Source: an uncultured Alphaproteobacteria bacterium (lineage in GTDB: Bacteria; Pseudomonadota; Alphaproteobacteria; VGEJ01). Taken from it: a stretch of DNA of 64,000 bases. The notes under the pieces are model-generated. The model worked only from the letters and a program-made list of their open reading frames with translations. It ran no database searches and was not told the DNA's origin. The stretch is taken from the NCBI GenBank assembly GCA_913041535.1, contig CAJWJK010000003.1, positions 26,953 through 90,952 on the forward strand, written 5' to 3'. Positions 1 to 64,000 of the stretch are shown in pieces (positions within the stretch are counted from its first letter, which is position 1; the number at the start of each line of letters is the position of its first letter). The translations under genes and the position numbers were made by a program.

Positions 1-925
1 CCTCTAGATCTGAGAAGCCGATATTGCGCAACCCCAATAGAATATTTGAAAAACCTAGGTTGCTTTGGAACCATTGTGGTTGGGTCGGGAATCCAATGAA
101 TGTTTGTGATTCTGAGCCAGACGCAATGTCCAGGGTCCAAGTTCCATTGCGCATCCAACCAACAACTGTATCGGGTTGATTTTGGCAAAGGTCGCTTCCA
201 AAACCAATACGGTCTGTTCCCATAAGTTCGGCAGTTCGCGCTACCATCGTACAAAAATCTTCGATAGAACAATTTGATCCATTGTTCAGATGGTGAGGAT
301 ATAGCGAGAATCCAAACATTCCACGATTTTCAGCAAGGGCTTTTATAACTTCGTTAGTTTTGTTTCGGGGTGATGGATGCCAAAAAGAGGGATTAGCATG
401 GCTTATGGCAATTGGGCGATCTGAAAAATCAATGGCGTCTAACGTAGATCTTTTCGACGAGTGACTCATGTCAATTATCATGCCCAAACGGTTCATTTCG
501 CGAATTGCCTCGCGGCCCATACGCGTAATGCCGCTATCGTTATCTTCATAACATCCTGTAGCAAGGAGACTTTGGTTGTTGTACGACAGCTGCATAAATC
601 TAACGCCCAGCTGATGGAAAATTTCAATTAGACCGATGTCACCCTCTATGGCAGAGCAGTTCTGAAAACCCAATATGATTGCTGTTCGCCCTTCCTTATG
701 TGCCTCACGGATATCAGCAGAAGTTCGTCCTGGTACAATATGTTCAGAGAAATTTTCGAAATATCTATTCCACACACTGATATTCTTAATAGTTTGGGGG
801 AAGTTTTCGTGGTAGCAGATTGTCACGTGAACGGCAGCAACACCTGATCTATTCATGTCGTGAAAGATCTCTTTAGACCATTTGCAGTATTGCAAGGCAT
901 CAATGATAAAGGGTTTTTCAATCAT
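1..925 (-). CDS. Membrane dipeptidase-like protein (peptidase family M19), 3' end cut by window edge
   Basis: Not in the ORF track because it runs off the edge. Reverse-strand reading from ATG at 925: MIEKPFIIDALQYCKWSKEIFHDMNRSGVAAVHVTICYHENF...VRFMQLSYNNQSLLATGCYEDNDSGITRMGREAIREMNRLGMIIDMSHSSKRST...PIAISHANPS...DRIGFGSDLCQNQ; M19-like DMSHSS, SHANP and GSD motifs. Confidence 0.85.
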   Translation of the reverse strand, partial: MIEKPFIIDALQYCKWSKEIFHDMNRSGVAAVHVTICYHENFPQTIKNISVWNRYFENFSEHIVPGRTSADIREAHKEGRTAIILGFQNCSAIEGDIGLIEIFHQLGVRFMQLSYNNQSLLATGCYEDNDSGITRMGREAIREMNRLGMIIDMSHSSKRSTLDAIDFSDRPIAISHANPSFWHPSPRNKTNEVIKALAENRGMFGFSLYPHHLNNGSNCSIEDFCTMVARTAELMGTDRIGFGSDLCQNQPDTVVGWMRNGTWTLDIASGSESQTFIGFPTQPQWFQSNLGFSNILLGLRNIGFSDLE

Positions 926-1115
926 CCTTGGGTTTCCGTCGTTAGACTCGCATGACTAAAGTTTCAATGTCCGCATCTATAGTTTTTAAATATAATCACT
1001 AGATGTTGGCAATTCGACCTTGATCTCTCATCCTAAATTACCACATCGTGTTAAGGAATTCGATTGCCTGAGCATGGGTGTCGGTGTAATCGTCTCTTGA
1101 TTGGCAGGAAAGTGA

Positions 1116-1673
1116 ATGAGCACTAAGGAAAATTCAAGTTGGCATGGGACTACGATCCTTTCGGTTCGTAAGAATGGGCTTGTGGTTGTTGCTGGCGATG
1201 GTCAGGTTTCTATGGGGGCGAGCATTGTAAAATCAAATGCTCGAAAAGTTCGGCGGCTAGCTGATGGTGCTGTGATCGCCGGATTTGCCGGAGCTACAGC
1301 AGATGCTTTCACGTTGTTTGAGCGCCTAGAGGGGAAGCTCGAGCAACATTCTGGTCATTTGACTAGGGCGGCAGTGGAATTGGCAAAGGATTGGCGGACT
1401 GATCGATATTTGCGCAGATTGGAAGCTTTAATGGCGGTGGCTGATAAAGATACCAGTCTGGTATTGAGTGGCACCGGTGATGTGCTGGAGCCAGAGGATG
1501 GGGTGATAGGTATTGGTTCTGGTGGAAACTATGCGCTTGCCGCCGCACGTGCCTTGATAGATAGAGAGGATCTTGATGCAGAATTGGTAGCCTCTCGAGC
1601 AATGACTATAGCCGCAGGTATTTGCGTGTATACAAATGAATTTATTGTTATGGAGAGCCTTAGTAGCCAATGA
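1116..1673 (+). CDS. hslV: ATP-dependent protease peptidase subunit HslV
   Basis: [25 protein letters not shown]...NARKVRRL; followed by hslU with ATGA overlap. Confidence 0.97.
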
Positions 1674-2977
1674 CTTCCTTTAGCCCGAGAGAGATTGTTT
1701 CGGAGCTCGACCGATTTATTGTTGGGCAGGATGAAGCGAAGAGAGCTGTTGCGATAGCATTGAGAAATCGCTGGCGCCGTCAGCAATTGCCCGAGGAATT
1801 GCGAGATGAGGTGCTGCCTAAGAATATTCTAATGATTGGGCCGACGGGTGTCGGGAAGACAGAAATATCGCGACGTTTAGCCCGGTTGGCTCAAGCCCCG
1901 TTTATTAAAGTGGAGGCGACCAAGTTCACAGAGGTGGGTTATGTGGGTCGCGACGTAGAACAAATTGTTCGTGATCTTGTAGAGTTGGCAATATCTATGA
2001 TTAAGGAACGGAGTCGTGCTGAGGTGAATGCTAAAGCTGAATTAGCCGCAGAAGCGCGCGTATTAGATGCCTTGGTCGGAGAGCAAGCTAGCGAGGAAAC
2101 ACGAGCTAAATTCCGCACAATGTTGAGAGACGGCACTCTTGACAACAAGGAAATAGAAATTGATGTACAAGAGAGTACCGCGGGTTTGCCAACTTTTGAC
2201 ATTCCTGGCATGCCAGGAAGTCAGGTCGGTATGATAAATCTTAACGATATGTTGGGTAAGGCGTTAGGACAACGCAGCAAGCCGCGACGTATGACAGTTG
2301 CAGAATCATATGAGGTTCTGGTGTCGGAGGAAAGTGACAAACTTTTGGATCCGGATAAGGTGGTGCGCAGTGCGATAGAGTTGGTAGAGCAGAATGGGAT
2401 CGTATTTTTGGATGAAATCGACAAAATAACTGCGCGTTCAGAGCGAATAGGGGCAGATGTTAGTCGGGAGGGGGTTCAGCGAGATCTTTTACCATTGATA
2501 GAGGGAACGACAGTAGCAACGAAACATGGAACAGTGAAAACGGACCACATTCTGTTTATTGCATCTGGCGCATTTCATCTTTCCAAGCCTGCAGACCTTC
2601 TGCCAGAATTACAAGGGAGGTTGCCAATTCGTGTGGAGCTTACGCCGCTGAGCCGTGACGATTTCAAATGTATACTGACTGAGCCTGAGGCGAGCCTTAT
2701 CACACAATATGTAGCATTGCTGGCAACTGAAAGCGTTACAATTGAATTTACTGAGGATGGCATAAATCAGATTGCTGATTTAGCTGCTGAGGTAAATGAA
2801 AATGTTGAAAATATTGGAGCACGTCGCCTACATACTGTCATGGAACGTCTTCTTGAGGAGATTAGTTTTAATGCAACCGATAAAGCTGGCACTAGCATAA
2901 CAATCGATGGCTCGTACGTGCGAGATCAGGTAGGTGATTTGGTAAAAGATGCTGATTTATCGCGTTTTATATTGTAG
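1670..2977 (+). CDS. hslU: ATP-dependent protease ATPase subunit HslU
   Basis: [33 protein letters not shown], Walker [18 protein letters not shown]; 435 aa. Confidence 0.98.
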
Positions 2978-3013
2978 CGCGAGAGGACCACTGAATAGCA
3001 TTGATAGAAGTAG

Positions 3014-3598
3014 TCACCGTTGTCTCCGGAGGAGAACATACAGTGCGCCAGCGCCTCCATCATGTGGCTGTGCTGGACAGTAAGCTACTACACGGGCTCC
3101 ATTTTCTTGTTCGTTGAGCCATTGAGGGACGGCTGTACGGAGAATTCCTGTGGAAGATGCTCCGTGATTAGAGTATTCGTCGTGCCGCTTAGAGGATCCT
3201 TTTCCTGTAATGATAAGGACACAACGTTTACCAGATGCAAAGGATGATTCGAGGAAAGTATCAAGCTCATTGCGGGCTTGCTTCTGAGTGAATCCGTGTA
3301 AGTCGAGATGCGCTTCGATGGGAAACTGCCCTCTCTTGAGTCGCTGCGCAGTGCGTCGATCTAGACCGCTAGAGATATTGGATTTTGGTCGTCTGTGAGA
3401 GATTTTTTGCGATTTTGGTCGATCTTTGCGATTCGAATGGGCAGTACTTGTAATATTAACTGAGGTAGAAGCAGGTGCCTTATGCTTTTGCAACGGGTTG
3501 TTATCTTTTTCTATGGGTTGAACATCACGCATGGCGCGCTCGAATAAGGATTGATCCGCAATATTGGTCCTAACTGGGTCCCTTGTGCGTCGCGCCAT
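3014..3598 (-). CDS. Smr/MutS2 C-terminal domain protein
   Basis: LDLHGFTQKQARNELDTFL...VLIITGKGS...LRTAVPQWL Smr motifs. Start set at MARRTRDPV (3598) rather than the longer ORF start at 3652. Confidence 0.85.
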   Translation of the reverse strand: MARRTRDPVRTNIADQSLFERAMRDVQPIEKDNNPLQKHKAPASTSVNITSTAHSNRKDRPKSQKISHRRPKSNISSGLDRRTAQRLKRGQFPIEAHLDLHGFTQKQARNELDTFLESSFASGKRCVLIITGKGSSKRHDEYSNHGASSTGILRTAVPQWLNEQENGARVVAYCPAQPHDGGAGALYVLLRRQR

Positions 3599-3605
3599 TT
3601 CGTAC

Positions 3606-4292
3606 CTAAAGGTGTGCGTTAACAATAACGATATGTAAACGTTTGGGCCCATGTGCGCCCAGCTCTAGTTTTAGCGCTATATCTCCCGTGCGGGAGGGGC
3701 CAGTTACAAAATTTAGAACTCGTGGCATTTGGGAGTGTGGCTGCTCGGTTTCTGGAGGTTTCAATCTTTTAATTGCTTCCTCATAGCTTCCTACGATAGT
3801 CGATGCTCCAACGATAGCGATATGATTCTCTGGTAAGAAATTAAGACTGGTAGGTGTTTGGGGTGAAGAAGCGAACATAAGGGTTCCGGTTTCGGAAATG
3901 CCAGCAAGTGCTAGATTGAGACCAACCTCATCATCTTTTTCTGGTATGCCCGTGCGAATAGATAAAAAAGAGTGATCCGACCATGACAAACCCTCAAGGG
4001 TAGGATTTCGGGCTATGACAAGTGACGGTGGGAGATTGTTATGAGCAAGCCAGTTAGCGACAGATCTTGGAATATCTTGAGGCGTTGAAACTCGTTCTAT
4101 GGAACAGTTCGCAGCTAAAGCTAACTCTTCAAATATTGGTATTCGGTCATTAGCCTTTGGGTTGCCTCTATTGGGAATTGGCTGGGGTTTTGGGGTGATT
4201 AACTGTTGTCTTATATCGTTAAGCTCAGACTTTTCGTCCGTGCGGTCTAGGGTGCTCCGTAGTTTATTCAGGATTTGGTCACGGGAACTCAT
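3606..4292 (-). CDS. lutC: LUD-domain protein, LutC-like
   Basis: LUD-type protein (GISETGTLMFAS...LNFLPENHIAIV...TGPSRTGDI) directly after a LutB-like gene, ATGA overlap at 4289-4292. Confidence 0.85.
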   Translation of the reverse strand: MSSRDQILNKLRSTLDRTDEKSELNDIRQQLITPKPQPIPNRGNPKANDRIPIFEELALAANCSIERVSTPQDIPRSVANWLAHNNLPPSLVIARNPTLEGLSWSDHSFLSIRTGIPEKDDEVGLNLALAGISETGTLMFASSPQTPTSLNFLPENHIAIVGASTIVGSYEEAIKRLKPPETEQPHSQMPRVLNFVTGPSRTGDIALKLELGAHGPKRLHIVIVNAHL

Positions 4293-5731
4293 TTATGAAC
4301 CTGTTGATTTTCGTGCGTCCGGCGGGACGATCGCCAAAGAGTGTGAAATGCTTGCTCTTCAGGCGCTGGAAGATCGCGGCCGTATGTCCAACCACGAGAG
4401 AGAGGGAGGGAGGGAAGCCAACCACTTTTCTTGCTAATGGTTAAGAAGAAGGATGCTGCAAGGTTTGAAATAAGGCGATATATCTTAGGATGAAGTGTTA
4501 TGAACGCCCAGCAGCGCACAATCATGCGTTCACGGGTCAAGTTAATTCTTTCTTTAAAAGCTTTTTCTCTCCAGTGCCGCATCATTTTGGGTAAAGGGAT
4601 ATGCATTGGGCATACTTCCTCACAGCGTCCGCAAAAACTTGATGCAAAAGGTAGGTGATGTGCAGTTTGCAGGTCGGTTAGCGCTGGTGTTAGGACAGCC
4701 CCCATTGGTCCCGAATATACCCAGCCATAAGCTTGTCCTCCGATTGCACCAAAGACCGGGCAATGATTTAGGCAGGCACCGCAGCGAATGCAACGGAGGA
4801 TATCCTGAAACTCAGTTCCAACCAGGTCTGTCCTGCCATTGTCAACAAGAACAACATGGAAGGCACTAGGGCCATCAAGCTCGCCTTCACGTTTGGGTCC
4901 CGTAACAACGGTTGTATAGGTAGAAAATTCTTGACCTGTTGCTGAGCGAGCAAGAAGGCGCAGCATGGTCAATCCGTCTTCCACCGTTGGAATCACCTTT
5001 TCAATGCCAGTAACGACAATATGGGTTTTTGGGAGAGAAAGAGACAAGTCTGCATTGCCTTCGTTTGTAACAATTACTGCCGAGCCGGTCTCAGCTACAA
5101 GAAAATTCGCGCCAGTAATACCAACATCTGCATCCAGGTACCGTTGGCGCATGACTGCTCTGCCCTCTGCTACAATATCCGCAGGGTCATTAAGAGATCT
5201 ATCGGGGTCAAGGTCTTTGTGGTGCTTGTAGAACAACTCAGCAATCTGAGCTTTAGTTTTGTGAACAGCAGGTGCAACTATATGCCCAGGTGCTTCGTTA
5301 GCGAGTTGAATAATATATTCGCCCAAATCCGTTTCAATGGGCTCAATATTGTTAGAGCTTAAAAAATGATTGAGGTCGATTTCTTCAGTAACCATCGATT
5401 TTGCTTTTGTTACCGTACGGGCTCTTTTTTCTTTGCACAATTTGAGAATAGTGTTGCGCGCTTCTTCAGCGCTCGAGCACCAGTGAACGGTGCCACCCGA
5501 TTTCTTGACCTCTGTTTCGAAGCGTTCAAGGTATAGGTCTAAATTGATAATAACGTGGTCCTTCAGTGATTTAGCATGATCTCGAAGATCGTCAAATTCA
5601 GGCAGACGGGCAATGGCTTCCTTTCGGTTACCGGCAAAATTGGTTTCTATGAGGCCGAGAGCTTCCCGCAACAGCGGATCGGAAACTGCTTTCGAGGCAT
5701 TTTTTTGAAAATGTGGGCTTGTGATCTTCAT
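4289..5731 (-). CDS. lutB: LutB-like iron-sulfur cluster-binding protein
   Basis: LUD domain (GITGANFLVAETGSAVIVTNEGN) plus two Fe-S motifs, CIRCGACLNHCPVF and CGRCEEVCPMHIP. Confidence 0.9.
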   Translation of the reverse strand: MKITSPHFQKNASKAVSDPLLREALGLIETNFAGNRKEAIARLPEFDDLRDHAKSLKDHVIINLDLYLERFETEVKKSGGTVHWCSSAEEARNTILKLCKEKRARTVTKAKSMVTEEIDLNHFLSSNNIEPIETDLGEYIIQLANEAPGHIVAPAVHKTKAQIAELFYKHHKDLDPDRSLNDPADIVAEGRAVMRQRYLDADVGITGANFLVAETGSAVIVTNEGNADLSLSLPKTHIVVTGIEKVIPTVEDGLTMLRLLARSATGQEFSTYTTVVTGPKREGELDGPSAFHVVLVDNGRTDLVGTEFQDILRCIRCGACLNHCPVFGAIGGQAYGWVYSGPMGAVLTPALTDLQTAHHLPFASSFCGRCEEVCPMHIPLPKMMRHWREKAFKERINLTRERMIVRCWAFITLHPKIYRLISNLAASFFLTISKKSGWLPSLPLSRGWTYGRDLPAPEEQAFHTLWRSSRRTHENQQVHK

Positions 5732-6490
5732 TTATCGGCGCTGGCCGATGGCTGGAGTGGTGCCGATTCCAGCCAAAATCTCGGCAATATGACGGACTTC
5801 GATTTTTGATCCCTCACGTCTCAGACGTCCAGCGATATTTAACAGGCAACCAAGATCACCAGACAATACGGTTTGGGCACCAGTTTCAGCAATTGCTGAG
5901 GTTTTGCGGGCCACCATGTCCACAGAAACTTCGGGGTATTTGATACAAAATGTGCCGCCAAAGCCACAGCATTGTTCTGCACCTTTCAACTCTCGGTATT
6001 CTACGCCTCGGGTTTTACGAAGAAGGTTGGACGCTTCATCTCGAATGCCGAGCTCGCGAAGGCTCGAACAGGAGTGATGATAGGTCACGGTGCCGTGGAA
6101 AGGTTCGAGAGACTTATCTACCTTAAGTATTTTAGTAAGAAAGGTAATTAGTTCGTAGGTGCGCTCGGCCAGCTCATGAGCCTGGGGTTCCATAGTTGGG
6201 TCGTCGGCGAAAAGGTCGGGATAATGTTTGATTATCATGCCCGCGCAGGAGCCTGAAGGAACAACCACATAATCATAGTCAGCAAATGCGCTGATAACTT
6301 TTTTAGCTATGGCGATGCTACCATCGCGATCGCCCGAGTTGTACGCGGGTTGCCCGCAACAGGTCTGAATCTTAGGGATTGAAACGGTGCAGCTGTGCGA
6401 TTCTAGAAGTTTGACCGCCGCAAGGCCAACACTTGGTCGGAAGAAATCCACCAAACAGGTAACGAAAAGTGCCACGTTGTGAGTTATCAT
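5732..6490 (-). CDS. lutA: LutA-like (Fe-S)-binding oxidoreductase with two CCG domains
   Basis: CLVDFFRPSVGLAAVKLLE...QTCCGQPAYNSGD and YHHSCSSLRELG...EQCCGFGGTFCIKYPEVS. Confidence 0.9.
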   Translation of the reverse strand: MITHNVALFVTCLVDFFRPSVGLAAVKLLESHSCTVSIPKIQTCCGQPAYNSGDRDGSIAIAKKVISAFADYDYVVVPSGSCAGMIIKHYPDLFADDPTMEPQAHELAERTYELITFLTKILKVDKSLEPFHGTVTYHHSCSSLRELGIRDEASNLLRKTRGVEYRELKGAEQCCGFGGTFCIKYPEVSVDMVARKTSAIAETGAQTVLSGDLGCLLNIAGRLRREGSKIEVRHIAEILAGIGTTPAIGQRR

Positions 6491-6547
6491 AACACGCTGT
6501 GCTCAATCGCCATTTATTTCATTATCGTGGTTGGTTGTATGTGGTGT

Positions 6548-7420
6548 CTAAGATTGTGTTTGTTTGCACAAGCGTTGGCATAAGTCGTCAAGCTGTTCAA
6601 GAGTTTTATAGTTGATGGTGACTCGACCACCACGAGGCCCCCAATCCTCTATGTTCATGACGAGCCCTAGAGCATGCGAGACGTTGCGTTCAAGTTCCGC
6701 CGTATTGGCATCTTTAAGTTTACGTTTTTGAAGTTGTTTGGATGGTTGTTTTGCCAGTCGCTCTGCTTGGCGGACACTCAGGTCTCGCTCGATGATATCT
6801 TTTACTAATTGTAATGGATTATTTGTTGCCAACAACGCACGGCCATGACCAGCGGTTAGCTTGCCGTCTTGAAGTAAGTTTTGTATTGACTCGGGTAAAG
6901 TTAGCAAGCGTAGCGTGTTGGCAACGTGACTTCTGCTTTTGCCAACGGTCTGGGCAATCTGTTCTTGTGTTTGGCTAAACTCATCGATTAGGCGTTGGTA
7001 ACCGTCAGCTTCTTCTATTGCAGTTAAATCTTGCCTTTGAAGGTTTTCGACAAGAGCAAGTTCTAATGCGTCTTCATCGCTTATTTCTTTGACAATTATC
7101 GGCACTTGGTGAAGTTGGGCTAGTTGGGCAGCACGCCAACGGCGCTCACCTGCAAGTATCTGGTAGGAATCAGGCTTTTCATCTGAACGGCGAACAAGAA
7201 TGGGCTGAAGAATGCCTTGAGCGCGAATTGATGCCGCCAATGCTTCGATATCACCCTGAATAAAGGCCTTACGGGGCTGGTGGGGATTAGGCTCTAGCCG
7301 TTCGATCGGCACCGTGTTGGCGGTCTGTACGCGGTCTAACGAAGCGAGTTCTGCTTCATCTTCGCCGAATAAGGCTGAAAGCCCGCGGCCTAGCCCCTTG
7401 TTGCGCATTTCTTCGGTCAT
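6548..7420 (-). CDS. parB: Chromosome partitioning protein ParB
   Basis: KGLGRGLSALFGED, RLEPNPHQPRKAF, GERRWRAAQLA, HTH ENLQRQDLTAIEEADGYQRLI. Start set at MTEEMRNKG (7420), overlapping the parA stop as ATGA; the ORF track start (7489) is too long. Confidence 0.96.
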   Translation of the reverse strand: MTEEMRNKGLGRGLSALFGEDEAELASLDRVQTANTVPIERLEPNPHQPRKAFIQGDIEALAASIRAQGILQPILVRRSDEKPDSYQILAGERRWRAAQLAQLHQVPIIVKEISDEDALELALVENLQRQDLTAIEEADGYQRLIDEFSQTQEQIAQTVGKSRSHVANTLRLLTLPESIQNLLQDGKLTAGHGRALLATNNPLQLVKDIIERDLSVRQAERLAKQPSKQLQKRKLKDANTAELERNVSHALGLVMNIEDWGPRGGRVTINYKTLEQLDDLCQRLCKQTQS

Positions 7421-8223
7421 GCCGCAGCCAGCGTCTCTCGACGCAGGACCTCTCGCGCTAGTGCCATATAGGCAGTGCTTCCTGCACAATGACGATCGTA
7501 GATAAGAGCTGGTTTACCGTGAGACGGAGCTTCAGACATCCTAACATTGCGAGGGATTATAGTTTCATAAACTTTGGACCCCATACAGTTTCGAACGTCT
7601 TCAGCGACTTGGGCAGATAGTTTGTTTCGTTTATCGTACATAGTTAGTACTACTCCTTCGATTCCCAGCGAGGGATTAAAAACACGGCGAACTCGTTGAA
7701 GTGTACGGACAAGTTGAGTTAATCCTTGAAGTGCAAAAAACTCGCATTGAAGGGGGATTAGAACGGTTTGGGAGGCCGTTAAGGCGTTCAGGGTTAGAAA
7801 ACCAAGAGCTGGAGGGCAATCGATTAAAATGTAATCGTGATCGGTTGGTGCGGCTTGTACTGCGTCGAGTAGGCGATATTCGCGTCGTTCAGAGTCGACC
7901 AGTTCTATTTCTGCCCCCATTAGGTCCACTGTCGATGGAACAAGGTCGAGGCCAGGGATTTCGGTGTATCGGTGAGCTTCATGTAGTGGTTTGGATCCTT
8001 CAATAACTTCGTAAGTTGATACGGAGCCAGCAGCTGCGGTCAGACCTAAACCCGTGGTGGCATTGCCTTGGGGGTCCGCATCAATCAATAGGGTGCGCCT
8101 GCCTACAGCAGCAAGGGCTGTTGCTAGATTAATTGCCGTCGTTGTTTTACCAACGCCGCCCTTTTGATTGGCGACAGAAATGATCCGTTGGCTACGTTTG
8201 GGCGATAGAGTCGAATCAGGAAT
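7417..8223 (-). CDS. parA: Chromosome partitioning ATPase ParA, start revised to a putative non-canonical ATT
   Basis: In-frame reading upstream of the track start gives [54 protein letters not shown], restoring Walker A. No ATG/GTG/TTG exists between the upstream in-frame TGA and the track's TTG at 8088. AAAGGG lies 7 nt before ATT (8223-8221). Confidence 0.9.
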   Translation of the reverse strand: MPDSTLSPKRSQRIISVANQKGGVGKTTTAINLATALAAVGRRTLLIDADPQGNATTGLGLTAAAGSVSTYEVIEGSKPLHEAHRYTEIPGLDLVPSTVDLMGAEIELVDSERREYRLLDAVQAAPTDHDYILIDCPPALGFLTLNALTASQTVLIPLQCEFFALQGLTQLVRTLQRVRRVFNPSLGIEGVVLTMYDKRNKLSAQVAEDVRNCMGSKVYETIIPRNVRMSEAPSHGKPALIYDRHCAGSTAYMALAREVLRRETLAAA

Positions 8224-8830
8224 TGTCGAACCCTTTCACGCGCAAGATAACACCCGAAGCATGTGACCGACTTTTCACAAGTTCTAGCTGTATTGTCGGA
8301 TATTTGGCCAGTGCCGTCAATTCGGTGCCAAATTTTGAGCCTTTTATGAATAGGCCCAATGTGTCCTGTTTGGCAAAGGCGTTGGCAAGATCAATTAGCT
8401 TTGCCAATGGCCCGATAGCTCGCGCCGTTATTACATCGGCGTTTAGCTTGGTCATATCTTCGATACGTTGACAATGTATAGTTACTTTTGTAGCAGTTTG
8501 GCGTGCTGTAGCACGAAGAAATTCGCACTTTCGCTGGTTGCTTTCAATCAGATGAACATCGGGAGCGCCCATTATCGCAAGCACTAGACCTGGAAAGCCT
8601 GCCCCGGCTCCTAAGTCAACCCAGGTTTGGCATGTAGGGGGAGCTAGCGCTAATAGTTGCGCTGAATCTAGGAAGTGGCGCCGCCAAATATCGGCCAGGG
8701 ATGCCTCGCTGACAAGATTAACGCCTCTGTTCCATTTAATTAACGCATCTGCGAAAAGTTCAAGACGTGACATTGTTTCACGTGAAACACTAGTTGCGAC
8801 ACAAAAGGCCTCGGGGGTTAATGGCCTCAC
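8216..8830 (-). CDS. rsmG: 16S rRNA (guanine527-N7)-methyltransferase RsmG
   Basis: [52 protein letters not shown] overlap with mnmG. Confidence 0.95.
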
Positions 8831-10743
8831 CTCAAGGCGCCTGCTCCGCGCCGTCTTACATGGCTAAGTAGAGCTGTCACCGCTCCTGCGGTTATCCCTG
8901 GAATTCGCGATGCTTGGCCTAAAGTTGTTGGACGCGCGTTGCTCAATTTTTCACGCACCTCGTTGGAGAGTCCTCCGATCTGATCATAATTGAGCCATGG
9001 CGGTAACGTGAGATCTTCATCTCTCCTGAAAGCTTCAATGTCGGCGGCCTGGCGGTCAATATACATTGAATAATGAGCTTCTGTTTCCAGTTGAGAGGCG
9101 ATGGAATGGGGAATGTTTTTTAGTTCTGGCCAACGCACAGAAAGTTTAGCAATTGTTGTGCCAGGTACGCATAAAAAATCGGCAGCACAATTCCGTTTTC
9201 CATCACGTAATGCTGCTAAACCAGCGGCCCGCGCATCGGTTGCGTTCGTTCTGAGTGTGGAAAGCATCTCGTGAGCGTTTGATACTGCGGCCATCTTACG
9301 GGCAAAGATACTGCTTCTTTTTGGGCTTACACACCCAATTTTCTCACCTATAGGTGTCAAACGCTTGTCGGCGTTGTCAGCTCGTAAGCTTAGGCGATAT
9401 TCTGCTCTCGAAGTAAACATTCTATATGGCTCGTCGACTCCCTTGGTAACTAGATCGTCGATCAGCACACCAATATAACCGTCGGCACGGTCCAATAATA
9501 GTGGATCGCTATCGCCCGCCGTTAGCGCTGCATTTATCCCAGCAATAAGACCTTGAGCTGCAGCTTCTTCATACCCCGTGGTGCCATTTATCTGGCCGGC
9601 AAGGTATAGACCTTTCAATCGCTTGGTTTCTAAGCTGGCAAGGAGTTCACGGGGATCAACGTGATCGTATTCGATTGCATACCCCGACTTAAGCATAATT
9701 GCATTTTCTAAGCCAGGAATGGTAGCAAGCATTGATTTTTGTATCTCTTTGGGAAGTGATGTGGAGATCCCGTTGGGGTAGACCGTATTTACATCTAAGC
9801 CTTCCGGCTCGAGAAAAATTTGATGATGGGATCTATCGGGGAAGCGCATCACTTTGTCTTCAATTGAAGGACAGTACCGGGGGCCTTGACCGATTATACG
9901 GCCTGAGTACATTGGCGCACGATTTATATTTGAGCGGATAATTTCGTGCGTCCTGCAGGTTGTTCCAGTAATATGGCAAGGGATTTGTTTTGTGGTAATT
10001 GATGAAGTTAGATAAGAGAATGGCGTCGGAGGGTTGTCGCCCAGTTGTACTTCGAGTTCATCCCAGTTGATGGTTCGGGCATCGATGCGGGGAGGGGTCC
10101 CTGTTTTTAGTCGGGCTAAACGGAAACCAACAGCTTGTAAGCTATTAGCCAGCCCGACGGCAGGTGCTTCACCAGCGCGTCCAGCGTCGGTGGTTTCCTC
10201 TCCGATGTGGATTTTCCCTCGAAGAAAGGTGCCCGTTGTGATCACAACGCATGGTGCGATAATTTGCCTTCCATCGCTTGTTTTGACGCCTCGGATTGAT
10301 CCACTATCAAAAAGCAGCTCGTCGACAGCGCTTTCAAGGATGTCCAATTTTGTCAGTTGGCCCAAAGCGTGCTGCATTTCGGCTGCATAAAGTTTTCGAT
10401 CTATCTGAGCCCGTGGACCTCGTACAGCAGGGCCTTTTCGTTGATTAAGCATTCTAAACTGTATTCCAGCTGCATCAGCGGTTAGCCCCATTAGTCCGTC
10501 TAGAGCATCCACTTCTTTTACCAAATGGCCTTTTCCAATCCCACCAATCGCTGGGTTGCAGGACATTGCACCTATTGTGCTCCAAGAATGAGTAATAAGC
10601 AGTGTGCGCGCCCCTACTCGTACTGACGCACTGGCTGCTTCACAACCAGCATGGCCACCGCCAATGATGATAACCTCGTACTTGTTGGTAGCTGATTTAG
10701 ACAGCCAGGAAGGCAAGTTATTTGCCAATGCACATCTCCGCAA
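8827..10743 (-). CDS. mnmG: tRNA uridine-5-carboxymethylaminomethyl modification enzyme MnmG
   Basis: [68 protein letters not shown]. Confidence 0.98.
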
Positions 10744-12037
10744 AAACTATATCTAGTAAATCCTCCACGTCGACACTACCTGTAATACGGCCCAATGCTC
10801 GTGTCGCTAGCCGCAAATCTTCCGCCATCAACTCAATATCCACGTTGTGACACGCTCTTTCTAGCGACGCTTGGCACTCCTGAAGTGCTTGTCGATGGCG
10901 GGCATGGGTGATAACGCTTCTCTCGCCGTTAGAAAGCTGGGCGGCTGCCTCTTTCTCTATTGCGCGACTCAAAGAATCCATACCTTGTCCAGTAAGAGCA
11001 GATACTCCAAAGGCATTCTGTGCGTCTGGAATTTCTGGTTCCGAAATAAGGTCGATCTTATTAAATACGATTATTTCAGTGCCATTGCCACCCACATTAT
11101 TTGCTTCCCCGGGGCATCTAGCATCAAAAACCATCAGCTTTATATCAGCCGACTTTGCGCGCTCTAGTGCTCGACGAACGCCTTCTTCTTCCACTTCATC
11201 CAGAGAACTTCGGAGGCCAGCTGTATCTGCTACGGTTACTGGATAACCGTTTAAGTCCAACTGGACCTCTACCACATCACGAGTTGTGCCCGCGCGGGCC
11301 GACACTATGGCTGCATCGCGGCCTGTTAAGTGATTGATAATAGTAGATTTACCGACATTTGGCCGTCCTAGAATCACTATATATATGCCTTCCCTAAGGC
11401 GCTCTCCGCGTCCGCCATCGTCAAGATATTCTGTTATTTGGTTTAATAACCGCTTACAGTCCGCCCGTGATTTCTCCGTAAGTTCAACTGGGAGCTCATC
11501 TTCCACAAAGTCAATCTCTGCTTCCAGGCGTCCGAGGGCTCGTAGTAAACAGGTTTTCCATTGCTCGCATTGGGCACCAAATTCGCCGCTAAGTTGTCTA
11601 AGAGCCTGTCGGCGCTGTGCGGCGGTTTCCGCGTTAATGAGATCGTTCAAGCCTTCTGCTTGAGTAAGATCAATTTTTCCATTTTGGAATCGGCGTTTGG
11701 TAAATTCGCCCGGATAAGCGGCACGCAGACCCGATTGTGATTCCAGCGCGCCGATAACACCAGCGACGACTGCAGCGCCACCGTGAAGATGGAGTTCAAC
11801 CACTTCCTCGCCGCTATAACTTGTTGGAGCGGGAAACCATAGAACTAACGCTTTGTCCAGGTGCTCTTTTGCGTTTGCTGTGCGGAGATCAACAAGTTTT
11901 GCACGATGTGCAACAGGTTGACCGCAACCCAGTAGTTTGACCGCATCCAATGCTTTCGGTCCTGACAAGCGTAATACGGCGATCCCAGCACGCCCGCGCC
12001 CGCTCGCAAGAGCAAAAATTGTGTCTGAGTTGGTCAG
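10718..12037 (-). CDS. mnmE: tRNA modification GTPase MnmE, start revised to a putative CTG
   Basis: GTPase [16 protein letters not shown]-terminal CIGK. The upstream in-frame segment (M)[29 protein letters not shown] matches the expected MnmE N-terminus. The only start-like codon after the in-frame TGA is CTG at 12037-12035, overlapping the upstream gene's TGA. Confidence 0.9.
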
Positions 12038-12396
12038 GGTAGATCAGGCTCAGTTTGATCGGGTTTCAACTGAAGGCGCTCCACTCTGCGATTACCAATT
12101 ACATCTGTTTCAAGAATTTCATCAAGATCGGCTTTAGTGCGATAGGTGTACCACACACCTTTCGGATAGATGACAAGAGTTGGTCCCAATTCGCACCGAT
12201 CGAGGCACATCGACGCATTTATACGAACGTCGTCAAGTCCCAAAGCTTTGATCTTAGCTTTCAAATAGTTTCGCAATGGTTCTGAGCCTCTAGCTTTACA
12301 GCAGCCACGTGGATGGCCTGAGGGACGTTCGTTTATGCACATGAATACATGACATCCGTAATACAGTTGCCGTTCAGGTTCAGGGCGGTCTTTCAT
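12034..12396 (-). CDS. Thioredoxin-like [2Fe-2S] ferredoxin domain protein
   Basis: YYGCHVFMCINERP...GCCKARGSEPL...INASMCLDRCELGPTLVIYPKGVWY; cysteine pattern of thioredoxin-fold [2Fe-2S] proteins. Confidence 0.85.
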   Translation of the reverse strand: MKDRPEPERQLYYGCHVFMCINERPSGHPRGCCKARGSEPLRNYLKAKIKALGLDDVRINASMCLDRCELGPTLVIYPKGVWYTYRTKADLDEILETDVIGNRRVERLQLKPDQTEPDLP

Positions 12397-12852
12397 TCAC
12401 TTTCCATTTTCCAAATTACTATGTTTAAAAACACACTCACTCCTGTATACACAATCAAATGAAGGCTCGCGTTGTGAAAACAAAGCATTGATTACCTTTA
12501 GTGCTTCGATGCGGTGTCATCAACCTATGGTCAGTCATACATATATGCAATTCGCTCGATCATACAACGGTTCTTTCTCTCACGCAGCGAGGAAAGAAGT
12601 TAGCTGATGAGCGACAATGGGACCGATAACTGGGGGGCGGCCATGCTAACCAAAACAAACTCCTAGGCAATGGGCGGTAAAAGGAACCTCTGCCTCCGCT
12701 ATACGTAGTTTGTGGAGACCAGTGTCACTATTGGAAGAAAATAGTAGCACATTTTTATGCATGAATAACTTATTCAGCTCTGACATAAGAGGTAGGGTAA
12801 GGTTACTTATAGTGGTTCGGTGACGTTACACGGGTAACGATTCGGGGTTGAT

Positions 12853-13320
12853 ATGGGGTATGTTTCGTTAAGAACATTAATCGGCGACCTAACGCTATTT
12901 GACGAAGCTAGAGAAATTGTTTCGCTTGAGTGGGGATGGGTTCCAGCGAGACAACCGACGCCACTTCTACTAGATGCAGTAGAGGTTATTAGGGAATATT
13001 TCGCTAGCGGTAGAATTAGTAAGAGTGTCCCATTACGACCGAAAGGCACCGAATTTCAACTTCGTGTTTGGGCTGCGATAGAGAAAGTTCCATCGGGCCG
13101 AACCGTGACATATACGGACGTTGCTCGTGACATTCATAGTGGACCCAGGGCGGTAGCACGAGCCTGTTCGCGAAATCCTATTCCTATTCTGATACCGTGT
13201 CATAGAGTAGTTGGCATCGAAGATCTTGGTGGATACTCAGGGGAAGGAGGGTGTGAAACAAAACGTACTCTCCTTGACTTAGAGGGCGTCTATACGGGGA
13301 AGAACTCTAAAGATTCTTAG
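12853..13320 (+). CDS. ogt: Methylated-DNA--protein-cysteine methyltransferase
   Basis: GTEFQLRVWAAIEKVPSGRTVTYTDVA...AVARACSRNPIPILIPCHRVVG...GGYSGEGGCETKRTLLDLE; PCHRV active site. Confidence 0.93.
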   Translation: MGYVSLRTLIGDLTLFDEAREIVSLEWGWVPARQPTPLLLDAVEVIREYFASGRISKSVPLRPKGTEFQLRVWAAIEKVPSGRTVTYTDVARDIHSGPRAVARACSRNPIPILIPCHRVVGIEDLGGYSGEGGCETKRTLLDLEGVYTGKNSKDS

Positions 13321-13443
13321 TGAGAGACATGACTGCTCCATGTTAATCCAAAACTCAGCCCTTCCTGAGGCGTTGTGAACTGCACGGTAACCTGAAATCG
13401 TGGGCTTAATTCTTGGCAATAGTGTGCGCATTCATGGACCAAC

Positions 13444-13473
13444 TTAGATTAGGGCTTCCGTCTAATCCTCTAA
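13444..13473. repeat. Imperfect inverted repeat, 9-bp stem with 3-nt bulge
   Basis: TTAGATTAG-GGCTTCCGT-CTAA(TCC)TCTAA read directly. Confidence 0.7.
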
Positions 13474-13555
13474 TGTTCTCGCATGCTCCTTTAAAGTGCC
13501 GCATTGGCATGGATTAAGGGCGCTTTAGCTATACGGCACGCAGACGTAGGTCCGC

Positions 13556-13575
13556 AACCATCGATTCCGATGGTT
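13556..13575. repeat. Perfect inverted repeat, 8-bp stem with 4-nt loop
   Basis: AACCATCG-ATTC-CGATGGTT read directly; no adjacent T-tract. Confidence 0.85.
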
Positions 13576-13814
13576 ATCATTGCACAAGAAGGGTGAGTTT
13601 AGGGGTCCGCCATAATTTCCGCCATCGTAGATGCTCAAAGACCGTATTTCGGGTTATTTGCACTATCCCAAGCTGCTAAGACCTCTAACGACATCTTGAG
13701 ATGCAGTATATCTCTCTCGCAACAATAGGGGCCAAATTAGCCTTTGACGCCCCACTGAATATGGGATCGTCATTAAAAGGATGTATCAGCGTGTAACCAT
13801 AGAAAATAACGGTC

Positions 13815-14135
13815 CTATGCTGCCTTTCCTTTAGCTTTTCGACCGCCGGATGCGATTACAGCGAGAATATCCGATTCTTTAACTATAACTAATTCTTCAC
13901 TTTTAATAGTGACGTCTGTACCAGAGAATTTTCCGAATAGGACCTTATCGCCTGCTTTTACTTCTAACGAGACAATGTTTCCATCGTTGTCACGTGAACC
14001 AGGTCCAGCGCTTACTACTTCACCCTGCATTGGCTTTTCTTGAGCTGTATCGGGAATAATAATGCCGCCAGAACTTCGTTCATCCGATTCTAATCGTCTA
14101 ATAAGCACGCGATCGTGCAATGGTTTGAATTTCAT
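13815..14135 (-). CDS. groES: Co-chaperonin GroES
   Basis: [46 protein letters not shown]...[11 protein letters not shown]; 106 aa. Confidence 0.97.
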
Positions 14136-14181
14136 TTGATTTCTACCCCTTTACTATAATACTTAATACCAGTTGGCAGAT

Positions 14182-14208
14182 TTGGCACTCATTAATGTGG
14201 AGTGCCAA
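14182..14208. promoter_or_regulatory. CIRCE operator (predicted HrcA binding site) upstream of groES
   Basis: TTGGCACTC-ATTAATGTG-GAGTGCCAA: 9-bp perfect inverted repeat with 9-bp spacer, about 50 bp upstream of the groES ATG. Confidence 0.9.
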
Positions 14209-14317
14209 AGCTGCATGAACACCATTTAACAATCATGGGCGCGTCGTCAACCCCCACTTTCAGAAAAGTGAGAGACCAAGAATAAGTCTATTATACAAAT
14301 AGCTCAATTGCTCGTAG

Positions 14318-16168
14318 TCAATCGGGATTGTCGTGGTTCGATTGTTGCCACCAAGTTTCTATAACGTAACCGTAGAGAGGGGTGACCTTTGGTCGTGCTA
14401 GATTAGCCCAATACGCAACTCTATCCTCGTTATAGTGATAAAGAGGTATAACGTAGTGGCCCCAGAGTAAAACACGGTCCATGGCCTGAATTGTGGCTAC
14501 AAACCTGTCTGGGTCACGTGTTTCGGTAATGCTATGGATTAAATGATCAACCACGGGATCACTCACACCCGGATAATTGCGGGTAGCTTCCTGATTAGCG
14601 GCAGTGGTGCTCCAATAGAATGCCTGTTCATTACCAGGCGATAAAGACATGCCCCAATGATTAAATATCATATCGAAGTCATAAGTATTCCGCCGATACT
14701 GATATTGGGCTGTATCAACTGTCCGAATTCTTGCCTTAATACCCAGTCGTTTTAGATTTCTAGAGAAAGATAAAGCAATTTTCTCATTCTCTGGTTGCAC
14801 TAGCAGAATTTCAAAAGCCATTGGCAACTTATCAGCAACACGTATGAGTGTGCCATTGCGAACATTCCAACCAGATTCGTAAAGTATTTCTTGCGCGGCT
14901 TTAAGGTTCGCCCGAATGCCACCCGCAACTTTTGGTGGAGAGTATGGCATACGGAAAACTTCACCGGGCAGTTGCATCTTGTATGGCTCAAGAAGCGCTA
15001 GTTCTAGACCATTTGGTGTGCCGTGGGATGCCAAGTCTGAATTATCCCAAATACTTTTTGTGCGCACGTAGGCATTATAAAAAAACATCTTGTTAATTTG
15101 ATCAAAGTCAAAAGCTAAGGACAGCGCCCGTCGTACTGAGCGGTCTCTGAAGATTTCTCGGCGTGTGTTGAATACAAGACCCAGCATGCCTGAAGGCCTA
15201 CCGTGCCCCAATTCTTCAAGCCTAACTTTACCATTCGCTACAGCGGGAAAATTGTAATCGTTAGCCCATCTTGCTGCGGAATATTCTTGACGAAAGTTAT
15301 ATTCTTGGGCTCGAAACGCCTCCATCATGACGTTTGCGTCTCGATAGTAGTCAAAGCGTATACGATCAAAATTATTTTGGCCTAAATTAATTGGTAAAGC
15401 AGCTCCCCAATAATCTGGGTCACGATCATAAATAATCGCCCGACCCGCATCTACGTGCCCTATTCGATAGGGTCCGCTACCTAAAGGGGGATTTAGAGTA
15501 GTGCTATCGAATTTGCGTGTTTTATAATGGTATTCCGAAAGGATTGGCATTAATCCTATGATTAATGGCAGTTCGCGATCAGGATTGCGGTGATCAAAAG
15601 AGAATCGAATTGTTCGACTTCCTGTAACATCGACACTAGTTACTTGTCGGTAGTAAAGCCGATGATTCGGTTTGCCATAAGTTTTCAGGGTATTCCAGGA
15701 AAAAATTACATCATTAACAGTAATAGGGCGCCCATCATGAAAGCGCGCCTCAGGGCGGATTGTAAAAGCAATTGATGATCGGTCATCAGGCACTTCAATG
15801 TTTTTCGCTATTAGCCCATATAGTGAGAATGGCTCATCCGAAGTCCGCTTTAAAAGTGACTCGAACATTAAATTCCTGCCATGTGCGGGGACTCCTTTTA
15901 TGATAAATGGGTTTAAACTATCGAAGGTACCCGATGCAGCTCGCCGCAATTCCCCTCCTTTTGGAGCTCGAGGGTTGACATATTCGAGATGTGGGAATTT
16001 TGCGTCGTATTTTAGTTCACCATGCATCGCAATACCGTGCTGGTGTGTTGTCTTCCGTTCAGCCGATAAACTGTTCGGTGCAGCTCCCAAACTTAAGGCA
16101 ATGGTTAGGGCAATTGTTGCCGCAAGAAGACTCAGTTCAAAAATTCTAACATTTAGGGGATGACCCAT
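14318..16168 (-). CDS. Extracellular solute-binding protein family 5 (peptide ABC transporter, YejA-like)
   Basis: N-terminal hydrophobic signal; HGIAMHGELKYDAKFPHLEYVNPRAPKGGELRRAASGTFDSLNPF; ~616 aa SBP_bac_5 layout. Confidence 0.88.
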   Translation of the reverse strand: MGHPLNVRIFELSLLAATIALTIALSLGAAPNSLSAERKTTHQHGIAMHGELKYDAKFPHLEYVNPRAPKGGELRRAASGTFDSLNPFIIKGVPAHGRNLMFESLLKRTSDEPFSLYGLIAKNIEVPDDRSSIAFTIRPEARFHDGRPITVNDVIFSWNTLKTYGKPNHRLYYRQVTSVDVTGSRTIRFSFDHRNPDRELPLIIGLMPILSEYHYKTRKFDSTTLNPPLGSGPYRIGHVDAGRAIIYDRDPDYWGAALPINLGQNNFDRIRFDYYRDANVMMEAFRAQEYNFRQEYSAARWANDYNFPAVANGKVRLEELGHGRPSGMLGLVFNTRREIFRDRSVRRALSLAFDFDQINKMFFYNAYVRTKSIWDNSDLASHGTPNGLELALLEPYKMQLPGEVFRMPYSPPKVAGGIRANLKAAQEILYESGWNVRNGTLIRVADKLPMAFEILLVQPENEKIALSFSRNLKRLGIKARIRTVDTAQYQYRRNTYDFDMIFNHWGMSLSPGNEQAFYWSTTAANQEATRNYPGVSDPVVDHLIHSITETRDPDRFVATIQAMDRVLLWGHYVIPLYHYNEDRVAYWANLARPKVTPLYGYVIETWWQQSNHDNPD

Positions 16169-17116
16169 ATGTCAACTATACCCATAATTATTGATTGTGA
16201 CCCTGGTCAAGATGATGCTGTTATGCTCCTGTTGGCTCTGGCATCGCCGAAAGAACTGAAAATTTGTGGCATCAGTACGGTTGCGGGTAATGTGCCGCTT
16301 GAGCTCACCCAACGCAATGCTCGGATTATCTGCGAACTTGCAGGACGTAGTGATGTCTCAGTGTATGCTGGCTGCAAGCGCCCACTGGTGCGGCCACCAA
16401 TAACCGCGGAAAACGTTCACGGGCATACTGGAATAGATGGGTTTAATGTATTTGAGCCCACGGCCCCTCTTGAAGAATTACATGGTGTGGATTTTATCAT
16501 CGACACTTTGATGGCATCTGCTGATGGGGAGATTACACTAGTGCTAACAGGGCCTCACACAAATGTAGCTGTTGCCATGGTAAAGGAGCCAGGAATTATA
16601 CCAAAAATTGCCAAAATTGTACTTATGGGAGGTGCATTCCGCGAAAAAGGAAATACTCAACCTTCAGCAGAGTTCAATATTTTGGCTGATCCACATTCGG
16701 CACACATTGTATTTGGTTCAGGGTGTCACATTGTCGCTATTGGTCTTGACGTTACAAATAAGACAGTAGCGACACCAGAACGAATGAGAACGATTGAACG
16801 CATTCCAGGTAAGATAGGCCAGGCTGTTCACGATATGCTGACATTTTATGATCGCAAGAATCCAGAAAAATATGGCAGTTTTGGTAGCCCTCTCCATGAT
16901 CCGTGTACAGTTGCTTATCTTCTGAAACCGGAGCTGTTTGCTAGTAAATTGGTAAATGTGGAAATAGAGATACAGTCAGAATTAACCATGGGCGAAACAG
17001 TGGTTGACTTCTGGGGGGTTACAGGTCGTCGGCCTAATGTTCATTGGGCACACCAAATAGACCATGATCAGTTTTACTCGCTCTTGTTAAATCGTATAGC
17101 GCGACTTCCTGGTTGA
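16169..17116 (+). CDS. Inosine/uridine-preferring nucleoside hydrolase
   Basis: IPIIIDCDPGQDDAVMLLLALAS, VHGHTGIDG, NILADPHSAHIVF, PLHDPCTVAYLL. Start chosen at the second in-frame ATG (16169), with AGGGG 9 nt upstream; the ORF track uses 16160. Confidence 0.92.
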   Translation: MSTIPIIIDCDPGQDDAVMLLLALASPKELKICGISTVAGNVPLELTQRNARIICELAGRSDVSVYAGCKRPLVRPPITAENVHGHTGIDGFNVFEPTAPLEELHGVDFIIDTLMASADGEITLVLTGPHTNVAVAMVKEPGIIPKIAKIVLMGGAFREKGNTQPSAEFNILADPHSAHIVFGSGCHIVAIGLDVTNKTVATPERMRTIERIPGKIGQAVHDMLTFYDRKNPEKYGSFGSPLHDPCTVAYLLKPELFASKLVNVEIEIQSELTMGETVVDFWGVTGRRPNVHWAHQIDHDQFYSLLLNRIARLPG

Positions 17117-18523
17117 TCACGATTTAGGAGTTGGCATTAAAAAGGGCTTAATTTTTTCATAAGCGTGGCTAGCTTGTAGTACTAACGTATCCGCATATTT
17201 AGCCCCGACAATCTGAAGGGCAACCGGTAAGCCGTCGCTACCAAAACCACAAGGTACAGTAGCGGCAGGTTGTTGGGTTAAATTAAAGGGATATGTAAAC
17301 GGAGACCATTCCCACCATCGCGTCATTCCTCGCCCTGGTGGCACTTCATTGCCGGCTGCAAATGCCGTTAGAGGCAGTTGGGGAGTTAACAGGAGGTCGT
17401 ACTTGGTATGGAATAAACCCATTAGACGACCCAATTCTTCCCTTTTGTACTCTGATTCTCTGTATTCAACTGCGCCAATACTTTTACCACGGTCTGCAAG
17501 AGCTAAAATCGGTTCATCCATTAAGTGATGTTTAGAGTCAGGAATGTGTGCAATAAGAAAAGCTAGGCCCACGGACCAAATATCTTCAAAGTATTGGCGT
17601 GGATTGGCGAAACCAGGGTCCACCTCATCGACTGTTGCCCCAAGATCATTGAAAACGCTCGCTGCTGCATCGACTTGTGCCAGCACATCGGGGTCCACTT
17701 GTGCATACCCGAGGTTTCTGCTGTAAGCAATTCGGAGACCTTTAACGACTTCCTCAGTGCGGTCTAGCATATTGTGAAAATCAGGTGGTTGATTGTTTAG
17801 AGCCAGCCAGTCTCGGGAGTCAGCCTCTGCCATGACTCGTAGCATGAGCGCAGCATCGCCGACGGTACGGGTTGTTGGACCATGGTGTGAAAGCGTACCT
17901 TGAGCGCTTGACGGATACGTTGGCACAACTCCAAACGTTGGTTTAAAACCGAACACTCCACAAAATCCTGCGGGCATACGAATCGATCCGCCGCCGTCGG
18001 AACTAATGTGTAGGAATCCCATGGCGAGAGCTGCTGCGACTGCCGCTCCACCGCTGCTACCTCCTGAAACACGCTCAGTGTTCCATGGGTTTAAAGTCTT
18101 TCCGGTAAGTGCGCACTCTGTGACACCCTTCCATCCAAATTCCGGAGTAGTAGTTTTTCCAACGAAAACTGCTCCATGTTCACGCATACGCGCAACACAT
18201 GGTGTGTCCTCCTCCCATGGGCCGCTGACTTCAGAGGTCTTTGATCCTCGTAAAGTGGGCCAGCCTTTAGAAAGCATCAGGTCTTTTATTGTTGCAGGCA
18301 CCCCATCAATTAACCCCAGCGGCTTATTACATCTCCAACGTTTTTCAGACGCTTTGGCGTCGGCTAGTGCTCGATCTTCATCGATCAGGCAAAATGCATT
18401 GTATTGCGCGTTAAGAGCGTTCATACGATCGAGCGTAGCGCGAGTCACTTCAATCGGAGACAAGTCTCCACTTCGGTAACTTGCCACGACTGAGTTGGCG
18501 GTCAGGTTGTCTAGATCGGTCAC
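17117..18523 (-). CDS. Amidase (amidase signature family)
   Basis: Amidase signature GGSSGGAAVAAALAMGFLHISSDGGGSIRMPAGFCGVFGFKPTFG. Confidence 0.93.
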   Translation of the reverse strand: MTDLDNLTANSVVASYRSGDLSPIEVTRATLDRMNALNAQYNAFCLIDEDRALADAKASEKRWRCNKPLGLIDGVPATIKDLMLSKGWPTLRGSKTSEVSGPWEEDTPCVARMREHGAVFVGKTTTPEFGWKGVTECALTGKTLNPWNTERVSGGSSGGAAVAAALAMGFLHISSDGGGSIRMPAGFCGVFGFKPTFGVVPTYPSSAQGTLSHHGPTTRTVGDAALMLRVMAEADSRDWLALNNQPPDFHNMLDRTEEVVKGLRIAYSRNLGYAQVDPDVLAQVDAAASVFNDLGATVDEVDPGFANPRQYFEDIWSVGLAFLIAHIPDSKHHLMDEPILALADRGKSIGAVEYRESEYKREELGRLMGLFHTKYDLLLTPQLPLTAFAAGNEVPPGRGMTRWWEWSPFTYPFNLTQQPAATVPCGFGSDGLPVALQIVGAKYADTLVLQASHAYEKIKPFLMPTPKS

Positions 18524-18691
18524 TATTTAGCCCCTTGGTTTGGGTATGAGCGTGGAGGAATTACAATAGTTATTAAGGATGTGAGCGTGATATCATAAAG
18601 CAACGAAAACGCCAATAAGGTTGGTTGTCTTTGGAGTAACGAGCGATTAAGCATCACAATAGTCATGTGCAACCAATGCTGAATGAAACCG

Positions 18692-19681
18692 CTACGGGTG
18701 ATTACTAGACTTTTCAAGATAGTCCTTTACGTAGGTAGAGATCCCCAATTCTAGAGGGGTAAATGGCTTGGTGTACCCCGAAGATCGTAGGCGGTCCATT
18801 TTTGCTTCAGTAAAGTATTGATAGCGCGTACGGAGATCTAAAGGAGTATCGCAGTACTCTATCAATGGTTCGCGATCTAAAGCTACAAAAACTGCGCTTG
18901 CAAGCTCGTTAAAGCTTCGTGCGTGACCACTTCCTAAATTGAAAAGCCCACTTATTTCTTCGTGATCAAGAAGCCATAAAATCACGTCAACGCAGTCTTT
19001 TACGTAAATGAAATCCCGCTTTTGTTCGCCGTCCTTACAGTCACTACGATGCGAGCGAAATAATTGAGGTATATGACCACTGGTGATCGTTTCATATATT
19101 TGCAGGGCTACGCTTCTCATCGCTCCTTTGTGGCCCTCACCAGGCCCAAAAACATTAAAAAACTTCAGACCAACCCACTGGGAACCCCGAAGTAGCGCCT
19201 GCGAATCAGCCGTTATACAGCGGTCGACAAGGTGCTTGCTCCAAGCATAGGGATTAAGCGGACAAAGTTTTTCCAACAACTCGGGTATTGGGTCGTCATC
19301 AAAGCCGTAAGATCCGTCGCCATACGTAGCAGCTGATGATGCGTAAATCAGACGGGTGTCATGCGCACGGCACCAGCGCCAAAGGTCTAGTGTATAGTTA
19401 GTATTGTGTTTTAGCAGCAGGTCAACGTTAGTCTCGGTAGTGTCAGAGATTGCACCCATATGGATCACGGTCTTGACTGCGCTAGCGGATGAGAGGAAGT
19501 TGATCAAATTGTCAGGCGCGATGATATCTGCGACATTGGCTGTAGATAGATTTCTCCACTTGGTGCTTTCATCATGCCAGTCACAAACGACTATGTTGTA
19601 TTCTGATTTCTCTGTTAGCTCAGAAACAATGTTGGATCCTATAAATCCAGCCCCTCCGGTTACAACAATGGTTTGCACCAT
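18692..19681 (-). CDS. hldD: ADP-glyceromanno-heptose 6-epimerase
   Basis: VVTGGAGFIGSNIV, YASSAATYGDG, YAWSKHLVD, GLKFFNVFGPGEGHKGAM; next to hldE. Confidence 0.93.
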   Translation of the reverse strand: MVQTIVVTGGAGFIGSNIVSELTEKSEYNIVVCDWHDESTKWRNLSTANVADIIAPDNLINFLSSASAVKTVIHMGAISDTTETNVDLLLKHNTNYTLDLWRWCRAHDTRLIYASSAATYGDGSYGFDDDPIPELLEKLCPLNPYAWSKHLVDRCITADSQALLRGSQWVGLKFFNVFGPGEGHKGAMRSVALQIYETITSGHIPQLFRSHRSDCKDGEQKRDFIYVKDCVDVILWLLDHEEISGLFNLGSGHARSFNELASAVFVALDREPLIEYCDTPLDLRTRYQYFTEAKMDRLRSSGYTKPFTPLELGISTYVKDYLEKSSNHP

Positions 19682-19685
19682 AATG

Positions 19686-21161
19686 CTACCTAGATGCCCG
19701 GCGGATAATGTCAGTGTCGCTATGGCCTGGTACGAGATCTGCTAGCACGACCTTGCCCCCGTAGCTTCGCACGAAGCTACCTCCTACTATATCATCCAAC
19801 TTGTAGTCAGCGCCTTTTACAAGAATGTCTGGGCGAATCTTCTTTATAATATCCAAGGGTGTATCTTCGTCGAAGATTACCACCAAATCTACATTAGCCA
19901 ATGATGAAAGGACTTCTGCTCTTGCTAACGCAGCCTGAATTGGCCGACCCTTACCTTTTAATCGTTCAACGGAATTATCACTATTAAGGCCAACTATTAG
20001 ATGATCGCAGAGAGAGTGAGTCTGATTCAATAAAGATATGTGTCCCGGATGAAGAAGGTCAAAGCAACCATTTGTGAACCCAAATGTTTTTCCCAGCCTT
20101 CTCCATACCGCAATTCTTTCTAGAGCTTGATCTACGCTGCATATTTTGGACGGAGCGGCCGTGTGTAATAAGCTATTAGACGTGGCAACCAGCTCATCTG
20201 GTCGGACTATCGCTGTTCGGGCCTTACCAACTGCAATACTACCAGCTGAATTGGCAAGCACGGCTGCTGTAGGGAGGTTGGCACCGACAGACAGTGCGAC
20301 TGCAAGCACTGCAATCACAGTGTCACCTGCTCCCGATACATCGTATACTTCTGCTCGTCGGACAGCTGGCAAATGAATGATATCGTTGGCAGTGATGACG
20401 CTTAGGCCGTCGCTGCCCCGAGTAATCACAAGGGCCTCATATTCAAACCTTGTACGTAACTTCTGGCCTGCGGCCGCGATTTCATCATCATTTGAAAGAG
20501 AAAGCCCTGTTGCTGCCATCAGTTCAGATCGATTGGGCGTTATTACAGTTGCTCCACGATAGTCTGCAAATTGGCTGCTTTGGGGGTCCACAAGGACTGG
20601 AATGTTGTGTTTCTCTGCAGCACTGATGATTGCTGACAATGAATCTTTGCGGAGCACGCCTTTCCCATAGTCTGAAAGGACTATGGCATTGCATTCTGGC
20701 ATCTCTTTAGCAATTTGATCGAGCAGGCTCTCATTTATGTTGTTTGATATCTGTAAAGTCGATTCGTCATCGGTACGTAGGAGTTGCTGGGTGCCGGCTA
20801 GGTAGCGGGTTTTGACGGTCGTGGGTCGTCCACTGTCGGTAATGAGGTGAACTTTAGTATTATCAGAGGCTAGTTCAGCTAGCTCTTCACCTTCTTTATC
20901 GTTGCCAATAATAGCATGAAGGATGGCTTGCCCCCCTAGTGATTCAATGTTACGGGCGACATTGCCAACACCGCCAGGCATAGCGTTATAATTATCCGTA
21001 CGAAGAACTGGTATCGGTGCTTCTGGGGAAACACGATCGACAGTGCCATCAATAAATCGGTCGAGTATAATGTCGCCGATGCACTGAACACGCGCTTCTT
21101 GAAGCCGATTAACGTCGAAGGACGCAGCGTCCGCTAAACCCTCAACAAGGAGTGTCATCAT
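19686..21161 (-). CDS. hldE: Bifunctional heptose 7-phosphate kinase / heptose 1-phosphate adenylyltransferase
   Basis: PfkB-type domain (GGVGNVARNIESLGG, DVSGAGDTVIA) plus nucleotidyltransferase domain (FTNGCFDLLHPGHISLLNQ). Confidence 0.95.
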   Translation of the reverse strand: MMTLLVEGLADAASFDVNRLQEARVQCIGDIILDRFIDGTVDRVSPEAPIPVLRTDNYNAMPGGVGNVARNIESLGGQAILHAIIGNDKEGEELAELASDNTKVHLITDSGRPTTVKTRYLAGTQQLLRTDDESTLQISNNINESLLDQIAKEMPECNAIVLSDYGKGVLRKDSLSAIISAAEKHNIPVLVDPQSSQFADYRGATVITPNRSELMAATGLSLSNDDEIAAAGQKLRTRFEYEALVITRGSDGLSVITANDIIHLPAVRRAEVYDVSGAGDTVIAVLAVALSVGANLPTAAVLANSAGSIAVGKARTAIVRPDELVATSNSLLHTAAPSKICSVDQALERIAVWRRLGKTFGFTNGCFDLLHPGHISLLNQTHSLCDHLIVGLNSDNSVERLKGKGRPIQAALARAEVLSSLANVDLVVIFDEDTPLDIIKKIRPDILVKGADYKLDDIVGGSFVRSYGGKVVLADLVPGHSDTDIIRRASR

Positions 21162-21937
21162 TATCCTCCCGTGGAAATAACACGTTGCTCGGATCCTTCA
21201 AGTACTAGGGCACTTAGCTGATCCGAGAACCATGCCCCGGTATCCACACCTATACGATGCGGATAGAACGCAACCTTATCGCTGATTGAATGACCATGAA
21301 CGATAATTTTTTCAAGCTGTGTGCTGCAGTACAAAAATTCATCGCGAATCCATAACAGATCGTCCTTTGATTGTGTATCAAGGGATAAGCTGGGTTTCAC
21401 ACCAGCATGGCAGAAGAAGTAGTCGCCACAGTCGTAGGAGAGCTCAAGCGAGTTAAGAAATGAAATGTGAGCAGCAGGAAGGCTGTTTTTTAGTGTCGAC
21501 TGTAAATTTGCGTAATCTATTGCTTGACTCAAGATTCCCTCATCAATCTCATAACTCATCAAGGTGGCATCACCGCCGTTGTATAGCCAGTTTTGGCCAG
21601 ACGATGCAGTATCAAGAAAGTCAAGGAGCATCGCTTCATGATTCCCCAAAAGATATGTAGGAGTAAATCCGTCCGGGATATCATGAAGTAAAAGGTTAAT
21701 AACTTGTTGGCTACATGGCCCACGATCAATGTAATCCCCTAAATACACGATGTGTTTGAGGAGATTTGACGCGTCGCTGGCGTCTTTAAGAATCTTCTGG
21801 TGCAGTTCCTGAAGAAGGTCACTACGGCCATGAATATCTCCAATAGCATACAATCTTCGGCCGTCAGGAATGCGACTAATCTGGTTGCTGATCACCTTTC
21901 GGTTACTCCAGTACGCGTTGTCTGTTGTCGAGGTCAT
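21161..21937 (-). CDS. PPP-family metallophosphatase (Ser/Thr phosphatase or diadenosine tetraphosphatase-like)
   Basis: GDIHGRSDLL, GDYIDRGPCS, LGNHEAMLLDFL, VHGHS. Confidence 0.88.
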   Translation of the reverse strand: MTSTTDNAYWSNRKVISNQISRIPDGRRLYAIGDIHGRSDLLQELHQKILKDASDASNLLKHIVYLGDYIDRGPCSQQVINLLLHDIPDGFTPTYLLGNHEAMLLDFLDTASSGQNWLYNGGDATLMSYEIDEGILSQAIDYANLQSTLKNSLPAAHISFLNSLELSYDCGDYFFCHAGVKPSLSLDTQSKDDLLWIRDEFLYCSTQLEKIIVHGHSISDKVAFYPHRIGVDTGAWFSDQLSALVLEGSEQRVISTGG

Positions 21938-22076
21938 TACCGTTATATACTAGGATCCTCTCGTAGTATTGCAGTGAAATTTGTTGTCCCGTTTTGGTAA
22001 TTGCCATTGTTACCTATGAATAATGCAACCCATGGTTTTGACATGAGGCCGTTTACTGGAAACACCCTATTGCTTC

Positions 22077-22814
22077 ATGGCTGAGCCTGCAATTATCGTG
22101 AAGAATTTAACCAAAAGATACGATAGTGTCTTGGCTGTAGATGCAATAAATTTTGTGGTTGAGCCAGGCTCAATCACAGCGCTTCTTGGAGGTAACGGAG
22201 CAGGTAAAACTACAACAATTGCTATGCTGTTAGGATTATTATTGCCAACCTCAGGGTCAATAAGTGTTTTGGGGATAGATATGATCCGGGACAGGTATAA
22301 AGTTTTACCCCGCATGAACTTTTCCTCACCCTACGTCGAAATGCCCAAGAGACTTACTGTGGCTGAAAATCTAAAGGTTTATGCAGCCCTCTATGGAATC
22401 TCCCATATCAAAAGACGTATTTGTGAAATTGCTGAAGCGATGGATATTGTATCGTTGTTGAATCGACGCCTCGGCAATCTCTCTGCTGGGCAAAAAACGC
22501 GAGTTGCTCTTGCTAAGGCATTGATCAACCAGCCAGATATTTTGTTACTTGATGAACCAACAGCGTCGCTTGATCCAGATACGGCTGATTGGGTGCGGCA
22601 ATACTTTGTACGTTATCATGAAACTAAAGGAGCTACTTTGCTGATTGCTTCGCACAACATGGAAGAAGTGGAGCGTTTGTGCAGTGATGTAATAATGATG
22701 AAAAAAGGTAAAGTGGTTGATTGTGGTGCCCCCAGCCAGCTCATTAAACGATATGGCAGGGGCAACATGGAGGAGGTGTTTCTTGATATCGTCCGTGGGG
22801 ATACTGGAGAATAG
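22077..22814 (+). CDS. ABC transporter ATP-binding protein
   Basis: Walker A GGNGAGKTT, signature LSAGQKTRVALAKAL, Walker B ILLLDEPTASLDP. Confidence 0.95.
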   Translation: MAEPAIIVKNLTKRYDSVLAVDAINFVVEPGSITALLGGNGAGKTTTIAMLLGLLLPTSGSISVLGIDMIRDRYKVLPRMNFSSPYVEMPKRLTVAENLKVYAALYGISHIKRRICEIAEAMDIVSLLNRRLGNLSAGQKTRVALAKALINQPDILLLDEPTASLDPDTADWVRQYFVRYHETKGATLLIASHNMEEVERLCSDVIMMKKGKVVDCGAPSQLIKRYGRGNMEEVFLDIVRGDTGE

Positions 22815-22828
22815 CTACGGAAAGACTG

Positions 22829-23659
22829 ATGGAATTTAGAATATCGAGTAACCGTTACGAATTGATCTTCTCCCCAACACGTGTGGGGGCAATGGCGCTC
22901 CGATACTTCTACCTATTGCGTGGATCATGGCCACGCTATCTTGAGCTTGCATATTGGCCTACCGTCCAAATGATCCTTTGGGGTTTCATAACCGAATTTT
23001 TGGCCACCAATTCTTCTTATGTTGGCCAGGCATTTGGAGTGTTGCTATCGGCTGTCTTGCTTTGGGATGTTATGTTTCGCGGACAGTTAGGAGTGTCAAT
23101 ATCGTTTTTTGAAGAAATGTGGTCTCGCAATCTCGGACACCTTTTTGTAAGTCCTTTGCGTCCCTATGAAATGATCCTAGCACTCACGGCTATGAGTCTT
23201 GTGCGCACCATTATCGGTATTGTTCCTGCTTCTATACTGGCTATTGTATTTTTCGACTACTCTGTTTATGGCCTCGGAATATCACTTGTCGCTTTTTTTG
23301 TGAACCTTCTAGTAATGGGCTGGGCGGTTGGACTAATTGTAGCTGGTATGGTTTTACGGTTTGGTCTTGGGGCAGAAAGCTTAGCATGGGTAGCGATCTT
23401 CGCGTTGGCGCCCATTAGCGGTATATATTATCCAATCTCAGTACTCCCTAGTTGGTTACAGGTGGTGGCTCAGGCGTTACCCTCAAGCTACGTATTTGAG
23501 GGAATGCGTAGTATCATTCGGGACGGTGTAGTGCTCACTGAGCATATGGTGATTGCAGGTATGCTAAACGTCATTTATTTGCTGATTGGTGCCATAATTT
23601 TCCTCGCATTTTTTCGCAGTGCTCGAATTAAAGGTTTATTGCTAGGAGTTGGTGAGTAG
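22829..23659 (+). CDS. ABC-2 type transporter permease
   Basis: Several hydrophobic segments, 276 aa, immediately after an ABC ATPase. Confidence 0.87.
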   Translation: MEFRISSNRYELIFSPTRVGAMALRYFYLLRGSWPRYLELAYWPTVQMILWGFITEFLATNSSYVGQAFGVLLSAVLLWDVMFRGQLGVSISFFEEMWSRNLGHLFVSPLRPYEMILALTAMSLVRTIIGIVPASILAIVFFDYSVYGLGISLVAFFVNLLVMGWAVGLIVAGMVLRFGLGAESLAWVAIFALAPISGIYYPISVLPSWLQVVAQALPSSYVFEGMRSIIRDGVVLTEHMVIAGMLNVIYLLIGAIIFLAFFRSARIKGLLLGVGE

Positions 23660-23806
23660 TTTTCTGGAGCACCTCTATCCCTATTAAGGGACTGACTGGA
23701 TAGTGCATTCTGTTATAAGGGACTCAATGAAAACATGTTTAACGATTTTCAGTGCCGTTCCGAAAGGAGTGTAAGCTGTGTTTGTCTGTGACGAAGAGCT
23801 GAGGTC

Positions 23807-24259
23807 TTGGTGAGAAAAAGCCAACCATATTGGGAAAAAAAGAAGCTATCCGAAATGAGTGAGGAAGAGTGGGAAGCATTATGTGACGGTTGCGGAAAAT
23901 GCTGTCTAGTAAAGTTGGAGGACTCAGATACTGGTTCGATTGAGAGCACAACCGTCGCTTGTCACTTGTTGGATATAAATGTTTGCAGGTGTACGAATTA
24001 CGCGCGCCGCACCGAGCTTGTGTCCGATTGTATTGCATTGGCTCCAAATAATATCAAAAAGATAAAATGGCTACCGTCCACATGTGCGTACCGATTGGTT
24101 TCTGAAGGTAAGAACCTAGAGTGGTGGCACCCGTTAGTGTCGGGTGACCCACGCACTGTACACGATGCTGGGGTTTCTGTAAGAACCACAGCTATTTCAG
24201 AAGATGACGTGCTCAATATTGAAGATTACATCGTTGATACAGAGCTATCAGATATATAA
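23807..24259 (+). CDS. YcgN-family cysteine cluster protein
   Basis: WEKKKLSEMSEEEWEALCDGCGKCCLVKLEDSDT...TCAYRLVSEGKNLEWWHPLVSGDP. Confidence 0.88.
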   Translation: MVRKSQPYWEKKKLSEMSEEEWEALCDGCGKCCLVKLEDSDTGSIESTTVACHLLDINVCRCTNYARRTELVSDCIALAPNNIKKIKWLPSTCAYRLVSEGKNLEWWHPLVSGDPRTVHDAGVSVRTTAISEDDVLNIEDYIVDTELSDI

Positions 24260-24309
24260 TTTGCTCGGTTAACTGAAAAAGCTGTCAGGTATAAGGGAGG
24301 CACTTTGCT

Positions 24310-25233
24310 ATGCCAGGAAGCAAAAGATTCGTATACGCTGCAGCTCTCACACCTCTGGCTGCCGATTTGGCACCGGATGTTGCAGCCTTAAGCGGGCATT
24401 GTAAATGGTTGCTACGTAATGGTTGCGATGGAATTGGACTGCTTGGCACTACTGGAGAGGCAAACTCATTTACCATAGATGAGCGGCTAGATGTAATCGA
24501 GGGAGTTGTTGATGCGGGGGTTCGGCCTCACCAATTAATGGTTGGAACTGGGTGTTGCGCGATTGCTGATACGGTACGTCTAACGAAAGCGGCGCTTGAT
24601 GTTGGCGTTACTGACATCTTAATGCTGCCACCATTCTATTATAAGAGTGTGGATGATGACGGTTTATTTGCTTCGATCTCCTCTGTGATTGAGGCAGTGT
24701 CTGATAGTCGATTGAAACTCTACCTATATCACTTTCCGACAATGACTGGGCTGGATTTAAGTCTTGCACTTGTTGGAAAACTATACCGTTCATTTCCTAA
24801 TACGGTGGTTGGCATGAAGGATAGTTCGGGCGATTGGACTCGAATGCGAAAGTTTCTGATAGAATTGCCAGATTTTCAGTTGTTCTCTGGTACGGAGAAG
24901 TACTTGTTGGCGTGTCTTGAGGCGGGGGGCTCCGGCACTATATCCGCTACTGCCAATCTAACCAGTTTAGCTTGTGCTGAGGTCTGTAAAGCCTGGAAAA
25001 ATGGTTCAAAATCAGCACCTCAACTTCAAGCGAAGTTGACGAATGTTCGGTCTCGTTTACAGGGATATCAACTTGTACCAGCTTTAAAGGAAATCATGGC
25101 TCGCCACACGGATGAAGTGGGATGGAGAAAAGTGCGTCCGCCAATGATGCCGCTTCAGCCCGAAATAGCAGAGACTTTGTGGCAATGCGTGATTGATAGC
25201 GGACTAAAATTACCGTTAGCAATAGACTCCTGA
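24310..25233 (+). CDS. Dihydrodipicolinate synthase-family aldolase
   Basis: GCDGIGLLGTTGEANSFTIDERLDVI; YLYHFPTMTGLDLS; VVGMKDSSGDW Schiff-base lysine. Confidence 0.88.
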   Translation: MPGSKRFVYAAALTPLAADLAPDVAALSGHCKWLLRNGCDGIGLLGTTGEANSFTIDERLDVIEGVVDAGVRPHQLMVGTGCCAIADTVRLTKAALDVGVTDILMLPPFYYKSVDDDGLFASISSVIEAVSDSRLKLYLYHFPTMTGLDLSLALVGKLYRSFPNTVVGMKDSSGDWTRMRKFLIELPDFQLFSGTEKYLLACLEAGGSGTISATANLTSLACAEVCKAWKNGSKSAPQLQAKLTNVRSRLQGYQLVPALKEIMARHTDEVGWRKVRPPMMPLQPEIAETLWQCVIDSGLKLPLAIDS

Positions 25234-25264
25234 ATTTACGGGACTGATCGGCTTCTGCTGTAGT

Positions 25265-27148
25265 TTATCGGCCGCTATACAGTGCGGTACTAGGGTCTGG
25301 GTCGACCGTTCGGGTGGTAGCCGTTACTTTAGGCAGTAAAGGACGCTGAGGCTTATCTTTGTGCGCCTCTTCCATGAATTTTCTCCAAGTGCGCGCAGGA
25401 AGGCCTCCGCCAGTCACCTTGTCCATTGGGCTAGCATTATCGTTGCCAAACCATACTCCAGTAACTAGATCAGATGTGAATCCAATGAACCAAGCGTCAC
25501 GAAAGTCTTGGCTTGTGCCAGTTTTTCCACCAGTGGGGCGGTCCAGGTTTGCAGCCTGGCCTGTGCCAGTGCTTGTGGCGGTTATCAGCATATCAACAAT
25601 ATGTTGAACGGTAATTTGCGTGAGTGCTACGCCTGGGCCATCGCCTATTCTGCTGTATATTTGTGTTCCAACACTATCCTGAATCTCGATAATTGCGTAC
25701 GGTAAAACAGCCTTACCCGCGTTCCTTGCGGTAGCGTAGGCGCCTGTCAGTTCAATGAGGCGTGTCTCTATGGAGCCGAGAGCAAGACTCGGATGATTGG
25801 GCAATGGTGTGGTGATTCCGAGCCGTTGTGCCATATCAATTACTTTATCTCTCCCAACCTGCTCTGAAAGTTGAACAGCAATAGTGTTGATAGAAAGTGA
25901 AAAAGCATCTCGTAACGTTATCGGACCAATGTAACTTCCTGAATAATTCTGGGGACTCCATCCAGAGATTGTAATTGGTTTATCATGGAATATGTCATCA
26001 GGAGTTAAACCGGATTCTAGGGCTGCCAAATAAACGAAAAACTTAAATGCTGAACCTGGTTGCCGCTGTGCTTTAACCGCGCGATTGAAAGAACTTTCAC
26101 GATAGGATTTTCCTCCAACCATTGCCCTAACAGCACCGTCGGGACTCATCGATATTAGGGCGGCTTGTTTTACTTTCTGTCTAATCCCATCCGTTTCGAG
26201 GCTTTTCGAAATAACGTTTTCAGCAACAGTTTGGAGAAAAGGCTCTAGTGTAGTCCTTACCGTTAAGTTGCGCCCTATATTTCCGACGTAATCCGGAATT
26301 TGATCGACTACCCAATCTGCGAAATAGCGATTGCCGAGATTAGCAACAGATGGCTTTATCACAACGGAATCTGATTCCACAGCGGACGCTTCACGAGGCT
26401 TAAGATACCCAGCGTTAACCATTGACCTTAATACCACGGCAGCTCTTTTCGCTGCACCAGAAGGATTAACAGTTGGCGCATAACGAGATGGTGCCTTTAA
26501 CAATCCAGCTAGGATCGCTGACTCATAAAGGTTCAAGTCGCGGGAAGATTTTCGAAAGTAGCGGCGAGAAGCTGCTTCTACGCCCCAACTTCCGGCGCCA
26601 AAATAGACTCGATTGAGGTACAGGCTGAGAATGTCATTTTTTGAAAGGCGCTCCTCTAGCCACAGAGCTAATAGGAATTCCTTAACTTTTCTGTTTAGTG
26701 TGCGTTTGGGGGTCAGAAAAAGGGCTTTCGCGAGTTGTTGGGTGATTGTGCTCCCACCCTGTTTGATGCGGCCTGCAAAGATATTAACTAATGATGCCCT
26801 GGCAATACCCAGGACATCTATTCCCCAGTGGGAATAGAATCGACGATCTTCTACAGCGAGAACGGCATGAATCAATGTTGCCGGCAATTCGTCTACTGGG
26901 ACAACGTCACTTTGAGATCCGAGTACCGTTAATTCAGATCCATCAGCTGCTAGAACCGTTATAAGCGGTGAAGCGGAAGCTTTAGTTATGCTGGCACTGG
27001 CTGGTAAGTCATGGCCATAGATAATGATTAGCGCTAGAAGCCCTATGCAGGCCCACACCGAAGCAACCAGAAACCAATATACGCTTGCTCCCAACCTTTG
27101 AGGAAGGCGTGATGGCAATGTTTCCCCAGTTTTGATCAGTTTTCGCAA
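25265..27148 (-). CDS. Penicillin-binding protein 1A family (transglycosylase/transpeptidase)
   Basis: AVLAVEDRRFYSHWGID, KQGGSTITQQLAKALFLTPKRTLNRKVKE, RQPGSAFKFFVYLAAL, SINTIAVQL, GGKTGTSQDFRDAWFIGF. Confidence 0.94.
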   Translation of the reverse strand: MRKLIKTGETLPSRLPQRLGASVYWFLVASVWACIGLLALIIIYGHDLPASASITKASASPLITVLAADGSELTVLGSQSDVVPVDELPATLIHAVLAVEDRRFYSHWGIDVLGIARASLVNIFAGRIKQGGSTITQQLAKALFLTPKRTLNRKVKEFLLALWLEERLSKNDILSLYLNRVYFGAGSWGVEAASRRYFRKSSRDLNLYESAILAGLLKAPSRYAPTVNPSGAAKRAAVVLRSMVNAGYLKPREASAVESDSVVIKPSVANLGNRYFADWVVDQIPDYVGNIGRNLTVRTTLEPFLQTVAENVISKSLETDGIRQKVKQAALISMSPDGAVRAMVGGKSYRESSFNRAVKAQRQPGSAFKFFVYLAALESGLTPDDIFHDKPITISGWSPQNYSGSYIGPITLRDAFSLSINTIAVQLSEQVGRDKVIDMAQRLGITTPLPNHPSLALGSIETRLIELTGAYATARNAGKAVLPYAIIEIQDSVGTQIYSRIGDGPGVALTQITVQHIVDMLITATSTGTGQAANLDRPTGGKTGTSQDFRDAWFIGFTSDLVTGVWFGNDNASPMDKVTGGGLPARTWRKFMEEAHKDKPQRPLLPKVTATTRTVDPDPSTALYSGR

Positions 27149-27258
27149 ACGGATCTCCGCCTATCCGAATGAGCTCTAAAATCTATATTAAGGGGGTTGC
27201 ACCCATGCCAAAACAAAACCTAGTATGGGTCCATTAATACCGACTTATTGCATAAAGT

Positions 27259-30968
<3,710 letters not shown>

Positions 30969-30974
30969 TATCTC

Positions 30975-32093
30975 TCAGACCCTCATCGGCATTAGCACAT
31001 AAAGCGCGCTGGGGTCTGAGGAATCTGAAATCAGCATTGGTGAAACGGCATCCGCTAGCACCATAATCAATTTTTCGTCATCAATCTGTTTTGTGATCTC
31101 CAAGAGATACCGTGCGTTAAAGCCAATTTCGAGAGTGTCACCCTGGTAGTTCACAGGCACTGTTTCACTGGCGCTACCGCTCTCTGGACTCGTTGCAGAA
31201 ACCATCATTGAGTTGTTTTCAATGCTAAGTTTTATAGCGCGGGTTGTTTCAGTAGCAATAGTCGAAACTCGATCTACCGCCTCAGAGAATGAGGAGGTAT
31301 CGACGGCGACGGACTTATCGTTCGCTTCCGGAATTACACGCTCATAGTCAGGAAACGTGCCGTCAATTAATTTACTGGTAAGAACTGCGTCATCGAGGGT
31401 AAAACGAATTCTAGCGTCCGAAATCGCGATAGAAACAGAAGCTTCGGTTTGATCAACTAATTTTCGTACCTCTTGAATTGTTTTGCGTGGAACAATGATC
31501 GGGGGTGCATTGCCAGCTCCATCGGGTAGCGGCATTTCAACTTTAGCAAGTCGGTGCCCATCTGTAGCCACTGCACGGAGCATGGCTAACTCGTTGGTGC
31601 TAGCGCGATGAAGGTGTACGCCGTTAAGGTAGTACCTGGTTTCTTCTGTAGAGATTGCGAATCGAGTTTTGTCTATTAAGCGCCGCAAGTCAGAGGCCAT
31701 TATCGCGAACTCAACAGGAAGATCACCTTCACTGATTAAAGGAAAATCTTCTCGTGGTAGGCAGGGTAACGTAAATTCTGACCGCCCTGCACGAAGTGTT
31801 AAGCGGTCTATTGCACCATCCTGTATAAACTCAATTTGAGTGCCATCGGGCAACTTTCTCACGATGTCGTATAGCATATGCGCTGGCGTGGTTGTTCCGC
31901 CATCTTGGTCAACTGCTGCATCAACATTTTCTCGAAGGGCCAGGTCGAGGTTAGTTGCAGCAAGTGTGAGGTGACTGTTAGAGGCTACGAATTCGACGTT
32001 GGCAAGAATTGGAATAGTGTTACGTCTCTCCACCACACTTTGAATGTGCCCGAGAGATGATAAGAGAGCTGTGCGTTCCAACGTTAGTTTCAT
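30975..32093 (-). CDS. dnaN: DNA polymerase III beta subunit (sliding clamp)
   Basis: MKLTLERTALLSSLGHIQSVVERRNTIPILANV...; C-terminal YVLMPMRV; 372 aa. Confidence 0.98.
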   Translation of the reverse strand: MKLTLERTALLSSLGHIQSVVERRNTIPILANVEFVASNSHLTLAATNLDLALRENVDAAVDQDGGTTTPAHMLYDIVRKLPDGTQIEFIQDGAIDRLTLRAGRSEFTLPCLPREDFPLISEGDLPVEFAIMASDLRRLIDKTRFAISTEETRYYLNGVHLHRASTNELAMLRAVATDGHRLAKVEMPLPDGAGNAPPIIVPRKTIQEVRKLVDQTEASVSIAISDARIRFTLDDAVLTSKLIDGTFPDYERVIPEANDKSVAVDTSSFSEAVDRVSTIATETTRAIKLSIENNSMMVSATSPESGSASETVPVNYQGDTLEIGFNARYLLEITKQIDDEKLIMVLADAVSPMLISDSSDPSALYVLMPMRV

Positions 32094-32162
32094 CGATATA
32101 GCCGCGATATGTCCAAAACTCTATAAGCTAAATATAATGAATAATTTCAAATACTACAGTAT

Positions 32163-32174
32163 TTCAGTACTGAA
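32163..32174. promoter_or_regulatory. 12-bp perfect palindrome in the dnaA-dnaN intergenic region
   Basis: TTCAGTACTGAA, about 70 bp upstream of dnaN; function unknown. Confidence 0.4.
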
Positions 32175-32271
32175 TCCGATCCTATACGGAACTTAAACTT
32201 TAGGAACAAACAATACCAGAAATCGTCGGCAGAGGCACGGGTTTCGACAAATAATAAAGTAAAAGCCTTAT

Positions 32272-33666
32272 TCAGCCTTCAATGGTGCGGCGCAACAATT
32301 CAACGTCTTCAGCTAAGCTGGCGTCTTCACTGCATAGTTGTTCGACTTTACGAACAGCGTGCATGACCGTGGTATGGTCTCGACCTCCAAATTTCCTGCC
32401 AATTTCTGGTAACGATCGTGAAGTAAGCTGCTTAGCGAGGAACATTGCCACTTGGCGTGGCCTTGCCACAGAACGTGCTCTGCGCGCCGAATGCATGTCA
32501 GCTAAACGAATATTGTAGTGCGCCGCCACGCGTTTCTGAATATCTTCAATTGTTACTCGGCGGTCATTTGCGCGCAAAAGGTCACTTAAGATCTCGTGCG
32601 CCATTTCTACAGTTATGGAGCGGCCTACAAGCGTAGAATAAGCAACAACTCGGTTGAGGGCTCCCTCTAATTCGCGGACGTTGGACGATATCCTATGGGC
32701 AAGAAACTCCAATACCCGCTGCGGCACGTCAACGGAATTCGAAAGTTCAATCTTGGATTGTAAAATCCCTAAACGGAGTTCGTAATCTGTTGCATGAATG
32801 TCGGCAACAAGACCCCATCCCAGTCGGGATCGCAGTCGCTCTTCCATGCCATCAAGGTCTGAAGGTGATCTGTCGCCTGAAATAATCACTTGCCGATTTT
32901 GATCTACCAAAGCATTGAATGTGTGAAAAAACTCTTCCTGGGTAGAGTCTTTTCCGCTGATAAACTGAACATCATCAATCATGAGAACATCGACAGATCG
33001 AAACTGGTGTTTAAAAGCCATTACATCTTTGAAACGGAGAGCGCGAACGAATTGATACATAAATTTCTCTGCGGAAAGATAAATCACCTTTCTTTCCGGT
33101 CGGTGAGCACGGATATCAGCTGCAATCGCGTGCATAAGGTGTGTTTTTCCTAGCCCTACACCGCCGTATATAAATAAGGGATTGAAAGGCACTTCAACAG
33201 AGCTCGCCGCGCGTCTTGCTGCTGCATATGCTAACTCGTTAGGCTTCCCTACGACAAAATTATCAAAGGTAAAACGAGGATCCAGAGGTGCGCCAACATC
33301 TCCGAGAGGTGTTCCATACTGGGCTAAGGGCTCTTTGGGTGGAGATTTAGGCTTTTCGCTATCGTGATTATGTGGGCCGATGACCCGTTCACGGCCGTGG
33401 GGTGTGATTTGAATGTCCAAAGAACGCAAGTCTGGGTACACCCCTCGCCAGAGAGCATGTATGCGATCTGCATAATGACTGCGAACCCAATCACGCATGA
33501 ATCTTGTGGGCACTGTCATTGTGATGCGATCGTTATCAATAGCCGTTAGGGTGAGTGGTTTAAGCCAGCTGTTGAACGCTGCATCACCAAACTCTGAGCG
33601 AAGACTACCGCGAATCCTGTCCCACTGCGTTTGGGAAGGTGACGGTGTGCGTGCGTCGTCGGACAT
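32272..33666 (-). CDS. dnaA: Chromosomal replication initiator protein DnaA
   Basis: FIYGGVGLGKTHLMHAIA, DVLMIDDVQFISGKDSTQEEFFHTFN, GGRDHTTVMHAVRKVEQL. Confidence 0.98.
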   Translation of the reverse strand: MSDDARTPSPSQTQWDRIRGSLRSEFGDAAFNSWLKPLTLTAIDNDRITMTVPTRFMRDWVRSHYADRIHALWRGVYPDLRSLDIQITPHGRERVIGPHNHDSEKPKSPPKEPLAQYGTPLGDVGAPLDPRFTFDNFVVGKPNELAYAAARRAASSVEVPFNPLFIYGGVGLGKTHLMHAIAADIRAHRPERKVIYLSAEKFMYQFVRALRFKDVMAFKHQFRSVDVLMIDDVQFISGKDSTQEEFFHTFNALVDQNRQVIISGDRSPSDLDGMEERLRSRLGWGLVADIHATDYELRLGILQSKIELSNSVDVPQRVLEFLAHRISSNVRELEGALNRVVAYSTLVGRSITVEMAHEILSDLLRANDRRVTIEDIQKRVAAHYNIRLADMHSARRARSVARPRQVAMFLAKQLTSRSLPEIGRKFGGRDHTTVMHAVRKVEQLCSEDASLAEDVELLRRTIEG

Positions 33667-34098
33667 AGATTACAGTGCTGCCAGCATTATAGCTAAAGCG
33701 CAGCCGTGACAAGTATTTGGATATGTAGAGATAGGACTCACGTAAAATGTAACGTATAAGTCACTTGGATCGACCATATAGCTGGTATACTCCCCGTTAT
33801 AATTATTTATTTATGATAATAAGATGCTTGTTGCGCAGCGTCTTTACGTATCAAATTTTGTATAACCAAATAGCTAGAGCTACTTCTCTATCGATTACTT
33901 CTCCAATACTTTAATGTTGCTGACAAAGGAACATACCGTACAGCAGCACAGTACTGCTGAGCGGCCGTCTGTGCAACGGGTCCAAATAGAGAACTAGCGA
34001 AAATTCGTAAAGCGCTGCCGCTGTAGGCCGAAAATTTTACAATATATTAGGAGTGAGTCTGGGTAGTTACCCTGGGGTATGCAGTCACACAGTTCATT

Positions 34099-34362
34099 CT
34101 ACGTTATTGCAGCTACTCCAGCAGTCAGTCTAGATACCTTTCGGGCAGCCGTATTTCGGTGAATAGCGCCACGGCTCGCTGCCCGCATGATTTCTGGCTC
34201 TGCCGCCTTCAGTGCCACTTTTGCGGCCTCTTTGTCTCTCTCGCCAATAGCCTGCTCAACTCTTCTTATAAAGCTTCGCATACGGTTAATGCGCATGCGA
34301 TTTACTAGGAAGCGGCGTTGGTTCCGTCGAACGCGTTTTCGCGCAGACACATGTTGGGGCAT
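34099..34362 (-). CDS. rpsT: 30S ribosomal protein S20
   Basis: RKRVRRNQRRFLVNRMRINRMRSFIRRVEQAI...AASRGAIHRNTAARKVSRLTAGV. Confidence 0.95.
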   Translation of the reverse strand: MPQHVSARKRVRRNQRRFLVNRMRINRMRSFIRRVEQAIGERDKEAAKVALKAAEPEIMRAASRGAIHRNTAARKVSRLTAGVAAIT

Positions 34363-34450
34363 AAAAAAATCTCCGACTTACATAGCCGGCGCCTTATATC
34401 GTTGAGTGGCGGCCACGTCAAGTAATCCTTGTTGAAACTGGGCGTAAGCT

Positions 34451-34813
34451 TTACTCAGTGTGGGGCATAATGGAAAAAAGAACCTGAACTTTATCATTAT
34501 TCTGAAGAATCGATAGTGATAATGATTCGCCTTCACGCAAAAAATGCAGGTGCCCTGTTTTTGTCCAGCCAAGCGCTGGCAGAGTTGAATGGTAAAAGCT
34601 TTGAACTTTGGCGACTGCCACGGTTCCAATGGCTGCTGCTTCAATAATTCGTCCATCAGGTTTATCAAAAACGAGTGTAGCGCTCTTCACTTCCTCTAAT
34701 TCTTCCATCAAGGGAAGGTCTTCGATTCCGGCAAGAAATTCGGGGTTTTGCCCAATAGCACGCCCGATACCAAAAACAAGCCAAAGTAGGGTGAAGAATG
34801 TTAGATGTTTCAT
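34451..34813 (-). CDS. Hypothetical secreted or membrane-anchored protein
   Basis: Signal-like MKHLTFFTLLWLVFGIGRAIG; start overlaps the mutM stop (TAATG), supporting a shorter start than the track's 34834. Confidence 0.65.
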   Translation of the reverse strand: MKHLTFFTLLWLVFGIGRAIGQNPEFLAGIEDLPLMEELEEVKSATLVFDKPDGRIIEAAAIGTVAVAKVQSFYHSTLPALGWTKTGHLHFLREGESLSLSILQNNDKVQVLFSIMPHTE

Positions 34814-35643
34814 TAACGTTGATGCCTTGAGCAAAAAAAAGTGGAGCGGCCACCTTGAACTATACGTTTAACACCCGTCGAACAGACACAATTTGGACAG
34901 GGTTTGTGTTCACATCCGTATACAGAGAATTCGTGTTGAAAATAGCCAATGCTGCCCGTTGACTGTACATAGTCTCGTAGCGTGGAACCGCCAGCGTGAA
35001 TAGCATCATTAAGCACATTACGAATAGCAATCGCGAGGCGGTGTGCGCGCAAGCCTTTAACGGAATTAGCTAAACGACGCGGTGAAATGCCAGCTCGATA
35101 CAGTGCCTCGCATGCGTAAATGTTGCCGAGGCCAGCTACAATGGTTTGATCCAGTAGCGCTACCTTAATGGCCATTTTCCGCCCGGATAGGGCGGATTCC
35201 AGAACTGGTCCAGTGAAGTCTCTTCCAAGTGGTTCTAGCCCAAGCTTGCGTAGTAGGCGATGTTGTTCGATGGAGGCTTTGGGAACTAAAGTCATAAGGC
35301 CAAACCGACGAGGGTCTGTGTAGGTGAGAATAGTGCCATCTTTAAAGTGGATAATCACGTGGTCGTGTTTACCAGGTTGTATGTCCTTGTATCCTGAAAC
35401 AACAAGAGTTCCTGACATTCCCAAGTGAACGAGCAACACCATCCCGTTATCAAGCGTAAGGAGAATATATTTGGCCCTTCGTTCAATTTCTGTGACCATA
35501 CGACCTGCAAGGCTCCGAGAGAATCCTTGAGGAAAGGGAATGCGGAGAGATGATTTCCGCTGAACAACGGAAACAATACGCGAACCCATAATCAACGGGG
35601 CCATGCCCCGACACACAGTTTCTACTTCAGGAAGTTCCGGCAC
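34813..35643 (-). CDS. mutM: Formamidopyrimidine-DNA glycosylase
   Basis: MPELPEVETVCRGM; LGNIYACEALYRAGISPRR; zinc finger CEHKPCPNCVCSTGVKRIVQGGRSTFFCSRHQR. Confidence 0.96.
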   Translation of the reverse strand: MPELPEVETVCRGMAPLIMGSRIVSVVQRKSSLRIPFPQGFSRSLAGRMVTEIERRAKYILLTLDNGMVLLVHLGMSGTLVVSGYKDIQPGKHDHVIIHFKDGTILTYTDPRRFGLMTLVPKASIEQHRLLRKLGLEPLGRDFTGPVLESALSGRKMAIKVALLDQTIVAGLGNIYACEALYRAGISPRRLANSVKGLRAHRLAIAIRNVLNDAIHAGGSTLRDYVQSTGSIGYFQHEFSVYGCEHKPCPNCVCSTGVKRIVQGGRSTFFCSRHQR

Positions 35644-35687
35644 CCTATTAGCCTAGCCGAAACGAGCGCTCTGGGCTATCTTCTGTT

Positions 35688-36482
35688 ATGGTTTCACGAT
35701 TTTCTTCCTTCGAACCAGAACCACGGGCGGGTTGGACGCGTTTTGGTGAGCGTCTCGTTCCGAGCCAAGAGAAGATAGGGCTGGTTCGTAATGTATTTGA
35801 TAGTGTTGCGCCAAGGTATGACCTTATGAATGACCTAATGAGTTTGGGAATTCATCGCTTATGGAAGGATCGCCTTGTGTCATGGCTACAACCACGGCAA
35901 ACAATGCGTATCCTTGACGTTGCGGGGGGTACAGGGGACGTTGCTCTTCGCATGTATGGTAGACGTAAAGAGCTGAGTGGTGACCAAGTAGGCGGAATTA
36001 CTGTTTGTGATGTAAATATTGAGATGTTGGAAATTGGTCGTGATAGGGCCCTCAATTCCGGTATAGTTGAGGGCATTGAGTGGGTATGTAGTGATGCTGA
36101 AAGTCTTTGTTGGCCTGATGATACTTTTGATGCGTACACAATTGCTTTCGGCATCCGCAACGTCACCAATATGAAGCTTGCGCTTTCTGAGGCCAAGCGT
36201 GTTTTGAAACCTGGTGGACGCTTTATGTGCCTTGAATTTAGCAAACCGATTATCCCGGCAATAGTGCCTCTCTATAACGCTTATTCGGAACATGTATTAC
36301 CGCGCATGGGTGAATGTGTAACGGCGCATGGAGATGCTTATCGATATCTAGTGGAGAGCATTCGCCGCTTTCCAGATCAAGAGGTATTGGCCGGTATGTT
36401 GTGCGATGTTGGTTTAGAACGAGTGCGGTACCGCAACCTGTCTGGCGGAATTGCGGCACTACACTCAGCGTGGTGTCTTTAG
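35688..36482 (+). CDS. ubiE: Ubiquinone/menaquinone biosynthesis C-methyltransferase UbiE
   Basis: VFDSVAPRYDLMNDLMSLGIHRLWKDRLV, LDVAGGTGDVALR, FGIRNVTN, LEFSKP. Confidence 0.96.
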   Translation: MVSRFSSFEPEPRAGWTRFGERLVPSQEKIGLVRNVFDSVAPRYDLMNDLMSLGIHRLWKDRLVSWLQPRQTMRILDVAGGTGDVALRMYGRRKELSGDQVGGITVCDVNIEMLEIGRDRALNSGIVEGIEWVCSDAESLCWPDDTFDAYTIAFGIRNVTNMKLALSEAKRVLKPGGRFMCLEFSKPIIPAIVPLYNAYSEHVLPRMGECVTAHGDAYRYLVESIRRFPDQEVLAGMLCDVGLERVRYRNLSGGIAALHSAWCL

Positions 36483-36634
36483 TTTAAGGACAATGCCTTA
36501 CTGATAAAGTCCGCAGGGTCGCGCTCTCATAGGGTACATTCACCGATTATATATGTTGCAATCAATTCGTTTCTGGTCTGTGGGGGAGTACTAATGCCAG
36601 GCCTTCAGCAAAGAAAACCGTATTAGGTATAGAT

Positions 36635-38188
36635 GTGCTTGAGACTCTTCGTCATATACTACGACTATTCATAATCGGACGTATATTAGTGCGTTACGAT
36701 GCATTATTTCCATTAGAGGCTTTGGATTTAGGCCTAGTGGTTGCCTGGGCCGTGCGGATTTTGGGAGGGCGACCTGACAAAAGGTTCGTGGGTAAAAGGC
36801 AAGGTGAGCGTCTAGCAGCTGCTATGCAGGAGCTGGGCCCTACTTTTATCAAGCTTGGCCAGTTGATTTCAACCCGACCTGACTTGGTGGGCGAGCCCAT
36901 GGCTACTGATCTTGCAGAATTGCGTGACCAGTTAAAACCATTCGCTCCATCCGAAGTTCGAAATGCCGTGGAAACAGAGTTTTCAGCCCCACTGGAGTCG
37001 TTGTTTTCTAGTTTCCAACTAGAGCCGATCGCTGCGGCATCTATCGCCCAAGTCCATTTAGCAGTAACCGATGATAACCGTAACGTTGCAGTCAAAGTGC
37101 TGCGACCAGGGATTGAGCGAGCGTTTCAACGTGATCTTGCTTTATTTCTTTGGATCGCTGATATAGCAGAGCGCACGCAACCTGCTATAAGGAGACTGAG
37201 ACCTGTAGCAGTAATACAAACGCTAGCGGATATTACTGCCATTGAGATGGATCTGCGTCTCGAAGCTGCAGCCGCTTCAGAACTGAAGAGTAACTTTCTG
37301 CGTGATCCCAGACTGGAGGTGCCAGAGATAGATTGGCAACGAACCGCGCGGCGGGTCATGACGTCATCTCGTGTTGAAGGCATATCCATAAACGATAAGG
37401 ATACAATGCGCGCTAACGGCATCGACTTATCCGCGGTCGCTGTTACCTTGATTCAGACTTTTCTGGAGCAAGTTTTTAGAGATGGATTTTTTCACGCTGA
37501 TTTGCACCATGGCAATCTATTTGTTACCTCGGATGGCGCGATACAAGTGGTGGATTTTGGTATCATGGGACGCCTAGATCCTAGAATGCGCTGCTTTTTT
37601 GCAGAGTTATTGCTTGCTTTTCTTGATTCTGATTACCGTCGGGCCGCTGAACTTCATTTGGAGACAGGTATTTTGACGTCTGACCAGTCTGTGGAGTCTT
37701 TTGCTCAAGCATGTAGATCAATTGGTGAGCCTATATTAGGGCTGCCAGCGAATCGTATATCAATAGGGCGCTTATTGGGTCAGTTATTGGAAGTGACCAA
37801 GACGTTTTCAATGGAGACCCAGCCTCAACTATTAATGCTACAGAAGACTATGGTGGTGGTAGAGGGGGTTGCACGAGGGTTAGATCCCGAACTAGACATC
37901 TGGAAAACTGCTCGTACCGTTGTTGAGCCGTGGGTGCAGGAAACGTTAGCGCCTGATGCTCGCCTCAGAGATTCCTTGCATAGAGCTGCTGGTGCTGCCA
38001 AAAGAATCCCGGACTTAATTTCTCACGCAGAACATGCTGCTGCGTCACTTACCTCACACGGGGTTCTGTTGCATCCTGATAGCGCAAAGGCCATTGCTGC
38101 TGCACAGGCTCGACACCGACGGCCGCTAAATATCTTGATTGGGTTAGTGATCGCATTGCTCGCGGTTGCTCTGATCCATAGTGCTTAG
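36635..38188 (+). CDS. ubiB: UbiB family ubiquinone biosynthesis kinase-like protein
   Basis: LGPTFIKLGQLISTRPDLV (KxGQ motif), AAASIAQVH, FFHADLHHGNLFV, QVVDFGIMGRLD, C-terminal TM. Confidence 0.95.
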   Translation: MLETLRHILRLFIIGRILVRYDALFPLEALDLGLVVAWAVRILGGRPDKRFVGKRQGERLAAAMQELGPTFIKLGQLISTRPDLVGEPMATDLAELRDQLKPFAPSEVRNAVETEFSAPLESLFSSFQLEPIAAASIAQVHLAVTDDNRNVAVKVLRPGIERAFQRDLALFLWIADIAERTQPAIRRLRPVAVIQTLADITAIEMDLRLEAAAASELKSNFLRDPRLEVPEIDWQRTARRVMTSSRVEGISINDKDTMRANGIDLSAVAVTLIQTFLEQVFRDGFFHADLHHGNLFVTSDGAIQVVDFGIMGRLDPRMRCFFAELLLAFLDSDYRRAAELHLETGILTSDQSVESFAQACRSIGEPILGLPANRISIGRLLGQLLEVTKTFSMETQPQLLMLQKTMVVVEGVARGLDPELDIWKTARTVVEPWVQETLAPDARLRDSLHRAAGAAKRIPDLISHAEHAAASLTSHGVLLHPDSAKAIAAAQARHRRPLNILIGLVIALLAVALIHSA

Positions 38189-38259
38189 ACATCTTCGATC
38201 TTGTCAGACTCTAGAGATCGGCATAGGTTAAGCTGCCATTCGGTATAGAAATTATCGTT

Positions 38260-39483
38260 ATGAAACGAGGGCTTATGAGAGATCACAATGATCCTCGGAT
38301 GCTTCTGATAGTGTCTGGTGGAATTGCTGCATATAAGAGCCTCGAGCTCGTGCGACGTGCTCGTGAGCGTGGGCTGAGTGTTGGATGTGTTGTCACTGCG
38401 GCGGGCGCTCGGTTTGTAACTCCGCTGTCATTGGAAGTTGTGAGCGGAGAGTCGGTGTACTCGGATCTCTTTGAGCTTACTGAAACACATGAAATGGGTC
38501 ATATCGAACTCGCTCGAGGGTCTGACATCATCTTGGTTGCCCCAGCTACGGCCAATCTTATGGCGAAGGTGGCTGGCGGCATTGCCGATGATTTGGCGTC
38601 TACTTTGCTAATTGCGACGGATAAGCCGGTGCTTATGGCACCAGCAATGAACGTTGAGATGTGGAAACACCCAGCTGTTCAGCGTGTATTTGAGCAACTT
38701 AAGGTGGATGGTGTGCATTTTGTGGGCCCAGAATCAGGTAACCTAGCATGCGGTGACGTTGGCCTGGGTCGGATGGCAGAACCGTCAACGATCTTAAAAG
38801 CAATGGACGACATTTTCCTTGTTAATCGCCCCCTAGAAGGCCGGAAAGCGCTAGTAACATCTGGCCCAACACGAGAGCCTCTTGATCCGGTTCGCTTTCT
38901 TTCAAATCGTTCCTCTGGAAAACAAGGGCATGCAATAGCTCTTGCCCTTTCTCGTCTCGGCGCAGAAACTACCTTGGTTACGGGCCCTACAGATGAGCCT
39001 GATCCTCAATCTGTTCGTGCTGTTCATATAGAGACGGCGGCTGAGATGATGGCGGCATGCGAATCTGCACTGCCGACGGATGTGGCGGTATGTGCGGCGG
39101 CAGTGTCTGATTGGAAATCGGTTGAAACGAGCTCAAAAAAGATAAAAAAGACAAACCGAGTGCCAGAAATAGACCTTGTTGAGAATATAGATATTTTGTC
39201 AAATTTGGCGCAACGGTCTCATGGACGGCCCCATCTTGTAATTGGTTTTTCTGCTGAAACGGATAATTTACTATCAGAAGCTCGTGCTAAGCGGTTGCGA
39301 AAAGGATGTGATTGGATTTTGGCAAATGATGTCGCGTCTGGAGATGTGTTTGGTAGTGACGACAATACTGTCCACTTTGTAACTGCCGACAGCGATGAAT
39401 TATGGCCGCGTATGACTAAAACCTCTGTTGCTGAGCGTCTAGCTGATCGTGTTAGTAATGCGCTACTTCAACTGCCACGTTGA
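38260..39483 (+). CDS. coaBC: Bifunctional phosphopantothenoylcysteine decarboxylase / phosphopantothenate-cysteine ligase
   Basis: LLIVSGGIAAYKSLELVRRARERG, PAMNVEMWKHPAVQ, VTSGPTREPLDPVRFLSNRSSGKQGHAIA. Confidence 0.97.
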   Translation: MKRGLMRDHNDPRMLLIVSGGIAAYKSLELVRRARERGLSVGCVVTAAGARFVTPLSLEVVSGESVYSDLFELTETHEMGHIELARGSDIILVAPATANLMAKVAGGIADDLASTLLIATDKPVLMAPAMNVEMWKHPAVQRVFEQLKVDGVHFVGPESGNLACGDVGLGRMAEPSTILKAMDDIFLVNRPLEGRKALVTSGPTREPLDPVRFLSNRSSGKQGHAIALALSRLGAETTLVTGPTDEPDPQSVRAVHIETAAEMMAACESALPTDVAVCAAAVSDWKSVETSSKKIKKTNRVPEIDLVENIDILSNLAQRSHGRPHLVIGFSAETDNLLSEARAKRLRKGCDWILANDVASGDVFGSDDNTVHFVTADSDELWPRMTKTSVAERLADRVSNALLQLPR

Positions 39484-39670
39484 TGGTAATGCAGCTAGGA
39501 CTGCTGTGGCACCAGATTCTGTTAGTGATTATTAATGGTTTTTTAATAGAGTCAAAAGCAATGAAGAGTGCAAGGCCAACTGATTGCCTATAATTTTTGC
39601 TTGTGCAATGCATCGCCATGGTTCGACTATGGTTTATTCGAGAGAGAAATAGATAAGTGATAAGTTATAA

Positions 39671-40465
39671 GTGAGCTTGAGAATGGAGTTCTCTGATACT
39701 CAAGTCGAGCGCTATGCACGTCATATAATATTGAAAGAGATTGGTGGTGCGGGTCAAAAACGACTTCTGTCATCAAGGGTTTTAGTCGTAGGCGCGGGTG
39801 GGCTAGGCTCTCCACTCCTTCTTTACCTTGCTGCAGCAGGCGTTGGTACGATTGGTATTGTGGATGACGATACGGTTAGTCTGTCCAATCTGCAACGTCA
39901 GGTAGTGCATACCACGGATAGGCTTGGAGTACCGAAAACAGAAAGTGCTCTCGCGACGATTAGCGGGATAAATCCAGATGTGAGGATTGTTCCGCACGGC
40001 TTTCGGTTAGTGGAAGATAATGTATTGTCTTTGATTAGTGAGTACGATGTGATTGCTGACGGAAGTGATAATTTTGCTACAAGGTTCCTTGTAAATGATG
40101 CTTGTTATTTTGGGAAAAAGACTTTGGTTTCGGGGGCTTTATTGGGTTTTGATGGGCAACTCTCCACTTACAAGGCATATCTTGGTGGTGAGAATCCGTG
40201 TTATAGGTGCTTGTTTGATCAGCCGGAAACAGAAGGTTCTACAAGTTGTGCTGAGGCGGGTGTTCTTGGTGCATTGGCTGGGGCAATAGGCTCTTTTCAG
40301 GCTGTCGAGGTCGTTAAAGAGCTTCTAGATCTAGGGGAGAGCCTATCTGGAGCATTATTGATTTTCGATGCACTTGGCGCCACATTCCGAAAGGTAAGAG
40401 TAAATAGGGATTTAGCTTGCCGACTGTGCGGGGATAATCCTGATATAAAGGATCTCTCGCGTTAA
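39671..40465 (+). CDS. moeB: ThiF/MoeB/HesA family adenylyltransferase
   Basis: RYARHIILKEIGGAGQKRLLSSRVLVVGAGGLGSPLLLYLAAAGVG; ADGSDNFATRFLVND; CYRCLF; CRLCG. Confidence 0.9.
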   Translation: MSLRMEFSDTQVERYARHIILKEIGGAGQKRLLSSRVLVVGAGGLGSPLLLYLAAAGVGTIGIVDDDTVSLSNLQRQVVHTTDRLGVPKTESALATISGINPDVRIVPHGFRLVEDNVLSLISEYDVIADGSDNFATRFLVNDACYFGKKTLVSGALLGFDGQLSTYKAYLGGENPCYRCLFDQPETEGSTSCAEAGVLGALAGAIGSFQAVEVVKELLDLGESLSGALLIFDALGATFRKVRVNRDLACRLCGDNPDIKDLSR

Positions 40466-40473
40466 ATCTGTGG

Positions 40474-41457
40474 TCAAGGAGCTTCAACTACAAGGTCGGG
40501 TGGAGTATGGCCGTCGATAAAGCTTTTAACGTTGACGAGCACTCTCTCTCCCATGGCAATACGTCCTTCCAGTGTTGCAGAGGCAACATGTGGAAGTAGA
40601 ACTGGTTTACTGAGCGTTAAGAGCTCCGCATTGATTTCAGGCTCATGCTCATAAACATCAAGCCCGGCACTGGCAATTCTGCCCTCACTCAATAGCTTAA
40701 CCATCGCAGTTTCGTCGATGATCTCACCACGCGCAGTGTTTATGAGAAGGGCGTGAGGTTGTAGAAGATTCAATCTACGCGCAGACAGTAAGTGGTACGT
40801 AGCAGGCGTATGTGGGCAGTTCACTGACACGATGTCCATGCGAGCCAGCATCTGATCGAGACTCTCCCAATATGTAGCCTCAAGTTCCGACTCAATTTCT
40901 GGGTGGACACGTTGTCGGTTGTGATAATGTATTGAAAGTCCAAACCCGCGGGCACGTTGGGCCACTGCTTGGCCAATACGTCCCATGCCAATAATGCCAA
41001 GACGTTTACCACCTAATCTTCGTCCAAGAAGTAGAGTTGGTGACCATCCTTTCCATCGACCTTCACGAATCATTATTGCGCCCTCTATTATGCGACGCGC
41101 AGAAGCGAGTATAAGAGCCATGGTCATATCAGCGGTATCCTCGGTAAGCACTCCAGGCGTGTTCGTAACAATAATTCCCTTATGCTTGGCTGCTTCGATG
41201 TCGATATGATCAATTCCAGTTCCAAAGCTAGCAATTAGTTTAAGTTGAGGGCCAGCGGCTTCTATGATACTCCGATCAATGTTGTCTGTTACAGTTGGAA
41301 CGACCACGTCAGCTTGCTGAAATGCGCCACATAGACCGTCTTGGCTCAAAGGGATATCGTTAGCATTCAGGCGCGCATCAAATAGCTCCATCATTCGAGC
41401 TTCTATGGATTCCGGTAGCTTTCTGGTTATAACAACAACTGGCTTTTTATGAACCAT
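40474..41457 (-). CDS. D-isomer-specific 2-hydroxyacid dehydrogenase
   Basis: GTGIDHIDIEAAKHKGIIVTNTPGVLTEDTADMTMALIL; RLGIIGMGRIGQAVAQRARGFG; INTARGEIIDE. Confidence 0.93.
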   Translation of the reverse strand: MVHKKPVVVITRKLPESIEARMMELFDARLNANDIPLSQDGLCGAFQQADVVVPTVTDNIDRSIIEAAGPQLKLIASFGTGIDHIDIEAAKHKGIIVTNTPGVLTEDTADMTMALILASARRIIEGAIMIREGRWKGWSPTLLLGRRLGGKRLGIIGMGRIGQAVAQRARGFGLSIHYHNRQRVHPEIESELEATYWESLDQMLARMDIVSVNCPHTPATYHLLSARRLNLLQPHALLINTARGEIIDETAMVKLLSEGRIASAGLDVYEHEPEINAELLTLSKPVLLPHVASATLEGRIAMGERVLVNVKSFIDGHTPPDLVVEAP

Positions 41458-41649
41458 AGGAAAATTCGCCCTTATTATGCCACCGAAGGCAAACCGCGGT
41501 GATCAAGAAAACTAATTACTTGTTCACAACCGAGTAGGAACTCAAAAGCGTGCTAGTATATTGCCCTGTTTTAACCATACTTGGCATAACTAATTCATAT
41601 ATTTGTGTGTACATTATTCTATGCTAATAGAAATGGCTGACAGTGGATC

Positions 41650-42144
41650 GTGAGATACATTTCAATTATCCCTCTAATTAGTTTTGTCGCGCTATGGTGT
41701 TACCCAGCAATGAGTGATTTTACTGGGGAATCGGGCTTGCCACTACCTCGTTTTGTAAGTTTACGGTCGACTGAGGTTAATGTGCGCACGGGTCCGGGTG
41801 TACGTTATCCAATACTATGGGTTTTTGTTAGGAAAGGTTTGCCGGTCGAGGTCACTGCTGAATTTGAGCTTTGGCGGAAAATACAAGATATCGATGGTGC
41901 CGAAGGGTGGCTGCACCGCAGCATGATTTCAGGCAACCGAACAGCGATAATTGTTGAGGGTCGGCAACGAGTCTTTAGCAAGCCAAAGAAGGATTCTATA
42001 CCTATCTTAGTTGCTGAATCGGGTGTGCTGGCCGAACTGTTACGGTGTCAGGATTCTTGGTGCAAGCTTTTGATTGAGGGGCTCCGGGGGTGGATAGAAC
42101 AGAAATATCTCTGGGGAGTCTATCCAGGAGAAGTGATACCGTAA
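41650..42144 (+). CDS. Secreted SH3-domain protein (DUF1058-like)
   Basis: Signal peptide, then LPLPRFVSLRSTEVNVRTGPGVRYPILWVFVRKGLPVEVTAEFELWRKIQDIDGAEGWLHRSMISGNRT. Confidence 0.85.
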   Translation: MRYISIIPLISFVALWCYPAMSDFTGESGLPLPRFVSLRSTEVNVRTGPGVRYPILWVFVRKGLPVEVTAEFELWRKIQDIDGAEGWLHRSMISGNRTAIIVEGRQRVFSKPKKDSIPILVAESGVLAELLRCQDSWCKLLIEGLRGWIEQKYLWGVYPGEVIP

Positions 42145-42155
42145 ATTCAAGCGAG

Positions 42156-42749
42156 TTAGTCTAAGTCTTTACAGAGTTCTTCACGCTCAGCATTCTCAAT
42201 TCGCGTAAGATGTGGGTATTTATCATGTTTGATTTCAAGAATCATTCGATGGTTAGGGTTGCGAGCTTGGCACGACTGACTGGGGGTCATAGGAAATCGT
42301 AGAAAGTGAACCGAAGACGTTCGGCCAGAATCCTTGGTACGCTCAACATCGTTTTCACTTATGCCCGGTACCACTTGGTTATCGATCTGCAATAACACCG
42401 ATTCCTCAATGCCGCCGAGTTGATTAAGCTCATATTCACGCCGTTTTGCATTGTCGATTTCAATCATCATTGTTGCTACAAATTCATGACCCTTTGGTAT
42501 TAGTGGGTTATATGCTTCTAATTCTCCAGGGACTTGGGCAATGCCACCACCCTCAATGTGTAACATTTCCTGAATCTGAAACCATACGGTATCGAAACTT
42601 TCAAAGTGAAACGTTATAAACGGACCAACTCGAATGCGGCGTAGAGTTTTAGTCGATTCTAATTCCTGACGACGCTGTGCGCGCACCCGTGAATACTCGT
42701 GCGGTGCCATCAGGTCGTTTGGCGTGATTGTGCGAGTCTTATACGGCAT
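42156..42749 (-). CDS. DUF3501 family protein
   Basis: RIRVGPFITFHFESFDTVWFQIQEMLHIEGGG...GELEAYNPLIPKGHEFVATMMIEI; downstream of CCG-domain Fe-S and rubrerythrin genes. Confidence 0.8.
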   Translation of the reverse strand: MPYKTRTITPNDLMAPHEYSRVRAQRRQELESTKTLRRIRVGPFITFHFESFDTVWFQIQEMLHIEGGGIAQVPGELEAYNPLIPKGHEFVATMMIEIDNAKRREYELNQLGGIEESVLLQIDNQVVPGISENDVERTKDSGRTSSVHFLRFPMTPSQSCQARNPNHRMILEIKHDKYPHLTRIENAEREELCKDLD

Positions 42750-42771
42750 GTAGTTGGGCAGTATTTAGGGT

Positions 42772-44175
42772 TTAGTATTGAATTCCATAACTCATTGCAA
42801 AAAGCTCAATTGGATGGTGTGACATCTTGGCAGATGGCTTATCGTCCTCTAGGAAAGGCTCCATGCCTTGAATAATATGGTCTCCAGCCAGGGGACACTC
42901 AGAAGCAAGATAAGGACGACCACTTTGTGCCGCCTGTTTCATCACGTTTTCGCCCACTTTCATTCCAACTTCGAAGTTATCTTTCATTACGCCCCATGAG
43001 CCACCATGACCTGAACAGCGTTGCATCACCATTACGTTGCATTTGGGAATTAGGCGCAACATCACTGCAGCTTTAGCCCCAATGTTTTGCGCTCGTGCAT
43101 GGCATGCGAGATGCAATGCAACTCCTCCTTCAATAGGCTCTAGGCCTTCTGCAAGGCCCTCGTTACGAGCAATCGCTACCACGTATTCAGCAATATCACT
43201 GGTATTATCAGCAAGTTTTTTCACATTTAAATCGTCAGGAACGTGAAGCGGCCACTCCATCTTAAGAGTGAGCGCACAAGATGGAACTAAGGTGACTACA
43301 TCATATCCTTTATCGATCCAGGCGGATAGTTCTGCAGCAACAGTCTTAGCGCGCTCCACGACGTTCTCAATATCGCCACGTTCGAGCTGAGGCATGCCAC
43401 AACATGTCGGGTAGACGACTTCTGTTTCCACACCGTTTTTTGCAAGGACACCCTGTGCAGCAACACCAAGACCGGGGTTATTGTATTCAACGAAACAAGT
43501 GGAATAAATCACCGCTTTTCGTCCAGCAGCAGGCGCCTTCATGTCTACAATTGGAGGGTTAGCTTTAGATCGTTTGCTGAATGTTTTTGAATGATACTTT
43601 GGCAGGGAGGCGTCTCTATGAATACCGGCTACAGATTCCATAATGGGTCGGGTCAGAGAGTTCTTACGGTCAGACGCCCAGTTTGCTAGCGGGGCTACGG
43701 GCCCAGCCAGCTTTCCATTTCGATCGGTTTCCCCAAGCTGACGTTCAAAAAAACTTGTTTCACCCTTACTAGTTTCCAGCGCTCGATAGCGTACCATTAA
43801 GTGGGGAAAATCAAGTGCGTACTCGTGGGGTGGTACGTATGGACAACTTACTATGTAACACATGTCGCAGAGAGTGCATGCATCAACGACAGGCTTAAAG
43901 TCTGCGCTATCCACAGAATCTAACTCTCCGCTTTCAGACTCATCAATCAGGTCAAATAACTTGGGAAAGCTGTCACAGAGCATGATGCAACGTCGGCAAG
44001 TATGACAAACATCAAAAACCCGACGAAGCTCCTTGTCGATAATATTTTCATCAAGGAAGTCTGGGCTCTCCCAATCAATAACGTGACGTGCGCTGAGGTC
44101 TGTTTTGCCTTGTTTCATGCTCATATTCCCACTGGACAGCAGATCGTTAGAAACTTGCATGTCGTGCCAATACAA
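42772..44175 (-). CDS. Heterodisulfide reductase-related/GlpC-like Fe-S protein
   Basis: CHTCRRCIMLCDSFP and CTLCDMCYIVSCPYVPP cluster motifs; CCG-type repeats PTCCGMPQLERGD and QRCSGHGGSWG. Confidence 0.87.
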   Translation of the reverse strand: MYWHDMQVSNDLLSSGNMSMKQGKTDLSARHVIDWESPDFLDENIIDKELRRVFDVCHTCRRCIMLCDSFPKLFDLIDESESGELDSVDSADFKPVVDACTLCDMCYIVSCPYVPPHEYALDFPHLMVRYRALETSKGETSFFERQLGETDRNGKLAGPVAPLANWASDRKNSLTRPIMESVAGIHRDASLPKYHSKTFSKRSKANPPIVDMKAPAAGRKAVIYSTCFVEYNNPGLGVAAQGVLAKNGVETEVVYPTCCGMPQLERGDIENVVERAKTVAAELSAWIDKGYDVVTLVPSCALTLKMEWPLHVPDDLNVKKLADNTSDIAEYVVAIARNEGLAEGLEPIEGGVALHLACHARAQNIGAKAAVMLRLIPKCNVMVMQRCSGHGGSWGVMKDNFEVGMKVGENVMKQAAQSGRPYLASECPLAGDHIIQGMEPFLEDDKPSAKMSHHPIELFAMSYGIQY

Positions 44176-44252
44176 TTCATGTACAGGACACTAATGCCAA
44201 TGGTTGTGCCTAGAAGTAGCTGTCATTGGTTACTTTTTGAAAGCGGAAAGCA

Positions 44253-44675
44253 TCAGTTGTCAAGAGCGTTTAATGCCTGTTGAAAACGCCCGGCATGGGA
44301 TTTTTCAGCTTTTGCCAGTGTTTCAAACCATGTAGCAATTTCATCAAATCCTTCATCGCGGGCAGTCCGCGCCATTCCGGGGTACATATCAGTGTACTCA
44401 AATGTCTCTCCGGCTACCGCTGCTTTCAAATTGTCACTGGTTTCCCCAATTTTTTCACCTGTCGCAGGGTCTCCAACTTCTTCTAGATAATGCAGGTGGC
44501 CATGGGCATGCCCGGTTTCGCCTTCTGCTGTAGATCGAAACAGTGCCGAAACGTCGTTATAGCCCTCCACATCTGCTTTTTGGGCAAAATATAGATAGCG
44601 TCGATTAGCTTGCGATTCTCCGGCAAATGCTGCCTTGAGATTTTCATGAGTTTTTGAACCTTCGAGAGTTGTCAT
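44253..44675 (-). CDS. Rubrerythrin-family diiron protein lacking a rubredoxin domain
   Basis: [24 protein letters not shown]...[11 protein letters not shown]...[24 protein letters not shown]...[11 protein letters not shown]; only 140 aa, no CxxC pair. Confidence 0.92.
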
Positions 44676-44959
44676 AGATGAACCTCCATGGGTGGGTCGC
44701 TAATAGTCAAGATGGCGTGTAAACCTTATTTGATAGTATGTCGTATATGTCGCGAAAATTATCTTCTGTCAATAAATTGCCTCTATCTCAATCTTTTTAG
44801 TGCAACGAATAGTTATTATTTCATAAAGATCCGCCAGTATGCACGATGATTTTAGTCTATAGGTGGTGAAGATGACTGACAGGAAGGAGTCGCCGTACTA
44901 TCACAGAAAATACATAGCGCTCAGTCGGTAATCTTAATGGGTTTCAATAGAATATTGTC

Positions 44960-46405
44960 TCAATCACCCTCACAAATTCTTTCAACGAGCTGCCTAACGG
45001 TTGGTATAAAGCCATTTGAGTAAAATGGATCTGAGCTGAAACGATGAGCTCCGTGTCCAGCAAAGATCAATTCGTTTTCAACATCATTACCATGGATTGC
45101 TTGTTGCAATGTCTTTTGGATGCAGAAGCTTCTTGGGTCAGCTTTCTTGTGGGTGTTGCCTGAAGGTGCTTCGGACCAATTCGAAAATCGACATTGGCTT
45201 AGGCAGCCCATGCACTCAATCTGATCGTTGCGGATTTGATTTGCTTTATCCGGTGTGACAAAGATCATTGTTGAATCAGGTGTTCTGAGGCATTCAGTAT
45301 AGCCATTAGCAATCCAGTTTTCTGCGCGGAGCACGTCTTGGCTAGTCATATAAACCTTGCGGCGACGTGGTCCAAATGCAAATTCGGTATCATGAGTGCC
45401 TACTAGTTCCTTGCTGAAGGGCAGTTGCCTATGAGATCGCTGGCTCAGTTCGCGGATGAAACCATTGTTTAAAGACGAAGCCCAAAAGCCGGTGGGGCTA
45501 TAGCGGTGCAACTTGATGTCACCGTCCTTGAGACTAGTCAGTCGCTGTTTCCACACATTAGGAATTGGACTTTCTTGAGTTAGCAATCCCCGTGTTCCGA
45601 ACTGAAACGCGATTGGGCCGAGGTCTGGATTTCCTATCCAGTCCTGCCACTCTCTCAAGTACCACACTCCACCAGCCATTAATATTGGGGTCTCATCCAA
45701 GCCAAACAATCGCATGTCGCGACGCAGGGCAACTACACGTGGATATGGATCCTCTGGTAATTCAGGGTCTTCGCTATTTGATAAACCATTATGACCGCCA
45801 GCACGCCACGGATCTTCATAGACGATACCTCCAAGCCATTCGGAAAACTTGTGATGGGCTCGTTTCCACAGGGCACGGAAAGCCCGTGTTGATGAAACAA
45901 TCGGGTAATAATTTACACGATACCGAGCAGCGATTTCGCCAAGACGATATGGCATGCCGGCCCCACAAGTAATTCCATGAATGAGGCCGCGAGCGCCTTC
46001 TAAGACTCCTTGAAGGACTCGTTCGGCGCCCCCCATTTCCCAAAGAACGTTTATGTGAATTCGGCCCTCACCCAAAGCAGTTTCGTGTGCAATCCTTGCT
46101 TGAGTTATTCCACCTTGGATGGCATAGGCAATTAGTTCTTCGTGCCGTTCTAGTCGAGTACGGCTACTATAGATTTGGGGTATAATATCACCATTTTCGT
46201 CGTAAGAGTCAGCATTTACGCCTGAAAATGTGCCTACACCGCCAGCAGCAGCCCAAGCTCCTGAACAATGACCATTAGTTATGCCTACTCCTTTGCCGCC
46301 CTCAACTAGAGGTAGGACTTCTCGGCCTGAAAGAAGTATTGGGTTTAGTGGTTTCAAGGTTCTTACCTTACAGAGTTTTTTGCTGGGACGCGATCTATAC
46401 CCCAC
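44960..46405 (-). CDS. NAD(P)H-dependent flavin oxidoreductase / nitronate monooxygenase-family protein
   Basis: GKGVGITNGHCSGAWAAAGGVGTFSGVNADSYDE, GITCGAGMPYRLGEIA, ILMAGGVW, FQFGTRGLLTQESP; C-terminal CMGCLSQC. Confidence 0.8.
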   Translation of the reverse strand: MGYRSRPSKKLCKVRTLKPLNPILLSGREVLPLVEGGKGVGITNGHCSGAWAAAGGVGTFSGVNADSYDENGDIIPQIYSSRTRLERHEELIAYAIQGGITQARIAHETALGEGRIHINVLWEMGGAERVLQGVLEGARGLIHGITCGAGMPYRLGEIAARYRVNYYPIVSSTRAFRALWKRAHHKFSEWLGGIVYEDPWRAGGHNGLSNSEDPELPEDPYPRVVALRRDMRLFGLDETPILMAGGVWYLREWQDWIGNPDLGPIAFQFGTRGLLTQESPIPNVWKQRLTSLKDGDIKLHRYSPTGFWASSLNNGFIRELSQRSHRQLPFSKELVGTHDTEFAFGPRRRKVYMTSQDVLRAENWIANGYTECLRTPDSTMIFVTPDKANQIRNDQIECMGCLSQCRFSNWSEAPSGNTHKKADPRSFCIQKTLQQAIHGNDVENELIFAGHGAHRFSSDPFYSNGFIPTVRQLVERICEGD

Positions 46406-46471
46406 CAGATTAACGAGGAACTATATTATAGCAATAGAAGGCCCGTGTGTCGGCTAGGACCACTGGCTATG

Positions 46472-48598
46472 TTATTGAGTCTGTGCATCTTCCTTTTTCG
46501 AAAGGTCGGCACCAGTGGCTTGGTCAACAGCCTTCATGCTCAATCGCACCTTGCCACGATCATCTATGCCTAATACTTTGACTTTCACCTCTTGTCCTTC
46601 TTTCACAACATCTGTCACGGAATTTACCCGCCTATCTGCTAATTCGCTTATGTGAACTAATCCATCACGAGTACCAATAAAGTTAACAAAAGCACCGAAG
46701 TCTAGTGTTTTCACTACCTTTCCCAAATATATCATTCCGACCTCTGGTTCAGCGACGATGTCACGAATCATCTGAATGGCGTTATCTCCGGAGCTTGCCT
46801 CAGTTGCGGCGATCTTAATAGTTCCGTCATCCTCGATATCGATTTTGGCATTGGTCTGCTCACATATGTCTCTAATAACTTTGCCTCCAGTACCAATAAC
46901 TTCTCTAATCTTATCCCGTGGGATATTGATTGTAGTAATTCGAGGTGCGTAGGCGTTAACCTCTACCCGCGCTGCAGAGAGCGCTGCGTTCATTTCATTC
47001 AAAATGTGAAGTCGCCCTTCGCGTGCTTGCTCAAGGGCGTCGCTCATAATTTGTTCGGTTACTCCCTGCACCTTGATATCCATTTGTAGGGCCGTGACAC
47101 CTTCTGCTGTGCCAGCGACCTTAAAATCCATATCACCGAGATGGTCTTCATCACCTAGAATATCGGATAGTACAACGTAGTTTGATTCTTCAAGGATGAG
47201 GCCCATTGCAATGCCCGCTACTGGGGCCCTCATTGGGACCGCCGCATCCATCAGTGACAGCGAGGTTCCACAGACTGTTGCCATTGACGATGACCCGTTA
47301 GATTCAGTGATTTCAGAGACAACTCTGAGGGTATATGGAAAGTCTTCATGTGTTGGCAGTAGAGCCTTTATTGCTCTCCACGCCAGTTTTCCGTGTCCGA
47401 TTTCACGTCGCCCTGGACTACGTAAAAAGCTTGCCTCGCCAACTGAATAAGGAGGAAAATTATAGTGCAGCATAAATCGTTCCCGATACTCCTCTTCCAA
47501 AGCATCGATAATTTGTTCGTCCTGACCAGTTCCGAGTGTTGTTACGACAAGCGCCTGTGTCTCTCCACGTGTGAAGACAGCTGAACCGTGTGCTCGAGGT
47601 AGCAGACCGACCTCTGCACTTATAGGACGTACTGTCCGTGTGTCGCGTCCATCGATCCGCCGTTTGGTTTGTAGAATGTCGCCTCTCACAATATCACGTT
47701 CTAGTTTTTTAAAAACTGTCGCAGCGACAGTTGAATCCCCTCCCTCTTCCTCCAACGTGTCATTTACATGCTGGCGAATTGCTGCGATCTGGTCTTGGCG
47801 TTCTTGTTTTTGTGGTGTCTCGTATGCATGACGAAGCTTTGCTTCTGCCATCTCTTGTACCCGTTGTTGTAGCTCACTGTGGTCTTCTATTGTGGGTAAT
47901 TCCCAAGGTTCCTTCGCACACTCTTCAGCAAGAGATATTACGAGATCTAGCACTGGTTGAAACATTTTTTGTCCAAATGTAACGGCTTCTAGCATGATCT
48001 TTTCAGTGAGCTCTGAGGCCTCTGACTCAACCATTAAAACACCCTCATGCGTTCCAGCCACAACAAGGTCTAGAGAGCTTATTTTGCGTGCCTCTAAATC
48101 CGGATTGAGTACATATTGGTCATCAATATAACCGACTCGAGCTGCGCCGACCGGACCTAGGAACGGGATTCCAGATAGCGTAAGAGCAGCCGATCCGCCA
48201 ATTAAGGCTACAATATCTGGGTCATTCTCAAGGTCATGGGAGAGCACGGTACAGATGACTTGGGTTTCGTTAAGAAATCCTTTGGCAAACAATGGTCTAA
48301 TAGGCCGATCGATGAGACGGGAAGTGAGAGTTTCCTTTTCGGAGGGTCTCCCCTCACGTTTGAAAAAGCCCCCCGGTATTTTGCCTGCAGCAAAAGATTT
48401 TTCTTGGTAATTGACTGTTAGAGGAAAAAAATCAACACCCTGTCGAGATGATTTTTGTGCTACTGCAGTGCAGAGAACAACTGTTTCACCATAAGTGATC
48501 AGAACGGCTCCATCCGCTTGGCGGGCCAAATGCCCTGTCTCAATAATTAGCGGTCGACCACCCCAGTCCATCTCTTTGCGAAACTTAGAGAACATCAA
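46472..48598 (-). CDS. pnp: Polyribonucleotide nucleotidyltransferase
   Basis: [38 protein letters not shown] and S1 domains at the C-terminus; 708 aa. Confidence 0.98.
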
Positions 48599-48796
48599 TT
48601 TATCCTTCCTAGTGACAAACAGCTGCCTTATTGCAGCTTGCCACGGTCATCGACCCAGTCTTCTGATCAAAGCGGTATCTGTTGAATCACAGTAACAGTG
48701 GTTATCTCTTCGTACTCCGAGTGTAGGTCTTTAGGCTAAACCACCACGAAGCAACGTGAATTGCCTCGTGCAATTGGCTAAAACCCATTCAGACGT

Positions 48797-49066
48797 TTAC
48801 TTACGCAATCCTAACCTCTGTATCAGTGTGCCATATCGGTCAGGGTTGCGACTCTTAAGATAATCTAGCAGTCTCCTGCGCCTGCTGACCATACGCAATA
48901 GTCCTTGCCGGGAATGCACATCTTTTTGGTGAGTCTTGAAATGCTCGGTTAGGTTTACGATTCGCTCGGTGAGAATTGCGACTTGTACTTCAGGAGAACC
49001 TGTATCCTCAGACTTTGCTGCATACTCACCAATTAATTCTTGTTTACGCTCAGTGGTAATCGACAT
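48797..49066 (-). CDS. rpsO: 30S ribosomal protein S15
   Basis: [71 protein letters not shown]. Confidence 0.98.
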
Positions 49067-49080
49067 CGTTTTTCCTTATA

Positions 49081-49974
49081 TCAGAGGTTGAAAACTCTTT
49101 TTGGTCGCACCCAACCAGAGTCGAGGCTTGCCAGAGCTATCGGTTGACCAGACACCAGAATAACAGCAGTACCGCTGTCGGCGCCCGAAACATGGACAGC
49201 TTGGCCACGACGCAGTCTGTCAGCACTCTGTCCGTCTATACTTAGCGCCGGGATGTCGGCCAGCGCAGTTCTAAGCGGCAGCAGATACTTCAAAACACAA
49301 GAACTATGCCTCAGACGTTGAAGCTTTTCTAACGAAATCGATTGTTTTTCATGGAAAGGTCCAGTCTGTGTGCGTCGAAGGCTAGAAACATAACCGAATG
49401 TGCCGAGATGGTGTGATAGGTCACGAGCCAAAGCACGGACGTAGGTTCCTTTGCCACATTGTAATTTGAAGAACGCGCTATCACGGTTAGGGATAGCGAT
49501 GAGTGAGAATCGGCGGATCAAAATTTCTCTTGGCTTTAGCTCGGGAGTTTGTCCGCACCGAGCCAGCCTGTACGCGCGTTGACCATTAACTTTTAAAGCA
49601 GAATATATGGGTGGAATTTGGTAAGTTATGCCGATAAACGTAAGAAGCGCAGATTCAATTTCCTGTTGTGTTGGGCGCGATTCAGTCGAGGCTATAACAA
49701 TACCTTCAGAGTCATCTGTACTGCGTTCCTCTCCCCAGTTAATGGTAAACTCGTATTGTTTCAGACCTTCCATGACATGTCGGATTGTCTTCGTGGCTTC
49801 GCCGAAGGCGATTGGCAGCACCCCAGTGGCAAGAGGGTCTAAAGTGCCTGCATGGCCCGCTTTGCGAACATCAGGTATCTGTTTTGCTACAGAAACAATC
49901 TTTGCAGATGTCGGACCGGAAGGCTTGTCAACGACGAGCCATCCATTAATCCCTTGAAGTGCTGGTGTGCTCAT
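49081..49974 (-). CDS. truB: tRNA pseudouridine(55) synthase TruB
   Basis: GWLVVDKPSGPTSAKIVSVAKQI, AGHAGTLDPLATGVLPIAFGEATK. Start set at MSTPALQG (49974); the track start (50070) lies further inside rbfA. Confidence 0.95.
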   Translation of the reverse strand: MSTPALQGINGWLVVDKPSGPTSAKIVSVAKQIPDVRKAGHAGTLDPLATGVLPIAFGEATKTIRHVMEGLKQYEFTINWGEERSTDDSEGIVIASTESRPTQQEIESALLTFIGITYQIPPIYSALKVNGQRAYRLARCGQTPELKPREILIRRFSLIAIPNRDSAFFKLQCGKGTYVRALARDLSHHLGTFGYVSSLRRTQTGPFHEKQSISLEKLQRLRHSSCVLKYLLPLRTALADIPALSIDGQSADRLRRGQAVHVSGADSGTAVILVSGQPIALASLDSGWVRPKRVFNL

Positions 49975-50374
49975 TGTTAGAGGTTTGAGTGGTTGTAGAT
50001 AGAGAGCTTCTAGAATCGTACTCTTGGAGTGCTGTATCAATTTTTTCGGCATTGTTGAAGGATTGGTCAATCCTGAACTCTATTAAGGGTGCGTATTTTA
50101 GATTTAACGCCCTTGCAACAGGGCCTCGCCATTTTGGTGCTGAGCGCGTTAGAGCTTCAATAACAGCCTCAGTTGTTTTTCCCCCAAGAGGCAGCACGTA
50201 AGCAAAGGCGTGACGAAGATCTGGAGTAACTCTCACCTCGCTGACTGTGATAGAGATCCTACCAAGAGAGTGATCTAAGTTTGTGTCCGTTGTGAGAAGG
50301 TCAGATAGCACGTGACGCATTGCTTCTCCAACACGTAGAGCGCGGCGGTTGTTATGCATGTTGTAACGGGTCAT
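49946..50374 (-). CDS. rbfA: Ribosome-binding factor A
   Basis: RALRVGEAMRHVLSDLL...ISITVSEVRVTPDLRHAFAYVLPLG...LKYAPLIEFRIDQSFNNAEKID. Confidence 0.95.
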   Translation of the reverse strand: MTRYNMHNNRRALRVGEAMRHVLSDLLTTDTNLDHSLGRISITVSEVRVTPDLRHAFAYVLPLGGKTTEAVIEALTRSAPKWRGPVARALNLKYAPLIEFRIDQSFNNAEKIDTALQEYDSRSSLSTTTQTSNNEHTSTSRD

Positions 50375-50405
50375 TCTTAATCCGCCCTAAAGGCAGGGTC
50401 TTGGT

Positions 50406-52931
50406 CTATAAACTGCGCGCGATTTCCTCAATCTCAAAGGCTTCTATTACATCACCCGTCTTGACGTCTTGAAAGTTACTAAAAGACATTCCGCATTCCA
50501 TCCCCTCTCGAACTTCACGAGCATCCTCTTTAAAACGTTTAAGGGAACTGAGTGTGCCTTCATGTACCACAATATCGTCTCGTAGCAGCCTGACACGAGC
50601 TGTGCGTCGCATCAAACCTTCACTGACTCGACATCCGGCAACTCTTCCTACCTTCGATATCTTGAAGACTTCAAGAACTTCGGCGTTACCTATTAGGTGC
50701 TCATTAATATCCGGTGACAACAAGCCGCCTAGGGCGCTCTTTATCTCGTTTACTAATTCATATATTACTGAATAATAACGAATCTCCGCACCTCTGCTTC
50801 GAGCGCTATCACGCGCCTGGCTATTTGCACGTACATTGAATCCAATTATTAGCGCATCCGAAGTTGTGGCAAGGTCCACATCGGATTCACTGATTGCACC
50901 CACCCCGCTGTGCAGAATACGAACTGCCACCTCCTCATTTGAGAGACTTATAATCGCGCTAGTTATCGCTTCAAGGGAGCCATGGACGTCGGCTTTTATA
51001 AGAACGGAAAGTTCTTTTAGTTCATTATCTTTGATTTGTGAGAACATTTTTTCAAGTGATCCCGTTGTCCCAGCGATTCTTTTTTGGCGGGCACGACGGG
51101 AACGAAATTCTGCTACTTCTCGCGCTCTGCTTTCATTGTCGACAACGGCAAATTCATCCCCTGCATAAGGAAGTCCATTAAGGCCGAGCACTTCCACGGG
51201 AGTTGATGGGCCTGCCTCTGAGAGTGACTCACCAAGATCATTGATCAACGCTCGAACTTTGCCCGATTCATGACCTGCTATGACGACATCACCAACGTGT
51301 AAAGTGCCACGTTGGATTAATACCGTTGCCGTAATCCCTCGGCCACGATCAACTTTAGACTCAATGACTGTGCCTTGTGCCTTGCGCTTCGGGTTGGCGC
51401 GAAGCTCCAAGAGGTCCGCTTGCAATAAGATTGCTTCTTCGAGCTGATGGAGGTTTGTTCCCTCGGTTGCTGAAATTTCAACCGCTTGAGTTTCACCACC
51501 CATCGTTTCAACTACGATCTCGTGTTGCAAAAGATCGCGTCGGACGCGATCTGCATCAGCATCTTTTCGGTCAATCTTGTTTATAGCGACAATTATTGAT
51601 GCCTTGGCGGCTTTTGCATGGTCTATAGCTTCGATTGTTTGTGGCATGATTCCGTCATCGGCTGCCACTACCAAAACTACAATATCAGTGACCCCGGCTC
51701 CTCGCGCCCGCATTGCCGTGAATGCTTCATGGCCAGGTGTATCTATAAAAGTAATTGACCGGCCTGGCTCAGTCCTTATCTGGTATGCACCGATGTGCTG
51801 GGTAATACCGCCAGCTTCCCCGCTGGTAATATGTGTTTTTCTCAGAGCATCAAGAAGAGAGGTTTTGCCATGGTCAACATGCCCCATAACAGTGACAATC
51901 GGAGCTCGAGGACTCAATAATTTATCGTCATCAGGATCACCTTGCAGTCCGATTTCTACATCGGACTCACTGACACGTTGGTATCGATGGCCAAACTCTG
52001 CAACTACTAGCTCAGCCGTGTCCCCATCAATTTCCTGATGTATCGTGGCCATGACCCCGTTGTTCATCAGCTGGCGGACCACATCAACGCCACGCTCCGC
52101 CATGCGATTGGCTAGCTCTTGAACTGTGATTATTTCTGGTATGACAACGTCTCGGATGATTTTTTCGGGCGGCGTTGTATCAGTGGCGGCTGCGCGCTTT
52201 TCTCTCTCACGAGCTCGGCGCATTGACGCAAGACTGCGTACACGCTCATTGTCATTGAGGGCTTGGGAAACTGTAAGTTTTCCAGATCTTCTCCTTGGGG
52301 CCATTCGACGTTGTGTTCCTAAACGCGGTTTGTCAGCGCCGCGGCTTGGCTTGCGTCGGGCCTCAGCATCCGTTGCATCTTCGTCGGAATCACTCTGTAG
52401 CCGTTGGGCTGCCTGCTCTTCTGCTTTCCTTCGTGTTTCTGCTTCGGTTCGCTTACGCTCCTCTTCTTTTTTGCTGCGCTGATCGGCTTTCTCACGTTCA
52501 CGGGCAAGTTCTGCTTCTTCTTGTACTCTTCGGGTGGTCTCTGCTTCAGCGCGTTGCCGAGCCTCTTCATCAGCTTTTATTGCCCCCTCAAGGGCTTTGG
52601 CTCTGGCGTCTTTCTCTTGGTCTGTAAGAGTTCTAAGCATGACACGAACTTTAGCGGGTTCAGTCTCGCTTGCTGACGTATCGATAGAAGTAGGTTCAGG
52701 AGGGGGAGGGTCTTTCTTAACAGCAGCTTTGAGTGGAGGTGGCTTTACTGGTTGTGGGGGCGAATCAGATATGGTGCGCTTCTTTTTTACTTCAACTTGA
52801 ACGGTTTTTGATCGACCATGGGAAAAGCTTTGGCGCACTTGGCCAGAACCAATTGTTTTTTTGAGTTCGGCGCGTCGTGACGCCGAAATACTCAGTGATT
52901 TCTTTTCCTTTGGTGTTTCAGTATTGCTCAT
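50406..52931 (-). CDS. infB: Translation initiation factor IF-2
   Basis: [42 protein letters not shown]; charged N-terminal region; 841 aa. Confidence 0.98.
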
Positions 52932-52958
52932 ACAGCGGTTGTATACCTTTTATTTATG

Positions 52959-53570
52959 TTAGTGCTTAGTTAGTGGATGATACTCTGGGGTTTCACGAAA
53001 AGCCGAGAGTTTGGTGACTTCTACCATGAATCGTGATGCTAGAGACCCTCGTTTCATTGCAGCATGTACCACATTCTGTCGGCCTAGCGCCAAGCTCATT
53101 TCAGCGATAAGCAAGCATTGAACGTGAGAAAGTTCTTTTGCAAGTGACTCAAGTTTTTTGCGACCACCCACAGCACCGTCCCCAGCACTAACAAGCACAG
53201 CTACATCTCCTGCTTTCAGCGCTAACATCACTTGCTGGTACCCGGTAACAATCCGTTGCGAACGGCGCGCAAGACCCAGGTAATTAAGCGCCCTGTTAGC
53301 AAGTCCGGCTTCAACATTGTCAACGAGCGAAGTATCTACGGTGGCTGGGCATTTGGCAACGCGTGAAAAAAGATTGCCATCAATAGCACGCTCCAACGCT
53401 GTCCGACTTGCAGTAAGCCAGAGGCCACGCCCAGGCAATGAACATGCTAAGTCTATGACCACCTTGCTATCTGGAGATATTACAAAGCGAAGCAATTGAT
53501 CAGTGTTGGCGACCTTCCGCGTCAGTATGCAACGTCGCTCAGGGCTTCGGGGCGCGTTTTTATTTGCCAT
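52959..53570 (-). CDS. DUF448 (YlxR-like) plus L7Ae-like domain RNA-binding protein
   Basis: PERRCILTRKVANTDQLLRFVISPDSKVVIDLACSLPGRGLWL, then GLARRSQRIVTGYQQVMLALKAGDVAVLVSAGD. Start set at MANKNAPRS. Confidence 0.87.
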   Translation of the reverse strand: MANKNAPRSPERRCILTRKVANTDQLLRFVISPDSKVVIDLACSLPGRGLWLTASRTALERAIDGNLFSRVAKCPATVDTSLVDNVEAGLANRALNYLGLARRSQRIVTGYQQVMLALKAGDVAVLVSAGDGAVGGRKKLESLAKELSHVQCLLIAEMSLALGRQNVVHAAMKRGSLASRFMVEVTKLSAFRETPEYHPLTKH

Positions 53571-55164
53571 TCGCGCTAAGCTCATCACCATCACCTGACT
53601 CCTTGCCCGAAGTTGCAGCAGGTGGTTCCTCATCAACTAGCTGGTCTCCAAACCAATGGGCGCGCGCCGCCATGATTATGGTGTTTGCTTGCTGTTCAGT
53701 TATTCCACTATCTGGGAGTAGATCCATGAGTTCATCGCTAGCGAGGTCTCCAAGGTCATCAAGTGATTTGATGCCCTGCTCGCCAATTCTAACGAGCATG
53801 TTGGGCGTCAGACCATCTATTTGTGCAACCTCATCAACCACTCCAAGCTTGATTCGTTGCATTTCGTGTTGCTCATTCAGTTTCTGTAAATATGCGTTAG
53901 CTCGATCATGTAATTCTCGAGCTACATCCTCATCGAAACCCTCAATTTCTAGAAGTTCCTCAACTGAGATGAAGGCCAGTACCTCAATCGTTGTAAAGCC
54001 TTCAATAACGAGAAGCTGTGCAACCACCTCATCAACGTCAAGGCAATCAATAAACAACTGGGTACGTTGCCGGAATTCTTCTTGTCGTCGCTCAGATTCC
54101 TCGGCTTCTGTAAGTATATCAATGTCCCATTCGGTTAGTTGCGACGCTAATCGGACGTTCTGGCCCCGGCGTCCAATGGCTAAACTCAGTTGTTCATCCG
54201 GAACCACAACCTCAATACGCTGTACGTCCTCGTCAAGCACGACCTTGGAAACTTCTGCCGGAGCGAGTGCGTTAACAATAAATGTTGCCGCGTCAGTAGA
54301 CCAATTGATGATATCAATTTTCTCACCCTGTAGCTCACTTACAACCGCTTGGACACGGCTTCCTCTCATGCCGACACATGCTCCGACGGGGTCTACGCTA
54401 GAATCATTTGAGAGAACAGCAATTTTGGCACGGCTACCAGGATCTCGAGCAACGGCTTTAATCTCTACAATGCCGTCATAAACTTCGGGCACTTCTTGGG
54501 AAAATAGCTTTGCCATAAAGTGTGGATGAGTGCGGGAAAGAAATATTTGAGGACCTCGGAGCTCGCGGCGAACGTCGTATATGTAAGCGCGGATGCGGTC
54601 ACCTTGACGAAAGGTTTCTCGTGGCAGCATTTCATCTCGTCGCACCACTGCTTCCGCTCTTCCCAAATCAACGGTGACATTGCCGTACTCGACGCGTTTG
54701 ACGAGGCCATTAACTATCTCGGCAACACGATCCTTATACTCCTCATACTGTCTTTCTCGTTCCGCCTCTCTAACTTTTTGCACGATCACTTGCTTTGCGG
54801 TTTGCGCGGCTATTCGTCCAAAATCAATTGGCGGTAGGGGCTCAGCTAGAATGTCTCCGGTACGAGCATCTGGGTTCCGTTCACGAGCCTCCGCTACAGA
54901 TATTTCAGTGGCATCATTCTCCACGTCTTCACATACTTCCATACATCGGAATACGCGAATATCACCAGTCTTTTGGTCAATTTCTGCTCGGATTTCATGC
55001 TCCATGCCATATTTTGATCGTGCCGCTTTCTGTATTGCCTCCTCCATCGCGCCTAACACAGTTTCGCGTTCTATGCCTTTTTCTCGAGCAACTGCATCTG
55101 CCACCTGCAACAATTCCAGCCGATTGTGACTGGTTGCAAACTCCACATCCCCATTAGTCATCAT
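53560..55164 (-). CDS. nusA: Transcription termination/antitermination protein NusA
   Basis: LLQVADAVAREKGIERETVLGAMEEAIQKAARSKYG; GACVGMRGSRVQAVVSELQGEKIDIINW; KH and helix-hairpin C-terminus. Confidence 0.98.
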   Translation of the reverse strand: MMTNGDVEFATSHNRLELLQVADAVAREKGIERETVLGAMEEAIQKAARSKYGMEHEIRAEIDQKTGDIRVFRCMEVCEDVENDATEISVAEARERNPDARTGDILAEPLPPIDFGRIAAQTAKQVIVQKVREAERERQYEEYKDRVAEIVNGLVKRVEYGNVTVDLGRAEAVVRRDEMLPRETFRQGDRIRAYIYDVRRELRGPQIFLSRTHPHFMAKLFSQEVPEVYDGIVEIKAVARDPGSRAKIAVLSNDSSVDPVGACVGMRGSRVQAVVSELQGEKIDIINWSTDAATFIVNALAPAEVSKVVLDEDVQRIEVVVPDEQLSLAIGRRGQNVRLASQLTEWDIDILTEAEESERRQEEFRQRTQLFIDCLDVDEVVAQLLVIEGFTTIEVLAFISVEELLEIEGFDEDVARELHDRANAYLQKLNEQHEMQRIKLGVVDEVAQIDGLTPNMLVRIGEQGIKSLDDLGDLASDELMDLLPDSGITEQQANTIIMAARAHWFGDQLVDEEPPAATSGKESGDGDELSANGK

Positions 55165-55738
55165 ATTTCCTTACCTGTGACGCGTCTTGTTTCAGAACGG
55201 CTACTTCTTCTTTTGTAGGGACTAGTTTAGCTTTTCTGATCTGTGTAAACGGAACAAGAAACACCCCGTCTTGAGCTAAAATTTTTACCGCGCCATTATC
55301 AACGCCATCGAGAATACCGCGATAGTGTCTCCTTCCGGAGATGGGAGGCTCAATTTCAAGGTGTGCGTAGCGACCCAAAAATCGCTCATAGTCAGTTATC
55401 GCAACCAATGGACGATCAGTGCCAGGGGAGCTAACTTCCAATACGTATGTGCTAGGAATCGGATCCTCTATGTCCAATAATGCTGATAACGCGCGGCTCA
55501 CCGCTGTACAGTCATTGATGCTAACGTTATGACAGTCCTGTCGCTCAACCATGACCTGAAGCCGAGGGTTCTTCTTGCCGTCTATGAGAGCTCGAACAAG
55601 ATTGAAGCCCATTCCATGAAGAGTTGGCGTTAGGATCTTTTCAATCTCACCTATGCGATAGTCTGTGCCCATAAGTTCCGAGTCCCTGCAGATGCTGGCA
55701 CCGATTGCTTTACGACAAAAAAATGGGCCAACGCCCAT
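55154..55738 (-). CDS. rimP: Ribosome maturation factor RimP
   Basis: GFNLVRALIDGKKNPRLQVMVER...SINDCTAVSRALSALLDIEDPIPSTYVLEVSSPGTDRPL. Confidence 0.94.
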   Translation of the reverse strand: MGVGPFFCRKAIGASICRDSELMGTDYRIGEIEKILTPTLHGMGFNLVRALIDGKKNPRLQVMVERQDCHNVSINDCTAVSRALSALLDIEDPIPSTYVLEVSSPGTDRPLVAITDYERFLGRYAHLEIEPPISGRRHYRGILDGVDNGAVKILAQDGVFLVPFTQIRKAKLVPTKEEVAVLKQDASQVRKYDD

Positions 55739-55823
55739 TCCTGATCAAGAAGCTCACTGGAGATAACATCAAAGCCCTATTCTAGGCGAGGCTTACCAAC
55801 GTTCATAGTACTTTTATTCTTTT

Positions 55824-56525
55824 TTAAATTCGAGAAAAAGATAGAAAGGTTGGTTGTCTCCCAGCGACAATCGCCTTCCTTTCGTATCTGGTTGGTGGCC
55901 AGTCGGGGGGGCGGCATAGCCAATCGTTGGCACATTCTGCTGTCCATTGAAAGTTCGGGTTGGCAAGGAGGTGGCTTAAAGACCAGCGACAGTACTCATC
56001 ATGATCGGTTGCTAGGCGCAACAATCCACCCGAGTGCATGATGCGAGCAAACTCAGAAACGCTATTAGTTGAGATTAAACGTCGCTTATGATGACGCCTT
56101 TTATGCCATGGGTCTGGAAACAGCACAAAAATGCGACTAATGCTGGCTGGCACGAGGGCTTCCATCATTTTTCTTCCATCATCAACAAGAACGCGGACGT
56201 TACAAAGTTTATCCGTTTCAATTTGTCTGAGAAGCCTCGATACACCGTTAAGAAATGGTTCGCATCCCAGAAAGCCCACTTTCGGGTTGCGTTGCGCTAA
56301 TGTTGAAAGATGCTCTCCAGCTCCGTATCCAATTTCCAGCCATATTTCTGTCGTATTAGAGGGGAACAGAGATCGAGGGTCTAAGCTGCGAGCCGCTACA
56401 TTTTCCAATGACACAGAAATTGTTGAAAGCATGGTTTTGAGCAATTCTTGTCGATGCGGTCTCTCTGGCCGGCCACGCCGACGCCCGTAATGGATATAGG
56501 ACAACGTTCTTGATTCTTGAGGCAT
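55824..56525 (-). CDS. trmB: tRNA (guanine-N7-)-methyltransferase TrmB
   Basis: YGRRRGRPERPHRQ, EIGYGAGEHL, GCEPFLNGVSRLL, FVLFPDPWHKRRHHKRRLI. Start set at MPQESRTL. Confidence 0.94.
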   Translation of the reverse strand: MPQESRTLSYIHYGRRRGRPERPHRQELLKTMLSTISVSLENVAARSLDPRSLFPSNTTEIWLEIGYGAGEHLSTLAQRNPKVGFLGCEPFLNGVSRLLRQIETDKLCNVRVLVDDGRKMMEALVPASISRIFVLFPDPWHKRRHHKRRLISTNSVSEFARIMHSGGLLRLATDHDEYCRWSLSHLLANPNFQWTAECANDWLCRPPDWPPTRYERKAIVAGRQPTFLSFSRI

Positions 56526-56535
56526 GGGAGAGATG

Positions 56536-57705
56536 TTATGCAAATGCAGACTTAAGGTCATCGACCAGGTCAAGTTTTTCCCATGAAAAGCCACCATCTA
56601 TTTCTGCAGCACGGCCAAAGTGACCATAGGCTGCAGTTCTTGCATAAATGGGTCGGCTTAATACCAAACGTTGTCGGATGCCACGCGGACTTAGATCAAG
56701 TATATCCCCAATGATGTTCTCGAGCCGACGTTCGTCGACAGTCCCTGTGCCGTGCAAGTCAACATAAATCGAAAGTGGTTTGGAGACACCAATTGCATAA
56801 GATAGCTGGATGGTGCAACGATCAGCTAAACGGGCTGCCACTACATTTTTTGCGGCGTAGCGGGCAGCATAGGCTGCTGACCGATCAACCTTGGTGGGGT
56901 CTTTACCCGAAAATGCTCCACCACCATGAGGAGACGCACCACCGTACGTGTCCACAATAATTTTTCGACCAGTTAGACCACAATCACCATCAGGCCCTCC
57001 GATTACAAAACGACCTGTTGGATTTACGTAGAATTCCTCCTCTGGACACATCCAGCCGTCCGGTAGGGTATTCATCACATACGGCCGAACGATCTCTCTG
57101 ATTTCAGCCTGCTCAAGGTTATGGCTGTGTTGTGTTGACACGACAATCGAAGTGGCTCCAATGGGTTTTCCATCTACGTACTTGAGTGTCACCTGGCTCT
57201 TAGAGTCCGGGCCTAAACCAGGCTCAGTTCCTGATCGTCGGGCTTCTGCCAACGAGCTCAGTATGGCATGGGCGTAGTATATCGGAGCTGGCATCAAAAC
57301 CTCGGTCTCGCGGCAGGCATAGCCAAACATAATGCCCTGGTCTCCCGCTCCTTCATCTTTATTACCACTTGCGTCGACACCTTGAGCAATATCTGTCGAT
57401 TGCGAGTGTACACGAATGTCAATCACGGCATTTTTCCAGTGAAAACCCTCCTGCTCGTAGCCGATGTCTCGGATACAGGAACGAGCGACGTCTTTGAGTT
57501 GATCACTTGTAATAGAGTCTGGGCCACGAACTTCGCCAGCTATACATACGTAGTTCGTCGTAGCTAAAGTCTCGGCTGCAACACGCGAGTTTTCATCGGC
57601 TTCGAGATATGTATCAACAATAGCGTCTGAAATTCGATCGCAAAGCTTATCAGGGTGTCCCTCGGATACAGATTCGCTGGTAAACAGATAATCAGATATT
57701 GGCAC
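56536..57705 (-). CDS. metK: S-adenosylmethionine synthase
   Basis: [59 protein letters not shown] start at 57705 with GGGAG upstream; the longer track start is unlikely. Confidence 0.97.
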
Positions 57706-58026
57706 TTTCTCTCTCCCGTCTATCGTGGTCGCAACAAGGTAAACCACACCAATAAAAAGAGACATTACGGCACTTGGCAAGCACATTATCTATTCGCTAA
57801 GTCGGTTCGTGTGTTGTGTCCGATCGGCACAGCATCCGTAATGGACCCGCGAACTAACTCAAGTTAAATTCCGACGATCAGAAGATTAGTGTCTATATGC
57901 TCAATACATAACAGAATTTAAAGCGTCGTATAATGTCTCCTGTTCAATCATTTTTCAGAGAAGGGTGCAGATTTTCGTATGTCCGACAAAGACAACGGTA
58001 ACTCTATGAAAGTCTGGTGTGTTTTA

Positions 58027-59622
58027 TCATGGCGCAGAATGTTTTCTCCATTCTCCTGAACTTAATAACAGAATGATTGTTGTGACCATTATGAACAGAA
58101 GGGCCGTGCTATCACCCCAGCGTGCATAAAATGGCCGTCGGTCAAGTGGCCGCGGAAGTTTCCCGTCAATCACTCCGTATTCACCCAGGTCAAGCCGTTG
58201 TTGAACTCTGCCGTATGGGTCGACAATAGCGGAGATTCCAGTATTGGCAGCTCGGACCAGTGCTTTTCCCTGTTCTATGGCTCTTACACGGGCCATCGCA
58301 AAATGCTGGTGTGGTCCGCTGCTATCCCCGAACCATGCATCGTTTGTGATGTTCAACAACCACTGGGACGTTTCTTCCGAATCGTGAGTGTGGTGTGGAA
58401 ATATTGCCTCGTAACAAATTATGGCAGTAAAAGTGGGCAATCCTCTAACGGTCACAAATGGAGAGCCCTGGCCTGCCGTAAAGTCTACAGCGCCAGTGGT
58501 TACCTTGGTAAGGCCAAGTAGAGTAAGCAGGGAACGAAAGGGTAAATACTCACCGAAAGGCACAAGGCGCTTTTTGTGGTAAGAGGCTAGAAGTCGACCA
58601 TTATGTCCGATTGCTTGAAGACTATTCCACACGGTTGGAGGACCGGCGGTGTTCGCTACCGTATGGATAACTCCAGTGATTACGGCACCGTCAAGTCCAG
58701 CTAAGCTGCCAATTTGAGTGTTAATTTTTTTGTTTTTGAGAGCAAACGGAAGGGCAGTCTCCGGCCAGATGATATGGGTTGCAGTACTGTTGCCTGGGTT
58801 TGAGCTTAGCGTTAAATAGCGTTCGAATTGTAGTTGGCGAAGTTCATCGCGCCATTTGTGGTGTTGTTTGATATTTCCCTGCACTATGCGAAGTTGTACG
58901 TTGTTGAATTCTGTTACTGATTGTTCTGAAATTCTTAGGTTACCGCCCGACCAGATAGCGACTAAACTGATTAAGATTAGTGCCCCAGGTATTAGTCGAC
59001 GCCAACCAAATTCTACTCTGGTTAGTATTGCAGGAGTTGCTGCTACCAGCACTGTGACAAATCCTAGTCCGTGGATGCCAACAAGCGACGTGAACTGCAG
59101 CATCTCGTCTGAGGCGGTCCATGCATAGCCGATCAGATTCCAAGGAAAACCTGACAACATATGTCCGCGCAACCATTCAACTCCAGTCCAGGCAATAGCC
59201 AATGTTAGTGGTCGTGCAACGCAACCTACGGGAACGCATACAGTAAGCAGTGTTGCTAAAGATGAAAACATCGCTAGCAAGGCCGGTAACCCTAGAATGG
59301 CAAACGGCACTATCCAAGCAAATTGAACTGGATCAATGAGCAAGGCATTGGCTATCCAATAAAGTCCTACGACAAACTGCCCGTATCCGAAACACCAACC
59401 TATCACCGCCGCGTGATATTTTCTGCCGCAACCGTTAAGAAGAAAAATTAATCCAGTGTATGAGATGATTAATACGGGTATTGCATTGTACGGAGGTAAA
59501 GCGAATGTAGAGCTCATGCCAATCGCTAGTGCTATAACTGATTTTTGCCATAAACTAAGTACGTGTAGCCTTGCTTCGATTTGACTCATCCGTCTGATAT
59601 TCATGTAGGGAGAAGTTAGCAC
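58027..59622 (-). CDS. lnt: Apolipoprotein N-acyltransferase
   Basis: IVQGNIKQHHKW, IWPETALPF, KKRLVPFGEYLPFR, TAIICYEAIFP, TNDAWFGDSSGPHQHFAMARVRAIEQGKALVRAANTGISA. Confidence 0.96.
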   Translation of the reverse strand: MLTSPYMNIRRMSQIEARLHVLSLWQKSVIALAIGMSSTFALPPYNAIPVLIISYTGLIFLLNGCGRKYHAAVIGWCFGYGQFVVGLYWIANALLIDPVQFAWIVPFAILGLPALLAMFSSLATLLTVCVPVGCVARPLTLAIAWTGVEWLRGHMLSGFPWNLIGYAWTASDEMLQFTSLVGIHGLGFVTVLVAATPAILTRVEFGWRRLIPGALILISLVAIWSGGNLRISEQSVTEFNNVQLRIVQGNIKQHHKWRDELRQLQFERYLTLSSNPGNSTATHIIWPETALPFALKNKKINTQIGSLAGLDGAVITGVIHTVANTAGPPTVWNSLQAIGHNGRLLASYHKKRLVPFGEYLPFRSLLTLLGLTKVTTGAVDFTAGQGSPFVTVRGLPTFTAIICYEAIFPHHTHDSEETSQWLLNITNDAWFGDSSGPHQHFAMARVRAIEQGKALVRAANTGISAIVDPYGRVQQRLDLGEYGVIDGKLPRPLDRRPFYARWGDSTALLFIMVTTIILLLSSGEWRKHSAP

Positions 59623-59681
59623 CTGGCATCAATTCGATTTAGCAAGAGCAAACGCCAGTCTCAAATGCGGAACATACAACA

Positions 59682-60206
59682 TCACAGAGCTTGCTGTGCT
59701 GTTGTGGAAGAGTCGCTTGCATTGGCATAGGGATCGCCAATTCCAATTTTCGACAGTACCTTGCGTTCCGTCGTCTCCATGAGGTCTGCCTCTGATGAGG
59801 TGGCATGATCATATCCAAGGAGGTGGAGAAGCCCATGTATCACAAGGTGGCACAGATGGGCACTGGCAGTTTTTCGTTGTTCAATCGCTTCGGAAAGAAC
59901 GCTTTCTATGCTAAGCACGATATCGCCCAAAACAATTGGAAAATCTTTACCTTTCTCTTGATTTTCTTGGTTGATAGGAAACGCAAGAACATTAGTTGGT
60001 CGGTTAAGTTTGCGATACTTTTTGTTCAATCCCTGCAAGAAATGGTCATTCGCGACTACAACACTAATCTCCACACTTGCATCTTGAAGGTGACCGGTCT
60101 CCGCCATTGCTGCTTTTATAGCTTGCCTGATTGTCGGTGAGGCGTTTGGGATAGTAGTTGAATCTGCATCAATGTAGGAAATTTCAATATGTATATGTGA
60201 CACCAT
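59682..60206 (-). CDS. ybeY: Endoribonuclease YbeY
   Basis: LNKKYRKLNRPTNVLAFP, LGDIVLS, HLVIHGLLHLLGYDH. Confidence 0.96.
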   Translation of the reverse strand: MVSHIHIEISYIDADSTTIPNASPTIRQAIKAAMAETGHLQDASVEISVVVANDHFLQGLNKKYRKLNRPTNVLAFPINQENQEKGKDFPIVLGDIVLSIESVLSEAIEQRKTASAHLCHLVIHGLLHLLGYDHATSSEADLMETTERKVLSKIGIGDPYANASDSSTTAQQAL

Positions 60207-60223
60207 CCAAATTCACCTAGTGG

Positions 60224-61210
60224 TCAACCATTTCTTGCGCCCTTCTGTTTTGTGTCTTTGCCATTGTAGGCGCGTATGATTTTCGTCACTAGGGTGTGAC
60301 GGAACACATCGTTTTCATTTAGGCGCACAACACCAATTCCTTGAGTTCCTTCAAGAATGTGTACAGCCTCTGCTAGGCCAGAAGGCGTTCCCTCGGGCAG
60401 GTCTATTTGAGAGAGATCCCCCGTTACAATCATACGTGAGCCCTCACCTAGGCGCGTCAATAGCATTTTCATCTGTACAGGCGATGTGTTCTGCGCTTCG
60501 TCCACGATTACAAATGAGTTAGCTAAAGTGCGTCCGCGCATAAAGGCCACCGGTGCGATTTCAATCTCTCCGTTATTTAAACGTTTAGATACTTGGTCGG
60601 CCGGCATCATTAAATAGAGTGCGTCGTATAGTGGGCGAAGATAGGGATCCACTTTGTCTCGTATATCACCGGGAAGAAAGCCGAGACGTTCTCCAGCTTC
60701 TACTGCTGGGCGTGATAGCACAATGCGGTCAACATGCCCCCCCATTAACATTGAGACTGCCACGCCCACCGCTAAAAAAGTCTTACCTGTGCCGGCCGGG
60801 CCGAGGGCAAAAAGAAGTTCATCCTTTTGCATCTCAAGCACGTACTGCTTTTGGTTGGCTGAGCGAGGAGTAATTGTACCTCTGCGGGTACGGATAACCA
60901 CCTGGTCAGAAAGAGAGGCGCAAGAATCTCCACCTTCAGCCATTCTTATAGCAGCATCGACATCTGCGTCAGTCACTGAAAATCCTTTGAGTAAACGAGA
61001 ATAAAGCCCATTCAACACGGTTTGTGTTGTCCGTTGTGACCAAACTTGACCGATTATAGCTATACGGTTTCCACGTGAAGAGATGGAGACATCAAGGCGG
61101 TGTTCAATTGTTGCAATATGTCGGTCATGCTCACCGAAAAGTGCATTTAGTAGTCGGTTGTCATCAAAGTCAATGACCAGAGGGGGGGGTGTCTTGGGGC
61201 TGCTTTCCAC
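60224..61210 (-). CDS. phoH: PhoH-like ATPase (YbeZ)
   Basis: FALGPAGTGKTFLAVGVAV, LSRPAVEAGERLGFLPGD, FVIVDEAQNTSPVQMKMLLTRLGEGSRMIVTGD. Confidence 0.95.
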   Translation of the reverse strand: MESSPKTPPPLVIDFDDNRLLNALFGEHDRHIATIEHRLDVSISSRGNRIAIIGQVWSQRTTQTVLNGLYSRLLKGFSVTDADVDAAIRMAEGGDSCASLSDQVVIRTRRGTITPRSANQKQYVLEMQKDELLFALGPAGTGKTFLAVGVAVSMLMGGHVDRIVLSRPAVEAGERLGFLPGDIRDKVDPYLRPLYDALYLMMPADQVSKRLNNGEIEIAPVAFMRGRTLANSFVIVDEAQNTSPVQMKMLLTRLGEGSRMIVTGDLSQIDLPEGTPSGLAEAVHILEGTQGIGVVRLNENDVFRHTLVTKIIRAYNGKDTKQKGARNG

Positions 61211-61249
61211 TTCTGCTATCGGGTCTGCACTGGGGCTGGTTGTCCTCTA

Positions 61250-62611
61250 TCAGTTGGTCACTTTAGGTTGCTGGAACTTATCAGTAAACAGATGACCGGA
61301 AAGACTGTTCTTGTCCACACCATCGATATTTACTTGTACAAGTTTCCCAAGAAGGGAATCAGAAGCATTGACGTGCACCATTTGCATGTGGGGGCTCCGT
61401 CCAACGAGTTGGCCATTGTGACGTCCGTGCCGTTCAAGCAATACAGAAACTGTTTTTCCAATAAATTTTTTATTAAATGAGATTTGCTGTTGGCGTAGAA
61501 GGTTTTGTAATTCAGCCAATCGAGCCTTCTTCTCATCCTCGGAAACTTGCTTCCTCATTATTGCGGCTGGAGTGCCGGGTCGTGCGCTATATTTAAATGA
61601 GTATGCCTGTGCATATTCCACCTCACGTACGAGAGTTAGCGTGTCTAAAAAATCTGCTTCGCTTTCGCCTGGAAAGCCAACAATGAAGTCACTGGATATG
61701 GCGATATCCGGTCGTGCAGTTCTAAGCTGATCGATAGCATGACGATAGTCATCAGCGGTATGGCGTCTATTCATGTCAGTTAGCACGGAGTTGGACCCAG
61801 ATTGGACGGGAAGATGAACATAAGGCATGACCTCGGGTAGTTGCCGATGCGCATCCAGCAATTCTTTATGCATATCCCGAGGGTGGGAGGTGGTATACCG
61901 TATACGTTCTAGATTGGGGAGTTCTGCCAGTTGGAATAGTAGCTCACCAAGGCTAATTTTGGATCCGTATTCATCGATGCTTAGATACGCATTAACGTTT
62001 TGTCCGAGAAGCGTAACCTCGCGCGCGCCTCGTGCTATCAATTGTGAAGCTTCTCTCAAGATGTTTCTGCTAGGTCGTGAGAACTCCTCTCCGCGTGTAT
62101 AGGGGACAACGCAAAAGGTGCAAAATTTGTTACAGCCTTCTTGAATGGTTAGGTATTCGCTAGTGCTGGCGGAAGTATTTATTTGGAGCGGGAGGTCAAA
62201 TTTCTGTTCAGCAGAGAATTCGGCGTGGAAAACTGCTTCTTTTCGTTGGGAAGATGCTAGCATCTCTGGAAGACGGTGATAAGTTTGGGGACCAAACACG
62301 ATGTCTACCCAAGGCGCCCTGGCCCAGATCTCTTCTCCCTCTGCTTGGGCGACGCAGCCGCCAACTGCGATGAGCATAGGGTTTAAGTTCTTGTCGCGTG
62401 CTGTTTTAATTTTTCGTAGTCGGCCTAACTCTGAGTAAACTTTTTCAGCTGCTTTCTCGCGAATATGACAGGTATTAAGGATCACTAGATCAGCATCGTC
62501 AGGTGAACCGACTGACCGGTAGCCATGTGGTGCAAGCACGTCTGCCATTCGAGCAGAATCATAGACATTCATCTGGCAGCCATACGTTTGAATGAACAGC
62601 GTCTTAGGCAC
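61250..62611 (-). CDS. miaB: tRNA-2-methylthio-N6-dimethylallyladenosine synthase MiaB
   Basis: FIQTYGCQMNVYDSARM, LNTCHIREKA, GCNKFCTFCVVPYTRGEEFSRP radical-SAM motif, TRAM domain. Confidence 0.97.
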   Translation of the reverse strand: MPKTLFIQTYGCQMNVYDSARMADVLAPHGYRSVGSPDDADLVILNTCHIREKAAEKVYSELGRLRKIKTARDKNLNPMLIAVGGCVAQAEGEEIWARAPWVDIVFGPQTYHRLPEMLASSQRKEAVFHAEFSAEQKFDLPLQINTSASTSEYLTIQEGCNKFCTFCVVPYTRGEEFSRPSRNILREASQLIARGAREVTLLGQNVNAYLSIDEYGSKISLGELLFQLAELPNLERIRYTTSHPRDMHKELLDAHRQLPEVMPYVHLPVQSGSNSVLTDMNRRHTADDYRHAIDQLRTARPDIAISSDFIVGFPGESEADFLDTLTLVREVEYAQAYSFKYSARPGTPAAIMRKQVSEDEKKARLAELQNLLRQQQISFNKKFIGKTVSVLLERHGRHNGQLVGRSPHMQMVHVNASDSLLGKLVQVNIDGVDKNSLSGHLFTDKFQQPKVTN

Positions 62612-62716
62612 AGGTTTTATTTCTCTGCATGATCATCATCCTCGAGGATTAGTCCGAAAGAAAGCTGTAGTGTGTCGAAATTAGCACTGCTGTTAGTACT
62701 GTCAAGCAGGCGGCGC

Positions 62717-63544
62717 TCACGCTGATGCCTGGCGGTCAACCAGTTGATGTTGTTTGTGAGAAAAGGAATGCTTGCGTCCTGTCAAGGCTTCTGCCAAGCC
62801 TTTCTTCACCAGACCCTCGCAGTGTTTGGCTAGTGTTTTTCTTGTATCAGCTGACCCGATTGTAACGATTGGGTGAAATTGGACTACTACAGTAACGGGA
62901 CCTAAGCCGACCGCTTTCCAGAGGTGTATGCCCAATTGCATATCCCCGTACCAAGCAAAAAATGGCCTCATATGTCTGCCAAGAGGTAGATTGCCAAGTT
63001 TAGTGTATGCAACGGAAACAGGTTGCACAGTTAGGGGTGCGCCATTGATAGGTCTCTCGGCCACTCCAAGGAAAGAGCTCTTAAAAGGAAGAACCTGATG
63101 GCCGTTACTGCTAGTTCCCTCAGGGAACAATATCAAATTATCGCCCAGTTCAAGCCTGGCGATCATTTCATTACGATGTCTTATTGAATGATGTGCTTTA
63201 CGGACGATAAAAACCGATCTTTGAAGTTTAGCTAAGAGTCCTATACCTGGCCAACTAGCGACTTCTTGTTTAGCGACAAATGAGCCAGGAATGACCGAAC
63301 TTAACACTATAATGTCTAGCCAAGAACTATGATTGACGGTAAATAGCGTTGCACTTTTATCATGCCTTTTTCCGATAGTCTCAATGCGCAATCCTAGAAT
63401 TCGGCACACACCACGATGGTAGAATCCAGGAAGGGTTCGCGCGAGCGGGAGCTGGAACAGGAGTGCCCCGATTTGTACTGGTAATAACAGAAGTGTCCAA
63501 CCTACAACTGTAAGCAAGCAAACAAGTGCGCGAAGTGATTTCAT
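62717..63544 (-). CDS. 1-acyl-sn-glycerol-3-phosphate acyltransferase (PlsC-like)
   Basis: TVNHSSWLDIIVL (HX4D), LFPEGTSSNG. Start set at MKSLRALV (63544). Confidence 0.9.
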   Translation of the reverse strand: MKSLRALVCLLTVVGWTLLLLPVQIGALLFQLPLARTLPGFYHRGVCRILGLRIETIGKRHDKSATLFTVNHSSWLDIIVLSSVIPGSFVAKQEVASWPGIGLLAKLQRSVFIVRKAHHSIRHRNEMIARLELGDNLILFPEGTSSNGHQVLPFKSSFLGVAERPINGAPLTVQPVSVAYTKLGNLPLGRHMRPFFAWYGDMQLGIHLWKAVGLGPVTVVVQFHPIVTIGSADTRKTLAKHCEGLVKKGLAEALTGRKHSFSHKQHQLVDRQASA

Positions 63545-63545
63545 T

Positions 63546-63878
63546 TTAACGACGGTGTCTCCGCTTAGTTTCAAGGCCAATCTGCTTTGCACGTTCACTA
63601 CGATGTATAGCATAGTTTGGCACTACCATCGGATAGTCGGGCGTTAGATCCCGGCGCTCTTTGGATTCTTTTGGCATCATGTTGTAACGACTCTTTAGAT
63701 GTCGTTTAAGAATTTTTATTTTCTTGCCATCTTCCAGGCATATTAAGAAGTTAGGCGTTATAGATCTCCTTATTGGTACGGCTGCCTCTACTTGATTTGG
63801 TTGAAGTGTTGCATTGGAGCTGCTTGCAGTTGCAAGTGTAGTATACACGCTCTCTACCAACAGTGGGAGCTCCGACAC
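63546..63878 (-). pseudogene. MucR/Ros-family transcriptional regulator, probably N-terminally truncated or frameshifted
   Basis: VSELPLLVESVYTTLA...AAVPIRRSITPNFLICLEDGKKIKILKRHLKSRYN...DYPMVVPNYAIHRSERAKQIGL matches MucR. The upstream in-frame region hits TAG; an ATG at 63945 in another frame gives MNSDRPSLIIGD then stop. Confidence 0.6.
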
Positions 63879-64000
63879 CTGCGCAACGTTGATGCCTAGT
63901 CGCTAATTAGTCACCTATAATTAAACTTGGACGATCACTATTCATCAACATATTAGCGCTGTATTAAATGAATAAATCAAGAGATCTATAAGTGAGTAAT

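Follow-up and report, generated by a model that had tools for sequence, protein, structure and literature searches.

In this uncultured alphaproteobacterium, the chromosome-partitioning gene parA lacks an ATG, GTG or TTG ahead of the sequence for its P-loop, and it is very probably translated from a near-cognate AUU codon at 8223-8221 (minus strand), an ancestral start overlapping the end of rsmG that appears to have become non-canonical and to have been retained. Positions are those of the window, i.e., the whole 64,000 nt stretch of DNA that was analysed, unless a contig is named. In support of this reading, a canonical start is absent, the position of the ATT is homologous to that of start codons in relatives, a Shine-Dalgarno-like sequence precedes it, the gene and its operon are otherwise intact, infC is intact and has an AUA start of its own, and similar genes occur elsewhere in the genome.

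The parA reading frame

Read on the minus strand, the parA frame runs TGA AAG GGT TCG ACA ATT CCT GAT ... AAT CAA AAG GGC GGC GTT GGT AAA ACA, and between the in-frame TGA that bounds it upstream (8238-8236) and a TTG at 8088-8086 it contains no ATG, GTG or TTG. This TTG is the first canonical codon of the frame, lying 49 codons after the in-frame stop and 25 codons beyond the P-loop lysine, and a start there would remove the Walker A motif, as the P-loop codons (KGGVGKT) are found at 8163-8143. The first-pass annotation had described the same situation, with no canonical codon from the stop to the P-loop and an ORF start at 8088 that leaves out Walker A, and the sequence, frame and coordinates it quoted are exact. 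When the coding potential of 1,116 ORFs was surveyed across this genome, few had a signal that reached well upstream of any canonical start, and parA was one of them.

From ATT to TGA, the gene (7417-8223, minus strand) specifies a standard chromosomal ParA/Soj protein of 268 aa, an assignment based on Pfam, on relatives and on the uninterrupted frame. The Pfam AAA_31 match begins at profile position 2, corresponding to residue 17 of the open frame, and CbiA is a second match. The features expected of a chromosomal ParA (Soj) are all present, namely the Walker A sequence KGGVGKT, a ParA-type ATPase domain, an adjoining parB and a nearby parS.

The proposed start codon (ATT, 8223-8221) is preceded, with a 7 nt spacer, by the Shine-Dalgarno-like sequence AAAGGG (8236-8231). 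Its calculated duplex energy with the anti-Shine-Dalgarno sequence is -4.8 kcal/mol, compared with a median of -4.2 for the ATG starts of this genome, but the motif is a moderate one, and a quarter of random in-gene positions equal its pairing. Since the rsmG stop codon (TGA) is at 8218-8216, the ATT overlaps the 3' end of rsmG by 8 nt (ATTCCTGA). The spacing and the overlap that had been described for the ATT are both borne out, and its proposed role as the parA start is supported by the Shine-Dalgarno-like sequence, by the overlap and by homology to the start position of relatives (see below). Other near-cognate codons in the upstream stretch are an AAG directly after the stop, and an ATC and an ATT at codons -7 and -6 relative to the P-loop, which encode conserved residues ('RII') of a beta-strand.

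The rsmG-parA-parB operon and parS

The gene order of the operon is mnmE-mnmG-rsmG-parA-parB. The rsmG ORF (8216-8830, minus strand), coding for a 16S rRNA methyltransferase, was assigned to its family from its position in the operon, and parB (6548-7420, minus strand), the ATG of which overlaps the parA stop codon (ATGA), was assigned from sequence and gene order. A pattern search of the genome for GTTTCACGTGAAAC, allowing up to one mismatch, returned a single site, a perfect 16-mer parS (TGTTTCACGTGAAACA) at 8774-8789, within the 5' part of rsmG. The genome of the sister genus carries a similar parS-like site at the corresponding place.

Start positions of parA in relatives

ParA loci were gathered from 58 genomes of the class, together with 80 loci of GTDB species. 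A ParA match was found in 58 of 59 relatives, the protein of the sister genus being 68% identical. In 105 loci, including that of the window's genome, the sequence was legible from the upstream frame through the P-loop. The window's genome is the sole exception: the 104 others all have an ATG, GTG or TTG 9 or more codons before the P-loop, the shortest distance among relatives being -9. Judged from these 104 loci, the lack of a canonical start in this parA is more than chance.

At the exact place of the ATT, the sister genus has GTGTCTGA (GTG), and the next-closest relative (G030) has ATGTCTGA, with an equal 8 nt overlap with the rsmG stop. In 32 loci other than the window's, a long ORF terminates 5 nt beyond a codon of the parA frame, and in 13 of these, the sister genus and G030 among them, that codon is ATG, GTG or TTG, well above the roughly 5% (3/61 codons) anticipated by chance. 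The ATT thus occupies a conserved start position and is one base away from ATG. Because all 104 relatives have canonical starts, and the sister genus and G030 start exactly there, the ATT almost certainly marks the ancestral start, its codon having changed. An ATT at the parA start was seen in this one genome, the nearest relative, with its GTG, belonging to another genus.

Other genes without a canonical start

In the survey, coding ORFs with coding signal upstream of their first canonical codon were collected, and the candidates were checked by homology and Pfam. Besides parA, at least two genes of this genome, and probably five, appear from these comparisons to lack an ordinary start. One of them, mnmE (10718-12037, minus strand), lies in the same window. 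Its Pfam TrmE_N match starts at position 1 of the profile, upstream of every canonical codon, and the proposed start, a CTG at 12037-12035 (within 12034-12043, minus strand), aligns with the ATG of G030 and forms a CTGA overlap with the stop codon of the ferredoxin-like gene that precedes mnmE. The first-pass annotation had treated parA as an isolated case, and this does not hold; since mnmE appears to start at CTG, the use of a non-canonical start is not specific to partitioning. In a 780-codon gene resembling coxL/xanthine dehydrogenase (contig C1, 19061-21403), the first canonical codon is 75 codons in, and the proposed start is an ATA at 19076, which has GGAG 7 nt ahead of it and aligns exactly with the annotated start of an Azospirillum ortholog.

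In three further genes, a canonical start is probably absent before the conserved part, and the exact start, for which the likely codons have Shine-Dalgarno-like sequences, is less certain: folC (contig C7, 62813), likely starting at CTG, or at ATC; a threonine dehydratase gene (contig C5, 12016), likely at a CTG preceded by GGGGG; and a gene for an Fe-dependent alcohol dehydrogenase (contig C4, 81676), likely at an ATT preceded by AAGGAG. Several other ORFs were flagged by offset alone and simply begin at a later ATG. Also not counted were prfB, the pattern of which resembles its known programmed frameshift, and an ambiguous ABC transporter gene (contig C11, 13013). In a TPR-containing ORF (contig C18, 12232-13254), the coding signal starts without a start codon; this may be a truncated gene or a pseudogene, and it was likewise left out of the count.

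Leaving infC aside, near-cognate starts are seen in about 6 of 1,116 coding ORFs in this genome, against none that is clear among about 455 ORFs from three relatives, a difference that is not significant at that size, so that an excess over other genomes, or a genome-wide relaxation of start selection, is suggested only.

The initiation machinery was also inspected. The infC frame (contig C1, 271817-272374) is intact and has an ATA start with no canonical alternative, a feature that is frequent among relatives of the class. A degenerate IF3 was considered as the cause and rejected, as the protein is intact, with few deviations from conserved columns. An altered initiator tRNA was rejected as well: a consensus pattern missed the gene, and at the end of contig C21 a looser pattern located its 3' part, whose anticodon stem is ordinary. 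The sequenced part of this tRNA-fMet is ordinary and resembles that of the sister genus. No sign of an altered initiation apparatus was found in IF3 or in the sequenced part of the initiator tRNA.

Assembly error and other explanations

An error in the assembly, raised as an alternative in the first-pass annotation, would be the most mundane explanation: ATT differs by one base from ATG, canonical starts are present in all relatives examined, and the genome is a draft of 39 contigs with an estimated contamination of 4.25%, so that a base error or a mixture of strains could conceal a true ATG or another canonical start. The general quality of the sequence argues against this. When 1.92 Mb of this genome was compared with 400 kb (three contigs) of the relative G042, none of the 140 orthologs recovered as reciprocal best hits (53,266 aligned residues) was split by a stop codon or frameshift. 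Adjacent in-frame ORFs, considered as a possible sign of premature stops or errors, look like ordinary neighbouring genes. Taking about 4% as the share of random substitutions that produce a stop (our own calculation), errors should affect fewer than about 5e-4 of bases (95%), a rough bound, as truncations near gene ends may be missed. At that rate a particular start would be spuriously lost with a probability of about 0.001, and the 140 genes should contain fewer than 0.2 such losses, whereas two were found (parA and mnmE), with further cases elsewhere in the genome (coxL, and probably folC, threonine dehydratase and Fe-dependent alcohol dehydrogenase). With no ortholog broken and other genes also lacking a canonical start, an assembly error is unlikely, although it keeps a small probability at this single base of parA.

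It is very unlikely that ParA starts at another codon of the frame. The TTG at 8088, as the first canonical codon, is the choice of codon-restricted gene finders, but a protein starting there would lack Walker A and the first strand, and the Pfam domain starts 33 codons earlier; initiation at the ATC or ATT just before the P-loop (-7/-6) would give a protein shorter than that of any relative examined, the shortest of which starts at -9. An RsmG-ParA fusion produced by frameshifting is more improbable still. Both frames are open from 8238 to 8216, a stretch of 22 nt, and parA is in the +1 frame relative to rsmG, yet a recognisable shift-prone site is absent from this stretch, and relatives with an equal overlap possess a start codon of their own. 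We give almost no credence to the idea that parA, deprived of its start, is turning into a pseudogene. Loss of the canonical start could be the first step of such a process, but the frame is intact over its full length, the motifs are conserved, parB and parS are intact, and the housekeeping genes mnmE and folC show the same feature.

Probable initiation at AUU

Under the preferred reading, initiation at AUU, a substitution, most simply ATG to ATT, would have made the ancestral parA start non-canonical, and the altered codon would then have been retained. Ribosomes would be recruited by the AAAGGG within rsmG and would probably include those fresh from translating rsmG. Initiation may then proceed at a fraction of AUG efficiency, held down by IF3, and ParA would be scarce compared with ParB, the start codon of which overlaps the end of parA. 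A low, rsmG-coupled and IF3-sensitive synthesis of ParA, as proposed in the first-pass annotation, is plausible from the analogy to infC, pcnB and sigR. What we infer is initiation at the ATT in cells, the coupling, the IF3 sensitivity, the low level and whatever advantage the ParA:ParB ratio might gain. The ATT may be adaptive, or it may be a substitution that the organism tolerates.

Non-canonical starts are already known in principle from infC, pcnB and sigR, and ParA is a new instance. The AUU start of infC in E. coli is discriminated by IF3 (PMC5472188); like parA here, it combines a near-cognate AUN codon (AUA or AUC in homologs, ATA only in this genome) with a Shine-Dalgarno sequence. 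It differs in that infC encodes the discriminating factor itself, resulting in autoregulation, and in that non-canonical starts are widespread among its homologs, whereas an ATT start of parA is known from this genome alone. In pcnB of E. coli, similarly to parA, an AUU start occurs in a gene unrelated to translation initiation and keeps its level low; unlike the present case this was shown by experiment, and pcnB is not a segregation gene (cited in PMC13009471). In Streptomyces, the GTC start of sigR is repressed by IF3, determines the ratio to a partner whose gene lies downstream and is misplaced by annotation programs (PMC5472188), but it is conserved across Streptomyces and was examined in IF3 mutants, while the parA ATT is known from the sequence of one genome. 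Natural AUU and AUA starts in S. aureus give about 10% of AUG expression, and those of cvfC1 (AUU), ccpN and citZ (both AUA) lie behind a Shine-Dalgarno sequence, as in parA (PMC13009471). In the three S. aureus genes this sequence is extended, whereas parA has a moderate AAAGGG located in a gene overlap. With the alphaproteobacterial rsmG-parA-parB operon, the locus shares gene order, a nearby parS and the 8 nt rsmG/parA overlap, and differs in having ATT where the others start with ATG, GTG or TTG.

Gene finders limited to ATG, GTG and TTG would silently truncate this ParA past its catalytic P-loop, and would do likewise to other important genes of this genome, so that a gene seemingly lost from a draft genome may owe its absence to annotation. 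The parA case gains interest from the other starts of this kind in the genome. Literature searches brought up no earlier ParA with a near-cognate start; the present one, if the proposed start is correct, would be the first within their reach and would link chromosome segregation to start-codon fidelity. A bolder and rather doubtful possibility is that AUU, AUA and CUG starts in housekeeping genes of this small-genome alphaproteobacterium (parA, mnmE, coxL, probably folC, and others) make up an IF3-responsive set. Such a set would far exceed the one or two genes of this kind in E. coli, and chromosome segregation and tRNA modification would then track the level of IF3.
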